Source: an uncultured Alphaproteobacteria bacterium (GTDB lineage: Bacteria > Pseudomonadota > Alphaproteobacteria > GCA-2731375). Taken from it: a stretch of DNA of 64,000 nt. The notes beneath the pieces are model-generated. The model was not told the DNA's origin and made no database searches. It saw only the letters and a list, made by a program, of their open reading frames with translations. This document shows, one piece after another, positions 1 to 64,000 of the stretch (position 1 is its first letter; every line of letters starts with the position of its first letter). Made by a program: the position numbers and the translations under genes. The stretch is from positions 372,001-436,000 of the forward strand of contig CATOSZ010000005.1 in the NCBI GenBank assembly GCA_951812805.1, read 5' to 3'.

Positions 1-45
1 TTTGTAAACCTCAGGTCGGGGGTTCGAGTCCCTCCGCCGGCACCA
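1..45 (+). tRNA. tRNA-Thr(UGU), 3' portion only (5' half outside the window)
   Basis: Anticodon loop TTTGTAA, T-arm GGGGG-TTCGAGT-CCCTC, acceptor strand CGCCGGCA and encoded CCA. Confidence 0.88.
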
Positions 46-179
46 TGATTTCCCACACAGCGGCAGTGCCACGATCGAGATGGGGGCGGCCGCCGGGACG
101 CCCGACCTCGACCGCTTAAGCCCTTCTTAACCGCGTCTGGTTACGCTTGCGCAGGGTTAACGGCCCGCCGGGGAGGCCC

Positions 180-803
180 ATGCGCATCGGTGTCGACTTC
201 GACAATACTCTCGCCTGTTACGACGAGCTGTTCGCGGCGTTGGCGAGCGAGGAAGGCCTGCTGTCGCGCACGCCGCCCGGCGGCAAGCGCGGGGTGCGCG
301 ATGCGGTTCGCAAGCTGCCGGACGGCGAGCTCGCCTGGCGCCGCCTCCAGGGCCTCGCCTATGGCCGCCACATGGCGCGGGCGACCTTGTTTCCAGGCGC
401 GGGCGAAACGCTTGCCCGCTGGCGGGGCGAGGGCGCGCGGATTTTCATCATCAGCCACAAGACCCGGGTCTCCGCCGACGATCCCCGCGGCGTGGACCTG
501 CGTCGCCAAGCCATGGCCTGGCTACGCGCGCACGATCTGGTGGGCGCGGAAACGGCACCGGTCCGCGCCGAGGACGTCTTCTTCAACGACAATCGCGCGG
601 ACAAGCTCGCGCGGATTGCGCGGCTCGGCTGCGACCTCTTCGTCGACGACCTGGAGGAGGTGTTTCGCGAACCCGCCTTTCCCCCCGCCACCGTGGCGGT
701 CCTGTTCGATCCGCACGGCACCACCACCGCCGCCGGCCCCTGGCATCGGATCGACGCCTGGTCCGAGCTGAACCGCAGGGAGGCCGCCGGTGCCGCCGCC
801 TGA
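180..803 (+). CDS. HAD-superfamily hydrolase
   Basis: N-terminus MRIGVDFDNTLACYD (DxDxT motif I); overlaps the next gene. Confidence 0.8.
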   Translation: MRIGVDFDNTLACYDELFAALASEEGLLSRTPPGGKRGVRDAVRKLPDGELAWRRLQGLAYGRHMARATLFPGAGETLARWRGEGARIFIISHKTRVSADDPRGVDLRRQAMAWLRAHDLVGAETAPVRAEDVFFNDNRADKLARIARLGCDLFVDDLEEVFREPAFPPATVAVLFDPHGTTTAAGPWHRIDAWSELNRREAAGAAA

Positions 804-1752
804 AGCCATCGCCGAAACCCTGTTGGGGGGCCGCGTCGGCCGGCTCGAACGGCTGCCGGGCGGCGGCAACAACCGGCTCTATCGTCTGCGGGCGGAGGAT
901 GGGCGCGACTTCGCCCTGAAGACCTACGCCCGCGACCGGGACGATGCCCGCGACCGGTTGGGAGCGGAGTTCGGCGGCCTCGACTTCCTCTGGTCCCGGG
1001 GCGAGCGGCGCGTGCCGCGCCCCATCGCCGCCGACAGAAGCGCAGGCGTCGCCCTCTACGACTGGATCGACGGCGAGGCGGTGACGACGCCCGGGCCGGC
1101 GGACCTCGCCGCCGTCGTCGATTTCGTCTCGGCGTTGCGCCGTGCCGGCGAAGCGCCGGAGGCCCGGGCCTTGCCGCTCGCCTCGGAGGCCTGCCTTTCC
1201 GGGCGCGAGATCCTGCGCCAGATCGCGGCCCGCCGCACGAGCCTCGGCGCCGTCGGCGACCCGGCGTTGCGTCGCTTTCTGCTGGAGCGTTTCGACCCGC
1301 TGCATGCCCGACTCGCAGGCCGGCTGCCCCTGGACCCCGAACCGGAGATCCCGCCCGAGGCGCGCCTGCTGTCGCCTTCCGACTTCGGCTTTCACAATGC
1401 GCTGCGCCGGCCGGACGGCGCCCTGGTCTTCCTCGACTTCGAATATTTCGGCTGGGACGATCCCGCCAAGCTGATCGCCGACTTCGAGCTGCACCCCGCC
1501 ATGGGCCTGAGCCCGGAGATGGCCCGCACCTTCCGCGCCGAGGTGCTGGCGCTGTTCCCCGACCAACCGGCGCTCGGCGCGCGCGTCGCGACGTTGCGCC
1601 CGCTCTTCGCGCTGCGCTGGAGCCTGATCGTGCTGAACCCCTTCCTTCCCCAGGGCCGGCGCCGGCAAGACTTTCTGGCGGACGGCGGCGCCCTGGACGT
1701 GCTGTGCCGGCGCCGCCTGGCGACGGCCGATGCCGTGCTTTCCCCGCTCTGA
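790..1752 (+). CDS. Aminoglycoside/choline phosphotransferase-like kinase
   Basis: APH-like GGGNNRLYRL ... FALKTY; LSPSDFGFHNALRR ... LVFLDFEYFGWDDPAKLIAD catalytic motifs. Confidence 0.8.
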   Translation: MPPPEAIAETLLGGRVGRLERLPGGGNNRLYRLRAEDGRDFALKTYARDRDDARDRLGAEFGGLDFLWSRGERRVPRPIAADRSAGVALYDWIDGEAVTTPGPADLAAVVDFVSALRRAGEAPEARALPLASEACLSGREILRQIAARRTSLGAVGDPALRRFLLERFDPLHARLAGRLPLDPEPEIPPEARLLSPSDFGFHNALRRPDGALVFLDFEYFGWDDPAKLIADFELHPAMGLSPEMARTFRAEVLALFPDQPALGARVATLRPLFALRWSLIVLNPFLPQGRRRQDFLADGGALDVLCRRRLATADAVLSPL

Positions 1753-1765
1753 CGAAAGGCTGCCC

Positions 1766-2638
1766 ATGATTCCCGAACCCCTTCGCATGCACCGCGAACT
1801 CGAGGCCCGCCTGGCGACGCCGCCACTGGACGAGCGTTCGCTGGCGCTCCGCCGTCTGGCCTTCCGCGGCATGGTCGGCGGCGAGCGCGGGCATCTCGGC
1901 TCCGCCTTTTCGGCGATCGAAATCCTGCGGGTGCTGTACGACGACATCATGGTGCACCGTGCCGATGAACCCGACTGGGCCTTGCGCGACCGGGCGATCC
2001 TCTCGAAGGGACATGGTTGCCTGGCGCTCTATGCCATCCTCGCCGATAGCGGTTATTTCCCGGCGGAGGAACTCGACCGCTTCTGCCATGTCGACGGCAT
2101 GCTCGGCGGTCATCCCGACGCGACCAAGGTGCCGGGCGTCGAGGCGTCGACCGGCGCGCTCGGCCACGGGCCGTCCATCGGCCTCGGCCTGGCGCTCGCG
2201 GCACGGATGAAGGCGGCGGTCTGGCGTGTCTTCGTCGTCACCGGCGACGGCGAGATCAACGAGGGCGCGGTCTGGGAAGCGGCGATGATGGCCGGCAAGC
2301 ACGGCCTCGACAACCTGACGATCATCGTCGACTACAATAAACACCAGTCCTACGCCGCCACGGCCGAGGTCCAGGACCTCGAACCCTTGGCGGCGAAGTG
2401 GGAAAGTTTCGGCTTCGCCGTCGGCGAGGTCGACGGGCATGACGTCGGCGAGTTGCGCCGCACGCTCACCTCCCTCCCCTTCAAGAGCGGTCGGCCGAGC
2501 GCGGTGATCGCCCATACCGTCAAGGGCAAGGGCGTCTCCTTCGCCGAGAACGACATGGCCTGGCATCACAAGTCGCGCCTCGCTCCGGATCAACTGGACG
2601 CGGTGTACGACGAACTCGGAGGGCGGCACGGTGCGTAA
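1766..2638 (+). CDS. Transketolase, N-terminal (TPP-binding) subunit
   Basis: ILSKGHGCLALYAILADSGYF, GHGPSIGLGLA, VVTGDGEINEGAVWEA. Confidence 0.9.
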   Translation: MIPEPLRMHRELEARLATPPLDERSLALRRLAFRGMVGGERGHLGSAFSAIEILRVLYDDIMVHRADEPDWALRDRAILSKGHGCLALYAILADSGYFPAEELDRFCHVDGMLGGHPDATKVPGVEASTGALGHGPSIGLGLALAARMKAAVWRVFVVTGDGEINEGAVWEAAMMAGKHGLDNLTIIVDYNKHQSYAATAEVQDLEPLAAKWESFGFAVGEVDGHDVGELRRTLTSLPFKSGRPSAVIAHTVKGKGVSFAENDMAWHHKSRLAPDQLDAVYDELGGRHGA

Positions 2639-3569
2639 AACCTGTCTGAACAGCGTCCTGGACCTGGCCCGGCGCGATGCCCGCGTGGTCTTCGTCGGCT
2701 CTGACCTCGGCGTCGGCACCCTGGACGCCTTTCGCGAAGAGCTGCCCGATCGCTTCTTCATGGAGGGGGTCGCCGAGCAGAACCTGATCGGCGTCGCCGC
2801 CGGCCTGGCGATGGAAGGCTACATCCCCTACGTCAACACCATCGCCACCTTCCTGACTCGGCGCTGCTATGAACAGGTCGCCGTCGACCTCTGCATGCAC
2901 CGCCTGCCCGTCCGCCTGATCGCCAACGGCGGCGGCCTGGTCTACGCCCCGCTCGGGCCCACCCACATGGCGATCGAGGACATGGGCATCATGCGGGCGC
3001 TGCCGAACATGACCGTCGTCGCGCCGTGCGACGCGGAAGAGATGGCCCGCTTCATGGAGAGCACGCTGGAGCTTCCCGGCCCCTGTTACATCCGCCTCGC
3101 CAAGGGCGGCGACCGGGTCGTGTCCGAGGCGGCGCACGGCTTCGAGATCGGCCAGGGCATCCAGCTTCGCCCCGAAGGCGAAGTGGCGCTGGTCGCCACC
3201 GGCATCGCCACGACGCGGGCGCTGGACGCGGCCGAGATCCTGACCGCGCAGGGAATCGAGGCGGGCGTCCTGCACCTGCATACGGTGAAGCCACTGGACG
3301 AAGCGCGTCTGCTGGATCTCGCCGGCCGGGCGCGGGCGGTCGTCACGATCGAGGAACACACCCTGGTCGGCGGCCTCGGCAGCGCCGTCGCGGATCTGCT
3401 GGTCGACCGCCTGCCCGGCACGGCGCCGCCGCTGTTGCGCCTCGGCCTGCCGGACGCCTTTCCCGCCAACTACGGTGGTCAGGACGATCTGCTGGCGCTG
3501 GCCGGCCTGACGCCCGAGGGCATCGCGGCATCGGTCGGGGACTTCCTCGATGCCAGACGGGCCGCCTGA
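2631..3569 (+). CDS. Transketolase, C-terminal subunit
   Basis: FMEGVAEQNLIGVAAGLAMEGYIPYVNTIATF; overlaps the N-terminal subunit gene. Confidence 0.9.
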   Translation: MRKTCLNSVLDLARRDARVVFVGSDLGVGTLDAFREELPDRFFMEGVAEQNLIGVAAGLAMEGYIPYVNTIATFLTRRCYEQVAVDLCMHRLPVRLIANGGGLVYAPLGPTHMAIEDMGIMRALPNMTVVAPCDAEEMARFMESTLELPGPCYIRLAKGGDRVVSEAAHGFEIGQGIQLRPEGEVALVATGIATTRALDAAEILTAQGIEAGVLHLHTVKPLDEARLLDLAGRARAVVTIEEHTLVGGLGSAVADLLVDRLPGTAPPLLRLGLPDAFPANYGGQDDLLALAGLTPEGIAASVGDFLDARRAA

Positions 3570-4396
3570 TGCTGGCGCTGGATCGCTATCCGACGGGCTT
3601 TCTCCCGGACGAGGAGACGGCGCTGCATCGCCGCTTCCTGGCGGACGGCCACGTCATTATTCCCGTCGCCGACCCCGACCGGCTGGACCGGCTGCGGGCC
3701 GCCATCGCCGGCCTTGCCGCGCACCATCTCGATATCGCGATGCCGGAGGCGCCGGGCGATTTTCTCGATGCGATCCACACCCGGGTCGGCCCGGCGGCGC
3801 TGAACGGCTTCAAGCTCGCCGTCATCGAAGGGTTGCAGGCCGATGCCGGCGTCCGGCGCGACTATTTCGAGCTGGCCCGCCCGGCGCTGGAAGTCCTCGT
3901 CGGCAACGAGCTGGCGATGCAGCGCCGCCTCAACCTCTCGGTGCAGCTGCCGGGCGACGACAGCGCGCTGCTGCCGGTGCACGCCGACGTGTGGAACGGC
4001 GATTCCCCCTTCGAGGTCGTGGTTTGGCTGCCCCTGGTCGATTGCCACGGCAGCAAGAGCATGTTCCTGCTGCCGCCCGCCGCCCAGGCCCGCCACGAGG
4101 CCGATTTCCAGCGCTATTCCGAGGCGGGCACCGACGAGCTGTTCGCGGCGATCCGCGACGAGGTCGTCTGGCTGGACGTGCCCTACGGCACCGCCCTGCT
4201 GTTCAGCCAGAACCTGATGCACGGCAACATCGTCAACGGCGAGGCGGAGACCCGCTGGTCGCTCAACTGCCGGTTCAAGAGCCTGTTCTCGCCCTACGCC
4301 AGCAACCGGTTGGGGGAGTTCTTCGAGCCGATCACCATCCGCGCGGCCAGCCGCCTCGGCATGGCGCATCGCATGCCGGAGGATTTCGATGAGTGA
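3569..4396 (+). CDS. 2OG-Fe(II)/phytanoyl-CoA dioxygenase-like protein (sporadic carbohydrate cluster type)
   Basis: ATG overlaps upstream TGA; LLPVHADVWNGDSPFEVVVWLPLVD ... HGNIVNGEAETRWSLNCRFKSLFSPY. Confidence 0.75.
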   Translation: MLALDRYPTGFLPDEETALHRRFLADGHVIIPVADPDRLDRLRAAIAGLAAHHLDIAMPEAPGDFLDAIHTRVGPAALNGFKLAVIEGLQADAGVRRDYFELARPALEVLVGNELAMQRRLNLSVQLPGDDSALLPVHADVWNGDSPFEVVVWLPLVDCHGSKSMFLLPPAAQARHEADFQRYSEAGTDELFAAIRDEVVWLDVPYGTALLFSQNLMHGNIVNGEAETRWSLNCRFKSLFSPYASNRLGEFFEPITIRAASRLGMAHRMPEDFDE

Positions 4397-4805
4397 GGCC
4401 CTGGCCTTTCCCAACCGCCGTGGCCATCGCGGCTATATCGCCTCGCGCCCGGTGCGCGGCCAGATGTGGCCGCAGCACGTGCAGAACCTGGTGGTACGCG
4501 ACCACGCCCGCAAGCACGGCCTCGAGTTCCTGTTGAGCGCGACGGAATACGCCATGGGCGGCTGCTACATGAACCTGGAGGCGGTGCTGGCGGAACTCGA
4601 CAATCTGGAAGGCGTCATCCTGTTCTCCGTCCATATGCTGCCCAAGCGGGCGGAGCGGCGCTGGGAAATCTACGACCGGGTGCTGGGTGCCGGCTGCGAC
4701 CTGCACGGCGCGTTGGAGGGGCTGGTGATCCGGGACGGCGACGATTTGTTGCGGCTGGAGGACCTCCTCATCCTCGAGACCCTGACCGGGGAGACGAGCC
4801 CTTGA
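4389..4805 (+). CDS. LIC12192-like sporadic carbohydrate cluster small protein
   Basis: 138 aa; RGYIASRPVRGQMWPQHVQNLVVRDHARKHGLEFLLSATEYAMGGCYMNLEAVL; matches remembered family pattern and neighbourhood. Confidence 0.7.
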   Translation: MSEALAFPNRRGHRGYIASRPVRGQMWPQHVQNLVVRDHARKHGLEFLLSATEYAMGGCYMNLEAVLAELDNLEGVILFSVHMLPKRAERRWEIYDRVLGAGCDLHGALEGLVIRDGDDLLRLEDLLILETLTGETSP

Positions 4806-5464
4806 GCTATGTCGATTTCGTCGGCCGCCTGCACACGGCGACGTCGCGCGACTACCTGGAGCGGGTAACGGCGCACGACAAGGCCGCCTGCGCCGAAGTG
4901 GCGCTTGGCTGGGGCGAGGACTATTGGGACGGCGCGCGGGAACACGGCTATGGCGGCTATCGCTATGACGGGCGCTGGCGCGTCGTCGCCGAGGCCATGG
5001 TGGCGCACTACGGCCTGGCGCCAGGCGCCCGCATCCTCGATGTCGGCTGCGGCAAAGGCTTTTTGCTGTACGAATTCACCCAGGTCCTGGAATCCGTCGA
5101 GGTCCACGGCATCGACATCTCCTGCTACGGGATCGAACACGCCAAGCCCGAGATCCGGGACCGGCTCGTCCACGGGCGGGCGAGCGCCCTGTCCTGGGAC
5201 GACGGCGCGTTCGATCTCGTCTACTCGATCAACACGCTGCACAACCTCTATAACCACGAGCTTCACAGCGCCGTCTGCGAGATGCAGCGCGTCGGCCGGG
5301 GGGCGAAGCACATCACCGTCGAATCCTACCGGAACGAGCGGGAGAAGGTGAACCTGCTCTATTGGCAGCTGACCTGCCGCGCCTTCCTGACGCCGCAGGA
5401 GTGGGAATTCGCCTTCGCCCAGGCCGGTTATGACGGCGACTACGGCTGCATCTATTTCGAGTGA
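4802..5464 (+). CDS. Class I SAM-dependent methyltransferase
   Basis: TTG start overlapping upstream stop; ARILDVGCGKGFLLYEF, DLVYSINTLHNLYN. Confidence 0.8.
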   Translation: MSYVDFVGRLHTATSRDYLERVTAHDKAACAEVALGWGEDYWDGAREHGYGGYRYDGRWRVVAEAMVAHYGLAPGARILDVGCGKGFLLYEFTQVLESVEVHGIDISCYGIEHAKPEIRDRLVHGRASALSWDDGAFDLVYSINTLHNLYNHELHSAVCEMQRVGRGAKHITVESYRNEREKVNLLYWQLTCRAFLTPQEWEFAFAQAGYDGDYGCIYFE

Positions 5465-5484
5465 CCGCCCAGGGAGACCCGCCC

Positions 5485-6165
5485 ATGAACGCCCGCACCC
5501 GGGAAGCCCAGTACGAGGACTGCCTGCGCGTCGCCGAGGACGCGGGCATCGCGCGCCTGGGCGTGATGAGCAACCAGGTCTGGCACGAGGATCCCAAGCG
5601 CCTGGCCTTCGTGCTGGCCCGCTACAAGTTCGTCGCCAAGATGCTGGCGGGGCGCAACCGGGTCCTGGAGGTCGGCTGCGCCGACGCCTTCGCCACCCGC
5701 ATCGTCCAGGCGGAGGTCGGCCACGTCACCGCCGTCGACCTCGACCCCGTGTTCATCGCCGACGCCGAGGGCCGCCGTCATGCCGACTGGCCGATGGACC
5801 TGCGGGTACACGACATGCTCTCGGGGCCCTTGGACGGTGGCTATGACGCCGCCTACAGCCTCGACGTGCTGGAACATATCGAGGCGGCGGCGGAGGATCG
5901 CTTCCTCGCCAATTTCGCCGCTTCCCTCAGGCCGGAGGGCGCCGCGATCATCGGGATGCCGTCACTCGCCAGCCAGGCCTACGCCTCGCCGCAAAGCCTC
6001 GCCGGTCATGTCAACTGCAAGGACGGCCCGGACCTGCAGGCGGTGCTGGCCCGCCATTTCACCCATGTCTTCGTCTTCTCGATGAACGACGAGGTGGTCC
6101 ACACCGGCTATTGGCCGATGGCGCACTACTATCTCGGCCTCTGCTGCGGCCCGAAGGCCCCGTGA
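5485..6165 (+). CDS. Class I SAM-dependent methyltransferase
   Basis: RVLEVGCADAFATRIVQAEVGHVTAVDLD ... YSLDVLEHIE. Confidence 0.8.
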   Translation: MNARTREAQYEDCLRVAEDAGIARLGVMSNQVWHEDPKRLAFVLARYKFVAKMLAGRNRVLEVGCADAFATRIVQAEVGHVTAVDLDPVFIADAEGRRHADWPMDLRVHDMLSGPLDGGYDAAYSLDVLEHIEAAAEDRFLANFAASLRPEGAAIIGMPSLASQAYASPQSLAGHVNCKDGPDLQAVLARHFTHVFVFSMNDEVVHTGYWPMAHYYLGLCCGPKAP

Positions 6166-7049
6166 CCCCGGCACGGCGGATCCTGATCGTCGGCGGCGAT
6201 TCCGCCATCGGCGCCGCCGCCGCCGCCCGCCTCGAAGCGGACGGCCACGACGTCTGGTCGTCCACACGCCGGCCCGGGACCGATCATCCGTTCCTCGACC
6301 TCGCCACCTTCGGTTCGCCGGCGACGTCCTTGCCGGATGTCGACATGGCGATCATCGCCGCCGCCATCGCCCGGCTCGGCGCCTGCGCCGAAGATCCCGC
6401 GGCCACCACCGCGGTCAACGTCACCGGCACGCTGCACCTCGCCCGCCACCTCGCCGAACGCGGCACCCGGGTCCTGTTTCTGTCGAGCGACAAGGTGTTC
6501 GACGGCTGCGTGGCCCACCGTCCGCGCCAGGACCGGGCGGCACCAGAGACCGAGTATGGCCGCCAGAAGGCCCTCGCCGAGGCCGGGATCCGCGCGCTCG
6601 GACCACGCGGCGCGATCCTGCGCTTGGCCAAGGTGTTGGGGCCGGGCGAACCGCTGTTGGTCGATTGGACCCGCGCCTTGCGGCAAGGGCGCGAGATTCA
6701 GCCCTTCGCCGATATGTACCTGGCACCGGTGCCCCGCGATCTGGTGGCCGAGACCCTGGCTGCCATCGTCGCGGGCGGTGGCGGCGGCGTCTACCAGCTC
6801 TCCGGGCGGGAGGAGGTGAGCTACGGGGAGCTCGCGAGCCGTCTCGCCCGCCGGCTCGGCGTCTCGGCGGACCTGGTCCGGCCCCGTGCCGCAGATCCCC
6901 ATCAGTTTCCGTTCGAAGCCCGGCCGCGCCACAGTACCCTCGACATGACGCGCGAGGCCCGCGAATTCGCCCTCGCGCCGCCCGGCATCGACGAGACTCT
7001 GAACGCCTTGGTCGGCGGCTTGAACGGGCGCGCGGATCGATTAGGCTGA
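6162..7049 (+). CDS. NAD(P)-dependent sugar epimerase/reductase (extended SDR, RmlD-like)
   Basis: GTG start overlapping upstream stop; RRILIVGGDSAIGAAAAARLEADGHDV, LFLSSDKVFDG, YGRQKALAE. Confidence 0.8.
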   Translation: MTPARRILIVGGDSAIGAAAAARLEADGHDVWSSTRRPGTDHPFLDLATFGSPATSLPDVDMAIIAAAIARLGACAEDPAATTAVNVTGTLHLARHLAERGTRVLFLSSDKVFDGCVAHRPRQDRAAPETEYGRQKALAEAGIRALGPRGAILRLAKVLGPGEPLLVDWTRALRQGREIQPFADMYLAPVPRDLVAETLAAIVAGGGGGVYQLSGREEVSYGELASRLARRLGVSADLVRPRAADPHQFPFEARPRHSTLDMTREAREFALAPPGIDETLNALVGGLNGRADRLG

Positions 7050-7083
7050 CCGCTCGTTCCAGCACAGGCGGGAGATTGCCGAC

Positions 7084-7545
7084 ATGGCCACGACCCTCGA
7101 TCCCAACACCGTCGACGAGACCGTCGGCTCCTCCTATCCCGCGCCGTTCCGGGCTTCGACCGAAGGGCGGCGGGTGCGCCGGCTGACCGACGTGCTGGGG
7201 CTGACGAACTTCGCCGTCAACGTGGTCACGCTCGATCCCGGCGCCGCCTCCTCGCAGCGGCACTGGCATTCCAAGCAGGACGAATTCGTTCAGATTCTGG
7301 AGGGCGAGGCGACGCTGGTGAGCGATGCCGGCGAACAGCCGCTCGGCCCCGGCATGATGGCCGCCTTCCCGGCCGGCGACGGCGATGGCCACACGCTGGT
7401 GAACAACACGGCCACGCCCGTGGTCTTCCTGGTCGTCGGCGACCGCGCGCCCGGCGACCAATGTCACTATCCCGACATCGACCTGCATATGCGCGTCGGC
7501 GGCGGCAGCAACGGGTTTTTCCACAAGAGCGGTGCGCCTTACTGA
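7084..7545 (+). CDS. Cupin-domain protein
   Basis: SQRHWHSKQDEFVQILEGEATLVSDAGEQPLGPGMMAAFPAGDGDGHTLVNNT. Confidence 0.8.
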   Translation: MATTLDPNTVDETVGSSYPAPFRASTEGRRVRRLTDVLGLTNFAVNVVTLDPGAASSQRHWHSKQDEFVQILEGEATLVSDAGEQPLGPGMMAAFPAGDGDGHTLVNNTATPVVFLVVGDRAPGDQCHYPDIDLHMRVGGGSNGFFHKSGAPY

Positions 7546-7565
7546 GGCGCGGGAGGAGACGAGCC

Positions 7566-8495
7566 ATGAGCACGCAACGCATCCTCGCCACCGGATTGCG
7601 CTTTCCCGAGGGACCCATCGCGCTGCCCGGCGGCGATATCCTGCTGGTCGAAATCGCCCGCGGCACGCTTTCACGGGTGACGCCCGCGGGCGAGGTTTCC
7701 GTCGTCGCCGAGACCGGCGGCGGGCCGAACGGCGCCGCCATGGGTCCGGACGGCAAGGTCTACATCTGCAACAACGGCGGCTTCCGCTGGCACGACATCG
7801 CCGGCCGCCTGATCCCCGGCCTCTCGGGCGCCGAGTACGAGGGCGGGCGGATCGAACGGGTCGACATCGAGACCGGCGCGGTCGAGGTGCTGTATTCCGC
7901 GTGCGACGGCGAAGGGCTGAAGGGCCCGAACGACATCGTCTTCGACAGCGACGGCGGTTTCTGGTTCACCGACCACGGCAAATCGCGCTGGCGGGACCGG
8001 GACCGGGGCGGCGTCTTCTATGCCCGCGCCGACGGCAGCGAGATCGTCGAGGTCGTGCATCCGATCGAGGATCCCAACGGCGTCGGCCTGTCCGCGGACG
8101 AGCGTTTTCTCTATGTCGCCGAGACCCATGCGGGGCGTCTGTGGCGTTTCGAGATCGAGGCGCCCGGCCGCATCGTCAAGGGCAAGGGCGAGCAACGCTG
8201 GTTCCACGGCACCCTGCTGGCGAGCGTCGACGACTTCCGCTTTTTCGATTCCCTCGCCGTGGACAGCGCCGGCAACGTCTGCGTCGGCACCATCCTGAAG
8301 GGCGGCATCACCGTGATCGCGCCCGAGGGCGGCATCATCGACTTCGTCGAGACGCCGGGCGACGACTTCGCGACCAACATCTGTTTCGGCGGCCCGGACC
8401 TGCGCACCGCCTACATCACCCTGTCGGCGACCGGTCAGCTCGTGGAAATGGAATGGCCGAGGCCGGGCCTGCCGCTCAACCATTTGAACCGGTGA
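7566..8495 (+). CDS. SMP-30/gluconolactonase/LRE family protein
   Basis: GLRFPEGPIAL ... GPNDIVFDSDGGFWFTDHGKS ... PNGVGLSADERFLYVAET. Confidence 0.85.
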   Translation: MSTQRILATGLRFPEGPIALPGGDILLVEIARGTLSRVTPAGEVSVVAETGGGPNGAAMGPDGKVYICNNGGFRWHDIAGRLIPGLSGAEYEGGRIERVDIETGAVEVLYSACDGEGLKGPNDIVFDSDGGFWFTDHGKSRWRDRDRGGVFYARADGSEIVEVVHPIEDPNGVGLSADERFLYVAETHAGRLWRFEIEAPGRIVKGKGEQRWFHGTLLASVDDFRFFDSLAVDSAGNVCVGTILKGGITVIAPEGGIIDFVETPGDDFATNICFGGPDLRTAYITLSATGQLVEMEWPRPGLPLNHLNR

Positions 8496-8545
8496 GGGGC
8501 GAGGGCGTATCCTGTCCCGAACCCGCGATCCCAAGGAGAGACATC

Positions 8546-9103
8546 ATGTTTGCACTCGACAACTTCATCGAGGACTGCCGCCAGGCGGTAGCCGAGGACG
8601 ACAGCCACAAGGCGGTACGTGAGATCGTGGACCGCGCGGTGTCCGATCCCGCCGGCGTGCTCGCCGCACTCGGCACGCCGGACAAGGCCGGCGTCGCCAA
8701 GATCCACGCCGACGACGATCTCACCATCATCAACGTCGTCTGGGGCCCGGGCATGACGATCATGCCGCATAACCACGAGATGTGGGCGGTGATCGGCGTC
8801 TATGGCGGGCGCGAGGACAACGTCTTCTGGCGCCGCGTGGCCGAGGCCGAAGGCGGCTTGATCGAGGCAGCGGGCGCCCGCTCGCTCGGCCCGAAGGACT
8901 GCGCGCCGCTGGGGCGCGACATCATCCATTCGGTGACCAATCCGCTCGGCCAGCTGACCAGCGCGATCCATGTCTACGGCGGCCAGTTCTTCGACATGCC
9001 GCGCAGCGAATGGGACCATGCCAGCCTGCAGGAAGGCGAGTACGACGTCGCGAAGAACATGCGCCTGTTCGAGGAGTCGAACGCCCGCCTCGCCGCAGCA
9101 TAA
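8546..9103 (+). CDS. Cysteine-dioxygenase-like cupin protein
   Basis: VVWGPGMTIMPHNHEMWAVIGVYGGREDNVFWRR; FGDIIHSVTNP-like second motif. Confidence 0.6.
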   Translation: MFALDNFIEDCRQAVAEDDSHKAVREIVDRAVSDPAGVLAALGTPDKAGVAKIHADDDLTIINVVWGPGMTIMPHNHEMWAVIGVYGGREDNVFWRRVAEAEGGLIEAAGARSLGPKDCAPLGRDIIHSVTNPLGQLTSAIHVYGGQFFDMPRSEWDHASLQEGEYDVAKNMRLFEESNARLAAA

Positions 9104-9118
9104 GAGGGGCGGCCGATC

Positions 9119-9925
9119 ATGGCGAAACTCAACCCGCAGGAGATCGAGGCCTTCGCGCGCGACGGCTTCGTCAAGCCCAGCTACCGGCTGCCGCCGGCGG
9201 ACCGGGAGCTGTTGCACGCCCTGACCGACCGCCTGATCGCGGCGAACGGGCACATGGAGCCGGACGAGCCGAAGGCCTCGCCCCATGTCCCGGGCTCGGG
9301 CACGCAGGGCCTGAACTCGGAGCCGGACTGGCTGCGTATCGCCACCCACCCCGACATCGTCGAAATGGTCGCCGACCTCGTCGGGCCGGACATCGTGCTC
9401 TGGGGCTCGACGCTGTTCCACAAGCCGCCCGGCATGGGGCGTATCGTGCCCTGGCACCGCGACGGGCGCTATTGGCCAATCAAGCCGCTGACGACCACCT
9501 CGGTCTGGATCGCGGTCGAGGAGACGACGCTGGAGAACGGCTGCCTGCGTATCCTGCAAGGTTCCCACAACGCGCGGGAGATCGGCCGGCACTACCGCGA
9601 CCATGGCGACGGGGTCACCATCCCCGAGACGCTGGAGCCATCGGAGTATGACGAGGCGGACGCGGTCGACGTCACCTTGCAGGCCGGCGAAATGGTCATC
9701 TTCGACGTCTACTCGGCACACGGCTCGCTCGGCAATTTCAGCGACACCCGCCGGGTCGGCTATGCGCTCCGCTTCATGCCGGCGACGTCCCATTACGACC
9801 ATCACGACGTACCGATCGCCGATTCACGCGGCAGCGCCCATCACACCCGCCCCCTGCTCCTGGTCCACGGTGAGGATCGCAGCGGCGGTCGCAACGACTT
9901 CACCATCGGCCATCCGACGGCATGA
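9119..9925 (+). CDS. Phytanoyl-CoA dioxygenase family protein
   Basis: PWHRDGRYWPIKPLTTTSVWIAVEETTLENGCLRILQGSH ... HGSLGNFSDTRRVGYALRFMP. Confidence 0.85.
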   Translation: MAKLNPQEIEAFARDGFVKPSYRLPPADRELLHALTDRLIAANGHMEPDEPKASPHVPGSGTQGLNSEPDWLRIATHPDIVEMVADLVGPDIVLWGSTLFHKPPGMGRIVPWHRDGRYWPIKPLTTTSVWIAVEETTLENGCLRILQGSHNAREIGRHYRDHGDGVTIPETLEPSEYDEADAVDVTLQAGEMVIFDVYSAHGSLGNFSDTRRVGYALRFMPATSHYDHHDVPIADSRGSAHHTRPLLLVHGEDRSGGRNDFTIGHPTA

Positions 9926-10563
9926 CAGACCCGGCAGGCCATGGTTGGTTGAAACAAGGCAGTACGTCAGCCCCCGAGGTGCGTCGAAGCTACGACGACT
10001 GGGCGGGAACCTACGATGCCGACCTGGTCGAGTGGGACTATGAGGCGCCGGCGCAGGGCGCCGCGTTGCTGCGGGAGGCCGTAACGGCGGCGGGCACCAT
10101 CCTGGACGCGGGCTGCGGGACCGGCCTGGTCGGAAGCGCGTTGCGCGCCGCGGGCTTCACCGGCGTCATCGACGGGATCGACCTGTCGCCGACATCGCTC
10201 GACAAGGCCCGGGCCCGCAACATCTACCGCGACCTGCAGCCGGCCGATTTCCAAGACTTGCCGTTGGCCATCGGAGACGACGCCTATGACGCGCTGATCT
10301 GTATCGGCGTGCTGACCTATGTTCCCGACAGCGAGGCCATCCTCCGGGACTTCGCGCGCATCGTCCGCCAAGGCGGCATCGTCCTCGTCACCCAGCGCGA
10401 CGACCTGTTCCGGGAACGCGGCTTCGAAGCGACGATGCGCGGCCTGGTGGAGGCCGAGGTCTACGCGGCGGCGACCGCCACGGGGCCGAAGCCCTATCTT
10501 CCCGCCAACCCCGACTTCGCCGCGGACATCAATGTCATCTACGCGACGTTGACCGTGGCCTAG
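9922..10563 (+). CDS. Class I SAM-dependent methyltransferase
   Basis: TILDAGCGTGLVGSALRAAGFTGVIDGIDLS. Confidence 0.85.
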   Translation: MTDPAGHGWLKQGSTSAPEVRRSYDDWAGTYDADLVEWDYEAPAQGAALLREAVTAAGTILDAGCGTGLVGSALRAAGFTGVIDGIDLSPTSLDKARARNIYRDLQPADFQDLPLAIGDDAYDALICIGVLTYVPDSEAILRDFARIVRQGGIVLVTQRDDLFRERGFEATMRGLVEAEVYAAATATGPKPYLPANPDFAADINVIYATLTVA

Positions 10564-11549
10564 AGTTTCGACCGAGGGACCCTTTGTCGGTAGCGGCGAT
10601 AGGCTCGCCGCATAAGGCCGGTGAAGCCGTCGGGCATGAAGTAGATCACCAGCAGGATGAAGAACCCCGCCGGCGGCACGGCGAGCGCGGCCGGCAGGTT
10701 GGCGACGGTGGTCGGCAGGAACAGAATCAGAAAGCCGCCGATCAACGCGCCCCAGACCGAGCCGAAGCCCGCGGCGACGGCCCCGATCAGCAGCAGGAAC
10801 GAGAAGAACAGGCCGTAGGAATCCGGTGCGATGAAATCGTCCAGCAGTCCGGTCAACGCCCCGCCGACGCCGACATACATCGCCGATATGCCGAAGATGA
10901 CCGTCTTGAAGATCCGGACGTCGATGCCCGCCGCGGCCGCGGCGATCTCGTTGTCGCGGATCGCCGCGAGCGCCCGGCCGGAACGGCTTTGGACGAGATT
11001 GCCGGCGATCCAGAAGAACACAATCATCACCGCCAGCACGACGAAGTACCAATAGCGGTCCTCGCTCAGGTTCAACCAGGCCGGCGGTTCCGGCCGGTCG
11101 AAATAGATGCCGTTCACGCCGCCCGTCCAGGGCTGGAAAACATCCAGCTTCAGCAACTGCGGCAGGACCAGGGACGCCCCCCAGGTCAACAGGATCAGAT
11201 GCACCGTACCGAAGCGCAGCGCCGGCCACCCCAGCAGAAAGCCGGCGACGAACGTGACCGCCGCGGCGATCGGCACGGCGCTGTAGGCCGAAAGCCCGAA
11301 ACTGTTCATCGCAATCGCCGCGCTGTAGGCGCCGAGGGCGAAGAACGCGCCGTGACCGATCGAGATCTGGCCGCTCTGTCCGATCAGCAGATTGACGCCC
11401 AGCACCGCCACCGCCATGGCGCCGACGAGCGCCAGGCGATAGGTGCTGTAGCCTTCCAGCAGAAACGGCAACGCCACGGCGACGGCCAGGAAGACGGCGA
11501 AGCCGGTCCACTTCCAGCACCGTGGAACGGCGTCCGCATCAGCCTTCAC
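10560..11549 (-). CDS. Branched-chain amino acid ABC transporter permease (LivM type)
   Basis: GVNLLIGQSGQISIGHGAFFALGAYSAAIA ... SRSGRALAAIRDNEIAAAAAGI; multi-TM. Confidence 0.88.
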   Translation of the reverse strand: MKADADAVPRCWKWTGFAVFLAVAVALPFLLEGYSTYRLALVGAMAVAVLGVNLLIGQSGQISIGHGAFFALGAYSAAIAMNSFGLSAYSAVPIAAAVTFVAGFLLGWPALRFGTVHLILLTWGASLVLPQLLKLDVFQPWTGGVNGIYFDRPEPPAWLNLSEDRYWYFVVLAVMIVFFWIAGNLVQSRSGRALAAIRDNEIAAAAAGIDVRIFKTVIFGISAMYVGVGGALTGLLDDFIAPDSYGLFFSFLLLIGAVAAGFGSVWGALIGGFLILFLPTTVANLPAALAVPPAGFFILLVIYFMPDGFTGLMRRAYRRYRQRVPRSKL

Positions 11550-12030
11550 GCTGCAGATCCGCGGGCGAGATCGAAACGTTGAACTGAGCGCACCAGATCA
11601 CCACGCTCGGGTAGTCCGCCAGGTCGACACCGGCGGGAATGGTGTAGTTCTGGCTGCCCTCGAAAGCGCGCAGGCGGCCGAGGTCGACATACATCAAGCC
11701 GTCCAGGTCGCCGGTCGCGCGGATCTTCGCCTTCGGCACCAGGTAGACATGGAACTTGGGCCCGGGTCCGACCTTGAAGTCCCGGTCGAGATAGACGGTA
11801 CGTTCGTAGACCTGGACCTTGCCCTCACCGTAATGGATCGGGTCCGCCGGATTGGCGTGGATGAAGTCACCGCGCGCGACCAGCTTGGTCTTCTCAGCCG
11901 CCGTCAGAGATTCCATCGCCGGCGGCGGGGGAAAGACATAGGGGAAGGCGAAAAAGCCGACCGCGACGCCGAAGCCGGTGCCGAGCAGGCCCCCGATCAG
12001 AAACAAGGCGATGTTCTTCCACATGTCCAT
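11539..12030 (-). CDS. DM13 domain-containing protein with N-terminal TM anchor
   Basis: GDFIHANPADPIHYGEGKVQVYE ... GPKFHVYLVPKAKI ... VVIWCAQFNVSISPADL. Confidence 0.75.
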   Translation of the reverse strand: MDMWKNIALFLIGGLLGTGFGVAVGFFAFPYVFPPPPAMESLTAAEKTKLVARGDFIHANPADPIHYGEGKVQVYERTVYLDRDFKVGPGPKFHVYLVPKAKIRATGDLDGLMYVDLGRLRAFEGSQNYTIPAGVDLADYPSVVIWCAQFNVSISPADLQREG

Positions 12031-12101
12031 CTCCGCGCGCTGTCCTCGAATGGCGGCGCACCCTATCATCGCCCCGCACACGAGGGGAGAAGGAGAGCGA
12101 C

Positions 12102-12992
12102 ATGGACATGACGATGGGCCGCCGGCTGCGCGACCTTCTGGCGTCGGGCACGTTTCTACACCTGCCTTCGGTCTATGATCCGATCTCCGCACGCCTGGTC
12201 CAACAGGCCGGCTTCGAGGCGAGCTATGTCGGCGGCTACGTCACCGGCGCCAGCCGCGCGATCACGGAGCCGTTGCTGACCATGACCGAGCAGGTGGCGG
12301 TGGCCGAGGCGGCGGCGGCCAGCGTCGACATTCCCATGCTGGCGGATGCCGGCGCCGGGTTCGGCGAACCGCTGCACACCATGCGCACGGTGCGCGCCTT
12401 CCACGCGGCGGGCATCGCCGGCATCCATATCGAGGACCAGCTCTATCCCAAGCGCGCGCACTATCACAAATACCAGGTGCACGGCATTCCGCTGGACGAG
12501 TTCGTCACCAAGATCCGCTATGCCTGCCGCGCCCGCGACGAGGTCGATCCCGACTTCGTCATCATCGCCCGCACCGATACCTGCCGCGAGTTCGGCCTGG
12601 ACGAAGCGGTGCCCCGGATCAATCGCGCCGCCGAAGCGGGCGCCGACATGGGCCTGCTGTTTCCCCGCGACGCGGACGAGGCCGCCGCCGCGCCCGGTCT
12701 CTGCGACGTGCCCCTCGTCTATGTGCAGAGCCGCGGCAACCGCGACGGCCGCCCGCTGTTTTCCCGGGACGAGCTCAGGGACATGGGCTATGTCGCCATG
12801 ATCGACGCGCAGGTCGTGCTCGCCACCGCCTTCGCGGCCCAGCGCGACATGCTGACGGAACTGCGCGAACGCGGCGACGTCTCCGGCCTCTCGCCCGCGG
12901 ACTTCCTGCGCGCACGCCAGGAGATCGAGGATCTCATCGGCCTCGACGACCATTACCAAATCGAGGCGGAAACGGTGGAACGGGACGACTGA
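12102..12992 (+). CDS. Isocitrate lyase/PEP mutase family protein
   Basis: PSVYDPISARLVQQAGFEASYVGGY ... GIAGIHIEDQLYPKRAHYHK ... IIARTDTC. Confidence 0.85.
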   Translation: MDMTMGRRLRDLLASGTFLHLPSVYDPISARLVQQAGFEASYVGGYVTGASRAITEPLLTMTEQVAVAEAAAASVDIPMLADAGAGFGEPLHTMRTVRAFHAAGIAGIHIEDQLYPKRAHYHKYQVHGIPLDEFVTKIRYACRARDEVDPDFVIIARTDTCREFGLDEAVPRINRAAEAGADMGLLFPRDADEAAAAPGLCDVPLVYVQSRGNRDGRPLFSRDELRDMGYVAMIDAQVVLATAFAAQRDMLTELRERGDVSGLSPADFLRARQEIEDLIGLDDHYQIEAETVERDD

Positions 12993-14225
12993 CTAGCTGT
13001 TGCGGCGCAGCTCCTGGGCGACGCGCCGGGCGACGATGTCGATATCCGCATCGCGCAGGCAGATCGGGGCAAAGCCGACGATGCCGTCGCCCACCTGGCT
13101 ATTGTCGGCATGCACCGAGGGCTCGCCCGCCGCCAGCCGGTTCAACAGCGCCATGGCGTCGAAGCCGGCCGCCGCCTCGTCGAGGCGCAGGCGCACGCCG
13201 GCCATGCCCGGGCGGTAGCTGTCGGGGACGAGCGTCACCTCGGCGTGCGGCAGGTCCGCCAGTGCGTCGCGCAGCGCTTCCGCCCGGGCCGTCCAGCGTG
13301 CCTCCCGCGCCGCATCGCCCTCCGCGATGAACCGGCGCAGCGCCACCAGCAGGCCCACTACCTCCTCCCGTCCGACCTTGCAGGGCCGTCCGATGCCATG
13401 CTGCGGCAGGCCCGGTAGGCGCGACTTGTCGAGGAAGGCCGGCGGCGGGTTCCACTGCGCGAAGTGGATGTCGGTGTCGAGATGCTGCAATGCCGCGGCC
13501 TGGATCAGGTCCCGCCGCCCGGCGAGGATGCCGGAGGCTTGCGGGCCGCCCAACGCCTTGCCACCGCTGAAGACGACGAGGTCGGCACCCTCGGCGATGA
13601 AGCGGCGCAAGTTGGCCGCCGGCGGCAGCTGGGCGGCGGCGTCGACGATTACCGGCACGCCCCGGGCCCGGGCTACGGCGACGACGTCCGGCAGGGAGGG
13701 TTGGCTGTGCGGCTGCGCGACGTAGAGCACGGCGGCCGTGCGCGCGTCGATCGCGGCCTCGATCTCCCAGGCTTCCGTATCGCGCACGCCGGCGCCGGCG
13801 AAGCGGTCGGCGAGGCCGACCTCGACCAGCCTCACCCCGCAGGTGCGCACCGCATGGTCGTAGAAGTTGCGGTGGCTGCGGGCGACGACGACCCGGTTGG
13901 CCATGCCGCGGGTGTCCGGCAGCCGGTTCATCCGCGCCGGATCGAGCCCGGTGACAGCGGCCGCGGTACCGAGCAGCAGCCCGGCCGCCGCGCCCGAGGT
14001 GACATAGCCCGCCTCGGCCCCGGTCGCCTCGGCAATGATCTCGCTGGCGCGGGCCTGCAGGACGGTCATGTCGACCGGGGTGCGCGAAGCCTCCGCCATC
14101 GCCTCGACCACTTCCGGCGCCAACAGCGCGCCCGAGAGACGGGTCGCCGTCCCCTTGGCGTTGATGATGGTGGGTATGCCCAACCGTTCGAAAACATCGC
14201 CCATAGTCGCCTTCTCCCTGGCCAA
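12993..14225 (-). CDS. SelA-like PLP-dependent enzyme (D-glucosaminate-6-P ammonia lyase-like)
   Basis: IINAKGTATRLSGALLAPEVVEAM ... GADLVVFSGGKALGGPQASGILAGRRDLI (Schiff-base Lys). Confidence 0.75.
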   Translation of the reverse strand: MAREKATMGDVFERLGIPTIINAKGTATRLSGALLAPEVVEAMAEASRTPVDMTVLQARASEIIAEATGAEAGYVTSGAAAGLLLGTAAAVTGLDPARMNRLPDTRGMANRVVVARSHRNFYDHAVRTCGVRLVEVGLADRFAGAGVRDTEAWEIEAAIDARTAAVLYVAQPHSQPSLPDVVAVARARGVPVIVDAAAQLPPAANLRRFIAEGADLVVFSGGKALGGPQASGILAGRRDLIQAAALQHLDTDIHFAQWNPPPAFLDKSRLPGLPQHGIGRPCKVGREEVVGLLVALRRFIAEGDAAREARWTARAEALRDALADLPHAEVTLVPDSYRPGMAGVRLRLDEAAAGFDAMALLNRLAAGEPSVHADNSQVGDGIVGFAPICLRDADIDIVARRVAQELRRNS

Positions 14226-14282
14226 GCTTCATCGCGCGCTGTCAGAATAGGCGGATCGGCGCAATACGGTAAGGAACAGCCC

Positions 14283-15407
14283 ATGGTGGTGGTGCAACGC
14301 TCGGCCTTCACATTACTGCTTTTGCTCTTGCTGTCGGTCGCCGCGACGGCGCAGACGTTCGACTCGCGCCACTACAAGCTTCGCGTCGTCACCGTGGCGG
14401 AAGGGCTGGAGTCCCCCTGGGGCCTCGCCTTCCTGCCGGACGGTAGCATGCTGGTGAGCGAGCGGGACGGCCCGGTCCGTGCGGTCGGTAGGGATGGAAC
14501 GTTCGGCCCGCGCCTCGAGGGCCTGCCCCGGGTCGAAGCTTCCGGCCAGGGCGGCATGCTGGACGTAGCGCTGCACCCGGACTTCGCCGGCAATCGCTTG
14601 GTCTATCTTTCCTATGCCGAACCCGGTTCCGGCGGGGCGGGCACCGCCGTCGCGCGCGGCCGGCTGGATGCGGCGGCCACCCGGCTCGACGACCTGCAGG
14701 TGATCTTTCGCCAGCACCCGAAGAGCCGGGGCGGCCGGCACTTCGGCTCCCGCCTGGTGTTCGCGCGGGACGGCAGCCTCTTCATCACCATCGGCGAGCG
14801 GGGTGAGCGCCAACGCACCCAGGACTTCACCATCAACCGCGGCCAGGTGATCCGGCTGCACGATGACGGCCGGGTGCCGGCCGACAATCCCTTCGTCGGC
14901 GTGGCCGGCCGCCGGGCGGAAGTCTGGAGCTACGGCCACCGCAACCCGCAGGGCGCTGCCCTTCATCCCGAAAGCGGCAAGCTCTGGCTGCACGAACACG
15001 GCGCTGCCGGCGGCGACGAGGTGAACGTGCCGCTCGCGGGACGCAATTACGGCTGGCCGGTGATCGCCTACGGCCGCCACTATTCCGGCGGCCGGATCGG
15101 TGTCGGCACCGAGGCCGAGGGCATGGAACAGCCGGTCTACTATTGGGACCCGTCCATCGCCCCCTCCGGCATGGCCTTCTATACGGGCGACAAGTTTCCG
15201 CGCTGGCGCGGCAGCCTGCTCGTCGGCGCCCTGAAAAATCGTCTGCTGGCGCGCCTCAGCCTCGACGGGGAACATGTCGTGGCCGAGGAACGCCTGCTCG
15301 GCGGCCTCGGTGAGCGGATCCGCGACGTCCGTCAGGGTCCGGACGGTTTCGTCTACCTGCTGACGGATTCGGACGAGGGTCGGATCCTCAGGGTCGAACC
15401 GCGCTGA
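14283..15407 (+). CDS. PQQ-dependent sugar dehydrogenase (secreted)
   Basis: Signal peptide; LESPWGLAFLPDGSMLVSERDG ... EVWSYGHRNPQGAALHPESGKLWLHEHGAAGGDEVN. Confidence 0.9.
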   Translation: MVVVQRSAFTLLLLLLLSVAATAQTFDSRHYKLRVVTVAEGLESPWGLAFLPDGSMLVSERDGPVRAVGRDGTFGPRLEGLPRVEASGQGGMLDVALHPDFAGNRLVYLSYAEPGSGGAGTAVARGRLDAAATRLDDLQVIFRQHPKSRGGRHFGSRLVFARDGSLFITIGERGERQRTQDFTINRGQVIRLHDDGRVPADNPFVGVAGRRAEVWSYGHRNPQGAALHPESGKLWLHEHGAAGGDEVNVPLAGRNYGWPVIAYGRHYSGGRIGVGTEAEGMEQPVYYWDPSIAPSGMAFYTGDKFPRWRGSLLVGALKNRLLARLSLDGEHVVAEERLLGGLGERIRDVRQGPDGFVYLLTDSDEGRILRVEPR

Positions 15408-15414
15408 CACGGCC

Positions 15415-16332
15415 ATGGCCCGCGTGCTCTGTCTCGGCCTGGTCGCCGCCGATTTCGTCCTCGGCCTGGAAACACTGCCGCGCCGGGCGGAGAAGTATCG
15501 CGCGCAAACGGCCCGCCTCGATATCGGTGGTGCTGCCCGCATGGCCAGCGCCGTCGCCGCCCTCGGCGGTGAGGCCGTGCTGGCCGGCCGGATCGGCGAC
15601 GACGATCTCGGCACCCTGCTGCGCACCCGCCTCGTCGCGCGCGGCGTCGATTGCCGGGCCCTCCACGCGGTCGGCGGCGCGGGGACGCCCTTCACCTCGA
15701 TCCTGGTCGACGGCGCCGGCGAGCGGCAGATCGTCAACTACCGCGACGCGGCATTGCATGGCGACGTGGCGGGATTGGCGCCGCATCTCGCCGGCGTCGA
15801 TGCCATCCTGTCCGATACCCGCTGGCCCGCCGGTGCGGAAGCTGCCATGAACCGGGCCCAGGCCGACGACATCCCCGGCGTCATGGACGGCGAAGCCCCG
15901 ACCGGCGTTGCCCGGGCGGCTCTCGCAGCGGCGAGCCACGTCGCCTTTTCGCAGCAAGGCCTGCGTGATTTTCTGGATGGAAGCGACGATATCGCGGCGG
16001 CGGATTCCCAACTGTCGGGACTGGTCGCGGTGACCGAGGGCGAGGCGGGCGTTCGCTGGCACGCCGGCGGGGAAACACACCGAAGTCCCGGCTTCACCGT
16101 AACCGCGCACGACAGCCTGGGCGCCGGCGATGTCTGGCACGCCGCCTTCGCCCTGGCGCTGGCGGAAGGCCAGGCTGTGGCGACGGCGATGCGCTTCGCC
16201 AACGCCGCCGGCGCCCTCGCCGTCGCGCGCACCGGCGGGCCGGACGGGCTGCCCGAGCGCGACGCGGTGTCGGCATTGCTTGCGCGCGGTGAAACGCCGA
16301 GGATCGAGGTCGAGAACGGCACGGGGGATTGA
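15415..16332 (+). CDS. PfkB-family carbohydrate kinase
   Basis: GGAARMASAVAALGGEAVLAGRIGDDDLG ... DSLGAGDVWHAAFALALAEG. Confidence 0.85.
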   Translation: MARVLCLGLVAADFVLGLETLPRRAEKYRAQTARLDIGGAARMASAVAALGGEAVLAGRIGDDDLGTLLRTRLVARGVDCRALHAVGGAGTPFTSILVDGAGERQIVNYRDAALHGDVAGLAPHLAGVDAILSDTRWPAGAEAAMNRAQADDIPGVMDGEAPTGVARAALAAASHVAFSQQGLRDFLDGSDDIAAADSQLSGLVAVTEGEAGVRWHAGGETHRSPGFTVTAHDSLGAGDVWHAAFALALAEGQAVATAMRFANAAGALAVARTGGPDGLPERDAVSALLARGETPRIEVENGTGD

Positions 16333-16335
16333 GAC

Positions 16336-17145
16336 ATGCGGTTGGACGGCAAGGTGGCGATCATCATGGGCGCGGGCCAGGGCCCCGGCGACGGCAGCGC
16401 CATCGGCAACGGCCGGGCGACGGCCCTGTTGTTCGCGCGCGAGGGCGCCCGGGTCGCCTGCGTCGATCGTTCTATGGAGTCGGCCGCCGAGACCGTGGCG
16501 ATGATCGAGGCCGAGGGCGGCACGGCCCTGGCGCTTGCCGCCGACGTCACGGACGAAGCTGCGGTGGCCAAGGTGATCGAACAGAGCCATGCGGCCTGGG
16601 GCGCCCTCGACATCCTGCACAACAACGTCGGCATCAGCGTCGAGGGCGGCGATTGCCCATTGGAGGAGGTCGACGAGGCGCGCTTTCACCGCATCATGGA
16701 CGTCAACCTGCTCGGCACCATGTATGCCTGCAAGCATGCCGTGCCGATCATGCGGGCGGCCGGCGGCGGGGCGATCGTCAACATCTCCTCGGCCTCCGTC
16801 GGCTGGACCGGCCATCCGACCGTGCTCTACACCGCGTCGAAAGCGGCGATGGTGACCTTCACGCGTCAGCTGGCGCTCAGCCACGCCGATGCCGGCGTGC
16901 GCGCCAACGCCATTCTGCCGGGCCTGATGGACACGCCCATGGCCGTCGACCGCCGCGCCGCCATAACAGGCGAACCGCGCGCCGCGATCGCCGCCGAGCG
17001 CGATGCCAAAGTGCCGCTCCGCAACCGGATGGGCACCGGCTGGGACGTGGCCCACGCGGCCCTCTTCCTCGCCTCCGACGAGGCCGGCTTCATCACCGGC
17101 GCCGCCCTCCCCGTCGACGGCGGCTCGCTTGCCCGGGTTGGATAG
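16336..17145 (+). CDS. SDR family oxidoreductase with extended glycine loop
   Basis: KVAIIMGAGQGPGDGSAIGNGRATALLF; NNVGISVEGGD; YTASKAAMVTFTRQ; ITGAALPVDGGS. Confidence 0.88.
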   Translation: MRLDGKVAIIMGAGQGPGDGSAIGNGRATALLFAREGARVACVDRSMESAAETVAMIEAEGGTALALAADVTDEAAVAKVIEQSHAAWGALDILHNNVGISVEGGDCPLEEVDEARFHRIMDVNLLGTMYACKHAVPIMRAAGGGAIVNISSASVGWTGHPTVLYTASKAAMVTFTRQLALSHADAGVRANAILPGLMDTPMAVDRRAAITGEPRAAIAAERDAKVPLRNRMGTGWDVAHAALFLASDEAGFITGAALPVDGGSLARVG

Positions 17146-17231
17146 TTGCGGGCAGCTTGAAGTTTCTGTCGGACAGGCCGTCCCTGCGACATGCGGCCTA
17201 CACTACCGGAGCTTCTCTCCGTCATGTTTTC

Positions 17232-18917
17232 CTACTGCGTCTCGCTCTTCGTGAGCGTGAAGTGCAGGAGTTCGCGACTCGAGAGTTCTATACCCACGAC
17301 GTCATGCTTAGATCCTTGGAAGAACCAGATATCGGTCTCGTCGCCCGTGACTTCGCCGCGACCGATGCCGCCGTACTTCAGGATATTGCTCGTTGCGCCC
17401 GTATCGGACGGTACCCCGTCAACGGTCTTTTCGGCCGCAATCTTGCCGAGGGCATCTAGAGGACAATCTTCCAAAAGGTTTCGTCCCAAGCGGGCGAGCC
17501 TGAGCGTATAGGCGTATTTGCCGGGATCGCCATAGCTATGCGTTACCGCTATCTCCCATACGCCCTCATCCGACAAGGCTTGGCGAACTCGATCCCGGTG
17601 CGTCGCATCCGTATTCATAGCCCAGACCATGAGTGCGCTCAGCCCACCGACCGCGATCAGAACCCAGAAGTACGCTGAAAATCCATATCCGCCGAGGCTG
17701 CGAAAGATGCCTTTGCCGAGGCCCCAGCCGATGAGCACGACATAGATTGTAAGAAGGATGTAGGGAATTGCGCCTCGGTTCCTACGATCCTCATCACTGA
17801 GGTCGTCCGTCAGGATCGACGAGCCGCTATCCGCATGCTGTATATCTATCCACCAATAAGAATATCCTCCTTCGGGCCGGGCTTCCTCCATGCCGAGAGC
17901 CTCGGCCAGAAGATGTATACGATCGCCCTCTATACCATCGAAAGAGAAGAATACCGTCTGGCTTTCCGAGAGCTTTCCGACGACGGCTTCACCGAGTTTT
18001 ATCTTGCCACCGTCCAAAGGTGCATCGCCCGACGTGCCCGTCACGACATCAAAATAGCGGGCAGTAGCACAGGTGACGCCCTTGTCCGTAGATTTCGAGA
18101 GTGAAATCTTGTAAGTGCCTCGTCCCTTGTTTTTATCGTCGGACGTCAATGTGATGTGGTACTTATCGGTGCTCGGCAATCGATAGTCACGAATGTACTC
18201 GGAATCGATGAACACGCGTCGTCCATCGAACCCACCTCCAAACGCACTGACCAGAAAGTTCACTGCAAATCCCGCCGCAACGGCGGTGGCCACGAGCGCT
18301 GCCATCGACACTCCGATCGATGTACCTCGCTGTTTTGCGAAAAGCTGTATCTCGACGATAACGAACCAGACCAAGAGCGCCACACAAAGCACCACGAGCG
18401 CGCTGTCGGCGATGACGCGCACCGGCGAGGGTTCGAGCGCCCGGCTGGCGCTGTAAAAGCCGAACGAAAACACGGAGAGCGTCAGCGGCGCGCAATAGCA
18501 GCACTGGATGTAGAGTACCCGCCTGAGCCATTCGCCGGTGACTTGCGTTTTACGACTGGCATGGGTGACCAGGCCCAGAAACAGTGGCAGCAGGAGGAAG
18601 CCCATCGCCGCGGCGACACCCTGCGGGCCCTGCAAGGCTTTGAGCAGCTTGTCCTGCACTTCCACGAACGTATGATCCGCCGAAACGACGAGATCCATGA
18701 GGAAGAACATTACCGCGGAGCAGACGAGGAAAAGCAGGACGGGAGAGATATAACCGTCGAACCGTTCCGTGCTTTTCGAGAGCTCGCGCTCGACGAATTC
18801 CGGGACGTCACCCGGGTTCTCGAGGATCATCCGCAAAGTTCGCGGAATGAGTAGGATCCACATTACGAAGTCGACGACGAGCTTCTCAATGCCTTCGAGA
18901 ATGCTGACGATGTTCAT
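17232..18917 (-). CDS. Integral membrane protein (Yip1-like N-terminal region) with two PPC-like extracytoplasmic segments
   Basis: Multiple hydrophobic helices; two periplasmic segments, each ending in a G..(x)..VFFSFDGIEGDRIHL / DIWFFQGSKHDVVGIEL pattern. Confidence 0.6.
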   Translation of the reverse strand: MNIVSILEGIEKLVVDFVMWILLIPRTLRMILENPGDVPEFVERELSKSTERFDGYISPVLLFLVCSAVMFFLMDLVVSADHTFVEVQDKLLKALQGPQGVAAAMGFLLLPLFLGLVTHASRKTQVTGEWLRRVLYIQCCYCAPLTLSVFSFGFYSASRALEPSPVRVIADSALVVLCVALLVWFVIVEIQLFAKQRGTSIGVSMAALVATAVAAGFAVNFLVSAFGGGFDGRRVFIDSEYIRDYRLPSTDKYHITLTSDDKNKGRGTYKISLSKSTDKGVTCATARYFDVVTGTSGDAPLDGGKIKLGEAVVGKLSESQTVFFSFDGIEGDRIHLLAEALGMEEARPEGGYSYWWIDIQHADSGSSILTDDLSDEDRRNRGAIPYILLTIYVVLIGWGLGKGIFRSLGGYGFSAYFWVLIAVGGLSALMVWAMNTDATHRDRVRQALSDEGVWEIAVTHSYGDPGKYAYTLRLARLGRNLLEDCPLDALGKIAAEKTVDGVPSDTGATSNILKYGGIGRGEVTGDETDIWFFQGSKHDVVGIELSSRELLHFTLTKSETQ

Positions 18918-18930
18918 GGCAACTCGGTCG

Positions 18931-20115
18931 TCAGGCGGCCAGTTCCAGGACGCGGTCGATGTCGCCGTCCGTGTTGTAGAGGTGCAGCGCCATGCGCAGC
19001 GTGCCGCGGCGGATGGTGCATTTGACGCCCGCCTCGCTCAACTGCTCGTAAAGCCGCGCGACCAGGGGGTCGTCGCTCGTGTCATGGCCACCGCCGGGCG
19101 TGCCGACGCTGACGATGCCGGCCAGGTGCGGGCCGGGCGGGCCGCCCACCACCGGCAGGCCGAGCTGCAGCAGGCCCGAGGCGAGGCGGTGGGAGAGGCG
19201 CGTGACGTGGTCCTCGATCCGCCGCGTGCCGACGCCCAGCAGCAACTTCAAAGAGGCGTCGGCGACGATGGCGCCCGGATAGTTGTAGTTGCCGACGTCG
19301 AAACGCCGCGCGCCCGGCATCAGGCTCCAGCCCTCGCCGGCGCCGGTGGTCGCTTCATGGGCATCGGCCCCGAGGTCGACGCCGAAGCGGGCGAGCGAAA
19401 GCGGGCGCAGCGTCTCCGCCCAGGCCCGGCGGCAATAGAGAAAACCGAAGCCGTAAAGCCCGAGCAAGCCCTTCTGGGTCGAAACGGCCATCGCATCGAT
19501 GCCGAGCTGTTCGACGTCGGTGTCGAGAATGCCGACCGACTGCACGCCGTCGGCCAGCAGCGGCACGCCGGCGGCGCGGCAGGCGGCGCTGAGCGGAGCG
19601 AGGTCGATGCGAAACCCGGGTGAGAAGGTGACGGTCGACACCGTGGCCAGACGCGTGCGGGCATCGAGGCGCGCGGCGAGCGCGCCGGCATCGATATGGC
19701 CCCCGGCCGAAGGCACGGCGCGCACCTCGATGCCGACCCGCTCGGCCAGATTGAGCCAGGGATAGACGTTGTTCGGATGCTCGAGATCCAGGCAGACGAC
19801 GACGTTGTCGCCCGCCTGCCAGGGAATGGCGCCGGCGATCGTGCAAAGCCCGTCGGAGACGTTCTTGGTGATGGCGACCTCGTCGGGCGAGGCCCCGATC
19901 AGGCGCGCGAACCCGGCGCGGGCCGATTCCAGCGTCTCGAACATCGCTGCCTTGTCCGCGGTCCCGGCAACACGGCGGTCCAGATGCGCGACCACCGCGT
20001 CCCGGGCCGAACGCGGCAGCAACCCGCGCGCGCAGGTGTCGAGATAGACCGTGCCGGCCTCCTGCGCGAACTCCGCCAGGACCTCGGCGGGAATGCCCGC
20101 CGGTACATCATCCAT
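18931..20115 (-). CDS. Class V aminotransferase (cysteine desulfurase/isopenicillin N epimerase-like)
   Basis: VYLDTCARGLLPRSARDAVVAHL ... MAVSTQKGLLGLYGFGFLYCRR. Confidence 0.85.
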   Translation of the reverse strand: MDDVPAGIPAEVLAEFAQEAGTVYLDTCARGLLPRSARDAVVAHLDRRVAGTADKAAMFETLESARAGFARLIGASPDEVAITKNVSDGLCTIAGAIPWQAGDNVVVCLDLEHPNNVYPWLNLAERVGIEVRAVPSAGGHIDAGALAARLDARTRLATVSTVTFSPGFRIDLAPLSAACRAAGVPLLADGVQSVGILDTDVEQLGIDAMAVSTQKGLLGLYGFGFLYCRRAWAETLRPLSLARFGVDLGADAHEATTGAGEGWSLMPGARRFDVGNYNYPGAIVADASLKLLLGVGTRRIEDHVTRLSHRLASGLLQLGLPVVGGPPGPHLAGIVSVGTPGGGHDTSDDPLVARLYEQLSEAGVKCTIRRGTLRMALHLYNTDGDIDRVLELAA

Positions 20116-20136
20116 TGTCGCTTCCCTCCTTCGGGC

Positions 20137-21039
20137 CTAGGCGGCGCGCTGCAGGCCCAGACGCTCGGCGATGAAGGCGCCCGCGACGTCGATCGCCTCG
20201 CCGCCCTCCGAGAGCAGCGGCGCATAGAGGTGCCAGACATGGATCATCCGATCCGAAACCTCCAGCCGGACGTCGACGCCGGCCGCCCGCGCGGCCTCGG
20301 CCAGGCGGGTCGAATCCGAAAGCAGGATTTCGGCGTCGCCGACCTGGATCAGCAGGGGCGGCAGACCCGAGAGGTCCGCATAGAGGGGGGCCGCCAGGGG
20401 GCTGCGCGGATCGGCGCCCGCCAGGTAGAGGTCCGCCATTTGCAGCAGCCGTGACTTGACCACCGTCGGATCGGCCTCGGCCCGGCTTTCGATGCTCTCG
20501 CCGAGCGCTTCCATGTCGACCCAGGGGCTGATCGCGAGGCCGGCCGCCGGCATCGGCAGGCCGCGCTGCTTGACGGCGACCAGAAAGGCGACGACGAGAC
20601 CGCCCCCGGCGCTATCGCCACCGACCGCCACGTCGCCCGGCGCCGCGCCCTCGGCCAACAGGAACTCATAGCCCGCGACCGCATCGTCGACGGCGGCGGG
20701 AAAGGGGTGTTCCGGTGCCAGGCGGTAATCCAACGACAAGACCTCGGCGCCCGAAGCGGCGGAGAGATCATAGGCCAGGCGGCGGTGCGTCGCGGCCGAG
20801 CCGATGACGTAGCCGCCGCCGTGGAAGTAGAGGATGCGGCCCTGCCCGGTGCCCGGTGCGCGGACCCGCTCCGCCGCGACGCCGTTCGCGTCGATCGTAT
20901 CGACCTCGGCGTCGTCCGGCATCGGCAGCAGGTTCCGCAGTTTGTCGAACCGCTCGCGCATGAAGTCGACGCTGGCATCTTCCGGCATCGGCCGGCTGGT
21001 CAACAGCTCAATCAGGCTTTCCAGTTCCGTGGCGCTCAT
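20137..21039 (-). CDS. Alpha/beta hydrolase (HSL-type carboxylesterase)
   Basis: ILYFHGGGYVIGSAATHRRLAYDLS ... VAVGGDSAGGGLVVAFL ... LLIQVGDAEILLSDS. Confidence 0.92.
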   Translation of the reverse strand: MSATELESLIELLTSRPMPEDASVDFMRERFDKLRNLLPMPDDAEVDTIDANGVAAERVRAPGTGQGRILYFHGGGYVIGSAATHRRLAYDLSAASGAEVLSLDYRLAPEHPFPAAVDDAVAGYEFLLAEGAAPGDVAVGGDSAGGGLVVAFLVAVKQRGLPMPAAGLAISPWVDMEALGESIESRAEADPTVVKSRLLQMADLYLAGADPRSPLAAPLYADLSGLPPLLIQVGDAEILLSDSTRLAEAARAAGVDVRLEVSDRMIHVWHLYAPLLSEGGEAIDVAGAFIAERLGLQRAA

Positions 21040-21149
21040 CTCGTCGTCTCCCCGTCCCCGTTCGATCAGGTCGCCATAGTGACGGCGCGCTTGGACGGAC
21101 GCAAACCTGCTAGAATTTGCCGCTGGACATTCGAGGGAGGGAGAGAGCC

Positions 21150-21920
21150 ATGCGACTGGCGGGCAAGGTTGCGCTGATCACCGGCGCGGCGGCGGCGATC
21201 GAGGGGGAGTTGATGGGCTTCGGCGGCCAGGCCGCACACATCTTCCTGCGCGAGGGCGCCAAGGTGGTACTGAGCGATATCCGCGACGAACTCGGCGAAC
21301 GCGCGGTGAAGATCCTGCGCGAGGCGGGCAAGGATGCGCGCTATATCCACCTGGACGTCACGCAGGAGGACGAGTGGGAAGCGGCGATCTCCTTCGTGGT
21401 GGCGGAGTTCGGCAAGCTCGACGTGCTGTTGAACAACGCCGGCGTCGGCCATCCGATGAAGGTCGAGGACATGCCGGAGGAGATCTGGGACCGGGAACTC
21501 GACATCCACGCCAAGGGCGTCTTCCTCGGCACCAAGCACGCGATCCCGGCGATGCGGGCGGCGGGCGGTGGCTCCATCGTCAACACCTCCTCGGTCATGG
21601 GCATCGTCGGCAGCCCGACGACGCCGGCCTATTCGGCGGCCAAGGGGGCGATCCGCATCTTCACCAAGTCGGCGGCGATCCAGTACGCGTCGGAGGGCAT
21701 CCGCATCAACTCGGTCCATCCGGGCTATGCGGACACCCCCCTCACCGACGGTCGCTTCCACGATCCCGACTTCCGCGCCGAGATCCTGCGCAAGACGCCG
21801 ATCGGCCGCCTCGGCAACGCGGAGGATATCGCCAACGGCATGCTGTACCTGGCCTCGGACGAATCCTCCTTCGTCACCGGCTCGGAACTGGTGATCGACG
21901 GCGGCATGACCGCGATCTAG
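21150..21920 (+). CDS. SDR family oxidoreductase with atypical extended glycine loop
   Basis: KVALITGAAAAIEGELMGFGGQAAHIFLREGAKVVLSD; NNAGVGHP; YSAAKGAIRIFTKS; FVTGSELVIDGG. Confidence 0.88.
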   Translation: MRLAGKVALITGAAAAIEGELMGFGGQAAHIFLREGAKVVLSDIRDELGERAVKILREAGKDARYIHLDVTQEDEWEAAISFVVAEFGKLDVLLNNAGVGHPMKVEDMPEEIWDRELDIHAKGVFLGTKHAIPAMRAAGGGSIVNTSSVMGIVGSPTTPAYSAAKGAIRIFTKSAAIQYASEGIRINSVHPGYADTPLTDGRFHDPDFRAEILRKTPIGRLGNAEDIANGMLYLASDESSFVTGSELVIDGGMTAI

Positions 21921-21939
21921 AGGAAGGTTCGCCCAGGCC

Positions 21940-22764
21940 TCAGGACTGCGGGACGGGGACCTTTTCCCCGTCGAGACGCCAGTCGTTCTCGCGCGCGAGC
22001 CGGTCGAGGGCTTCGATCCGCGCATCCAGCTGCGGGTGGCTCGACAGGAATGCCGGCGGCTCGCCGTGGGCTTCGGTAAGCGCGCGCATGCCTTCGAACA
22101 GATCGGTGGCGCCGTTGAAATGGCCGTACAGCCGGTTGACCGCAAAGGCCGCATCGGCATCGGCCTGCCGTTCCTGTTCCCGGCTGAAATGCAGCGCGGT
22201 CAGCAGGCTGCCGGTCGCGGCCAGGCTGCCGAAGATGTCGGCCGAACCGAAAACGACACCGACCACCAGGGACGCCATCAGCGTGCCGCTGGCGCCGCGG
22301 ATCGGGTCGCGGTTCACGATATGGGCGATCTCGTGGCCGAGCAGCATGGCCCGGGCGTTTTCGCTGCGAAGCGTCTTCCACAGGCCCGAGAACACGACGA
22401 CGTGCCCGCCGAGCGTGGCGAAGGCGTTCACCTGATCGTCCTCGACATAATGCACGGTGATGTCCATGTCGGGCGGCAGCTCCATCACCGAGACGACCCG
22501 GGCGGCCAGGACCTCGAGCTCGCGCTGCCGGGCCGCTTGCGCCGTCGAGCGCTCGGCCTCCAGTTCCGGCAGGCCGTCGACCAACGCCTTTTCCCAGGCG
22601 AAGGGCAGCAGCGGCGCCGCGTAGCGGGCTCCGTAATAGGCGGCGAGGATAAAGGCGCAAAGCAGCGCGCCGACGATGGCCGAGGACTTGGCGACGTCCA
22701 CCAGGGGATGTTCGTGGCCGGAGCTGATCCCCTCCGGCGGCGTGGGGTTAGTGTATTTGTCCAT
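21940..22764 (-). CDS. M48-family metalloprotease, membrane anchored
   Basis: MLLGHEIAHIVNRD (HExxH); SREQERQADADAA. Confidence 0.85.
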   Translation of the reverse strand: MDKYTNPTPPEGISSGHEHPLVDVAKSSAIVGALLCAFILAAYYGARYAAPLLPFAWEKALVDGLPELEAERSTAQAARQRELEVLAARVVSVMELPPDMDITVHYVEDDQVNAFATLGGHVVVFSGLWKTLRSENARAMLLGHEIAHIVNRDPIRGASGTLMASLVVGVVFGSADIFGSLAATGSLLTALHFSREQERQADADAAFAVNRLYGHFNGATDLFEGMRALTEAHGEPPAFLSSHPQLDARIEALDRLARENDWRLDGEKVPVPQS

Positions 22765-23239
22765 CCCCCTCGCCCCGGCGGTAAGCCGTGCCATAGGCCA
22801 GGGCTTCGACGCTGATGGTCGCGTTGCGGCCGCCCGCCTGGATGCGCGTCGTCTCCAGCTTCACGTTCAGGACGATGTCGGCGCCCAGCCGACGCGCCTC
22901 CTCCTTCATCCGCACCATGGCTTCACGTCGCGCCCGCTCGAACAGCGATTCATAGGCGCCGAGCCGGCCGCCGATGAGGCCGCGCAAGCTCGCCGCGAAA
23001 CGCTTGAAGTAGTCCACCGAGATGACGGCGCTGCCGGCGACGAAGTTCGGCGCGGAAACCTCGAGGTCCTCCGGGATCCGGCGAAGGGCGAAGGCGAGGA
23101 CGTCGCGCAATTCCGCCTCCCGCGCGCGGATCCGGCGAAGATGGCGCCGCTCGACGATGGTCCCGACCAGAAAGCCGACGACGAGCAGCAGCAGCGGCAG
23201 CGCGAGATTGAAGAACAGGGTGATCAGGCCCTCAACCAC
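22748..23239 (-). CDS. YbjQ-family protein with N-terminal TM segment
   Basis: GGRLGAYESLFERARREAMVRMKEEARRLGADIVLNVKLETT ... ALAYGTA. Confidence 0.7.
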   Translation of the reverse strand: MVEGLITLFFNLALPLLLLVVGFLVGTIVERRHLRRIRAREAELRDVLAFALRRIPEDLEVSAPNFVAGSAVISVDYFKRFAASLRGLIGGRLGAYESLFERARREAMVRMKEEARRLGADIVLNVKLETTRIQAGGRNATISVEALAYGTAYRRGEGDGQIH

Positions 23240-23561
23240 GCGCGTCGTCCTCGACGATAACCGCCGTGCCGTAGGCAAGCAGTTCCGCGGCCCCTTGGGT
23301 GATCGTCGAGGTGGAGAAACGGACGTTCAATATGGCGTTGGCACCGAGCGCCTGCGCCTCGCTCTGCATGCGTTCGAGGGAGGCCTGGCGCGACTCGTTC
23401 AGCAGGTCCGTGTAGCTTCGCAACTCGCCGCCGACCAGGTTCTTCAGCGCCGCGCCGATATCACGGAAGACGTTCTTCGCCTGCACGGTGCTGCCTTGCA
23501 CGACGCCCAGATGTTGCACCACCCGCATGCCGGGCAGCTCCTCCATATTCGAAATGATCAC
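23232..23561 (-). CDS. YbjQ-family (UPF0145) protein
   Basis: VIISNMEELPGMRVVQHLGVVQGSTV ... NLVGGELRSYTDLLNESRQASLERMQSEAQALGANAILNVRF. Confidence 0.85.
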   Translation of the reverse strand: MIISNMEELPGMRVVQHLGVVQGSTVQAKNVFRDIGAALKNLVGGELRSYTDLLNESRQASLERMQSEAQALGANAILNVRFSTSTITQGAAELLAYGTAVIVEDDARG

Positions 23562-23646
23562 GCGCTCGCTTCCCCCGTCACCACGACGCCCCGGAGCGAG
23601 CGTCCGCAAGCAAAAATATTACAAGAAACGGAATGAAACGCCATGC

Positions 23647-24597
23647 TTAGTCGCCGAGGCGTTCCCCCGCCTCGCGCTTGGCCCGCACCAGCTGGGCGAG
23701 CCGCTTGTCCCGCCAGGCCTGGCGATCCGGTACCGCTCCGAGGTCGAGGACCGCGCGACGTTCCCCCTCGATCCTGGCGACGATGGCCTCGTCCCAGCGC
23801 CGAGGATCAGCCTGCTCGCGGGCGAGCTGGTGGTAGAGATCGCCCAGCATCTCGCAATAGCCACGCACACCCGTCGGCGAATTCAGGTCGATGGTCTCGA
23901 ACGGGCCCATGAACGACCAGCGCAGGCCGAGGCCGTCGGCGATCGCGGCATCGACGTCGGCGACACCGCATACGCCGTCCTCGACCAGGCGAAACGCTTC
24001 CGCCAGCAGCGCGCCCTGCAATCGGTTGACGACGAAGCCCGTCACCTCGCGGGCGAGATGGATCGGCGACTGACCGACCTCGGCCATCAGCGCGGCCGTC
24101 CGCTCGACCACGCCCGGCTCGGTCCAGGGGGCCGGCACCAGCTCGACCAGCGGCACCAGATGGGGCGGGTTGATCGGATGGGCGACCAGGCAGCGCGACC
24201 GGCCCGCCAGGGGCTCCGTGAAGGCGGAGGCCGGAATGCCCGAGGTCGAACTCGCCAGAACCGCGTCCGCCGGCGCCAGCCGGTCGAGCGCCGCGTAAAG
24301 CTCCGCCTTGACCTCGACGCGTTCCGGTGCGCTTTCCTGGACATGACAGGCCCCCTCCAACGCGGCTTCCAGCGACGGTGCCGCCCGGATCCGCTCGCGC
24401 ACCTCGCCGGGCGCACATCCCGCCAGCAGTTCGGACTCCGCAAGCTCCGGCAGCGTCGAATCGAACCAGGCGAGTGCCGCCTCGACGCCGCCCTCGGCCG
24501 GATCGTGGATCGCGACCTCCCGTCCGGCGCGCGCGAAGACGATCGACCAGGCCCGGCCGACGAGCCCGCAGCCGACGATGGCGATGGAATTGGTCAT
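23647..24597 (-). CDS. 3-hydroxyacyl-CoA dehydrogenase family protein
   Basis: SIAIVGCGLVGRAWSIVFARAGREVAIHD ... VAHPINPPHLVPLVE ... VVNRLQGALLAEAFRLVEDG. Confidence 0.9.
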   Translation of the reverse strand: MTNSIAIVGCGLVGRAWSIVFARAGREVAIHDPAEGGVEAALAWFDSTLPELAESELLAGCAPGEVRERIRAAPSLEAALEGACHVQESAPERVEVKAELYAALDRLAPADAVLASSTSGIPASAFTEPLAGRSRCLVAHPINPPHLVPLVELVPAPWTEPGVVERTAALMAEVGQSPIHLAREVTGFVVNRLQGALLAEAFRLVEDGVCGVADVDAAIADGLGLRWSFMGPFETIDLNSPTGVRGYCEMLGDLYHQLAREQADPRRWDEAIVARIEGERRAVLDLGAVPDRQAWRDKRLAQLVRAKREAGERLGD

Positions 24598-24746
24598 GTG
24601 GATATCCCCCGTTCGGGCGCCGTGTTCACCCGGTACGGTATTGCGCCCGGCGGCCGGCGGCAAATGTCGGTCCCGGGTCGCTTGATCGCCCCGGGAGGCC
24701 CGGTTACCCTCGCGCTTGCACCTGGAAACGATTGGAATTTGCGGAC

Positions 24747-25754
24747 ATGGCGATACGCGACGGTTTCACCGACACGATCGGCAACACGCCGCTGATCCGC
24801 CTGAAAAAGGCCTCCGAGATCACCGGCTGCGAGATCCTGGGCAAGGCCGAGTTCCTCAACCCCGGCGGCTCGGTGAAGGATCGCGCCGCGCTCTTCATCA
24901 TCGAAGATGCGGAGAAGAAAGGCCTGCTGGCACCGGGCGGCCTGATCGTCGAGGGCACGGCGGGGAATACCGGGATCGGCCTGGCGCTGGTCGGCAACGC
25001 GCGCGGCTATCGCAGCGTCATCGTCATTCCCGAAACCCAAACCCAGGAGAAAAAGGACACGCTGCGGATCTGCGGCGCCGACCTGCGCGAGGTACCGGCG
25101 GCGCCCTACCGTGATCCCAACAACTACGTGAAGTATTCCGGCCGCCTCGCCGCGGAACTGGCCGAGAGCCATCCCCAGGGCGCGATCTGGGCCAACCAGT
25201 TCGACAACGTCGCCAACCGCGACGGCCACGCGCGAACCACGGGGCCGGAAATCTGGGAGCAGACCGGCGGGCGGATCGACGGTTTCGTTGCGGCAGTCGG
25301 CACCGGCGGCACGCTCGCCGGCATCTCGATGTATCTGCGCGAGAAGAACCCCGACATCAAGATCGGCCTGGCCGATCCCCATGGCGCCGCGCTCTATCAT
25401 TATTACGCCCACGGTGAACTGAAGGCCGAGGGCAGCTCCATCACCGAGGGCATCGGCCAGGGCCGGATCACCGCCAACATCGAAGACTTGCAGGTCGACT
25501 TCCCCTACCTCATCCCCGATGGCGAGGCGCTCGAGCTGCTGTTCGACCTGATCGTCGAGGAGGGGCTGGTACTCGGCACCTCGAGCGGGATCAACCTCGC
25601 GGGCGCCATCCGGCTCGCCCGCGATCTCGGCCCCGGCCATACCATCGTCACCATGCTCTGCGACGGCGCCCAGCGCTATCAGAGCAAGATGTTCAACGTG
25701 TCCTTCCTGGAAGAGAAGGGCCTGCCCTACCCGAAGTGGATGAAACCAGCATGA
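24747..25754 (+). CDS. cysK: Cysteine synthase A
   Basis: IGNTPLIRL ... FLNPGGSVKDRAAL ... GTAGNTGIGLALV ... GTGGTLAGIS ... LGTSSGINLAGA. Confidence 0.92.
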   Translation: MAIRDGFTDTIGNTPLIRLKKASEITGCEILGKAEFLNPGGSVKDRAALFIIEDAEKKGLLAPGGLIVEGTAGNTGIGLALVGNARGYRSVIVIPETQTQEKKDTLRICGADLREVPAAPYRDPNNYVKYSGRLAAELAESHPQGAIWANQFDNVANRDGHARTTGPEIWEQTGGRIDGFVAAVGTGGTLAGISMYLREKNPDIKIGLADPHGAALYHYYAHGELKAEGSSITEGIGQGRITANIEDLQVDFPYLIPDGEALELLFDLIVEEGLVLGTSSGINLAGAIRLARDLGPGHTIVTMLCDGAQRYQSKMFNVSFLEEKGLPYPKWMKPA

Positions 25755-26467
25755 CCGAGGAGTTGTTTCGCCAGGACGCCTACCTGAAAAGCTGCGAGGC
25801 GCAGGTCCTGGCGGTGAACGAGCGGGGCGGCATCGTCCTCGACCGCACCGTGTTCTATCCGACCGGCGGCGGCCAGCCCGGTGACAGCGGCGTGCTGCGC
25901 GGCGCCGACGGCGGGGAGATCCGCATCGCCACGACGGTGAAGGGCGAGGCGCCGGGCGAGATCGTGCATGTCCCGGCCGAGGGCGAGGCGGCGCCCGACG
26001 TCGGCGCGACCCTCACGGCGGAAATCGACTGGGAGCGCCGGCACCGCTTGATGCGCATCCACACCTGCATGCATCTGCTTTCGGCCGTGCTGACCTATCC
26101 GGTGACCGGCGGACAGGTGGGCGACGGCGAGGGCCGGCTCGATTTCGACATGCCGGCGCTGGAGACGACGAAGGAAGAGATCACGGAACGTCTTCGCGAT
26201 GTCATTGCCGGCAATCACGACGTGCAACCACGCTGGATCAGCGATGCGGAACTCGCCGACAATCCGGACCTGGTGAAGACCATGTCGGTCAAGCCGCCGA
26301 GCGGCCAGGGCCAGGTCCGTCTGATCGATATCGCGGGCTGCGACCTGCAGCCCTGCGGCGGTACCCACGTCGCCAACACGGCCGAGATCGGCCTGGTCGA
26401 AGTGCGCAAGATCGAGAAGAAGGGGCGACAGAACCGACGGGTCCGCGTCGCCCTTTCCGAGGCCTGA
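25751..26467 (+). CDS. Alanyl-tRNA editing protein (AlaX-like)
   Basis: VFYPTGGGQPGDSG; zinc ligands HTCMHLL and CGGTHV. Confidence 0.88.
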   Translation: MTEELFRQDAYLKSCEAQVLAVNERGGIVLDRTVFYPTGGGQPGDSGVLRGADGGEIRIATTVKGEAPGEIVHVPAEGEAAPDVGATLTAEIDWERRHRLMRIHTCMHLLSAVLTYPVTGGQVGDGEGRLDFDMPALETTKEEITERLRDVIAGNHDVQPRWISDAELADNPDLVKTMSVKPPSGQGQVRLIDIAGCDLQPCGGTHVANTAEIGLVEVRKIEKKGRQNRRVRVALSEA

Positions 26468-26494
26468 ACAGCGGAAACGAAGGATACGCACGCG

Positions 26495-27331
26495 ATGACC
26501 GACAGCCCCCTGGTCTCGACCGAATGGCTTGGCGACAACCTCGGCGCCGAGGGCGTCAAGGTCCTCGACGGCTCCTGGTACCTGCCGACGGAGCAGCGCG
26601 ATCCTCTGGCGGAATACGCTGACGGCCACCTGCCGGGCGCCGCCTATTTCGACATCGACGCGATCAGCGACGGCGCCAATCCGCTGCCGCACATGTTTCC
26701 CGACGCGGCCGTCTTCGCCGCGGCCGTCTCGGAACTCGGCATCGCCAACGACGATCATGTGATCTGCTACGACGGCGGCTCGATGTCGGCGGCGGGCCGC
26801 GTGTGGTGGATGTTCCGCGCCTTCGGCCACGAGCGGGTACAGGTCCTGAACGGCGGTGCCAGGAAATGGCGGGCGGAGGGCCGGCCCTGGACCGGCGATG
26901 TCGTCGCACCGGTGGCCTCGTCCTACCGCGCCACGAGCCCTGCCCGCGGCGTGCGCGACATGGGCGAAGTGCTGCGCGTACTGGAGAGCGGGGCGGAACA
27001 GATCCTGGACGCCCGCGCGGCGGCGCGCTTTGCCGGCACGGCGCCGGAGCCGCGCGCGGGCATGCGCTCCGGCCACATGCCGGGCGCCTTCAACCTGCCC
27101 TATACGGATCTGCTGGCGGACGACGGCACCCTGCTGGCGGCCGACGATCTGGCCGCCAGGTTCCAGGCGAGCGGGATCGACCTCGCGCAGCCCATCATCA
27201 CCTCCTGCGGCTCCGGCGTTTCGGCGACGGTGCTGCTGCTCGGGCTCGAGACGCTCGGCCGGGCGGGTACGCTCTATGACGGCAGCTGGTCGGAATGGGG
27301 CAGCCGGGACGACACGCCGGTGGAGGTCTGA
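26495..27331 (+). CDS. sseA: 3-mercaptopyruvate/thiosulfate sulfurtransferase (two rhodanese domains)
   Basis: VKVLDGSWYLP ... GAAYFDIDAISD ... IITSCGSGVSATVLLLGLE (active-site Cys loop). Confidence 0.88.
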   Translation: MTDSPLVSTEWLGDNLGAEGVKVLDGSWYLPTEQRDPLAEYADGHLPGAAYFDIDAISDGANPLPHMFPDAAVFAAAVSELGIANDDHVICYDGGSMSAAGRVWWMFRAFGHERVQVLNGGARKWRAEGRPWTGDVVAPVASSYRATSPARGVRDMGEVLRVLESGAEQILDARAAARFAGTAPEPRAGMRSGHMPGAFNLPYTDLLADDGTLLAADDLAARFQASGIDLAQPIITSCGSGVSATVLLLGLETLGRAGTLYDGSWSEWGSRDDTPVEV

Positions 27332-27966
27332 TGCGCCGCTTCGCCCTGACCGTCCTTCTTCCCGCCCTGCTGCTGGCCGGGCCGGTTGCGGCGAACCAGA
27401 CCGATCAGCAGATCGCCGACTATTGCCGCAACATCCACAGTGACGACCTCGGCGCGCGCCGGGCCTGCCTCGACGAACAGCGCCTCGCCGCCCGCGCGGT
27501 CCTGGCCTGGGCGGCCGAGACGCGCGACAACCAGGATGCCCGCCTGCTGCACGGCGCCTGCTCGCGGGCGACGCAGCTGAACAACGGGGGCTATCACTGG
27601 CCTGACCAGCACGCCTGCATCGACGCGGAGGTCAGAGCGCTCGCCAAACTGGACGAGGAGCGGGGACGGGCCAAAACCGACGCCTTCACCGCGAAGATCA
27701 TCCAGCTCTGCGGCTCGCGCATGGATACCCGGGCGACCAACGCCTACCGCCTGCTGGCGCAATGTCTGCTGCTGCAACGCAAGGCCGGTGAAAAGGTCTC
27801 GGAGATGTATCAGTTCTTCCAGCCGCAAAGCCCCGAGCGCGACATCATCAACAGCTGTGCCCAGAAGCTGCAGGGCGCGGACGGTACCTACGACTGGCCC
27901 AAGGTGAAAGCCTGCGCGGATTCCGAACTCTCGGCCTCCGCCGTGTTGCAACGGAAGAAGAAGTAG
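27331..27966 (+). CDS. Secreted hypothetical protein with internal Cys-pair repeats
   Basis: Signal peptide MRRFALTVLLPALLLAGPVAA; four C-x(n)-C units (see findings). Confidence 0.7.
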   Translation: MRRFALTVLLPALLLAGPVAANQTDQQIADYCRNIHSDDLGARRACLDEQRLAARAVLAWAAETRDNQDARLLHGACSRATQLNNGGYHWPDQHACIDAEVRALAKLDEERGRAKTDAFTAKIIQLCGSRMDTRATNAYRLLAQCLLLQRKAGEKVSEMYQFFQPQSPERDIINSCAQKLQGADGTYDWPKVKACADSELSASAVLQRKKK

Positions 27967-27970
27967 CGTC

Positions 27971-28954
27971 ATGCCGGTGGAACTTCGGGATTACCGGCCG
28001 GCCGATCAAAGCGGGCTGATCGCGCTCTGGCGCGCGGCGGACCTGCTGGTCAACCCGTTGAACGATCCGGAGACCGACATCCGCTTTTGCCTGGAAAGCG
28101 GTCACGGCCAGATCATCGTCGGCGAGGAGGACGGCCGCATCGTCGCCAGCGCCATGCTGGGACACGACGGCCATCGCGGCTGGATCTATTATGTCGCCAC
28201 CGACCCGGAACGACGCATCGCCGGCCTCGGCCGACGGATCATGAACGCGGCCGAGGATCGCCTGAAAGCGCAAGGGGTACCGAAGGTCGAGCTGCTGGTC
28301 CGCGATTCCAATTACCAGGCAATCGGCTTCTACCAGCGCATCGGCTATGTGGTCGAGCCACGGGCCCTGCTCTCGAAGCGCCTGGACGATATCGCGGTGC
28401 CGATGGGCGGGGCGACGACGGACGACGACGTCGTCATCACCTTCCTCGAGATGTCGGAACGGCCGAGCGTTCCCAGGGTCGAGCCGAAGATCCCCATCGC
28501 CCTGCTGCGGGCCAAGGCGCCGACGACGGCCTTCTACCACTATCTCTACGACGCGGTGGGCCGGCCCTGGTACTGGACCGACCGCAAGGCCTATAGCGAC
28601 GAACAGCTGGCCGCGGTGATCCAGGACGAGCGGGTGGAGATCTACGTGCTGCACGCCGATGGCGTGCCGGCCGGCTTCTTCGAGCTGGACCGGCGACAGG
28701 CGCCGACCGTCGACCTCGCCTATTTCGGCATCATGCCGGATTTCATCGGCAAGCGGCTCGGCCCCTACCTGCTCGGCACGGCGATCGAAATGGCCTGGGA
28801 GGGCGGGACGGCCCGCTTTACGGTGAACACCTGCACCCTCGACCATCCCGCCGCCCTGCCGATGTACCAGCGCTACGGCTTCAAGCCCTATGACCGCCGC
28901 CGCGTGCCACCACCCTGGCGGCGCGGCGATACATCCACCTACGAGAACGGCTGA
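27971..28954 (+). CDS. Tandem GNAT acetyltransferase (two GNAT domains in one polypeptide)
   Basis: Domain 1: RIAGLGRRIMNAAEDRL ... NYQAIGFYQRIGYV; domain 2: IGKRLGPYLLGTAIEMAW ... HPAALPMYQRYGFKPYDR. Confidence 0.8.
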   Translation: MPVELRDYRPADQSGLIALWRAADLLVNPLNDPETDIRFCLESGHGQIIVGEEDGRIVASAMLGHDGHRGWIYYVATDPERRIAGLGRRIMNAAEDRLKAQGVPKVELLVRDSNYQAIGFYQRIGYVVEPRALLSKRLDDIAVPMGGATTDDDVVITFLEMSERPSVPRVEPKIPIALLRAKAPTTAFYHYLYDAVGRPWYWTDRKAYSDEQLAAVIQDERVEIYVLHADGVPAGFFELDRRQAPTVDLAYFGIMPDFIGKRLGPYLLGTAIEMAWEGGTARFTVNTCTLDHPAALPMYQRYGFKPYDRRRVPPPWRRGDTSTYENG

Positions 28955-28975
28955 ATTGCCGGGAGGAGTGCGCCC

Positions 28976-29353
28976 ATGACCCCCAGCGCCGAGGAACGCG
29001 ACGCCATCTTCAAGGCCTTCGGCCGGGCCTATTTCAAGCAGGATCTCGACCTGATGTACGACGTCGTGACGCCCGGCTTCACCTGGACGATCGCCGAGGA
29101 GGACGAGGTCCGAAGCATGGCGAGCCGCGAGGCCATCGCCGCGTTCTTCGAGGCACGGCGCGGGCGCTACACCGACGTCCGCTTCGAGGACGTGGTCTAC
29201 CACCATGCGCCCGAAGCGACATTCATGACCTACCGCATGACCGGCACCGTCGCCGCCACGGGCGAAACCTTCGACCGGGCCGGGGTCGAGCGCTACACCT
29301 TCGAGGGCGACCGCCTGGCGGTGAAGGACGTCTACAGCCGGCCTGCCTCGTGA
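28976..29353 (+). CDS. SnoaL/NTF2-like protein
   Basis: ~125 aa; AFGRAYFKQDLDLMYDVVTPGFTW ... AIAAFFEARRGRYTDVRFEDVVYHH. Confidence 0.65.
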   Translation: MTPSAEERDAIFKAFGRAYFKQDLDLMYDVVTPGFTWTIAEEDEVRSMASREAIAAFFEARRGRYTDVRFEDVVYHHAPEATFMTYRMTGTVAATGETFDRAGVERYTFEGDRLAVKDVYSRPAS

Positions 29354-30498
29354 TCCGCGACCAGGCCCGGCTCGACGCCCTGCTGGCCGAGGTTCGCGCC
29401 TGGGTCCGCGAGGTCGCGATCCCCGCCGAGGAGCGGGTCGAGGCGGAGGACGCGATTCCCCCCGAAATCGTCGCCGACATGGCCGCGCGCGGCTTCTTCG
29501 GCTGGAGCATTCCCGAAGCCTACGGTGGCGCCGGCCTCACGATGGAGGAGCTGGCGCGCGGCGCGATGGAGCTGTCCCAGGCGGCGACGGCATTCCGGGC
29601 CCGGGTCGGGACCAACACCGGCATCGGCTCCGAAGCCCTGGTCGCCGACGGCACCGAGGAACAGAAGTCCCGCTTCCTGCCGCGCCTGGCGAGCGGTGCG
29701 GCGACCGGCTGCCTGGCGTTGAGCGAGGAAGCCGCCGGCTCGGAGGCGACGGCGCTGCAGACCACCGCGCGCCGCGAGGGCGACGTCTACGTCCTCGACG
29801 GCGAGAAGCGCTTCATCACCAACGCACCGATCGCCGACCTGTTCACCGTGCTCGCCCGCACCGATCCCGAGACGCCCGGCGCGCGCGGCATCAGCGCCTT
29901 CATCGTCGAGCGCGAAACGCCCGGCCTTTCCGTCGGGCCGGCCTACAAGAAGATGGGCCAGGCCGGCTCCCCCGTCTCCGAGATCACGTTCGAGAACTGC
30001 CCGGTCCCGGCCGCCAACCTGATCGGCAACACCGAGGGCGTCGGCTTCCGCACCACGATGAAGGTGCTGAACAAGCAGCGCATCCACCTGGCGGCGCTTT
30101 GCGTCGGCCCGGCGATCCGCATGCTGGACGAGGCCGTCGCCCACGCCCGCCGGCGGAAACAGTTCGCCAAGCCGATCGCGGAATTCCAGCTGGTCCAGGC
30201 CCTCATCGCCGACTGCCAGGCGGAAATCCACGCCGCCCGCGCCCTGGTGCTGGAAACGGCACGCAAGCGCGACGCCGGCGAGGACGTCGCGCTCGAGGCC
30301 TCCATCTGCAAGTACTTCTGCTCGGAGATGTGCGGCCGGGTGGCGGACCGGGCGGTGCAGGTCTTCGGCGGTGCCGGATACGTCGCCGACTACGCGCCGA
30401 TCGAGCGGCTCTATCGCGACGCCCGCCTGTTCCGCCTCTACGAGGGCACCAGCCAGATCCACCAGCTCAACATCGCCCGCCTGACTCTGAAAACGTAA
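29350..30498 (+). CDS. Acyl-CoA dehydrogenase
   Basis: GCLALSEEAAGSEATALQTTA ... RKQFAKPIAEFQLVQALIAD ... QVFGGAGYVADYAPIERLYRDARLFRLYEGTSQIHQLNIAR. Confidence 0.93.
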   Translation: MIRDQARLDALLAEVRAWVREVAIPAEERVEAEDAIPPEIVADMAARGFFGWSIPEAYGGAGLTMEELARGAMELSQAATAFRARVGTNTGIGSEALVADGTEEQKSRFLPRLASGAATGCLALSEEAAGSEATALQTTARREGDVYVLDGEKRFITNAPIADLFTVLARTDPETPGARGISAFIVERETPGLSVGPAYKKMGQAGSPVSEITFENCPVPAANLIGNTEGVGFRTTMKVLNKQRIHLAALCVGPAIRMLDEAVAHARRRKQFAKPIAEFQLVQALIADCQAEIHAARALVLETARKRDAGEDVALEASICKYFCSEMCGRVADRAVQVFGGAGYVADYAPIERLYRDARLFRLYEGTSQIHQLNIARLTLKT

Positions 30499-30507
30499 GG
30501 CCGGCTA

Positions 30508-30777
30508 TCACTTCTCGATCGGTTTGGTGCCGATGTAGAGGATGTTTTTGATCGGATACCAGATGTGATTTCCGTTGGTGCGGAAGGTCTGTACCCAACA
30601 GTTCTCCACGTCGAGGATCTTGGAGCGCCGCTCCTTGCTGTCGCCGACGAAGCGGACGGTATAGCGCTTGCCCTCCTCGATGTCGGGCGGCAACTCGCAC
30701 AACGGTTCGGCGAGCGCCGACGTCGCGAACGCGCCCGCGAGACACAAGCTTCCGGCCAGCATGGCGAATGACTTCAT
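30508..30777 (-). CDS. Small secreted hypothetical protein
   Basis: 89 aa with signal peptide MKSFAMLAGSLCLAGAFATSALA. Confidence 0.6.
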   Translation of the reverse strand: MKSFAMLAGSLCLAGAFATSALAEPLCELPPDIEEGKRYTVRFVGDSKERRSKILDVENCWVQTFRTNGNHIWYPIKNILYIGTKPIEK

Positions 30778-30973
30778 TACAGGGTCCTCCTATCACTACG
30801 TCGCCGGCCGGACGCCCTCGCGGCCCCCACCGGTGAACACCCTCAGGCTAGGTGACGGCGGGGAAGCGGGCAATCGGTAGTGTCTCAGTCTGAAAATCGA
30901 CGCCCTTGAGATTCCCTCGCGCCGACACCCTATCCCCATGTATGCTTAGCGGGAAGCATCCAGGGTGTGGACC

Positions 30974-31198
30974 ATGACCGTTCTCGAAGATGTCAGTGAT
31001 CTTGTTATCAGGCTCGCCCCTGACGCCATATGTGACGACTGCATTGCGGTCAAGCTGGACCTATGTGAAGGACGGGACAGCGGAAGGCAGCATGCTAACC
31101 ACAAGACGCGCGAGTTGGCGCCGAAGCCCGGCTTCGTTCGACGAAAGGATGCGTGTAGCGTTTGTGGCAAGGACAAGAAGGTGATCCGCTGTGCCTAA
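30974..31198 (+). CDS. Small zinc-ribbon-like hypothetical protein
   Basis: ~74 aa with CDDC ... CSVCGKDKKVIRC cysteine pairs. Confidence 0.5.
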   Translation: MTVLEDVSDLVIRLAPDAICDDCIAVKLDLCEGRDSGRQHANHKTRELAPKPGFVRRKDACSVCGKDKKVIRCA

Positions 31199-31406
31199 GG
31201 GCCCGAAGGGCGACAAGCGCCCCGCCGATGTCGTCGGCGCCGCCGTCATTGTCGCCAAAATCGCCGCCGGCGAGATCCAGGACGAGGTCGACGACGACGG
31301 CAAGGAAATGGCCGCCCTCTGGCGGTAGGGCGGCAAGGCCCGGGCCGCGAAGCTGACGGCCGAGCAGCGGTCGGAGATCGCCTGGAAGGCGGCGGCGAAG
31401 CGGTAG
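31191..31406 (+). pseudogene. Remnant of a small basic alphaproteobacterial protein (MPKGPKGDKRPADVVGAAV... GGKARAAKLTAEQRSEIAWKAAAKR), interrupted by an in-frame TAG
   Basis: GTG start; TAG at 31326-31328 followed in frame by GGKARAAKLTAEQRSEIAWKAAAKR and TAG at 31404-31406. Confidence 0.6.
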
Positions 31407-31487
31407 CAACGCGGAGGTTGACGATATTCATTTTTTCTGGCACAAATGAGGAAGAAAAAATGAACATGGAACGAACAGGTGCCCGCG

Positions 31488-32036
31488 ATGTTTCGAGACA
31501 ACACAATTGACGTGAACAACCGCTTAGCTGAACTCGGTTGGACGCTAGAGGAGTGGCTGGAAGTCATCGATGCGATGGTGGCGGCGCGAAACGGCTGCAC
31601 CGAGAATGATCCTGCCGGCGCCCCTGGCTGGATGTCTTGGAAGGACGGTAGTCGCCGCCTCAGGGAAATGGGCCGGCCAAAAGGGCTTGAAAAGAGCGAC
31701 CAGGATCAAATCCCTTGGGTGTTTGACAAAGAGCGCGGGCTTCGCTTTGCGGTTAGTAACACCGATGATGGCACAGCGCTGCCGAATCGTATTCCGCAGA
31801 ACAGAAGCAAGAAGGGGCCGGCAACAGAAAGAGTTGTAGATTACAATCAGGGTTCCCTGTTTTCTGACGAAGATTTGGCTCAAAAAGTAGTTCCGTTGTC
31901 TATGGTCCGGCAGCATCCGGGTATTGTTGTCTCATGGTATCTCTGTGTTTTTTGCGAAGGCGATTTGTATCGTGCTGAGTTGTCATGCCCTGTGGCGACC
32001 GAGAACGGGTACTTCACGGACTTTTCGAAAGACTAG
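31488..32036 (+). CDS. Hypothetical protein upstream of HTH-ImmA; probably frameshifted, with a coding-like continuation to 32131
   Basis: 182-aa ORF track entry; -1 frame from 32024 continues FERLVLVGPDDDDRAKVRRDNPDEDSDFDIPVRRK to TAG 32129-32131. Confidence 0.6.
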   Translation: MFRDNTIDVNNRLAELGWTLEEWLEVIDAMVAARNGCTENDPAGAPGWMSWKDGSRRLREMGRPKGLEKSDQDQIPWVFDKERGLRFAVSNTDDGTALPNRIPQNRSKKGPATERVVDYNQGSLFSDEDLAQKVVPLSMVRQHPGIVVSWYLCVFCEGDLYRAELSCPVATENGYFTDFSKD

Positions 32037-32137
32037 TATTGGTTGGGCCAGATGATGACGATCGGGCGAAGGTTCGTCGCGATAACCCCGATGAAGACTC
32101 CGACTTCGATATCCCTGTTAGGCGTAAGTAGTGTCCC

Positions 32138-33208
32138 ATGCCGTTCAATCCGACCCGGCTCGGGGTCGCCAGGAAAAGGCGACTACTGAATAAGAAGAGA
32201 TTCGCTGAACTACTCGATGTGGCCCAACATACCGTTGTCCGATGGGAAAAGGGGACGACGGAACCGACAGCCGAAAACCTGGATGCGTTCGCAAAGGCGT
32301 TACGCTTCCCTGTAGAGTTCTTTTCTGGACCGGACCTAGACGAGCCCATCACGGCTAGTTTTAGGAGCCACACGAGCATGTCGGCAGCCATCCGTGATGC
32401 GTCATTGGCGGCCGGCGCCATCGGCTTCCTGCTGTCAGATTGGATTGAGGATCGATTTGAACTTCCGCCGATCCATGTGCCGGACTTGCACCTTTATGAG
32501 CCGCAAGCGGCGGCGCGAGCGCTTCGAGAAGAATGGGGGCTAGGGGAAAAGCCGATCTCGAACATGACGCATTTGTTGGAGTCCAAAGGCGTTCGCGTTT
32601 TCTCTCTTGCCGAAAACACCGTCAGGGTGAACGCATACTCTTTGTGGAGGTGCGGAAAGCCGTATGTTTTTCTTAATACCTTTAAAAGTGCTGAGAGCAG
32701 CAGATTCGATGGATCTCACGAGTTAGCTCATTTGGTTCTTCACCAAGATGGTGGCAACACCGGCCGCAAGGCAGAAGAGGAAGCAAACCAGTTTGCATCG
32801 GCATTCCTCATGCCATCAGCAGATGTGAAGGCAATCCTGCCTCGGCCAAATTACCTTGCTCAGCTCGTGAAGGCGAAAGTTCGTTGGCGTGTTTCAGTAG
32901 CTGCACTGAACTACCGCTTACATAAGCTCAGCCTCACTTCCGAATGGCGATATCGAGACTTTTGCATTGAGCTTGCCAAGCGTGGCTACAACCGCGATGA
33001 GCCTGAGCCGATTGAGCGCGAGAAGTCGATTGTATGGCAAAAGGTTCTAACTGCTCTATGGACAGAACGGATGACGCAGGACCACATCGCGCGCGAGCTT
33101 TGCATCCCGAGCACCGAAGTCAATGGTCTCATTTTCGGAATGATCGTAGGTGCCGAAGATCGGCCGGCCAGCGGACACGAACTTTCTGTCGTCAAAAATA
33201 GCAATTAA
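32138..33208 (+). CDS. HTH (XRE) + ImmA/IrrE-type metallopeptidase (COG2856-like)
   Basis: N-terminal HTH (LLDVAQHTVVRWEKGTTEPTAENLDAFAKAL); GSHELAHLVLH zinc motif; EEEANQFASAFLMP. Confidence 0.88.
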   Translation: MPFNPTRLGVARKRRLLNKKRFAELLDVAQHTVVRWEKGTTEPTAENLDAFAKALRFPVEFFSGPDLDEPITASFRSHTSMSAAIRDASLAAGAIGFLLSDWIEDRFELPPIHVPDLHLYEPQAAARALREEWGLGEKPISNMTHLLESKGVRVFSLAENTVRVNAYSLWRCGKPYVFLNTFKSAESSRFDGSHELAHLVLHQDGGNTGRKAEEEANQFASAFLMPSADVKAILPRPNYLAQLVKAKVRWRVSVAALNYRLHKLSLTSEWRYRDFCIELAKRGYNRDEPEPIEREKSIVWQKVLTALWTERMTQDHIARELCIPSTEVNGLIFGMIVGAEDRPASGHELSVVKNSN

Positions 33209-33296
33209 AGGGACGCGATACTTAAACTCTCAATAAATTGGGGTGAATTGCGCCATACCACCTATGCCTTGAGAGTTTAAGTATCGTGTCCCTTTA
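33206..33296. repeat. Imperfect inverted repeat, 28-nt arms (REP/MITE-like or bidirectional terminator)
   Basis: Arms taaagggacgcgatacttaaactctcaa (33206-33233) and ttgagagtttaagtatcgtgtcccttta (33269-33296), one mismatch. Confidence 0.75.
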
Positions 33297-33338
33297 TTTG
33301 ATTGAGCGAGGGTAGTGCAACGTGGATGCGAGCAGACG

Positions 33339-34850
33339 TCAGCTCGTCACCTCGAACAATCCGGCCCGCGGCGGGACGGGATCGCGGACCTCCGACACCA
33401 CCTCGATGCCGAGCGCGTCTAGCTCGCCGTTGCCGAGGTCCGCGAGGCCGAGGGCGGCGGCGAGGAAGCGGTCGATTTCGCTTCCCTCGACGAGGCCGTC
33501 GGCCAGAGTCCGGAACTTGGCGACATAGTCGTCGCGGACATAAGGCCGCGCGCCGTTCGGATGGGCGTCGGCCACGGCCAGCTCGTCGTCCAGCATCGTC
33601 CCGTCGGTGAGCGTGATCACCGCGCGGGCGCCGAAGGCGCGCTTTCCCGGATCCGGTTCGTGGTAGCGCCGGGTCCATTCGGCATCCTCGACCGTGCGGA
33701 CCTTTCGCCAGAGCGGGGCGACGGCACGGGCCCGCGCGGACGTATAGCTCGCGTCGTGGTGCCAGGTCCCGTCGGCAAGCGCGACGGCGAAGATATACAT
33801 GGCGCTGTGGTCGAGGGTCTCGCGGCTCGCCTCGGGATCGTATTTCTGGGGGTCGTTCGCACCATTACCGATGATGCGGTGGGTATGGTCGCTGGTGTGG
33901 ATCACCACCTCGGCGACCGTGTCGGGGTCCGGCACCCGGGCGCGCAGACGGAAGGCGAGGTCGATCAATGCCTGCGCCTGGTACTCCGCCGAGTGGGCCT
34001 TCGTGTAGGTTTCCAGGATGGCGCGGCGCGCCGCCCCCGGCGCCGGCAGCTCGAGTTCGTATTCGGCCTCGGGCCCCGCCAGCAACCAGGCGACGATGCT
34101 GTCGTCGCCCTCGTAGATCGGCGAGGGGCCGCTCTCGCCGCGCATCGCCCGGTCGACGGCTTCGATCGCCAACTTGGCGACATGCGCCGGCGCATAGGCC
34201 TTCCAGCTCGAAATCTCGCCCTTGCGCGATTGCCGCGTGGTAATCGCGACATGAACCGCGTGGTTGATCGCCTGGAAGGTGACCTCGACCGGCAGGCGCA
34301 ACAGATCGCCGAGGCCGGCAACCGTGCCGGCGGCGAGATGCGCGATATGGTCGATGCGATGCTTGTTGAGGCAGATCGCCTTGGTGAGCGCGACGTCGAC
34401 CTCGTAGGCGGTCAGGATCGCGCGCACCAGGTCGGCGCCGGCGAGGCCGCGCTGCTGCGCCACCGCCATCAGCGCCGGGATCATGTCGCCCGGATGGTTC
34501 ATGTCCGCGGCGAGGAAGGTGTCGTGGAAGTCGAGTTCGCGCACCGCCGTCGCGTTGGCCCAGGCCGCCCACTCGCACGCCACCTTCACAGCCCCGCCGT
34601 GGCCGACGACGGTGGCGCCGTGTGGATGGGGATGGGCGATCGCCTGCGCGCGGGCGTTGGCCACCGGCCGGCGGGCGAGCGCCGCAATCGAGACGGCGGC
34701 GTTGTCGACGACGCGGTTCATCGCCATGCCCGCCGCCTCGGCGTCGACCGCCACGTCGTCCGCCGCGATCTCCGCGAGTTTCCAGGCCAGCTGCTCCGCC
34801 CGGGGCGTGGTCTCGCCCGGGGCGTGCACACGCAACACATGGCGCGCCAT
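33339..34850 (-). CDS. MmgE/PrpD family protein
   Basis: VVGHGGAVKVACEWAAWANATAVRELDFHDTFLAADMNHPGDMIPALMAVA. Confidence 0.88.
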   Translation of the reverse strand: MARHVLRVHAPGETTPRAEQLAWKLAEIAADDVAVDAEAAGMAMNRVVDNAAVSIAALARRPVANARAQAIAHPHPHGATVVGHGGAVKVACEWAAWANATAVRELDFHDTFLAADMNHPGDMIPALMAVAQQRGLAGADLVRAILTAYEVDVALTKAICLNKHRIDHIAHLAAGTVAGLGDLLRLPVEVTFQAINHAVHVAITTRQSRKGEISSWKAYAPAHVAKLAIEAVDRAMRGESGPSPIYEGDDSIVAWLLAGPEAEYELELPAPGAARRAILETYTKAHSAEYQAQALIDLAFRLRARVPDPDTVAEVVIHTSDHTHRIIGNGANDPQKYDPEASRETLDHSAMYIFAVALADGTWHHDASYTSARARAVAPLWRKVRTVEDAEWTRRYHEPDPGKRAFGARAVITLTDGTMLDDELAVADAHPNGARPYVRDDYVAKFRTLADGLVEGSEIDRFLAAALGLADLGNGELDALGIEVVSEVRDPVPPRAGLFEVTS

Positions 34851-34904
34851 CGCACTTCTCCTCGCGCGCGGGCCCGCCGGTCGCGGCGGGGCCCGGCCGC
34901 GGAC

Positions 34905-35354
34905 CTACTGCAGGTCGGCCGGGCCGTTCGGAATCCGCGGCGCGATCTTGGTCCCGCGCGGCAGGCGCTCGTCGGCCTTGAAGTTCAGCTCGATCTTGAT
35001 GTTGTCCGGGTCATAGAGAAAGACCTGCCGGCCACCCGAAGCGATGTTGCCTTCCATCTCCGGGATCAGGCGGACGGCGTGCGGGATCTTGTTCCGCTTC
35101 AGCCGGCGGAGCGTCCCGGGCAGATCCTCGGCGAAGAGGGCGATGTGATCGAAACGGCCGGTGGTCTTGGCAGCGCGCATCTTGCGCGGGCTCAGATGCA
35201 GGATCGGGTGGCCACCCGCATAGAGCCAGGCGCCGGGCGAATCGAAGGGCGGGCGCGAGCCCGGCTTCATGTTGAGCGCCTTGTCGTAGAACTTGCAAGA
35301 CTGGTCCAGATCGCTGCAGGCGATATTGTAGTGATCGATACCGTTGATCGACAT
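34905..35354 (-). CDS. VOC-family (glyoxalase-like) protein
   Basis: INGIDHYNIACSDLDQSCKFYDKALNM ... QVFLYDPDNIKIELNF. Confidence 0.88.
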   Translation of the reverse strand: MSINGIDHYNIACSDLDQSCKFYDKALNMKPGSRPPFDSPGAWLYAGGHPILHLSPRKMRAAKTTGRFDHIALFAEDLPGTLRRLKRNKIPHAVRLIPEMEGNIASGGRQVFLYDPDNIKIELNFKADERLPRGTKIAPRIPNGPADLQ

Positions 35355-35474
35355 CTTGGGGCCTCCCTCGTGGTCTCGCGCCGACGGGCGACGCTGCGAA
35401 AACGACGCCGGAGTGTAACGTCCGGCCCGGGCGAATGCCAAGCGGCACGCCCGTCACGGATCGGATCGGACCGT

Positions 35475-37124
35475 CTAGAACCGTCCGCGAATGGCGTCCT
35501 TCTGGGCGGCGACGTCGATCAGCACCGTGCGACCCTCGCCGTTCAGGCGTTGGGCCTCGGCCAGCGCCGGGGCCAGCTCGGCGATCCGGTTGACCTTGAT
35601 GCCAACGGCGCCCATGCCCTCGGCGATCTTGGCGTAGTCGCCGTGCATGGTGGAAACGCCGAGGTCGCGCGCCTCCTCGCCGATGGCACCGCGACTGCCG
35701 AGCGAGTAGGTCGCCATCGCGCTGTTGTTCAACAGCACCGTGGTGATCGCCGCGCCGGAGCGTGCCGCGGTCTCGATGTCCGTGCCCGACATGCCGAAGG
35801 CGCCGTCGCCCATCAGGTTGAGGCAGAACTTCTCCGGGTGCGCCATCTTGGCGCCGATCATCAGCGGGATGCCGAAGCCGAGATGCGTGGTCTTGCCCCA
35901 GCCGACGAAGCTGTGCGGCACCGTCGCGCGGTGGAACGGCACGATGCAGTCGCGCGGCGCACCGGCATCGTGGGTGACGATCGAGTTCTCGAGGTCTAGG
36001 GCCTCGTTGATCTCGTGGATCACCCGATAATAGTCGAGCGGCTCGACCTCCGAGTGAAGGTGTTGCGTCCACTCGGCCATCCATTCCTCGCGGATCCCGG
36101 CGATCTCCGCCGCCACCGCCGCCCGGTCGCCGAAACCCTGCCCGCCGGTCTTCTCGCGGATCGCCGAAAGCAACGCCTCGATCGTCAGCGCCGTGTCGCC
36201 GACCAGGCCGATGGAGGCGGCCTCGTCCTTGTTGATGTCGTCCGGGTTGACCGTGTTGTGGATCAGCATCTTGCCCGGTTGGATCTTCTGGCCGTAGGGC
36301 GTGCGGGTGAGGCTCGTGCCGAGGGCGAGCAGCGCGTCGCATTCCGTCAGCCAGCGATGCGCCGGCAGAGTGGTCGAGCCGCTGCCGGCCCCGAGTGCCA
36401 GCGGGTGGCGCTCGTCGAAGGCGGACTTGCCGGGCATGGTGCAGAACACCGGCATCGCCGTCAGCTCGGCGAGCGCGCGCAACGCTTCCGTGCCGCCGGA
36501 GAACAACACGCCCTGCCCGGCCCAGATCATCGGCTTCTTCGCCCCGATCAGCGCCGCCGCCGCGGCCTCGACCGCGGCTGCCTCCGGCTGCTGGCGGGTG
36601 AGCGCGGGCGAGGCATAGGTCTCCGCCGCCGCCGCCACCTCGCCGGCACAGACGTCGCCGGTGAGTTCGACCACCACCGGGCCCGGCGTGCCGTTGCGCA
36701 GGCCATGGAAGGCGCGTCGCATCACGTCGGCGATCTGGTCCGTCGTATAGATCGCCTCGACCTGCTTGACCCAGCCCTGATAGCGCTCGGCCGCGGAGAA
36801 GTTCGGCCGGACCGAAATCTGCTTCAGGTCGTTGCCGCCGAGCATGACCAGGATGGGGATATTGTCGGCGGCGGCCTGGGCGATACCGCCCATGGCGTTC
36901 TCGGCGCCGGCCTGCGCCTGCACGGCGACGACGCCGAAGCGCTTCCGGTCGCTCACCCGGCTGTAGCCGTCGGCGGCCATCACGGCGCCGCGCTCGTGGC
37001 GAAAGGCGACGGGGCGGATGCCTTCGCGCGCCACCGCCGAGATCAGCGGGTTCGAGGGGAAACAGGACATCCACTCGACGCCTTCCTGTTTCAAGATCCG
37101 GGCGATGTAGTCGATGCCGTTCAT
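35475..37124 (-). CDS. Thiamine pyrophosphate-dependent enzyme (acetolactate synthase-like)
   Basis: RHERGAVMAADGYSRVSDRKRFGVVAVQAQAGAENAMGGIAQA ... MGDGAFGMSGTDIETAARSGAAITTVLLNNSAMAT. Confidence 0.9.
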   Translation of the reverse strand: MNGIDYIARILKQEGVEWMSCFPSNPLISAVAREGIRPVAFRHERGAVMAADGYSRVSDRKRFGVVAVQAQAGAENAMGGIAQAAADNIPILVMLGGNDLKQISVRPNFSAAERYQGWVKQVEAIYTTDQIADVMRRAFHGLRNGTPGPVVVELTGDVCAGEVAAAAETYASPALTRQQPEAAAVEAAAAALIGAKKPMIWAGQGVLFSGGTEALRALAELTAMPVFCTMPGKSAFDERHPLALGAGSGSTTLPAHRWLTECDALLALGTSLTRTPYGQKIQPGKMLIHNTVNPDDINKDEAASIGLVGDTALTIEALLSAIREKTGGQGFGDRAAVAAEIAGIREEWMAEWTQHLHSEVEPLDYYRVIHEINEALDLENSIVTHDAGAPRDCIVPFHRATVPHSFVGWGKTTHLGFGIPLMIGAKMAHPEKFCLNLMGDGAFGMSGTDIETAARSGAAITTVLLNNSAMATYSLGSRGAIGEEARDLGVSTMHGDYAKIAEGMGAVGIKVNRIAELAPALAEAQRLNGEGRTVLIDVAAQKDAIRGRF

Positions 37125-37209
37125 GATGCGCGCTCTCCCCTGCTCTCTTCCAGACCGGCTACCTGTGGTCAAAGCCCGCGCGAGGTCAACCGTTGCCGTG
37201 TCCCGGGCC

Positions 37210-38241
37210 TCAACGAAACGCCGGCATCACCTCGTGGCAGATCCGATGCAAACTCGCCTTCACCGCTTCCGCGCCCAGCATGCCGCCGGCGTTCAACTCC
37301 AACACCACGCCGTCGATGCCCAGGACCTCGCGCCATTCGCGGAACCGGTCCGTCACCTCCGCCGCCGAGCCGAAGGCAACGCGCGAGGCGCGGATGTTGT
37401 CGTAGTCGAGCGCGGCGAGTGCCTTCGCCACCCGTTCGCGGTCGCCCGCACCCTGGGCCATCAACATGCGGGCCTGGCGGGCGAAATAATATTCGATGTT
37501 GGCCCTGGGCGTGTCGTAGCCGTCGGCCGCATCGGCGCCGACATAGGCCGGCACGCGGAGGTAGACGCTGCCTTCCCCGGCGTGGCCGCTTTCCTTCCAG
37601 ACGGCGCGGTAACGGTTCAGGCTGTCCGCAAGCATGTCGAGGCCGTCGCCGCGCAAACCGACGAAGACCGGCAGGCCCTGGCGCGCCACCTTCTCGAAGG
37701 TCGCCGCCGAACTCGCCGCCATGCGCATCGGGGGGTGCGGGCGCTGGACCGGGGTCGGCACCACTTCGGCCTCGGTGACGCTGTAGAACCGGCCCTCGTA
37801 GGAGAATTTCCCGCCGGCCCAGGCCAGGCGCAGGACCTCGAGCGCCTCGTCGAAGCGCGCCTGGCTCTCGTCGTAGTCGATGCCGTAGCTGCGGTAGGCG
37901 CGCAGGAAACCGCTGCGGCCGATGCCGAACTCGAACCGCCCGCCGGAGATCTGGTCCAGCGTCGCGACTTCCTCGGCGATGCGCAGCGGGGTGCCGGCCA
38001 GCGGCAGGACATAAACCGCGAGGCCGACCCGCATCCGCCGAGTCCGCGCGGCGATCGCGCTCGCCGTCACGATCGGTGACGACAGGACCGAGCGGTCAGG
38101 GTTGAAATGAAACTCGGAAAGCCAGGCGCAATCCAGGCCCCACGCCTCGCCCGCGTCGACCAGGTCGAAGCCCTCGGCGAAGGCCCGGGTGCTGTCGCCG
38201 CCCTCGCGGAAGCCGAACTCCATGAACATGCCGAAGTGCAT
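37210..38241 (-). CDS. LLM-class flavin-dependent oxidoreductase
   Basis: AWLSEFHFNPDRSVLSSPIVTASAIAARTRRMRVGLAVYVLPLAGTPLRIAEEVATLDQISGGRFEFGIGRSG. Confidence 0.92.
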   Translation of the reverse strand: MHFGMFMEFGFREGGDSTRAFAEGFDLVDAGEAWGLDCAWLSEFHFNPDRSVLSSPIVTASAIAARTRRMRVGLAVYVLPLAGTPLRIAEEVATLDQISGGRFEFGIGRSGFLRAYRSYGIDYDESQARFDEALEVLRLAWAGGKFSYEGRFYSVTEAEVVPTPVQRPHPPMRMAASSAATFEKVARQGLPVFVGLRGDGLDMLADSLNRYRAVWKESGHAGEGSVYLRVPAYVGADAADGYDTPRANIEYYFARQARMLMAQGAGDRERVAKALAALDYDNIRASRVAFGSAAEVTDRFREWREVLGIDGVVLELNAGGMLGAEAVKASLHRICHEVMPAFR

Positions 38242-38316
38242 CGCGATTCCCAGTTCCTACCGCCGATGTGATCCCGGCGGCCATCGTGGCCCCGCCGCCG
38301 CACCGGGGCAAGTGCG

Positions 38317-39434
38317 TGTCCAGGTTCACTACATATGAGACGACGAGGTCTTCTTGGCTGTGATCTGTCGAAGGTACTCCTCGGGGGTTTTGCCTTTCAA
38401 GGCTCCATGAGGCCTGAAGGTGTTGTAGATGTTGGCGAACTTGTCGATCTGTGGGTTTAGTTTGTCGAGCTGGTCCTCGATGTCATGGCAGGCGTAGAAC
38501 TCGTAGCGCCATGCGCCGTTGGCTCGCTCGACGCCGCCATTGAGCTGCGGCGTCCTCGGCGGCAAGACATAGACGGGGATCTTTCGGCTCTCGCAGGCGG
38601 CCTCGAACTCGGCCATGAACTCGGATCCACCGTCGACCTGGATGGCCTTCACGGGGAAGGGCAGGTCGGCCACGAGTTTGTCGAGGAAGCTCTCGGCGTT
38701 CCTGGCGGTCGCTCTGCGGAAGGCCTTGGCACAGGTGAAGCGGCTGACGGGATCGTAGGCGGTGAACTGCTTGACCGTGCGCTCGCCGGCCGGCGTGATG
38801 CTCAAGGTGTCGAGCTGGACCAGATCGCCGGGGGCCGTTGCCTTCATCCCCTTCGGCAAACGCTTGGCGTGTGGGCGCTTGGCTCTCTTGCCCTTGGCGC
38901 GTCGTCGCGCCACGGGCACCGGCACAACGACGCCGCGCGCGACCAGATGGGCGAGCATGCGACCAACGGTGCTGTCCGACAAGGTGAAGCCCTCTCGGCG
39001 CAGCAGCGGTCCGAGCTTGGCCTTGCCCCACATCGGGAAGTCGCGGCGCAGCCGTTCAAGCCGACGCAGCACCGCACTCGACCACTCTCGGCGACGACGG
39101 CGGCGAGGCGCGCGCGAGCGCGGCTCCAACCGCTCGTCCCAGCGATAGAGCGTGCTACGCGGCACGCCCACCGCCTGGGCCGCCGCCTCGGCCGTCAAGC
39201 CGTCACGCCGGGCCCGATGCCAACGCCGGACGGCGTCGCGTCTGAACGCTACGCATTTAGTGTCGGGCTCCGCGTTCAGACGCGACGCCGTCCTCCAACC
39301 CCTGATAACATGTCGGGGCAGGCCAAAAACCTGCATGGGGATCTCCTTCAAGCTGTTGGTCTCGCAACTCACAGCTTCGGAGATCCCCGCCTCTGCCGCC
39401 AGAGGCGCGTCTCACATCTATCTGAACCTAGTCA
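38317..39434 (-). mobile_element. IS481-like insertion sequence, copy 1 (1118 bp)
   Basis: Ends TGTCCAGGTTCA...TGAACCTAGTCA; 5-bp TSD GTGCG at 38312-38316 and 39435-39439; same sequence at +14440. Confidence 0.93.
38329..39336 (-). CDS. DDE transposase, IS481-like (alternative upstream start 39372)
   Basis: DDE-type motifs QLDTL, IQVDGGSEF, NGGVERANGAWRYEF; SD AAGGAG correctly spaced before the ATG at 39336. Confidence 0.9.
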   Translation of the reverse strand: MQVFGLPRHVIRGWRTASRLNAEPDTKCVAFRRDAVRRWHRARRDGLTAEAAAQAVGVPRSTLYRWDERLEPRSRAPRRRRRREWSSAVLRRLERLRRDFPMWGKAKLGPLLRREGFTLSDSTVGRMLAHLVARGVVVPVPVARRRAKGKRAKRPHAKRLPKGMKATAPGDLVQLDTLSITPAGERTVKQFTAYDPVSRFTCAKAFRRATARNAESFLDKLVADLPFPVKAIQVDGGSEFMAEFEAACESRKIPVYVLPPRTPQLNGGVERANGAWRYEFYACHDIEDQLDKLNPQIDKFANIYNTFRPHGALKGKTPEEYLRQITAKKTSSSHM

Positions 39435-39496
39435 GTGCGCGCCGGCGTCGGCTTTGCTATGCTCAGCGCGAATTCTACGGCACCAGGGAGGCGACG

Positions 39497-40459
39497 ATGG
39501 CCAGACGGGCATTCGAGGCGAAGGGCGTCATTCCGGCGACATTGCTGGCGTTCGACGAGGATCGGCAAATCGACGAGGGGCCGTCGCGCCGTCACCTCGC
39601 CCATGTCGCGGCGACCCGCGGCATCAGCGCCATCACCGTCAACGCGCACGCCTCCGAGGCGCACGCCTGCACCTTCGAGGAGCAGCGCCGTATTCTCGAC
39701 ATGACCATGGACGAGGTCGGCGACCAGCACGCCATCGTCAATGGCGTCTATGCCGACGGCTCCCTGATGGGGGCGGAGCTCGCCCGCATGGCCGAGGCGG
39801 GCGGCGCGTCGGCCCTGCTGATCTTTCCGCCGAACTCGATGCTGATGGGCGGCCAGCTCCGGCCCGAGATGGCGATCGCGCATTTCTCCGAGATCGCGGC
39901 GGCCACCGACCTGCCGCTGATCGTCTTCCAGTATCCCGCCCCCCTCGGCCTCGGCTATCCCTTCGACACGTTGCTGCGGATGATCGACGAGATCCCCGGA
40001 ATCGTCGCCATCAAGGACTGGTCGAACGACGCCATGCTGCACGAGCGCCATATCCGCACGCTGCAGAACCTGCCGCGGCCCATCAGCGTGCTGACGACGC
40101 ACAGCTCCTGGCTGATGAGTTCCCTGGTGATGGGCGCGAACGGCTTGCTGTCGGGCGCCGGCAGCGTCATCGCCGATCTGCAGGTCGCCCTCTTCGAAGC
40201 CGTCCAGGCCAAGGACCTGGCCCGCGCCCAGGCGATCAACGACCGGATCTATCCGCTCGCCCAGGCCTTCTACACGCCGCCGTTCCTCGACATGCACAAC
40301 CGCATGAAGGAATGCCTGGTCATGCTGGGCCGGATGGAGAAGGCGATCGTCCGCCCGCCGTTGATGAAACTCCCCGAGGCGGAGCTGGCGCGCCTTCGCA
40401 CCGCCCTCGACCAGGCCGGCATCCGGCCCGAGGGGGCGTTGCTTGACGCGGCGGAATAA
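39497..40459 (+). CDS. Dihydrodipicolinate synthase family protein
   Basis: GVIPATLLAFDEDRQIDEGPSRRHLAHVAATRGISAITVNAHASEAHACTFEEQRRIL ... IVAIKDWSND. Confidence 0.88.
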   Translation: MARRAFEAKGVIPATLLAFDEDRQIDEGPSRRHLAHVAATRGISAITVNAHASEAHACTFEEQRRILDMTMDEVGDQHAIVNGVYADGSLMGAELARMAEAGGASALLIFPPNSMLMGGQLRPEMAIAHFSEIAAATDLPLIVFQYPAPLGLGYPFDTLLRMIDEIPGIVAIKDWSNDAMLHERHIRTLQNLPRPISVLTTHSSWLMSSLVMGANGLLSGAGSVIADLQVALFEAVQAKDLARAQAINDRIYPLAQAFYTPPFLDMHNRMKECLVMLGRMEKAIVRPPLMKLPEAELARLRTALDQAGIRPEGALLDAAE

Positions 40460-40569
40460 TCGGCGGCGCTTAACCCCGTCTTAACCACGAGCCGCTAGAC
40501 TGACCGGACGTTCGACCCGGCCCCCGGCCGGCACGCGTACCCTCCGCACCGCCAGGGAAGGATGGTCCG

Positions 40570-40743
40570 ATGTTCGATGGCATCACGCGTATCGTCCAGC
40601 TCGCCCGCCCGCGCCCCCGGCGCCGGCCCCGTCCGATTGAAAAGGTCGAGGCGGCCGACCCGCACCCGAAGGACCGTCGCAAGCCACAACGGCGCGCGCC
40701 GGGAGACGCGACGAAGGGCCGGCGGATCGATCTCGACGCCTGA
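40570..40743 (+). CDS. Small basic hypothetical protein (57 aa; below ORF-track cutoff)
   Basis: MFDGITRIVQLARPRPRRRPRPIEKVEAADPHPKDRRKPQRRAPGDATKGRRIDLDA*; GGAAGG-like SD upstream. Confidence 0.35.
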   Translation: MFDGITRIVQLARPRPRRRPRPIEKVEAADPHPKDRRKPQRRAPGDATKGRRIDLDA

Positions 40744-40973
40744 AGGCCCGCGGGCAAATTCGCCAACCCAAATTGCTCCCACTGTCGATGGCGTCAACGA
40801 CGATTGACCGGCCCCATGGCAGGGTCATCTGTGGATGACAGCGGGCCGGGCATGCAGAGCCGAACGCCCGCAAAACCGGTCTGGTCTATGTTCTGCCCGA
40901 GGACCTGGCGCAGGGATCCCGGATCGATTTCCTGCCATCGAAGGAGGGCAAAAAGGGAAAAAACTTGGCAACC

Positions 40974-40997
40974 GTATAGCGTAGCGTTACACTATAC
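40974..40997. promoter_or_regulatory. Imperfect palindrome GTATAG...CTATAC immediately upstream of the higB remnant (candidate HigA operator/promoter)
   Basis: gtatagcgtagcgttacactatac ends 2 nt before the higB ATG. Confidence 0.45.
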
Positions 40998-40998
40998 T

Positions 40999-41279
40999 AT
41001 GATATTGTCGTTTCGTCATAAGGGCTGGAGATTTTCTACGAGACAGGCAGCGCAAGAAGGTTGCCTGCCGACCAGGCCCCGAAGATACGCCGGATTTTGA
41101 CGGCGATCGACGAAGCCAATGAACCGGAAGAGGTAGGGCTGTTTCCCGGCTGGCGGCTGCACCCGCTGAGCGGAGACATGCAAGGCTTTTGGAGTGTCAC
41201 CGTAACCGGCAACTGGCGGATTATTTTCCGGTTCGCCGTGGGCAACGCCTCGGAGCTGGACTATCTCGATTACCATTAG
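40999..41279 (+). pseudogene. higB: HigB-family toxin gene with a one-base frameshift
   Basis: MILSFRHKG in frame 1, then LEIFYETGSARRLPADQAPKIRRIL...GFWSVTVTGNWRIIFRF...YLDYH* in another frame; shift at about 41024-41025. Confidence 0.8.
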
Positions 41280-41296
41280 GAAAGGAAAACGCAGCC

Positions 41297-41596
41297 ATGA
41301 CCATGCACAGCCCCGCTCATCCCGGTGAAATGATCCGCGAGGAAATCATCAACCCGCTCGACCTCGATGTGACGAAGGCGGCGTCCGTGTTGGGTGTGAC
41401 CCGTCCGGCCCTGTCGCGTTTGCTCAATGAGAGGGCGTCCCTGTCGCCGGAAATGGCCTTGCGCATCGAGAAGGCGTTCGGGCCAAAGGCCGACCACCTC
41501 ATGCGCATCCAGCTTGCCTATGACATGGCCCGCGCGCGCGAAAAGGCCGGACAGTTGGAGGTTTCGACCGAATACGCCGAGCGTGGGCCGGTGTGA
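41297..41596 (+). CDS. higA: HigA-family antitoxin (XRE)
   Basis: HPGEMIREEIINPLDLDVTKAASVLGVTRPALSRLLNERASLSPEMALRIEKAFG. Confidence 0.92.
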   Translation: MTMHSPAHPGEMIREEIINPLDLDVTKAASVLGVTRPALSRLLNERASLSPEMALRIEKAFGPKADHLMRIQLAYDMARAREKAGQLEVSTEYAERGPV

Positions 41597-41673
41597 TAAC
41601 GGTGAGTATGGAAATGACATCGTGAACAAGATCACTACAGACCGTTTTCCTTTAAAGATGCCACACAGCATAT

Positions 41674-41738
41674 TGGGGTCACGTCTTGCTTTTTGCCTTC
41701 ATTAGCGCTCTCTAGGCAAAATGCAAGACTTGACCCCA
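41674..41738. repeat. 65-bp hairpin element (REP/MITE-like)
   Basis: Arms tggggtcacgtcttgctttttgcct / aggcaaaatgcaagacttgacccca, two mismatches, 15-nt loop. Confidence 0.75.
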
Positions 41739-41916
41739 CAAAACGGCTGGACGTCAACGACCTTTCGGCCAAAGGTGCGTCGGTGTTGGGCAGGGTGACA
41801 CTCGCTCAATCTGACCGACGGCCTCGCCCGGCGCGACGACCACGGCCGCGAGGCCATGGATAGCGGGCGAAATACGGGCTAGGTTCCGCCGCGGACAACG
41901 GCGGAGGCGCGGGAAC

Positions 41917-43920
41917 ATGGCCCAGAATTGGCGGGTCGGCATCGATATCGGCGGCACCTTCACGGACGTGGTGGCGCTCGACGGCGAAAGCGGGACGCTG
42001 CGGAGCGCCAAGGTGCCGAGCCGGCCCGACGCGCCGGTGGCGGCGATCCGGGAGGCACTCGCGGCCGTCGGCCTCGGGCTCGACGATGTCGCCGACCTGA
42101 TCCACGGTACCACGCGGGTGACCAACGCCATCGTCGAGGATCGCCTGCCCCCGGTCGCGCTGATCCAGACCGAGGGCTTCACCGATACCCTCGACATCGG
42201 CCGGCAGAGCCGGCGCGAGCTCTACCGCATGGACAGCCTGCCGAAATTGCCCTCGCTAATTCCAGCCGCGCGGCGCGTGCCACTTGCCGAACGGCTCGAC
42301 CATCGGGGTGAGGTCCTGCGGGACCTGACGGACGAGGAGATCGAACGGGCGGTCGACGCGGTCCGCGCGACCGGCGCGGAGGCCGTCGCCGTCTCGCTGC
42401 TGCACAGCTATGCCAACCCGGCGCATGAAATCCGCGTCGGCGCGCGTTTGGCGGCCGTCGCACCGCATGTCTCGCTGTCGCACCGCGTGAACCCCGAGGC
42501 GCGGGAGTTCGAGCGCACGGCGGCCACCGCCCTCAACGCCGCGGTCATGCCGATCACCGTCGACTACATGGCGGAGCTGGAGCGCGAGGTTCCGCTCGGC
42601 GACCGGCTGCACATCTTTCATTCGGCGGGCGGCATGGCCTCGCCCGAGGCGGTGCGCGAGCGGCCGCTGATCATGGCGCTGTCCGGCCCGGCGGCGGGCG
42701 TCGCGGCGGCGGCGCGGGCCGGTCGCGAGCTGAACCGGCCCGCAGTCCTCAGTTTCGACATGGGCGGGACGACGACCGACGTCTGCCTGATCCGCGGCGG
42801 CCGGGCGGAGGTGAGCGACGACCGCGCCATCGCCGGCCGGCCGTTGCGCCAGCCCATGGTCAACGTCCATTCGATCGGCGCCGGCGGCGGCTCCATCGTC
42901 AGCCTGGGCGCCGGCGGCCTTTCCGTGGGGCCGGAGAGTGCGGGTGCCGATCCGGGGCCGGCCTGCTACGGCCAGGGCGGGACCCGGCCGACGGTCACGG
43001 ACGCCAATCTGCTGCTGGGCTATCTCGACGCGGACCGCCGCCTCGGCGACAGCATCCGCCTGGACCCCGACCTCGCCCGCGCCGCGCTCGAACCCCTGTC
43101 CGCGGCGCTGGGCGTCGACGTCGTCCGGTGCGCGCTGGGTGTCCTGCGGGTCGCCGACGCGACGATGGCCCGGGCGCTGCGCCGGGTGACGGTCGAGCGG
43201 GGCATCGACGGCCGCCAGGCCAGCCTGCTGGCTTTCGGCGGCGCCGGGCCGATGCACGCTGCGGGGCTGGCACGGGAGTTCGGCGTCTCCCAGGTCATCG
43301 TGCCCGCGGTCTCCAGCGGCTTTTCCGCGCTCGGCTGCCTGGTCGCCGACGTCAGCCACAGCCAGCAGCGCACCGTGCGCATGACGCGGGGCACCTGGGA
43401 CGCCGCCCGCTTCGAGGCGATCCGGGCAGAACTGGCCGAACCGCTCCGCACGCCGCTGGAAGCCCGCGACCTCGGCCCCCGCATCGTCACCGAGAACATC
43501 GCGCTGATGCGCTATGCGGCGCAGAACTACACGGTCGAGGTGGCCTTCACGGCGCCGGCCGAAGCGGACCGGCTGGAAGCCGACTTCCACCGTGCGCACG
43601 AAGCGCTCTACGGCTTCGCCACGGACGAGGAATGGATCGTGCAGGGCGTCCGGGTGCAGGTCTCCGTGCCCTCGGAGATCGCGATGCCCGAGCCCGCGAG
43701 CGGCCACGAGAATGTCCCGCGCACCCGGGGAAGCTGCTGGTTCGCCCCCGACGCGCCGGTCGAGACGCCGCGCTTCGAGCGCGACGGCCTGGTGCACGGC
43801 GAAACCCTGGCGGGGCCGGCGATCGTGGAAGACGCGCTGTCGACCATCGTCGTGCCGCCCGGCTGGCATTGCCGACCCGACGCGCTCGGCAACCTGTTCC
43901 TGGAGGAGGCGACGTCATGA
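41917..43920 (+). CDS. Hydantoinase/oxoprolinase family protein, subunit A
   Basis: WRVGIDIGGTFTDVVALD ... VLSFDMGGTTTDVCLIRGG ... LLAFGGAGPMHAAGLA. Confidence 0.93.
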   Translation: MAQNWRVGIDIGGTFTDVVALDGESGTLRSAKVPSRPDAPVAAIREALAAVGLGLDDVADLIHGTTRVTNAIVEDRLPPVALIQTEGFTDTLDIGRQSRRELYRMDSLPKLPSLIPAARRVPLAERLDHRGEVLRDLTDEEIERAVDAVRATGAEAVAVSLLHSYANPAHEIRVGARLAAVAPHVSLSHRVNPEAREFERTAATALNAAVMPITVDYMAELEREVPLGDRLHIFHSAGGMASPEAVRERPLIMALSGPAAGVAAAARAGRELNRPAVLSFDMGGTTTDVCLIRGGRAEVSDDRAIAGRPLRQPMVNVHSIGAGGGSIVSLGAGGLSVGPESAGADPGPACYGQGGTRPTVTDANLLLGYLDADRRLGDSIRLDPDLARAALEPLSAALGVDVVRCALGVLRVADATMARALRRVTVERGIDGRQASLLAFGGAGPMHAAGLAREFGVSQVIVPAVSSGFSALGCLVADVSHSQQRTVRMTRGTWDAARFEAIRAELAEPLRTPLEARDLGPRIVTENIALMRYAAQNYTVEVAFTAPAEADRLEADFHRAHEALYGFATDEEWIVQGVRVQVSVPSEIAMPEPASGHENVPRTRGSCWFAPDAPVETPRFERDGLVHGETLAGPAIVEDALSTIVVPPGWHCRPDALGNLFLEEATS

Positions 43921-45515
43921 CCGGAATCGATCCCTTCACGGTCGAGGTGATCCGCCACGGCCTGACGGCGGCGGCGGAGGAAATCACGCTCACGGTCATG
44001 CGGTCCGCCCGCTCACCGCTGCTGCGGGAAGCGGGCGACATGTCCTCTGCCCTGACCGATCATGCCGGCGAGCTGATCGCGCAGGGCCACGACATTCCCA
44101 TTCACCTGGGCGTCATGGCGCAAACGGTGAAGGCGTTCCTGACCCTCGTTGCGCCCGAACGCCTCTCGCCGGGCGACGTCTGGTTCCTCAACTTGCCGGA
44201 GGTCGGCGGCAACCACCTGCCGGACGTCAAGGCGATCCGGCCGATCTTTCTCGACGGCCGGCTATTCGCCTTCGCCGTCAGCCTCGCCCACTGGCCGGAT
44301 ATCGGCGGTGCGATGCCCGGCAGCTATTTCGCCGAGGCGCGCGACGCCATTCAGGAAGGCTTGCGGATCCCGCCGCTGCGCCTTTTCACCGGCGACGGCC
44401 CGGACCGGGAGAAGCTGGAGTTCCTGCTGGCCAACGTGCGCTCGGCGGACGAGCGCGAGGGCGACATCCAGGCGCAGGTCGCCGGCACCCGGGCAGCGGA
44501 GGCGCGCCTGCTGGAACTGGCGGCCGAGCACGGCGGCGCCACCTTGATGGACGCGGTCGCCCGCCTGCACGACCTCTCCGAGGCCGCCATGCGCGAGGCG
44601 ATCCGCAATCTCCCCGACGGGCGGTATGCGGGTGAAGACTTCGTCGACGATGGTGGCCCCGGGGGCAGCCCTGGGGGCGGCCCGGCCGGCATCCGGGTCG
44701 ATATCGAGATCGAGGGCGACACGGCGGTATTCGATTTCGCGCGCACCGACGACAAGGTGGACAACTACCTGAACACCACGCCCTACGTCGCCTCGGCCGC
44801 CGTCTTCTATGCCATCAAGGCCATCGCCGGGCCGGAGATCCAGCCGAACGGCGGCTGCTATCGCCCGCTGACCATCCGCACGCGTCCGGGCTCCCTGCTC
44901 GATCCCGGACCGGACACGCCGGTGGTCGGCGGCAACCACGAAACCTCGCAGCGCATCGTCGATGCCATCATCCGCGCCTTCGAGACCACGCTGCCCGAGC
45001 GCCTGAGCGCCGGCGGCCCCACCACCGCCGGCGGCGTCATCATCGGCGGTCGCGGCGAGGATGGGCGCTACCGGGTCTTCTTCGAGCTGCACGGCGGTGG
45101 CGAGGGTGCCCGGGCGGAGCGCGACGGTATGCCCTGCGTCCGGGTCCATCTGGTGAACACGGCAAACACGCCGGCCGAGATCGTCGAGGCGGAATACCCG
45201 ATCAGGGTCGAGCGGCAGGCCCTGCGGGAAGGCTCCGGCGGCGCCGGCCGGCACCGCGGCGGCGACGGCCTGGTACGCGAGTACCGCATGCTGGTACCCG
45301 ACATGACCGTCACCACCGTCTTCGAGCGGCGTGTCGTACCGCCCTATGGCCTGCTCGGCGGTGAGCCAGGCGAAACGTTCCGGGTTTCCCTCTGCCACGA
45401 TGACGGCCGCCGGGAAGAACTCGCCGGGAAGGCCAATGTTCGCATCGGCCGTGGTGATCGCATCCTTGTCGAATCCTGTGGCGGCGGCGGATATGGCGCA
45501 CCCGACGGATCATGA
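43917..45515 (+). CDS. Hydantoinase B/oxoprolinase family protein
   Basis: DPFTVEVIRHGLTAAAEEITLTVMRSARSPLLREAGDMSSALTDHAGELIAQG ... ATG overlaps upstream TGA. Confidence 0.93.
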   Translation: MTGIDPFTVEVIRHGLTAAAEEITLTVMRSARSPLLREAGDMSSALTDHAGELIAQGHDIPIHLGVMAQTVKAFLTLVAPERLSPGDVWFLNLPEVGGNHLPDVKAIRPIFLDGRLFAFAVSLAHWPDIGGAMPGSYFAEARDAIQEGLRIPPLRLFTGDGPDREKLEFLLANVRSADEREGDIQAQVAGTRAAEARLLELAAEHGGATLMDAVARLHDLSEAAMREAIRNLPDGRYAGEDFVDDGGPGGSPGGGPAGIRVDIEIEGDTAVFDFARTDDKVDNYLNTTPYVASAAVFYAIKAIAGPEIQPNGGCYRPLTIRTRPGSLLDPGPDTPVVGGNHETSQRIVDAIIRAFETTLPERLSAGGPTTAGGVIIGGRGEDGRYRVFFELHGGGEGARAERDGMPCVRVHLVNTANTPAEIVEAEYPIRVERQALREGSGGAGRHRGGDGLVREYRMLVPDMTVTTVFERRVVPPYGLLGGEPGETFRVSLCHDDGRREELAGKANVRIGRGDRILVESCGGGGYGAPDGS

Positions 45516-45868
45516 GGAGCGCGGAATCAAACAAAGCGAAAGGGCCGTCGCAATGCGCTATTATTTACACGCGTATCGTGCGCACGCCGATACTTAAACC
45601 CTCCGGAAAGAAGAAAGCAACATAAGTTCAATAGCTTACGACTTCGTGTCGATCGTGCCACCGTCGAGGTCTCTTGACTTGACGTTACTCCCCCACACAT
45701 TATGGGTTGTGCCTTGATTCGCCGTGTTTCGAACACCAGGGCATTCCTAAATTCCGGGTGGCATGAAACGATCGCCGGGAAAACAAACCAGGCTCTGGAC
45801 AGAGAACCACTGTTTGGATCCCTGCTGCTGCTGACGTGGTCATGGTTCACCAGTCGGGGGAACCCCCA

Positions 45869-46093
45869 ATGTTTCATGTTCAAGACGTGTTGATGGGATT
45901 CGGCGCGTGTGTTCGGCGTCATCTGGCTTTCCTGGCCCGTGACGAACGCGGTGCCACGGCAGTTGAATATGGTTTGCTGCTGGCCGGCGTCGGCTTGCTG
46001 ATCCTGGTCGCCGTGTTCGAGTTGGGCGACGAGCTCGACAGCATGTTCACACACGTTCGCACGACCTTCACCGAGGCGAACAGCGGTAGCTGA
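45869..46093 (+). CDS. Flp/Fap-type (type IVb) pilin
   Basis: FLARDERGATAVEYGLLLAGVGLLILVAVFELGDELDSMF. Confidence 0.85.
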   Translation: MFHVQDVLMGFGACVRRHLAFLARDERGATAVEYGLLLAGVGLLILVAVFELGDELDSMFTHVRTTFTEANSGS

Positions 46094-46117
46094 TCGCCGA
46101 CGGTGTCGCGAGTTACG

Positions 46118-46146
46118 ACGGCGCCCGCTCACCAAGCGGGCGCCGT
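46118..46146 (+). terminator. Strong GC hairpin downstream of the Flp pilin gene
   Basis: ACGGCGCCCGCT-cacca-AGCGGGCGCCGT perfect 12-bp stem; no clear T tract. Confidence 0.55.
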
Positions 46147-46195
46147 TGGCGTTCGTGGGCTAGAATTTCACGACAGGATGCGGAGGTGCGAACTG

Positions 46196-47068
46196 ATGAC
46201 GTCGTGCATTACACCGATGGCGGGCAGTTTCGCTGCCGAGGTACAAGGTCTGCGGCTCGACGGCGGGCTGGCGGCGGCGGATTTCGACGCCTTGCGCGCC
46301 GGCCTCGACCGACATGGTCTGCTGATCCTGCGGGGCCAACTGTTGGACGAGCCGACGCTGCTCGCCTTCGCCAAGGGCTTTGGCGAGCCGGATCACATCG
46401 TGCGTGACGATTGGGCCAGCCGCCAGTGCCCGGAGATCACCTACATCACCAACCTCCGCGGTGCCGACGGTGCGCCGCTCGGCGGGCTCGGCAGCGGTGA
46501 AATCGATTGGCATTCCGATCAGTCCTACATGCCGGCGCCGGCGACGGGATCCTTCCTCTACGGCGTCGAAATCCCACCGGACGGAACGCCGACCTATTTC
46601 GCCAATCTCTATCTCGCCCACGAGGCCCTGCCGGAGACGACGCGGGCCCGGATCGAAGGGCTGAGCGTGATCTACAGCTACGCCAAGCGGGTCTCCACCT
46701 ACGAAGGCGAACAGCCGAGCCCGGAGGAAATCCGCAAGATGGCGCCCGAGGTCCGCCACCCGCTGGTGCATATCCATCCGACGACCGGTCGTCGCGCGCT
46801 CTATCTCGATCCCACCACGGCGCTCGCGGTCGAGGGGCTGGCCGCGAACGAGAGCACCGGGCTGCTGGCCGAACTGGCGGCCCATGCGGTCCAGCCCGCC
46901 TTCGTCCATGCCCATGAATGGCGGATGGGCGACCTCGTCGTCTGGGACAACGCGGTGATGCTGCACCGGCGCGATCCCTTCGATGCCGACGCCAACCGTC
47001 TGCTGAAGCGCGCCACGGTCCGCATGCCCGCGAACCGGCATATACAGCCGACCGGCAGTTACGTCTGA
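46196..47068 (+). CDS. TauD/TfdA-family dioxygenase
   Basis: WHSDQSYMPAPATGSFLYGVEIPPDGTPTYFANLYLAHEALP ... LVVWDNAVMLHRRDPFDADANRLLKRATV. Confidence 0.9.
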   Translation: MTSCITPMAGSFAAEVQGLRLDGGLAAADFDALRAGLDRHGLLILRGQLLDEPTLLAFAKGFGEPDHIVRDDWASRQCPEITYITNLRGADGAPLGGLGSGEIDWHSDQSYMPAPATGSFLYGVEIPPDGTPTYFANLYLAHEALPETTRARIEGLSVIYSYAKRVSTYEGEQPSPEEIRKMAPEVRHPLVHIHPTTGRRALYLDPTTALAVEGLAANESTGLLAELAAHAVQPAFVHAHEWRMGDLVVWDNAVMLHRRDPFDADANRLLKRATVRMPANRHIQPTGSYV

Positions 47069-47078
47069 GCGTACGGAT

Positions 47079-48434
47079 TTAACGCGCGATCACGTCGCCG
47101 TAGCGCGCGACGAAACGACCCCAGGCTTCCTGCGCCGCACTCTCGGCATCGTCCAGCAGCCGCACCTCTTCGGCATTCGTCAGACGACCGCCGTCGACGA
47201 CGACCGCACCGTCGACCAGCACCGTCTCCACGTCGCTGGCGTGGCCGTGATAGACGAGGTTGGCCACCGGATCGAGCATCGGGCGCAGACCGAAGCGATT
47301 GAAGTCGATCACCTGCAGGTCTGCCCGCTTGCCGATCTCCAGACTGCCGAGATCGGCCTCCCGGCCCAGCACCCACGCGCCATCGATGGTCGCCAGGCGC
47401 AGGGCCTGCGGCGCCGGCAGCGCCAGAGGATCGCCGGTCTTCACCCGGGCCATCAGGATCGCCGAGCGCAAGACCTCGTAGTGGTCGGCGAACATGCCGT
47501 CGATGCCGAGGCCGACCCGAATGCCGCGGCGCATATAATCCAGGATCGGCGCGATTTTTCCGCGTGCCGCGTTGATCATCGGGCAATGGGTCACACAGGC
47601 CCCGGCATGCGCAAGCGTCCCCGCCGCGGCCTCGTCCATCACGTAGCAATGCGCCAGGATGGTATCGCCCGCCACCAGGCCGTTGGCCTGGAGGTAATCG
47701 GTCGGGCTGGTGCCGTGCAGGCGCTGGATGATCTCGACCTCCGCCTCACCCCAGCCGAGGTGCGTCGCCAGCAACAGGCCCAGACGATCGGCCTCGCGCC
47801 GGCAGGCCCGCAGCATCTCGGGCGAGGTGAAGATGGTCATGTTGGGCGCCATCATGACGTTGATGCGGTTATCGGCCGCGCCGTGCCAGGTCTCGGCGAA
47901 CTCGACCGCCTGCGCCAGCTGCGTTTCGCGAAGCGCGGCGTCGTAGCGGAACTCGCCGGCCCGCGCGCCTTCGGGCTCGACGTCCTGGATCATGACGCCG
48001 ATCCAGCTGCGGCTGCCGAGCTGGTCGACGAAGGGGGCGAAGACGTCCGCGTCCTCCTCCGTCTCCACCGTCGTCGTCACCCCGCCGCGCAAGGCTTCCG
48101 CGTAGCTGAGAGAACCGATCGCCAGCCGCTCGGCCCGCGTCGCGACATCGCCCATGGGCAGGTACATGCCGAGCACGCAATCGAGGCTGGCGTCCTCCGC
48201 CCGGCCCCGGAACATCGTGTAGCCGAGATGGTTGTGGGTGCTGATAAAGCCGGGCGCGACGACTTTGTCCCGGCCCTCGATGATACGCGACGGTGTCGGT
48301 CGGCGGGCCGCGACCTCGGCACTCGGTCCGATATCGACGATGCGATTTCCCTCGACGTAGACCGCCGCATCCCGCAGCACTGTATCGTCGGCATCGACGG
48401 TCAGCACCGTCGCATCGCGGATCATGATTCCCAT
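47079..48434 (-). CDS. Amidohydrolase (Atz/Trz, cytosine/8-oxoguanine deaminase-like)
   Basis: VVAPGFISTHNHLGYTMFRG ... LLLATHLGWGEAEVEI ... ILAHCYVMDEAA ... VGLGIDGMFADHYEVLRSAILM. Confidence 0.88.
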   Translation of the reverse strand: MGIMIRDATVLTVDADDTVLRDAAVYVEGNRIVDIGPSAEVAARRPTPSRIIEGRDKVVAPGFISTHNHLGYTMFRGRAEDASLDCVLGMYLPMGDVATRAERLAIGSLSYAEALRGGVTTTVETEEDADVFAPFVDQLGSRSWIGVMIQDVEPEGARAGEFRYDAALRETQLAQAVEFAETWHGAADNRINVMMAPNMTIFTSPEMLRACRREADRLGLLLATHLGWGEAEVEIIQRLHGTSPTDYLQANGLVAGDTILAHCYVMDEAAAGTLAHAGACVTHCPMINAARGKIAPILDYMRRGIRVGLGIDGMFADHYEVLRSAILMARVKTGDPLALPAPQALRLATIDGAWVLGREADLGSLEIGKRADLQVIDFNRFGLRPMLDPVANLVYHGHASDVETVLVDGAVVVDGGRLTNAEEVRLLDDAESAAQEAWGRFVARYGDVIAR

Positions 48435-48506
48435 AAGCCCCTCCCCGCCTCTAAGATCACGAGCCTAGGCGCCCGGCACCGTCCGGGTCCAGCGCGGAGT
48501 CGCCCG

Positions 48507-50477
48507 ATGACCGAGGTCTTCCCCCATCTCTTCTCGCCCCTGAAGGTCGGTACCTACACCTTGAAGAACCGCGTGATGAACACGGGCCACGCGGCACACT
48601 TCCAGACCGGCGACGGCCTGCCGACGGAACGCTATGTCGACTATGTGCGCGAACGCGCCCGCGGCGGGGCCGGCATCATCGTCACCGGACATACCGTGCC
48701 GCACTATGACGGCGACGCCTCGCTTTCGCTCGCCAACTTCGACGAACGCATCACCGAGGTCTACCGCCGCTTCGCCGAGGCGACGCACGCCCACGACGTG
48801 CCGATCCTGGCGCAGATGGGCCATCGCGGCCGCCGCGTCTCCGATACCACCGCCTGGCTGCAACGCCCGAGCCTGGCGCCCTCGGCGATTCCCGCACCGG
48901 ACTTCTCCGTGCCCATGCTGATGCCGCGCGCCATGACCACGGGCGAGGTCGAGGCGATCGTCGAGAGCTTCGCCCAGGCGACCGACCGTGTCGTCCGCGG
49001 CGAGATGGACGGTGTCGAACTTTCGATCGGCATGGACTATCTCTTCACCAACTTCCTCAACCCCGAGGCCAACCGGCGCGACGACAAGTACGGCGGCGCG
49101 ACGCTCGGCGAACGGATGACCTTCCTCGACGACGTGCTCGACGTGGTGCGCGCGGGCCTCGGCCCCGACCGCCTGCTCGGCATTCGTTTCTATGACGATC
49201 TCGAGGCGTTCTCGCTAGGCCTCGACGACTATCGCGACGTCGCCCGGTTGCTCGAGGCCGGCGGCAAGGTCGACTACTTCAACATGTGGCAAGGCCTGGT
49301 GCCGAGCCCGCGGAGCGGGCGCGACCACTGGCCGGCGCACTACCGCCCGCCCGGTGCCTTCCGCCACCTGCCGGCGGGCCTGAAGGCCGTGGTTTCACTG
49401 CCCGTCGTCGGCACCGGCCGGATCGACTCGCCCGGCCTGGCGGAGGATTTCGTCGCTTCCGGCAGCGCCGACATCGTCGGCCTCGCCCGCGCCCTCATTG
49501 CCGACGCCCATTGGCCGAACAAGGCGCAGGGCGGCCGGGCGGAGGATATCCGCACCTGCATCGCCTGTACCCAGAGCTGCGTCGGCCACATCTATGTCGG
49601 CATGGGCGTCGGCTGCATCTACAACCCCGTCACCGGGCGGGAACGGGAATGGGCCGAGCTGCCACGCGCGGCGGCGGCCAAGAAGGTCGTCATCGTCGGT
49701 GGCGGCCCGGCGGGCATGGAATGCGCCCGCGTCGCGGCCGAACGCGGCCACCGGGTCGTGCTGTTCGAGGCGGCACGGCGCCTCGGCGGCCAGGTGGCCC
49801 TCATCACGCAGATGCCGGAGCGGCAGAACTTCGAGGAGATCATCCTGTTCTTCGAGCGCCAGCTGGCGAAGCTCGGCGTCGAACTGCGCCTCGCCACGAC
49901 CGCCGACAAGGACTCGATCCTCGCCGAGGCGCCGGACGCCGTCGTCGTCGCGACCGGCAGCCAGGCCTTCCGCCCCGCGATCCTCGGCACCGAGCAACGC
50001 CACGTGCTCACCGCGCGCGACGTCCTGCAGGGCAACGCCGAGATCGGCGAGCGCGTGCTCGTCGTCGACACCCTCGGCCGCGCCGAGGCGCCCGGTGTCG
50101 CCGAATATCTGGCCGACGAGGGCAAGGCGGTCGAGATCGTCACCGGGCTCGAGTATGTCGGCCGCGACATGCCGGCACCGGCCTGGCATCACCAGTTCGA
50201 ACGGTTGCTCGAGAAAGGCGTGAAAATGACCCCGTTCACCGGCGTGTGGGAGGTCAACGCCGACAGCGTCGACGTCTACAACGTGGTCAGCCAACAGCCG
50301 GGCGAGATCGAGGATATCGACACCGTCGTCCTGGCCTCGGGCGGCGCGGCGGAGGACGGGCTGTTTCACGCGCTGCAGGGGGCTGGACCGGCGATCCATC
50401 TGGCCGGCGACGGCTATCAGCCGCGCGATATCGAGATGGCGGTAATCGACGGCCATCGCATCGCGCGCGAGATCTGA
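48507..50477 (+). CDS. NADH:flavin oxidoreductase / 2,4-dienoyl-CoA reductase-like (OYE + NAD-binding)
   Basis: FSPLKVGTYTLKNRVMNTGHA ... CIACTQSCVGHIYVGMGVGCIYNPVTGRE (Fe-S Cys) ... KKVVIVGGGPAGMECARVAAERGH. Confidence 0.92.
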   Translation: MTEVFPHLFSPLKVGTYTLKNRVMNTGHAAHFQTGDGLPTERYVDYVRERARGGAGIIVTGHTVPHYDGDASLSLANFDERITEVYRRFAEATHAHDVPILAQMGHRGRRVSDTTAWLQRPSLAPSAIPAPDFSVPMLMPRAMTTGEVEAIVESFAQATDRVVRGEMDGVELSIGMDYLFTNFLNPEANRRDDKYGGATLGERMTFLDDVLDVVRAGLGPDRLLGIRFYDDLEAFSLGLDDYRDVARLLEAGGKVDYFNMWQGLVPSPRSGRDHWPAHYRPPGAFRHLPAGLKAVVSLPVVGTGRIDSPGLAEDFVASGSADIVGLARALIADAHWPNKAQGGRAEDIRTCIACTQSCVGHIYVGMGVGCIYNPVTGREREWAELPRAAAAKKVVIVGGGPAGMECARVAAERGHRVVLFEAARRLGGQVALITQMPERQNFEEIILFFERQLAKLGVELRLATTADKDSILAEAPDAVVVATGSQAFRPAILGTEQRHVLTARDVLQGNAEIGERVLVVDTLGRAEAPGVAEYLADEGKAVEIVTGLEYVGRDMPAPAWHHQFERLLEKGVKMTPFTGVWEVNADSVDVYNVVSQQPGEIEDIDTVVLASGGAAEDGLFHALQGAGPAIHLAGDGYQPRDIEMAVIDGHRIAREI

Positions 50478-50556
50478 GTGGGGCAAGCGACATTCCGGGT
50501 TGTCTCCTGCGGAAATGTCGGCAATCTAGGCAAGGCAATTGGAGGAGGGACAGGAC

Positions 50557-51849
50557 ATGGCTGTGACACGCGGGACGGCGGAGCAGGAATTGATGGATCG
50601 GGCAGCCAAGGTGCTGCCGGCGGGTGGCTTCGGTAACTTCCCCGCCGACGTCGTGATCGCCGAAGGCCAGGGCGGCCGGGTGCGCGACGTCAGTGGGAAC
50701 GAGTACGTGGATTTCCTGCTTGGCTCCGGCCCGATGTTCGTCGGCCACGGCCATCCCAAGGTGATGGCGGCGATCCAGGACCAGCTGCCGCGCGGCACCA
50801 CCTTCTTCGCCAACAACCCCGCCGGCATCGAACTGGCCGAAGCGATCTGCGATGCCGTGCCTTGCGCCCAGCAGGTCCGTTTCGTCTCCTCCGGCTCGGA
50901 GGCGGACATGTATGTCATGCGCCTCGCCCGCGCGCACCGCGGCCGGGAAAAGATCCTGAAGTTCGAAGGCGCCTACCACGGCATGAGCGATCACGCCCTG
51001 ATGAGCACGTTTCCCAAGCTGTCGGGAAATTCCTCCGACCCGCAACCGGACTCGGCCGGCCTCTCGCGCCGCATCCAGAACGAGGTTCTCATCGCCCCCT
51101 TCAACGACATCGAAGCAGCGAAGCAGATGATCACGGCGCACGCCGACGAGCTCGGCGGCGTCATCGCGGAGCCGTTCCAGCGGCTGATCCCGCCGGTGCC
51201 GGGCTTCCTCGAAACCCTGCGCGAGGAATGCACCCGGCACGACATTCCCTTGATCTTCGACGAGGTCGTCACCGGCTTCCGCTTCGCCTACGGCTGCGCC
51301 CAGGCGCTCTACGGCGTGACGCCGGACCTCTGCAGCCTCGGGAAGATCATCGGTGGCGGCTTCCCCCTGGCGGCGATCGCCGGCAAGGCCGAGATCATGG
51401 CGCACTTTGACATCGGCGCCGTCGGTGAGAGCGGCTTCACCCGCCAGGTCGGCACCCTGAGCGGTAACCCGGTCGCCTCGGCCGCCGGGCTCGCCACCCT
51501 CGAGGTGCTGCGCGAGCCGGGCGCCTATGAAAAGGCCTATGCGACCGGCGAGACGATCATGGCGGCGCTGGCCGAGAATTTCGCCCGGGTCGGCATCCCG
51601 GCCGTCGTGCTGGGCAACCCGACGCTGTTCGACGTGGTGATCACGGAGGAGACCGAGCTCCACGATTACCGGGCCGTCGCCCGTGGCGACACGGCCCGGC
51701 AGGCCCGCTTCAACCAGCTGCTGCGCGAACGCGGCATCCTGAAAACGGAAAGCAAGTTCTACGTCTCCCTCGCCCACGACGCGGACGACATCGCCCACAC
51801 CACGACGGCGATCGCCGAGGCCGTCGACATCCTGAAGGCGGAGGGCTGA
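50557..51849 (+). CDS. Class III aminotransferase (glutamate-1-semialdehyde aminotransferase-like)
   Basis: GGFGNFPADVVIAEGQGGRVRDVSGNEYVDFLLGSGPMFVGHGHPKV ... LIFDEVVTGFRFAYG ... LGKIIGGGFPLAAIAG. Confidence 0.9.
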   Translation: MAVTRGTAEQELMDRAAKVLPAGGFGNFPADVVIAEGQGGRVRDVSGNEYVDFLLGSGPMFVGHGHPKVMAAIQDQLPRGTTFFANNPAGIELAEAICDAVPCAQQVRFVSSGSEADMYVMRLARAHRGREKILKFEGAYHGMSDHALMSTFPKLSGNSSDPQPDSAGLSRRIQNEVLIAPFNDIEAAKQMITAHADELGGVIAEPFQRLIPPVPGFLETLREECTRHDIPLIFDEVVTGFRFAYGCAQALYGVTPDLCSLGKIIGGGFPLAAIAGKAEIMAHFDIGAVGESGFTRQVGTLSGNPVASAAGLATLEVLREPGAYEKAYATGETIMAALAENFARVGIPAVVLGNPTLFDVVITEETELHDYRAVARGDTARQARFNQLLRERGILKTESKFYVSLAHDADDIAHTTTAIAEAVDILKAEG

Positions 51850-52756
51850 AGGTGGCCCCGTCGATCTTCGCGGATGACCTTAAGTTCACGCCGTGGTGGT
51901 GGGAATGGGCCCCGCGCCGCGACCCCATCGAACCCGACCTGCCGAAGGACTGCGAGATCGCCATCGTCGGCTCCGGCTTCACCGGGCTTTCGGCCGCCCT
52001 CACCCTGGCACGGGCCGGACGGGACGTCGTCGTCATCGAGGCCGATGCGCCGGGTTTCGGCGCCTCCAGCCGCAACGGCGGCCAGGTCGGCAGCGGCAAC
52101 CAGCGCTACACCACGCAGCAGCTGCACGACATGTACGGCCCCGCGCTGACGGGTGAGCTACTGCGCGAAGGGACGGCGGCGCTCGAATATGTCTGCGGCC
52201 TGATCGAGCGCGAGGAGATCGACTGCCATTTCCGCCGCTCCGGCCGGTTCCGCGCCGCGCGGCGCGCCTCGCACTGGGAGCCGATGCTGCGCGAGCACGA
52301 GGCGCTCCGCGAGATGACCGGCCTCGACTTCACCGCGGTCCCGCGGGAGAGCTTACGCGACGAGATCGACACCGACCTCTATCACGGCGGCGTCGTGCTG
52401 AACGAGGATGCGACGGTGCATCCGGCGATGTACCACAGCGGCCTGCTGGAGCGGGTGGAGGCGGCCGGCGTCCGTGTCGTGCCCTTCACCCGGGTGCAAG
52501 CCTTCGAGAAAGAGCGGCAGCGGATCGCGCTTCGCACCAGCCGGGGGGAGATTTCCGCCTCCAACGCCATCGCCGCCACCAACGGCTATACCACCAACGT
52601 CACGCCCGACCTGAAGGCCCGCGTCGTACCGATCCCCTCCGGCATCATCGCGACGGAGGAGCTGCCCGACGAGGTCATCGCCCGGTTGCTGCCGAACCGG
52701 CGGGTGATGGGCGAGACGGGACGGATCTACCACTATTACCAGGTCAGTCCCGACGG

Positions 52757-53874
52757 TGTCCAGGTTCACTACATATGAGACGACGAGGTCTTCTTGGCTG
52801 TGATCTGTCGAAGGTACTCCTCGGGGGTTTTGCCTTTCAAGGCTCCATGAGGCCTGAAGGTGTTGTAGATGTTGGCGAACTTGTCGATCTGTGGGTTTAG
52901 TTTGTCGAGCTGGTCCTCGATGTCATGGCAGGCGTAGAACTCGTAGCGCCATGCGCCGTTGGCTCGCTCGACGCCGCCATTGAGCTGCGGCGTCCTCGGC
53001 GGCAAGACATAGACGGGGATCTTTCGGCTCTCGCAGGCGGCCTCGAACTCGGCCATGAACTCGGATCCACCGTCGACCTGGATGGCCTTCACGGGGAAGG
53101 GCAGGTCGGCCACGAGTTTGTCGAGGAAGCTCTCGGCGTTCCTGGCGGTCGCTCTGCGGAAGGCCTTGGCACAGGTGAAGCGGCTGACGGGATCGTAGGC
53201 GGTGAACTGCTTGACCGTGCGCTCGCCGGCCGGCGTGATGCTCAAGGTGTCGAGCTGGACCAGATCGCCGGGGGCCGTTGCCTTCATCCCCTTCGGCAAA
53301 CGCTTGGCGTGTGGGCGCTTGGCTCTCTTGCCCTTGGCGCGTCGTCGCGCCACGGGCACCGGCACAACGACGCCGCGCGCGACCAGATGGGCGAGCATGC
53401 GACCAACGGTGCTGTCCGACAAGGTGAAGCCCTCTCGGCGCAGCAGCGGTCCGAGCTTGGCCTTGCCCCACATCGGGAAGTCGCGGCGCAGCCGTTCAAG
53501 CCGACGCAGCACCGCACTCGACCACTCTCGGCGACGACGGCGGCGAGGCGCGCGCGAGCGCGGCTCCAACCGCTCGTCCCAGCGATAGAGCGTGCTACGC
53601 GGCACGCCCACCGCCTGGGCCGCCGCCTCGGCCGTCAAGCCGTCACGCCGGGCCCGATGCCAACGCCGGACGGCGTCGCGTCTGAACGCTACGCATTTAG
53701 TGTCGGGCTCCGCGTTCAGACGCGACGCCGTCCTCCAACCCCTGATAACATGTCGGGGCAGGCCAAAAACCTGCATGGGGATCTCCTTCAAGCTGTTGGT
53801 CTCGCAACTCACAGCTTCGGAGATCCCCGCCTCTGCCGCCAGAGGCGCGTCTCACATCTATCTGAACCTAGTCA
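52757..53874 (-). mobile_element. IS481-like insertion sequence, copy 2 (1118 bp)
   Basis: Same ends as copy 1; 5-bp TSD GACGG at 52752-52756 and 53875-53879. Confidence 0.95.
52769..53776 (-). CDS. DDE transposase, IS481-like, copy 2 (alternative start 53812)
   Basis: Translation identical to the 38329-39372 ORF. Confidence 0.9.
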   Translation of the reverse strand: MQVFGLPRHVIRGWRTASRLNAEPDTKCVAFRRDAVRRWHRARRDGLTAEAAAQAVGVPRSTLYRWDERLEPRSRAPRRRRRREWSSAVLRRLERLRRDFPMWGKAKLGPLLRREGFTLSDSTVGRMLAHLVARGVVVPVPVARRRAKGKRAKRPHAKRLPKGMKATAPGDLVQLDTLSITPAGERTVKQFTAYDPVSRFTCAKAFRRATARNAESFLDKLVADLPFPVKAIQVDGGSEFMAEFEAACESRKIPVYVLPPRTPQLNGGVERANGAWRYEFYACHDIEDQLDKLNPQIDKFANIYNTFRPHGALKGKTPEEYLRQITAKKTSSSHM

Positions 53875-54307
53875 GACGGCAAGCGGATCCTCTGGGGCGG
53901 GCGGGCCAAGGGCAATCCCCACGCGCCGCGGGCCGAGGACTACACCCATCTCTACCGGGGGCTGATCCGCCTGTTCCCGGAACTCGACGGGGTGCGGATC
54001 ACGCATGCCTGGGGCGGCTACGTCGCCTACACCAAGGATGTCTTCCCCCACGCGGGCGAGCGCGACGGCATCCACTACGCCATGGGCTATTGCGGCAGCG
54101 GAGTCGCGCGATCGACCCATCTCGGCCACAAGATCGCCCTGAAGATCCTGGGCGAGGCGGAGGGCGCCACGGCCTGGGACCAGCTCGAGTTCAAGCCCTA
54201 TCTGGCCTCGGGCGTCGCCCAGGCGATGGTGCCGGCCGTCTCGAACTGGTACCGCCTGCTCGACGCAATGGAGCGCTGAGCCGACCCCGACGAGGAGAGC
54301 GCCGACG

Positions 54308-55138
54308 ATGCCGTCCACCGTTACCCCGTCCCGGATCGATTGCTACCAGCGCGACGGCGTGACGCTGTTGCCGGACGCGTTTTCGCAAGACTGGATCGAG
54401 ACCCTGCGCCGCGGCCTGGCGCGCAACCTCGCCCATCCCGGACCCTATCGCCGTCACTACACGGCCGAGGGCAAGCCCGGCGGATTCTTCGGCGACTACT
54501 GCAACTGGCGCCGGATCCCCGAGTACGAGGACTTCGCGCGCAACTCTCCGGCCGCCGAGATCGCCGGCCGGCTGATGCGCTCCGACAAGGTCAACCTGTT
54601 TCACGAGCATGTCCTGGTCAAGGAGCCCGGGACCGAAGACAGGACGCCCTGGCACCACGACCAGCCCTATTACTGCGTCGACGGCTTCGACAACGTGAGC
54701 CTGTGGATCCCGCTCGACCCCGTACCGGCATCGCGTGGGGTGGAATTCATTCGCGGCTCGCACCGCTGGGGGCGTTGGTTCACGCCGACCAAGTTCACCG
54801 GCGTCGACTACACGCGGGACGACGACGGCTCCGAGGCCATGCCCGACATCGAGGCCGAGCGGGACCGGCACGACATCGCCAGCTTCGCGATGCAGCCGGG
54901 CGACTGTGTCGCCTTCCATTTCCGCACCGTGCACGGTGCACCCCGCAACGCCTCGCCCGATACCCGGCGCCGCGCCGTCTCCTTCCGCTGGACCGGCGAC
55001 GATGCCCGCTTCGTCGTCCGGACAGGCGAGATGTCGCCGCCGTTCCTGGACTTCGAGGCCTGCATCCATCGGCCGGGCGACCCGCTCGACAGCGATCTGT
55101 TTCCGGTCATTCGCAGGGGCCCGGGCGAGGGAGACTGA
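54308..55138 (+). CDS. Phytanoyl-CoA dioxygenase family protein
   Basis: TPWHHDQPYYCVDGFDNVSLWIPLDPVPASRGVEFIRGSHRWGRWF ... HFRTVHGAPRN. Confidence 0.9.
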   Translation: MPSTVTPSRIDCYQRDGVTLLPDAFSQDWIETLRRGLARNLAHPGPYRRHYTAEGKPGGFFGDYCNWRRIPEYEDFARNSPAAEIAGRLMRSDKVNLFHEHVLVKEPGTEDRTPWHHDQPYYCVDGFDNVSLWIPLDPVPASRGVEFIRGSHRWGRWFTPTKFTGVDYTRDDDGSEAMPDIEAERDRHDIASFAMQPGDCVAFHFRTVHGAPRNASPDTRRRAVSFRWTGDDARFVVRTGEMSPPFLDFEACIHRPGDPLDSDLFPVIRRGPGEGD

Positions 55139-55175
55139 GAAGCGCCGGATCCGGCAAGGCCGGGAGGAGGCAGGC

Positions 55176-57011
55176 ATGGGGGAAGATCGCGCGGAGCGCC
55201 GCCTGGCGGCGATCGTCGCGGCGGACGTGGTCGGCTACAGCCGGCTGCTGGCCCGCGACGAACGCGCGACGCTTGCCGCCCTGAAAGCGCACCGGGACGA
55301 ACTCTGGCTGCCGGAGGCCCGGGCCCGCGGTGGCCGCCTGTTCGCCACCGCCGGCGATTCCGTCCTGATCGAGCTGCAAAGCGCCGTGGCCGCCCTCGAA
55401 TGGGCTCTCGCCGTACAGGGAGAAATGGTGAAGCGCAACGCCGGGATTGCCGACGACCGGGCTCTCCGGCTCAGGATCGGCATCAACATCGGCGAAGTGA
55501 TCGCGGACGGCGACGACATCTTCGGCGACGGGATCAACATCGCCGCCCGTATCGAGGCCCTCGCCGATCCGGGCGGCATCGCGCTGGCGGACGACGCGTA
55601 CCGGCAGATCATCGGCAGGCTCGACGTGAAATTCGTGGATGGCGGCGAGCAGGTGCTGAAGAACATCACTCGGGCCGTCAAGATCTGGCACTGGCACGAA
55701 GGCATGCAACCCGTCGAAGACGCGCCGCCCGCTGCCGACGGCGACAGCAGCATAATGACTCTCATCGCCCGGATCGAGCCGCCGACCGTTGCCGTTCTTC
55801 CTTTCGTCAATCGCAGTGCGAACGAGGAGCTGGAGTTCTTCTGCGACGGTCTGACGGAGAGCCTGACGACCGATCTCTCGCGCGTGCTGAGGATCGCCGT
55901 CGCACCGGGGGCCGACAGTTTCGCCCTGAAGGGCCGCGGGCTCGGCGCCCGGGAGGCCGCCGCCGAGCTCGGCGTACGCTATCTGATCGAGGGCAGCGTT
56001 CAGGCGATTGGCAATCGGCTGCGCATCAATACGCAGTTGACGGATTCGGTGTCGGGAGAGTTGCCCTGGGCCGAGCGGTTCGACCGCCTCGCCGATGACC
56101 TGTTCGCCACGCAGGACGAAATCTGCGATGCCATCGCGCTTGCCGTGGACGTGGCGCTCGCCTCCGGCGAGGCAGCGCGATCGCGATTTTCGGGAACGGA
56201 GAGCGCGGACGCCCGCCACCATGTGCTGAGGGCCTGGTGCCTGCTGTCGCGCTATACGCCGGTGGATTTCGACCGCGCGATGGGAGAGGCGGATCGCGCA
56301 CGGGCGATCGACCCCGACTATGCCGAAGCCCACGCGCGAGCGGCCAGTTCACGCATCGGGCGGGTCCTCTACGCCCCGACACGGAACGACGAGACGCTGC
56401 TGGACGAAGCCATCGATCTCGCACGACGTACCCTTGCGCTCTCGCCCACGGCGGGCGAAGGGCATTCGGTGATCGGACTTGCATATCTCGCCCGGCGGAA
56501 CTTCGAACAATCCTTGGAGGCCTGCCGGCGCGGCGTCGAGATCTCGCCGGCCAACGCCACGCTGCACAGCGTCTTTGCCCGCCCCCTGATCGCGACCGGA
56601 CGCTTCGACGAGGCCTACCGGGAGACGATCGAAGCGCTTCGACTGCAACCCAACGCCTTTCCGATGATCCTGCTGCTGCTGGGTCTTGCCTGTCTCTCGA
56701 GTGGGCGCATCGAAATCGCCGTGGCGGCACTGGAACGGTTTCGCACCCTCGCGGCGCACCTGAGCCAGGGCCACGCCCTGCTGGCCGCGGCCTACGCGGC
56801 GAACGACGAGGCGGCCAGGGCGCGCGCGCTGGTCGACGACATCCTGGCCGTCGATCCCGCCATCACGGTGCGCCAGATCCTCGGTCCCTATCCCTTCGAG
56901 GATCTGGCGGACGACGAGCGGCTGGCGACATTGCTGCGACAATGTGGCCTGCCCGACGGCGACTCGGTGATGGTCGCACCCGACCCGACCCCGAAACGGA
57001 GGATGCCATGA
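55176..57011 (+). CDS. Class III adenylate cyclase with TolB-like and TPR regions
   Basis: RLAAIVAADVVGYSRLLARDERATLAALKAHR ... LRLRIGINIGEVIADGDDIFGDGINIAARIEALADPGGIALADDAY; PPTVAVLPFVNRS; TPR-like C-terminus. Confidence 0.9.
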   Translation: MGEDRAERRLAAIVAADVVGYSRLLARDERATLAALKAHRDELWLPEARARGGRLFATAGDSVLIELQSAVAALEWALAVQGEMVKRNAGIADDRALRLRIGINIGEVIADGDDIFGDGINIAARIEALADPGGIALADDAYRQIIGRLDVKFVDGGEQVLKNITRAVKIWHWHEGMQPVEDAPPAADGDSSIMTLIARIEPPTVAVLPFVNRSANEELEFFCDGLTESLTTDLSRVLRIAVAPGADSFALKGRGLGAREAAAELGVRYLIEGSVQAIGNRLRINTQLTDSVSGELPWAERFDRLADDLFATQDEICDAIALAVDVALASGEAARSRFSGTESADARHHVLRAWCLLSRYTPVDFDRAMGEADRARAIDPDYAEAHARAASSRIGRVLYAPTRNDETLLDEAIDLARRTLALSPTAGEGHSVIGLAYLARRNFEQSLEACRRGVEISPANATLHSVFARPLIATGRFDEAYRETIEALRLQPNAFPMILLLLGLACLSSGRIEIAVAALERFRTLAAHLSQGHALLAAAYAANDEAARARALVDDILAVDPAITVRQILGPYPFEDLADDERLATLLRQCGLPDGDSVMVAPDPTPKRRMP

Positions 57012-58432
57012 CGACGGACTTTCAGTTTTCCAACGCCCACCACGACCTGATGGCGCGGGACGAAGCGCATATCATCGGCTGGCGCTACGAGCCGCGCATC
57101 ATGTTCTCGGGCGGCAGTGGCATTCGCCTCACCGACGTCGACGGCAACGAGTACATGGACCTCACCGCCGGGATGATGTGCATGGTGCTGGGCCACGGGC
57201 ACCCGGAACTGACCGAGGAGATCAAGGCCCAGGCGGAACGCCTGGTGCACCAGTCCTCCTGGTTCTCCAACCCCTGGCTGGTCGAGTTTGCCGAGCTGAT
57301 CGCCTCGACGCTGCCGGACGGGCTCGACGTGGTGAACTTCGCGGTCACCGGATCGGAGGCCAACGAGATCGCCATGCGCATGGCGCTCGGCGTCACCGGC
57401 AAGTACGACATGGTCTCGCTGATCCGCGGCCTGCATGGCGGCAGCCTGGCGGCCGAGGCGGTGACCAGCGTCGGCGGCGGGCGCAAGGCTGGGCTCGGGC
57501 CCCTGATGCTGCCGGCGCACCGCAACGCGATCTACGCCCCGCTCTGCTACCGCTGCCCGATCAACCTCGAATACCCTGGTTGCGACATCGCCTGCCTGCC
57601 GGCGAGCGAGGAGCTGATGGAGCATGTCACCAGCCGGGAGATCGCCGCGGTCCTGGCCGAGACGATCCCCGTCGCCGGCGGCATGGTGGTCCCGCCCGAC
57701 GCGTGGCTTGCCCGCCTGAAGGAGCTCGCGGCGCGTTGGGGCGCCCTGCTGGTGCTGGACGAAGCGCAGCTGGCCCCGGCCAAGACCGGCCACATGTGGG
57801 GCTTCCAGCGCGACGACGTGGTGCCGGACGTGGTCACCTTCGGCAAGGGCATGACCGCCGGTCTCGGCATCGCCGGCACGGTAACGACGCGGGAGATCGC
57901 CGAGCAGTCCCGCGGCAAGGCGGGCATGCCCTGGGCCGGAACCTATTCGGGCGATCCCTTCCCCGCCGCCGTGGCGCTCAAACAGCTGCAGATCGTGCTG
58001 CGGGACGACTATGCCGGCCGCGCCGCCCGCCTGGGCCAGGTGATGGAACGGCGCCTGCGCGAGCTCGCGGCCGCGTTCGAGCCGGTCGGCGACGTCCGCG
58101 GCCGGGGTCTCTACTGGATGCTCGACATCGTCACGCCCGGCAGCCGACGGCCCGACCCCGTGATGGCGGAACGCATCCGCTACAACGCGCTGGAGGAGGG
58201 GCTGGTGTTGATCGCGGTGAAGAACTTCATCCGCATCTGTCCGGCCCTGGTCATCACGGAAGCCGAAATCGACGACGCGGTCGGCCGCCTGGAAACGGCC
58301 GTCCGCCGGGCCCTCGACGGCCACCCCCGGCACCTGGACCTCACGGTTTCGGGCTCCTGCGCGTTTCGGAAAGTCCCGGACACCGATTACGGAAAGTCCT
58401 GGCCAGAGATTTCAGTAAGTCGCGGCCAGTGA
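57008..58432 (+). CDS. Class III aminotransferase; C-terminus altered by IS21 insertion
   Basis: GIRLTDVDGNEYMDLTAGMMCMVLGHGHPEL ... LLVLDEAQLAPAKTG ... VVTFGKGMTAGLGIAGTV; last 24 aa (CAFRK...SRGQ) are IS-encoded. Confidence 0.9.
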   Translation: MTTDFQFSNAHHDLMARDEAHIIGWRYEPRIMFSGGSGIRLTDVDGNEYMDLTAGMMCMVLGHGHPELTEEIKAQAERLVHQSSWFSNPWLVEFAELIASTLPDGLDVVNFAVTGSEANEIAMRMALGVTGKYDMVSLIRGLHGGSLAAEAVTSVGGGRKAGLGPLMLPAHRNAIYAPLCYRCPINLEYPGCDIACLPASEELMEHVTSREIAAVLAETIPVAGGMVVPPDAWLARLKELAARWGALLVLDEAQLAPAKTGHMWGFQRDDVVPDVVTFGKGMTAGLGIAGTVTTREIAEQSRGKAGMPWAGTYSGDPFPAAVALKQLQIVLRDDYAGRAARLGQVMERRLRELAAAFEPVGDVRGRGLYWMLDIVTPGSRRPDPVMAERIRYNALEEGLVLIAVKNFIRICPALVITEAEIDDAVGRLETAVRRALDGHPRHLDLTVSGSCAFRKVPDTDYGKSWPEISVSRGQ

Positions 58433-58529
58433 TTCCGGAAAGTCCCGGACAGCATCACGGGGCGATCTGAGTTCAGCTTTCGGGTGCGCCGTCTCGGCGT
58501 CTACCTCTTGGCTTTTGCCGGGAGGGGAC

Positions 58530-60083
58530 ATGCCCAGACGGAAGCAGACGAGACGAACGACGGTGAGAGATGCACGAACGATCCTGCGGCTGACGCATGA
58601 CCAAGGCCTCTCGGCGCGAGAGGTGGCGGAACGGCTGAAGGTCTCCAAGACGACAGTGTCGACCTATTTGCTGCGGGCCCGCGAGGTCGGCCTTACCGCC
58701 TGGCCGCTGCCGGCGGAATACGAGGACGACGCGGTCCTGCAAGAGACGCTGTTCCGCCGCATGGGCCGGCCCCCGCGCGACAGGTGCGAGCCGCACTGGC
58801 CGACGGTCGCGGCCGAGCTGAAGCGCAAGGGGGTGACGCTGACCCTGCTCTGGCAGGAATACCGCGCCTCACATCCCGATGGCTACGGCTACACCTGGTT
58901 CTGCGAAGCCTTCACGGCGTTCAAGCGGCGCACCGGCGCCACCTGGCGCAACCGCCACGAGGCCGGTGCGGTCATGCAGACCGATTATGCCGGCCAGACG
59001 GTGGACATCGTCGACCCCGAGACCGGCGAGGTGCACGACGCGCAGATCTTCGTCGCCGTGCTGGGCGCTTCCTCGCTCACCTTCGCCACCGCCAGCCTGA
59101 CCCAGCGCCTGCCCGACTGGGTCGCCGGACAATGCCGGGCGCTCGCCTACTTCGGCGGCGTGCCCAAGAGCATCGTCTGCGATAACCTCAAGGCCGGCGT
59201 CGCCAAGCCGCTCTGGTTCGAGCCGACCCTCAACCCGACCTTCGCCGCGCTCGCCGAGCACTACGACACCACCGTCCTGCCGACCCGGGTCCGCAAGCCG
59301 CGCGACAAGGCCAAGGTCGAAGTCGCCGTCCAGGTCGTCGAGCGCTGGATCCTGGCAAGACTGCGCAATACGCGCTTCTTCTCCCTCGACCAGCTCAACC
59401 GGGCGATCCGCGACCTCCTCGAGGAGCTCAACGAGCGGCCCATGCGCAACCTTGGAAAGAGCCGGCGCCAGATGTTCGAGGCCATCGAGCGCGAGGCCCT
59501 GGCACCCCTGCCGACGACGCCCTTCGAATATGCCGAATGGAAGACCGCCAAGGTCCATTCCGACTATCACGTCGACGTCGAGCGCAGCTTCTACTCCGTG
59601 CCGCACGGCCTGATCGGCCGCAAGGTCCAAGTCCGGCTCACTCACCGCACGGTCGAGATCTTCCACAACCACAAGCGCGTCGCCAGCCATCTCCGCCGCT
59701 CACCGCATGGCGGCCATGCCACGATCCCGGCCCACATGCCCAAGGCGCACCAGCGCTATGCCGAGCGAACGCCACAAAGCCTGATCGACCAGGCCAGCCG
59801 CATCGGCCCCAACGCCGCCCTCCTGGTCGAGCGGATGATCCGCGATCGGCCCCATCCCGAGCAAGGCTATCGCAGCGCCATGGGCGTCTTGTCGCTCGCC
59901 CGCCGATACGAACCGGAACGCGTCGAGGCCGCCTGCGCACGCGCGCTCACCATCAACACGACCAGCTACTCATCGCTCGCCGCCATCCTCAAGTCCGGCC
60001 TCGATCGCACACGCCCCGAGCGCGAACCGCTTCTGCCGCTGCCGCCACACACCAACATCCGCGGCCCCGGCTACTACCGATAA
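58530..60083 (+). CDS. istA: IS21-family transposase IstA
   Basis: N-terminal HTH ([27 protein letters not shown]), [42 protein letters not shown]; exact start uncertain (58515-58530). Confidence 0.92.
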
Positions 60084-60100
60084 CCAGGAGAAGACACCTC

Positions 60101-60877
60101 ATGCTGACACACCCGACCCTCGACCAGATGCAGGCCCTCGGCTTCAAGGGCATGGCAGAGGCTTACCGCGACATGGCCGAGCGAGGCCAATCATCGGAAT
60201 TGAACCGCGAGGACTGGCTCGCCCTCATGCTCGACCGCGAGGCCGCCACCCGCGCCGACAAGCGCCTCGCCAACCGCCTCAGACAGGCCAGGCTACGCTT
60301 CCCCGAGGCCTGCATCGAGGACATCGACTTCGCCGCCGAACGAGGCCTCGACCGCCGCGCCGTCCTCTCTCTCGCCCAGGGCGTCTGGCTCAAGGCACAC
60401 GAGAACCTCATCGTCACCGGCCAGACCGGAACCGGCAAGACATGGCTCGCCTGTGCCATCGCCCATCAGGCCGCCAGGCTCGATCATTCCGTCCTCTACG
60501 TCCGCATGCCCAGGCTCTTCGAGGACCTCGCCATGGCCCGCCTCGACGGCCGGCTGCCCCGCCTGATCGACCGCCTCGCCCGGGTCCAGCTGCTCGTCCT
60601 CGACGACTGGGGAACCCATGGCCTGACCGACCGCCAGCGCCTCGATCTCCTGGAAATCTGCGAGGAACGATACCACCGACGCTCAACCCTCATCACCGCG
60701 CAGATCCCCGTGACCGCCTGGCACGACCTGATCGGCGAGGCCACCATCGCCGACGCCATCCTCGACCGCGTCATCCACAACGCCCACCGCATCGGCTTGA
60801 AAGGCGACAGCATGCGAAAGAAGAAATCGACGACCGACTTGACCCAGCCAACCACAACGGAAAACAATCCCGACTGA
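60101..60877 (+). CDS. istB: IS21-family helper ATPase IstB
   Basis: [22 protein letters not shown] (Walker A), [24 protein letters not shown]. Confidence 0.95.
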
Positions 60878-61012
60878 CGGCAACAAGGCACCCGAAGCCA
60901 AACTCCCGGAACCGGCCGGGACTTTATGAAATCGGTGGCCAGGACTTACTGAAACCGCCGTCCGGAACTACCGAAATCCGCAGGCTCCCTCGCCGCCACG
61001 CCGACCTGAACG

Positions 61013-61040
61013 AAAAGGGGCCGCCCCGAAGGGCGGCCCC
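61013..61040 (-). terminator. Rho-independent terminator for groESL
   Basis: Stem ggggccgcc/ggcggcccc downstream of groEL with TTTT following on the minus strand. Confidence 0.75.
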
Positions 61041-61067
61041 TGGTACGCGTAACCGGGTTCGGTCGGC

Positions 61068-62732
<1,665 letters not shown>

Positions 62733-63020
62733 CTACTCGATCACGCCCATGATGTCGGACTCTTTCATGATGATGAGGTCCTCACCATCGACCTTGACTT
62801 CGGTGCCGGACCACTTGCCGAACAGCACCGTGTCGCCGGCCTTCACGTCCAGCGGCTGCACCTTGCCGTCCTCGCCGCGCGCGCCGGAGCCCACGGAGAC
62901 GACTTCGCCTTCCATCGGCTTTTCCTGGGCGGTGTCGGGAATGATGATGCCACCGGCCGTGCGCTCCTCGCTCTCGAGCCGGCGGATCAGGACACGGTCC
63001 TGTAGGGGTCTGATACCCAT
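62733..63020 (-). CDS. groS: 10 kDa chaperonin GroES
   Basis: [42 protein letters not shown]. Confidence 0.99.
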
Positions 63021-63060
63021 GGAACTTCCTCCACTTTTGACTGACCTGTGCCAGCGGCTG

Positions 63061-63087
63061 CTAGCACTCCTTTGATATGAGTGCCAG
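63061..63087 (-). promoter_or_regulatory. CIRCE operator (HrcA binding site) upstream of groESL
   Basis: ctagcactc-N9-gagtgccag, close to consensus TTAGCACTC-N9-GAGTGCTAA. Confidence 0.88.
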
Positions 63088-63211
63088 GGATATAGAAAGC
63101 TCGCCGTCAGCTGTCAAGGGGGTTCGTCTGTGCCGGCCAACTCATTGGCGGATTTGACATATTTAGATTCGAGTCTGCTGGGTCTCAGCGGTGGGATTGC
63201 CGCACGTTGGC

Positions 63212-64000
63212 TTACGGCGACCCATCCACGCGCCACGCCCGCCCACCGGCCCATTTGCGCCAGCGGCCGAGGTTCGCCTCGGAGAGCTGGACGTCGAGGC
63301 GCATCGCCTCGCCGTCGCTCTCGCTGGCGACGACCTCGCCATGGGCATGCAGCCAGGCGAGCGCCGCGCCGTCCTCGGGCGCGAGGCGGATTTCGACCCG
63401 CTGGCGGCGGGGCGCCAGGATTTCGTCCAGTTTGGCGAGCAGGCCGTCGCGCCCTTCCCCGGTCAGTGCCGAGATCGCTACCCGGTCCGGCCGCTCACCG
63501 TTGACCTCGAGCAGCTCGTCACGGGCGTCCCGGTCCAGCAGGTCGATCTTGTTCCAGACCTCGAGCATCGGTGGTCCGTCTTCGCCCAGCACGCCGAGTT
63601 CCGCCAGTACCGCTTCCACATCCTCGCGCTGCGCCTCGCGGTCGGCGTGGGAGACGTCGCGGACGTGCAGGATCAGGCTCGCCTCGCGGACCTCTTCGAG
63701 CGTCGCGCGAAAGGCGGCGACCAGGTGGGTCGGCAGCTCGGAGATGAAGCCGACCGTGTCGGAGAGCAGGATCCGCCCCGCCGCCGGCAGATCGATACCG
63801 CGCAAGGTCGGATCGAGGGTGGCGAAGAGCTGGTCTTCGGCGAAGACTTCCGCCCGGGTCAGCCGGTTGAACAGGGTCGACTTGCCCGCGTTGGTGTAGC
63901 CGACGAAGGCGACCACCGGATGGGGCGCCTGGCGACGGCGGCGGCGCTGCAGCTCGCGGGTGCGGGCGACGTCATCGAGCCGCTTGCGGATCGCCTCGAT
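63212..64000 (-). CDS. hflX: GTPase HflX, partial (N-terminus beyond the window)
   Basis: VVAFVGYTNAGKSTLFNRLTRAEVFAEDQLFATLDPTLR ... LLSDTVGFISELPTHLVAAFRATLEE. Confidence 0.93.
   Translation of the reverse strand: MEAIRKRLDDVARTRELQRRRRRQAPHPVVAFVGYTNAGKSTLFNRLTRAEVFAEDQLFATLDPTLRGIDLPAAGRILLSDTVGFISELPTHLVAAFRATLEEVREASLILHVRDVSHADREAQREDVEAVLAELGVLGEDGPPMLEVWNKIDLLDRDARDELLEVNGERPDRVAISALTGEGRDGLLAKLDEILAPRRQRVEIRLAPEDGAALAWLHAHGEVVASESDGEAMRLDVQLSEANLGRWRKWAGGRAWRVDGSP

Follow-up and report, generated by a model that had tools for sequence, protein, structure and literature searches.

A split-transketolase operon with an oxygenase–LIC12192 gene pair in an uncultured alphaproteobacterium, a candidate half of a nucleotide-sugar pathway

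Gene content and conservation of the operon

The window analyzed here is a stretch of 64,000 nucleotides from an uncultured alphaproteobacterium. Our ORF calls over the window place nine genes on the + strand between positions 180 and 7049, with short overlaps or gaps between neighbors, and together with the domain matches they confirm the nine-gene operon, including a split transketolase, two methyltransferases and an RmlD-type SDR, that had been proposed from the sequence alone. The first gene (180–803) encodes a HAD-type phosphatase that retains all of the HAD motifs (DxDNT, SHKT, K and DD); an NCBIfam search of it gave no match, and hence none of the GmhB type. The second (790–1752) encodes an APH-like small-molecule kinase with the motifs SDFGFHN and DFEYFGWDD, for which a single-sequence Pfam search gave no match. 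As single sequences, both proteins are below Pfam cut-offs or absent, and their assignment draws on the profiles of their families and on motifs that are invariant; the profile of the kinase family (A3) matches corramycin phosphotransferase (8agy, 4.8e-5) and a putative fructosamine-3-kinase (3f7w). In ten relatives the two genes are fused into one.

The transketolase is encoded as an N-terminal, ThDP-binding chain (TKN, 1766–2638; PF00456, 138.5 bits) and a C-terminal chain (TKC, 2631–3569; PF02779/PF02780) with the family signature GGGxVYAPLGPTH. These are followed by a 2OG-Fe(II) oxygenase (3569–4396; TIGR04324, 291.7 bits against a cut-off of 150) and a LIC12192-family protein of 138 aa (4389–4805; TIGR04323, 138.4 bits against 55). 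Both score about twice their cut-offs, which bears out the sequence-only reading that they belong to the sporadic carbohydrate families. Two SAM-dependent methyltransferases identified by domain matches (MT1, 4802–5464, and MT2, 5461–6165) and an RmlD-like SDR reductase/epimerase (6162–7049) complete the operon; the SDR matches PF04321 at 110.9 bits and TIGR01214 at 105 bits, the latter under its equivalog cut-off.

We gathered 80 relative loci, from at least seven phyla, through the LIC12192 protein alone. The HAD, APH-like, TKN, TKC, oxygenase, LIC12192 and methyltransferase genes recur together across these loci. The oxygenase is present in 80 (the window counted) and MT1, the next best-conserved companion of LIC12192, in 71, followed by the split transketolase (56–59), HAD/APH (54–55), an HldE-like gene and an epimerase (49 each), a LegB-like SDR (40) and a GmhA-like gene (35). 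In the loci with full 10-kb flanks, found via the 138-aa protein only, TKN, TKC and HAD/APH are present in 36 out of 46. The association of these genes is not due to chance, and the conserved neighborhood of HAD, APH, both transketolase halves, oxygenase and LIC12192 is as had been anticipated. Of 290 genomes from the class, 22 carry the 138-aa protein above cut-off, 20 carry the APH family and 16 carry both (Fisher p ~4e-18, uncorrected for phylogeny); phyletic co-occurrence of the HldE-like gene gives p ~2e-17. TIGR04323 is thus patchy in the class, and it is located inside carbohydrate gene clusters.

The two NCBIfam families (SpoChoClust_1/_2) describe such a patchy, adjacent pair in carbohydrate clusters, and both are matched here. 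Our analysis adds to these names the pathway partners, a second locus, a link to flagellin, the fold of LIC12192 and carriage by phages. The families are known from annotation databases; our literature search found no paper that describes the pathway or uses the names of these families, in agreement with the earlier view of an under-described pathway.

The split transketolase and the oxygenase with its partner

TKN and TKC find their PDB matches in the split transketolase of Carboxydothermus (TKN best in 6yak, E 6e-65; TKC in 6yaj, E 3e-60), which likewise consists of two chains with the same ThDP motifs and the same catalytic Glu. Over 55–58 relatives, the ThDP motif, the catalytic Glu and the N-chain histidines are invariant or nearly so. 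The pocket differs, reading THAGLTVGEDGASH in the Carboxydothermus enzyme and NGGGLVYAPLGPTH in the operon family. In TKC, G29, G100, L108 and K158 stand in place of S, H, D and R, with R2 retained, and these changes are conserved across 58 relatives, so that most of the classical phosphate- and hydroxyl-binding residues of the ketose site are replaced. We take the swaps to correspond to S385 to G, H461 to G, D469 to L and R520 to K in E. coli transketolase numbering. Judged by these residues, the family keeps its ThDP machinery with a uniformly rewritten substrate pocket, and the standard sedoheptulose-7-phosphate reaction is doubtful, as the residues that bind the ketose phosphate are replaced.

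The oxygenase has invariant H138, D140, H218 and R229, forming the HxD...H motif with the 2OG-binding Arg, and its predicted structure (pLDDT 90.4) matches Fe/2OG oxygenases including HygX, AviO1 and SnoN/SnoK. In 75 of 76 loci its gene lies within 60 bases of that for LIC12192. For LIC12192, searches against the PDB by sequence, single or profile, gave no useful match, and the top eleven structural matches of its predicted model are all serine recombinases, among them 3bvp, 4bqq, 3guv and 2rsl (probability 0.97–1.00). A profile-profile alignment with resolvases, in which H/F-M-L-P of LIC12192 falls over D-R-L-G, is weak (P 0.037), and the assignment of the fold therefore rests on the structural match. 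Neither an invariant Ser at the catalytic position of the recombinases nor the DRxxR motif is found in the family. LIC12192 is thus predicted to have the catalytic-domain fold of serine recombinases but to lack their active site. Because its gene adjoins that of the oxygenase in nearly every locus, LIC12192 most likely assists this enzyme, as an accessory or substrate-handling protein that does not act on DNA.

A second locus and a probable link to flagellin

Directly upstream of the cluster in relatives are genes for an HldE-like nucleotidyltransferase-kinase, a GmhA-like isomerase and an epimerase. In the genome studied here, the HldE-like gene (C1:386810–388396, 71.6% to its counterpart in locus L052) and the epimerase (C1:388393–389412, 72.5% to that in L059) are paired on C1, a contig other than that of the operon. 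The pair adjoins a gene for an SBBP beta-propeller protein, a family that also flanks the contiguous cluster in relatives. The GmhA-like gene is apart from this pair, the sole homolog found in the genome (43%) being on contig C3. The absence of a nucleotidyltransferase near the operon had suggested a free small phosphorylated metabolite; since the gene lies upstream in relatives and within C1:386810–389412 here, the operon appears instead to make up one half of a route to a nucleotide sugar. Such a free metabolite was rejected as the end product.

An LPS- or O-antigen-like context, as earlier supposed, gives way in the nearest relatives to flagellin; in seven relatives, the cluster runs directly into a TPR-GT41 glycosyltransferase gene and then a flagellin gene, six of them with FlaF. 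This gene order argues that flagellin is probably the sugar acceptor, and we infer the same for our strain. In its genome, the GT41 gene beside flagellin is broken up either by an IS21-type element or by a join in the assembly, the stretches concerned being C5:205.9–209.2 kb and C1:557.8–563.5 kb, and there are two further GT41 genes; because of the interruption, transfer to flagellin may have been lost or be performed by one of these two. The Caulobacter TPR glycosyltransferase FlmG provides a precedent for flagellin glycosylation (PMC7591256). The two systems share the scheme of a cytoplasmic TPR-glycosyltransferase acting on flagellin and a dedicated sugar pathway, whereas the donor pathway of the operon is unrelated to pseudaminic acid synthesis. 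Most other loci have no flagellin within 10 kb, and the acceptor therefore probably varies.

Proposed pathway, alternative readings and phage carriage

We propose, with a probability of about 0.6, that the operon encodes the later half of a dedicated route to a nucleotide sugar, which is tailored and, in its own lineage, goes to flagellin. The gene set, its co-conservation, the C1 locus, the catalytic motifs, the transketolase pocket, the predicted fold of LIC12192 and the flagellin/GT41 synteny in relatives are read from sequence; from these we infer a methylated, two-carbon-extended sugar of heptose or octose type and an order of steps. The split transketolase would transfer a two-carbon unit to an aldehyde sugar, giving a longer ketose that the GmhA-like isomerase would convert to an aldose. 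The HldE-like kinase domain would place a phosphate at C1 of the sugar and the HAD phosphatase would take off the distal one, after which the NDP-sugar would be formed by the HldE-like nucleotidyltransferase domain; the APH-like kinase would provide further or salvage phosphorylation. The NDP-sugar would then be tailored by epimerases/reductases, by the Fe/2OG oxygenase together with LIC12192 as its constant partner, and by the methyltransferases, and in this lineage the cytoplasmic TPR-GT41 enzyme would place the sugar on flagellin. The product is thus probably an unusual methylated sugar, its destination in this lineage most likely the coat of the flagellum.

The proposed route shares with the ADP-/GDP-heptose pathway (GmhA, HldE, GmhB, HldD) its isomerase, kinase and nucleotidyltransferase superfamilies, a HAD phosphatase and an SDR epimerase, and differs from it in the reversed nucleotidyltransferase-kinase order, the absence of GmhB and HldD equivalogs, and the addition of a dedicated split transketolase, APH-like kinase, oxygenase, LIC12192 and methyltransferases. 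The HldE-like, GmhA-like and epimerase genes, being of heptose-pathway type, could simply make ADP-heptose for the LPS core, leaving the operon with a separate product such as a small phosphorylated metabolite. This would suit the four genomes that have an HldE-like gene without LIC12192 or APH, and our own genome, where no second HldE-like gene is found at E<1e-3 save for a weak kinase match. It is nevertheless improbable, given that the HldE-like gene, whole or as its two separate domains, lies inside 49 of the 80 clusters, which span many phyla, and inside the cluster of a phage, and that all 20 APH carriers among the 290 genomes have it; moreover, the family member scores 169.5 bits against the HldE equivalog cut-off of 521, no model reaches such a cut-off, and the domain order is the reverse of that in classical HldE. 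Still less probable is a DNA-acting role of LIC12192, as a serine recombinase or a regulator of the cluster. Its predicted fold and one sub-cutoff TIGR04323 match that is a resolvase protein speak for such a role; against it stand the hydrophobic-Met-Leu-Pro in place of DRLGR, the catalytic position without an invariant Ser, the length of 138 aa with no downstream DNA-binding domain, and no match to Pfam Resolvase.

A more serious contender, though an unlikely one, is that the ThDP heterodimer adds a two-carbon branch to a nucleotide- or glycan-bound keto-sugar, which the oxygenase and LIC12192 then finish. YerE forms the two-carbon branch of yersiniose. Like YerE and the AviB1/AviB2 and AviO2 enzymes of avilamycin, the operon would use ThDP-dependent two-carbon transfer for a sugar, in the avilamycin case also with a non-heme iron enzyme; AviB1/AviB2 and YerE, however, add a pyruvate-derived unit to keto-sugars, whereas the operon has transketolase-type chains with a heptose-type isomerase and kinase. 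Branching would fit the family-wide replacement of the canonical phosphate and hydroxyl contacts, the LegB-like, 4,6-dehydratase-type SDR in 40 of 80 loci, and loci L105 and L112, which have an E1-alpha/E1-beta pair instead of a transketolase (two more loci hold both). It also has a precedent in the ThDP heterodimer AviB1/AviB2, proposed with the non-heme iron enzyme AviO2 to form the two-carbon branch of eurekanate (PMC4425429). Nevertheless, the cluster of the window lineage lacks such a dehydratase, its heptose-type isomerase, kinase and nucleotidyltransferase are a better fit to a free ketose intermediate, and in phages the isomerase and kinase stay with the transketolase.

Returning to the nucleotide-sugar pathway, it would give two orphan NCBI families a place in a defined route with a predicted substrate class and acceptor. 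More tentatively, at clearly less than even odds, it may represent a new nucleotide-sugar class, made with a new-pocket transketolase and an oxygenase with an obligate, recruited recombinase-fold partner, and used for flagellin in alphaproteobacteria, for other surface glycans and, when phage-borne, for decoration of virion or host. If so, enzymology would gain two novelties, a recombinase fold put to work on sugars and a transketolase whose pocket is rewritten throughout its family.

Phages supply a reduced gene set of the pathway. Searches for LIC12192 or oxygenase relatives in named phage genomes, and for LIC12192 relatives in plasmids, returned none. Viral matches L181–L185 were rejected as carriers, being split transketolases of another kind that lack the signature motif, as was L166, which appears bacterial; L169, L179 and L180 are at most candidate phage sequences. 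The pathway is carried by two unrelated phages, one of which has the oxygenase and LIC12192 genes. The cargo of that phage comprises the nucleotidyltransferase, isomerase, epimerases, TKN, TKC, oxygenase, LIC12192, MT1, MT2 and a PfkB kinase, and these genes sit among those for helicase, terminase and portal proteins. Among viral contigs, this phage was found through the oxygenase scan, having been missed by that with LIC12192.

The operon and the remainder of its pathway

All nine ORFs of the operon at 180-7049 (+) are present, run in one direction and are tightly packed, as the sequence-only reading had described. In an HMM check the 2OG-Fe(II) oxygenase falls in TIGR04324 and the 138-aa protein (LIC12192) in TIGR04323, both proteins scoring far over the curated cut-offs. 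The best solved-structure match of both transketolase halves (the N- and C-chains, TKN and TKC) is the split transketolase of Carboxydothermus. Single-sequence support for the HAD and APH assignments is weak; these identities are backed by family profiles and invariant catalytic motifs. Because the genes on either side are unrelated to the operon, we regard it as an island.

Searching 85,462 species genomes with an LIC12192 alignment gave 80 loci, whose record titles cover several Proteobacteria classes, Acidobacteriota, Cyanobacteria, Myxococcota, Eremiobacterota, Marinimicrobia and Bacteroidota. Clustering all ORFs of these loci places the oxygenase in 80, the methyltransferase MT1 in 71, the transketolase chains in 56-59 and HAD/APH in 54-55 (fused into one gene in ten), together with families that have no member in the window: HldE-like (49), SDR epimerase (49), LegB-like SDR (40) and GmhA-like isomerase (35). 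The suggestion that HAD, APH, TKN, TKC, oxygenase and LIC12192 are co-conserved is borne out by this neighbourhood survey, with TKN, TKC and HAD/APH together in 36 of 46 loci with full flanks, 32 of which also carry the HldE-like gene. In the HldE-like protein the nucleotidyltransferase domain precedes the PfkB kinase domain, whereas classical HldE of the ADP-heptose pathway has the opposite order; model coordinates agree with this reversal.

The closest relatives share the gene order SBBP (divergent), HldE-like, GmhA-like, epimerase, HAD, APH, TKN, TKC, oxygenase, LIC12192, MT1, MT2, RmlD, and the window (contig C5) holds the HAD-to-RmlD portion of this contiguous cluster. In the source genome the SBBP, HldE-like and epimerase genes are grouped at C1:383964-389412; the GmhA-like gene is absent from this group, and a homologue (43%) lies on C3. 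The earlier statement was that no nucleotidyltransferase is nearby; an HldE-like nucleotidyltransferase-kinase lies in the C1 group and, in relatives, within the cluster. HldE-like/APH genes and LIC12192 likewise occupy separate contigs in other class genomes (e.g. G029, G161); among 290 class genomes, LIC12192 co-occurs with the HldE-like gene in 17 and with APH in 16 (Fisher p about 2e-17 and 4e-18, values that take no account of relatedness), and each of the 20 genomes with APH also carries the HldE-like gene. Judged from gene content, this is a real and widespread nucleotide-sugar pathway, undescribed as far as the literature searched shows, of which the window holds one half. In the source genome and seven relatives, the SBBP beta-propeller gene (L134:11964-14660) lies divergent to the HldE-like gene; it possibly encodes a surface or secreted protein.

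Transketolase chemistry and phage-borne versions

The catalytic Glu is retained across 58 C-chains, and the ThDP and histidine residues in 55 N-chains. At pocket positions that we take to correspond to the E. coli numbering, the 58 C-chains show Ser385 to Gly in 46, His461 to Gly in 58, Asp469 to Leu in 57 and Arg520 to Lys in 55, with Arg358 retained. Pyruvate-dehydrogenase-E1-like alpha/beta pairs occur in two loci lacking transketolase, and two further loci carry both (L105, L112, L118 and L128 in all). Given this conservation and the E1 pairs, ThDP-dependent two-carbon transfer looks central, with an unusual substrate. The transketolase may catalyze two-carbon branching, for which there is precedent (PMC4425429) and with which the altered pocket is consistent; however, the isomerase and kinase are of heptose type, and for this reason chain extension by the transketolase is favoured.

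Pathway genes are also carried by a 46.7-kb viral contig and a second contig, 99.98% identical (L167 and L168; IMG/VR 3300047552_000915 and 3300042988_001136), from a phage with an SU10-type portal. Their row reads SDR, nucleotidyltransferase, GmhA-like, epimerase, MT2, HNH endonuclease, TKN, TKC, oxygenase, LIC12192, MT1, terminase large subunit, PfkB kinase and SU10-type portal, so that eleven sugar-pathway genes are interspersed among genes for replication, packaging and the portal. Farther along, in L174, lie a GtrB-like glycosyltransferase and a methyltransferase. We count L178 (IMG/VR 3300044983_000045) as a second phage because a terminase lies just downstream of its cluster of SDR, nucleotidyltransferase-kinase, GmhA-like, TKN, TKC, MT1 and C-methyltransferase genes; the stretch read lacks oxygenase and LIC12192, and HAD and APH are absent from the stretches read in both phages. 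The signature GGGxxYAPLGxTH is common to cluster TKC and the two phages; the further split transketolases identified on viral contigs lack it. The phage gene sets suggest a core of transketolase, isomerase, kinase, nucleotidyltransferase, epimerase and MT1, with oxygenase-LIC12192 as a putative optional tailoring pair. On two viral contigs that are candidate phages, L179 and L180 (IMG/VR 3300020171_000339 and 3300005663_000063), genes for TKN, TKC, PfkB kinase and radical SAM proteins follow one another.

Fold and role of LIC12192

The AlphaFold model of LIC12192 (pLDDT 90.7, pTM 0.84) has serine recombinase catalytic domains as its top eleven PDB matches (E 6e-4 to 1.5e-2, TM mostly about 0.6). 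Sequence likeness to resolvases is marginal, and a resolvase protein is among the below-cutoff matches of the TIGR model. Although the predicted fold is alike, the recombinase motif DRLGR is replaced in the LIC12192 family, where Y16, Q32, R37, E53, P85, R91 and E110 are invariant instead. The oxygenase adjoins LIC12192 in 75 of 76 loci, and we infer that LIC12192 is a partner of the oxygenase or a substrate-handling protein.

Flagellin loci and an interrupted GT41 gene

Seven loci (L050, L062, L063, L084, L096, L116 and L120) have a TPR-GT41 glycosyltransferase gene and flagellin genes directly after the cluster, with FlaF also present in six; flagellin is therefore the probable acceptor of the sugar in this lineage. 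Caulobacter FlmG is a TPR glycosyltransferase needed for flagellin modification (PMC7591256). At C5:204149-205855 the source genome carries flagellin and FlaF genes, together with a member of the family that relatives place between these two. Only the start of a TPR-GT41 gene, a short 5' fragment, adjoins them and is cut by an IS21-type element, fragment and element together spanning L148:8934-12238 (C5:205934-209238). The remainder lies at C1:557797-560445 behind another element copy, the two together spanning L145:8797-14502 (C1:557797-563502). The two copies (about 2.97 kb, istA/istB) are 99.97% identical, and the split stems either from a genuine rearrangement or from a join made in assembly. 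The source genome has two further GT41 genes. Identical transposase sequence on two of its contigs (L003:2-556 and L146:89-1195) is another sign of recent IS activity.
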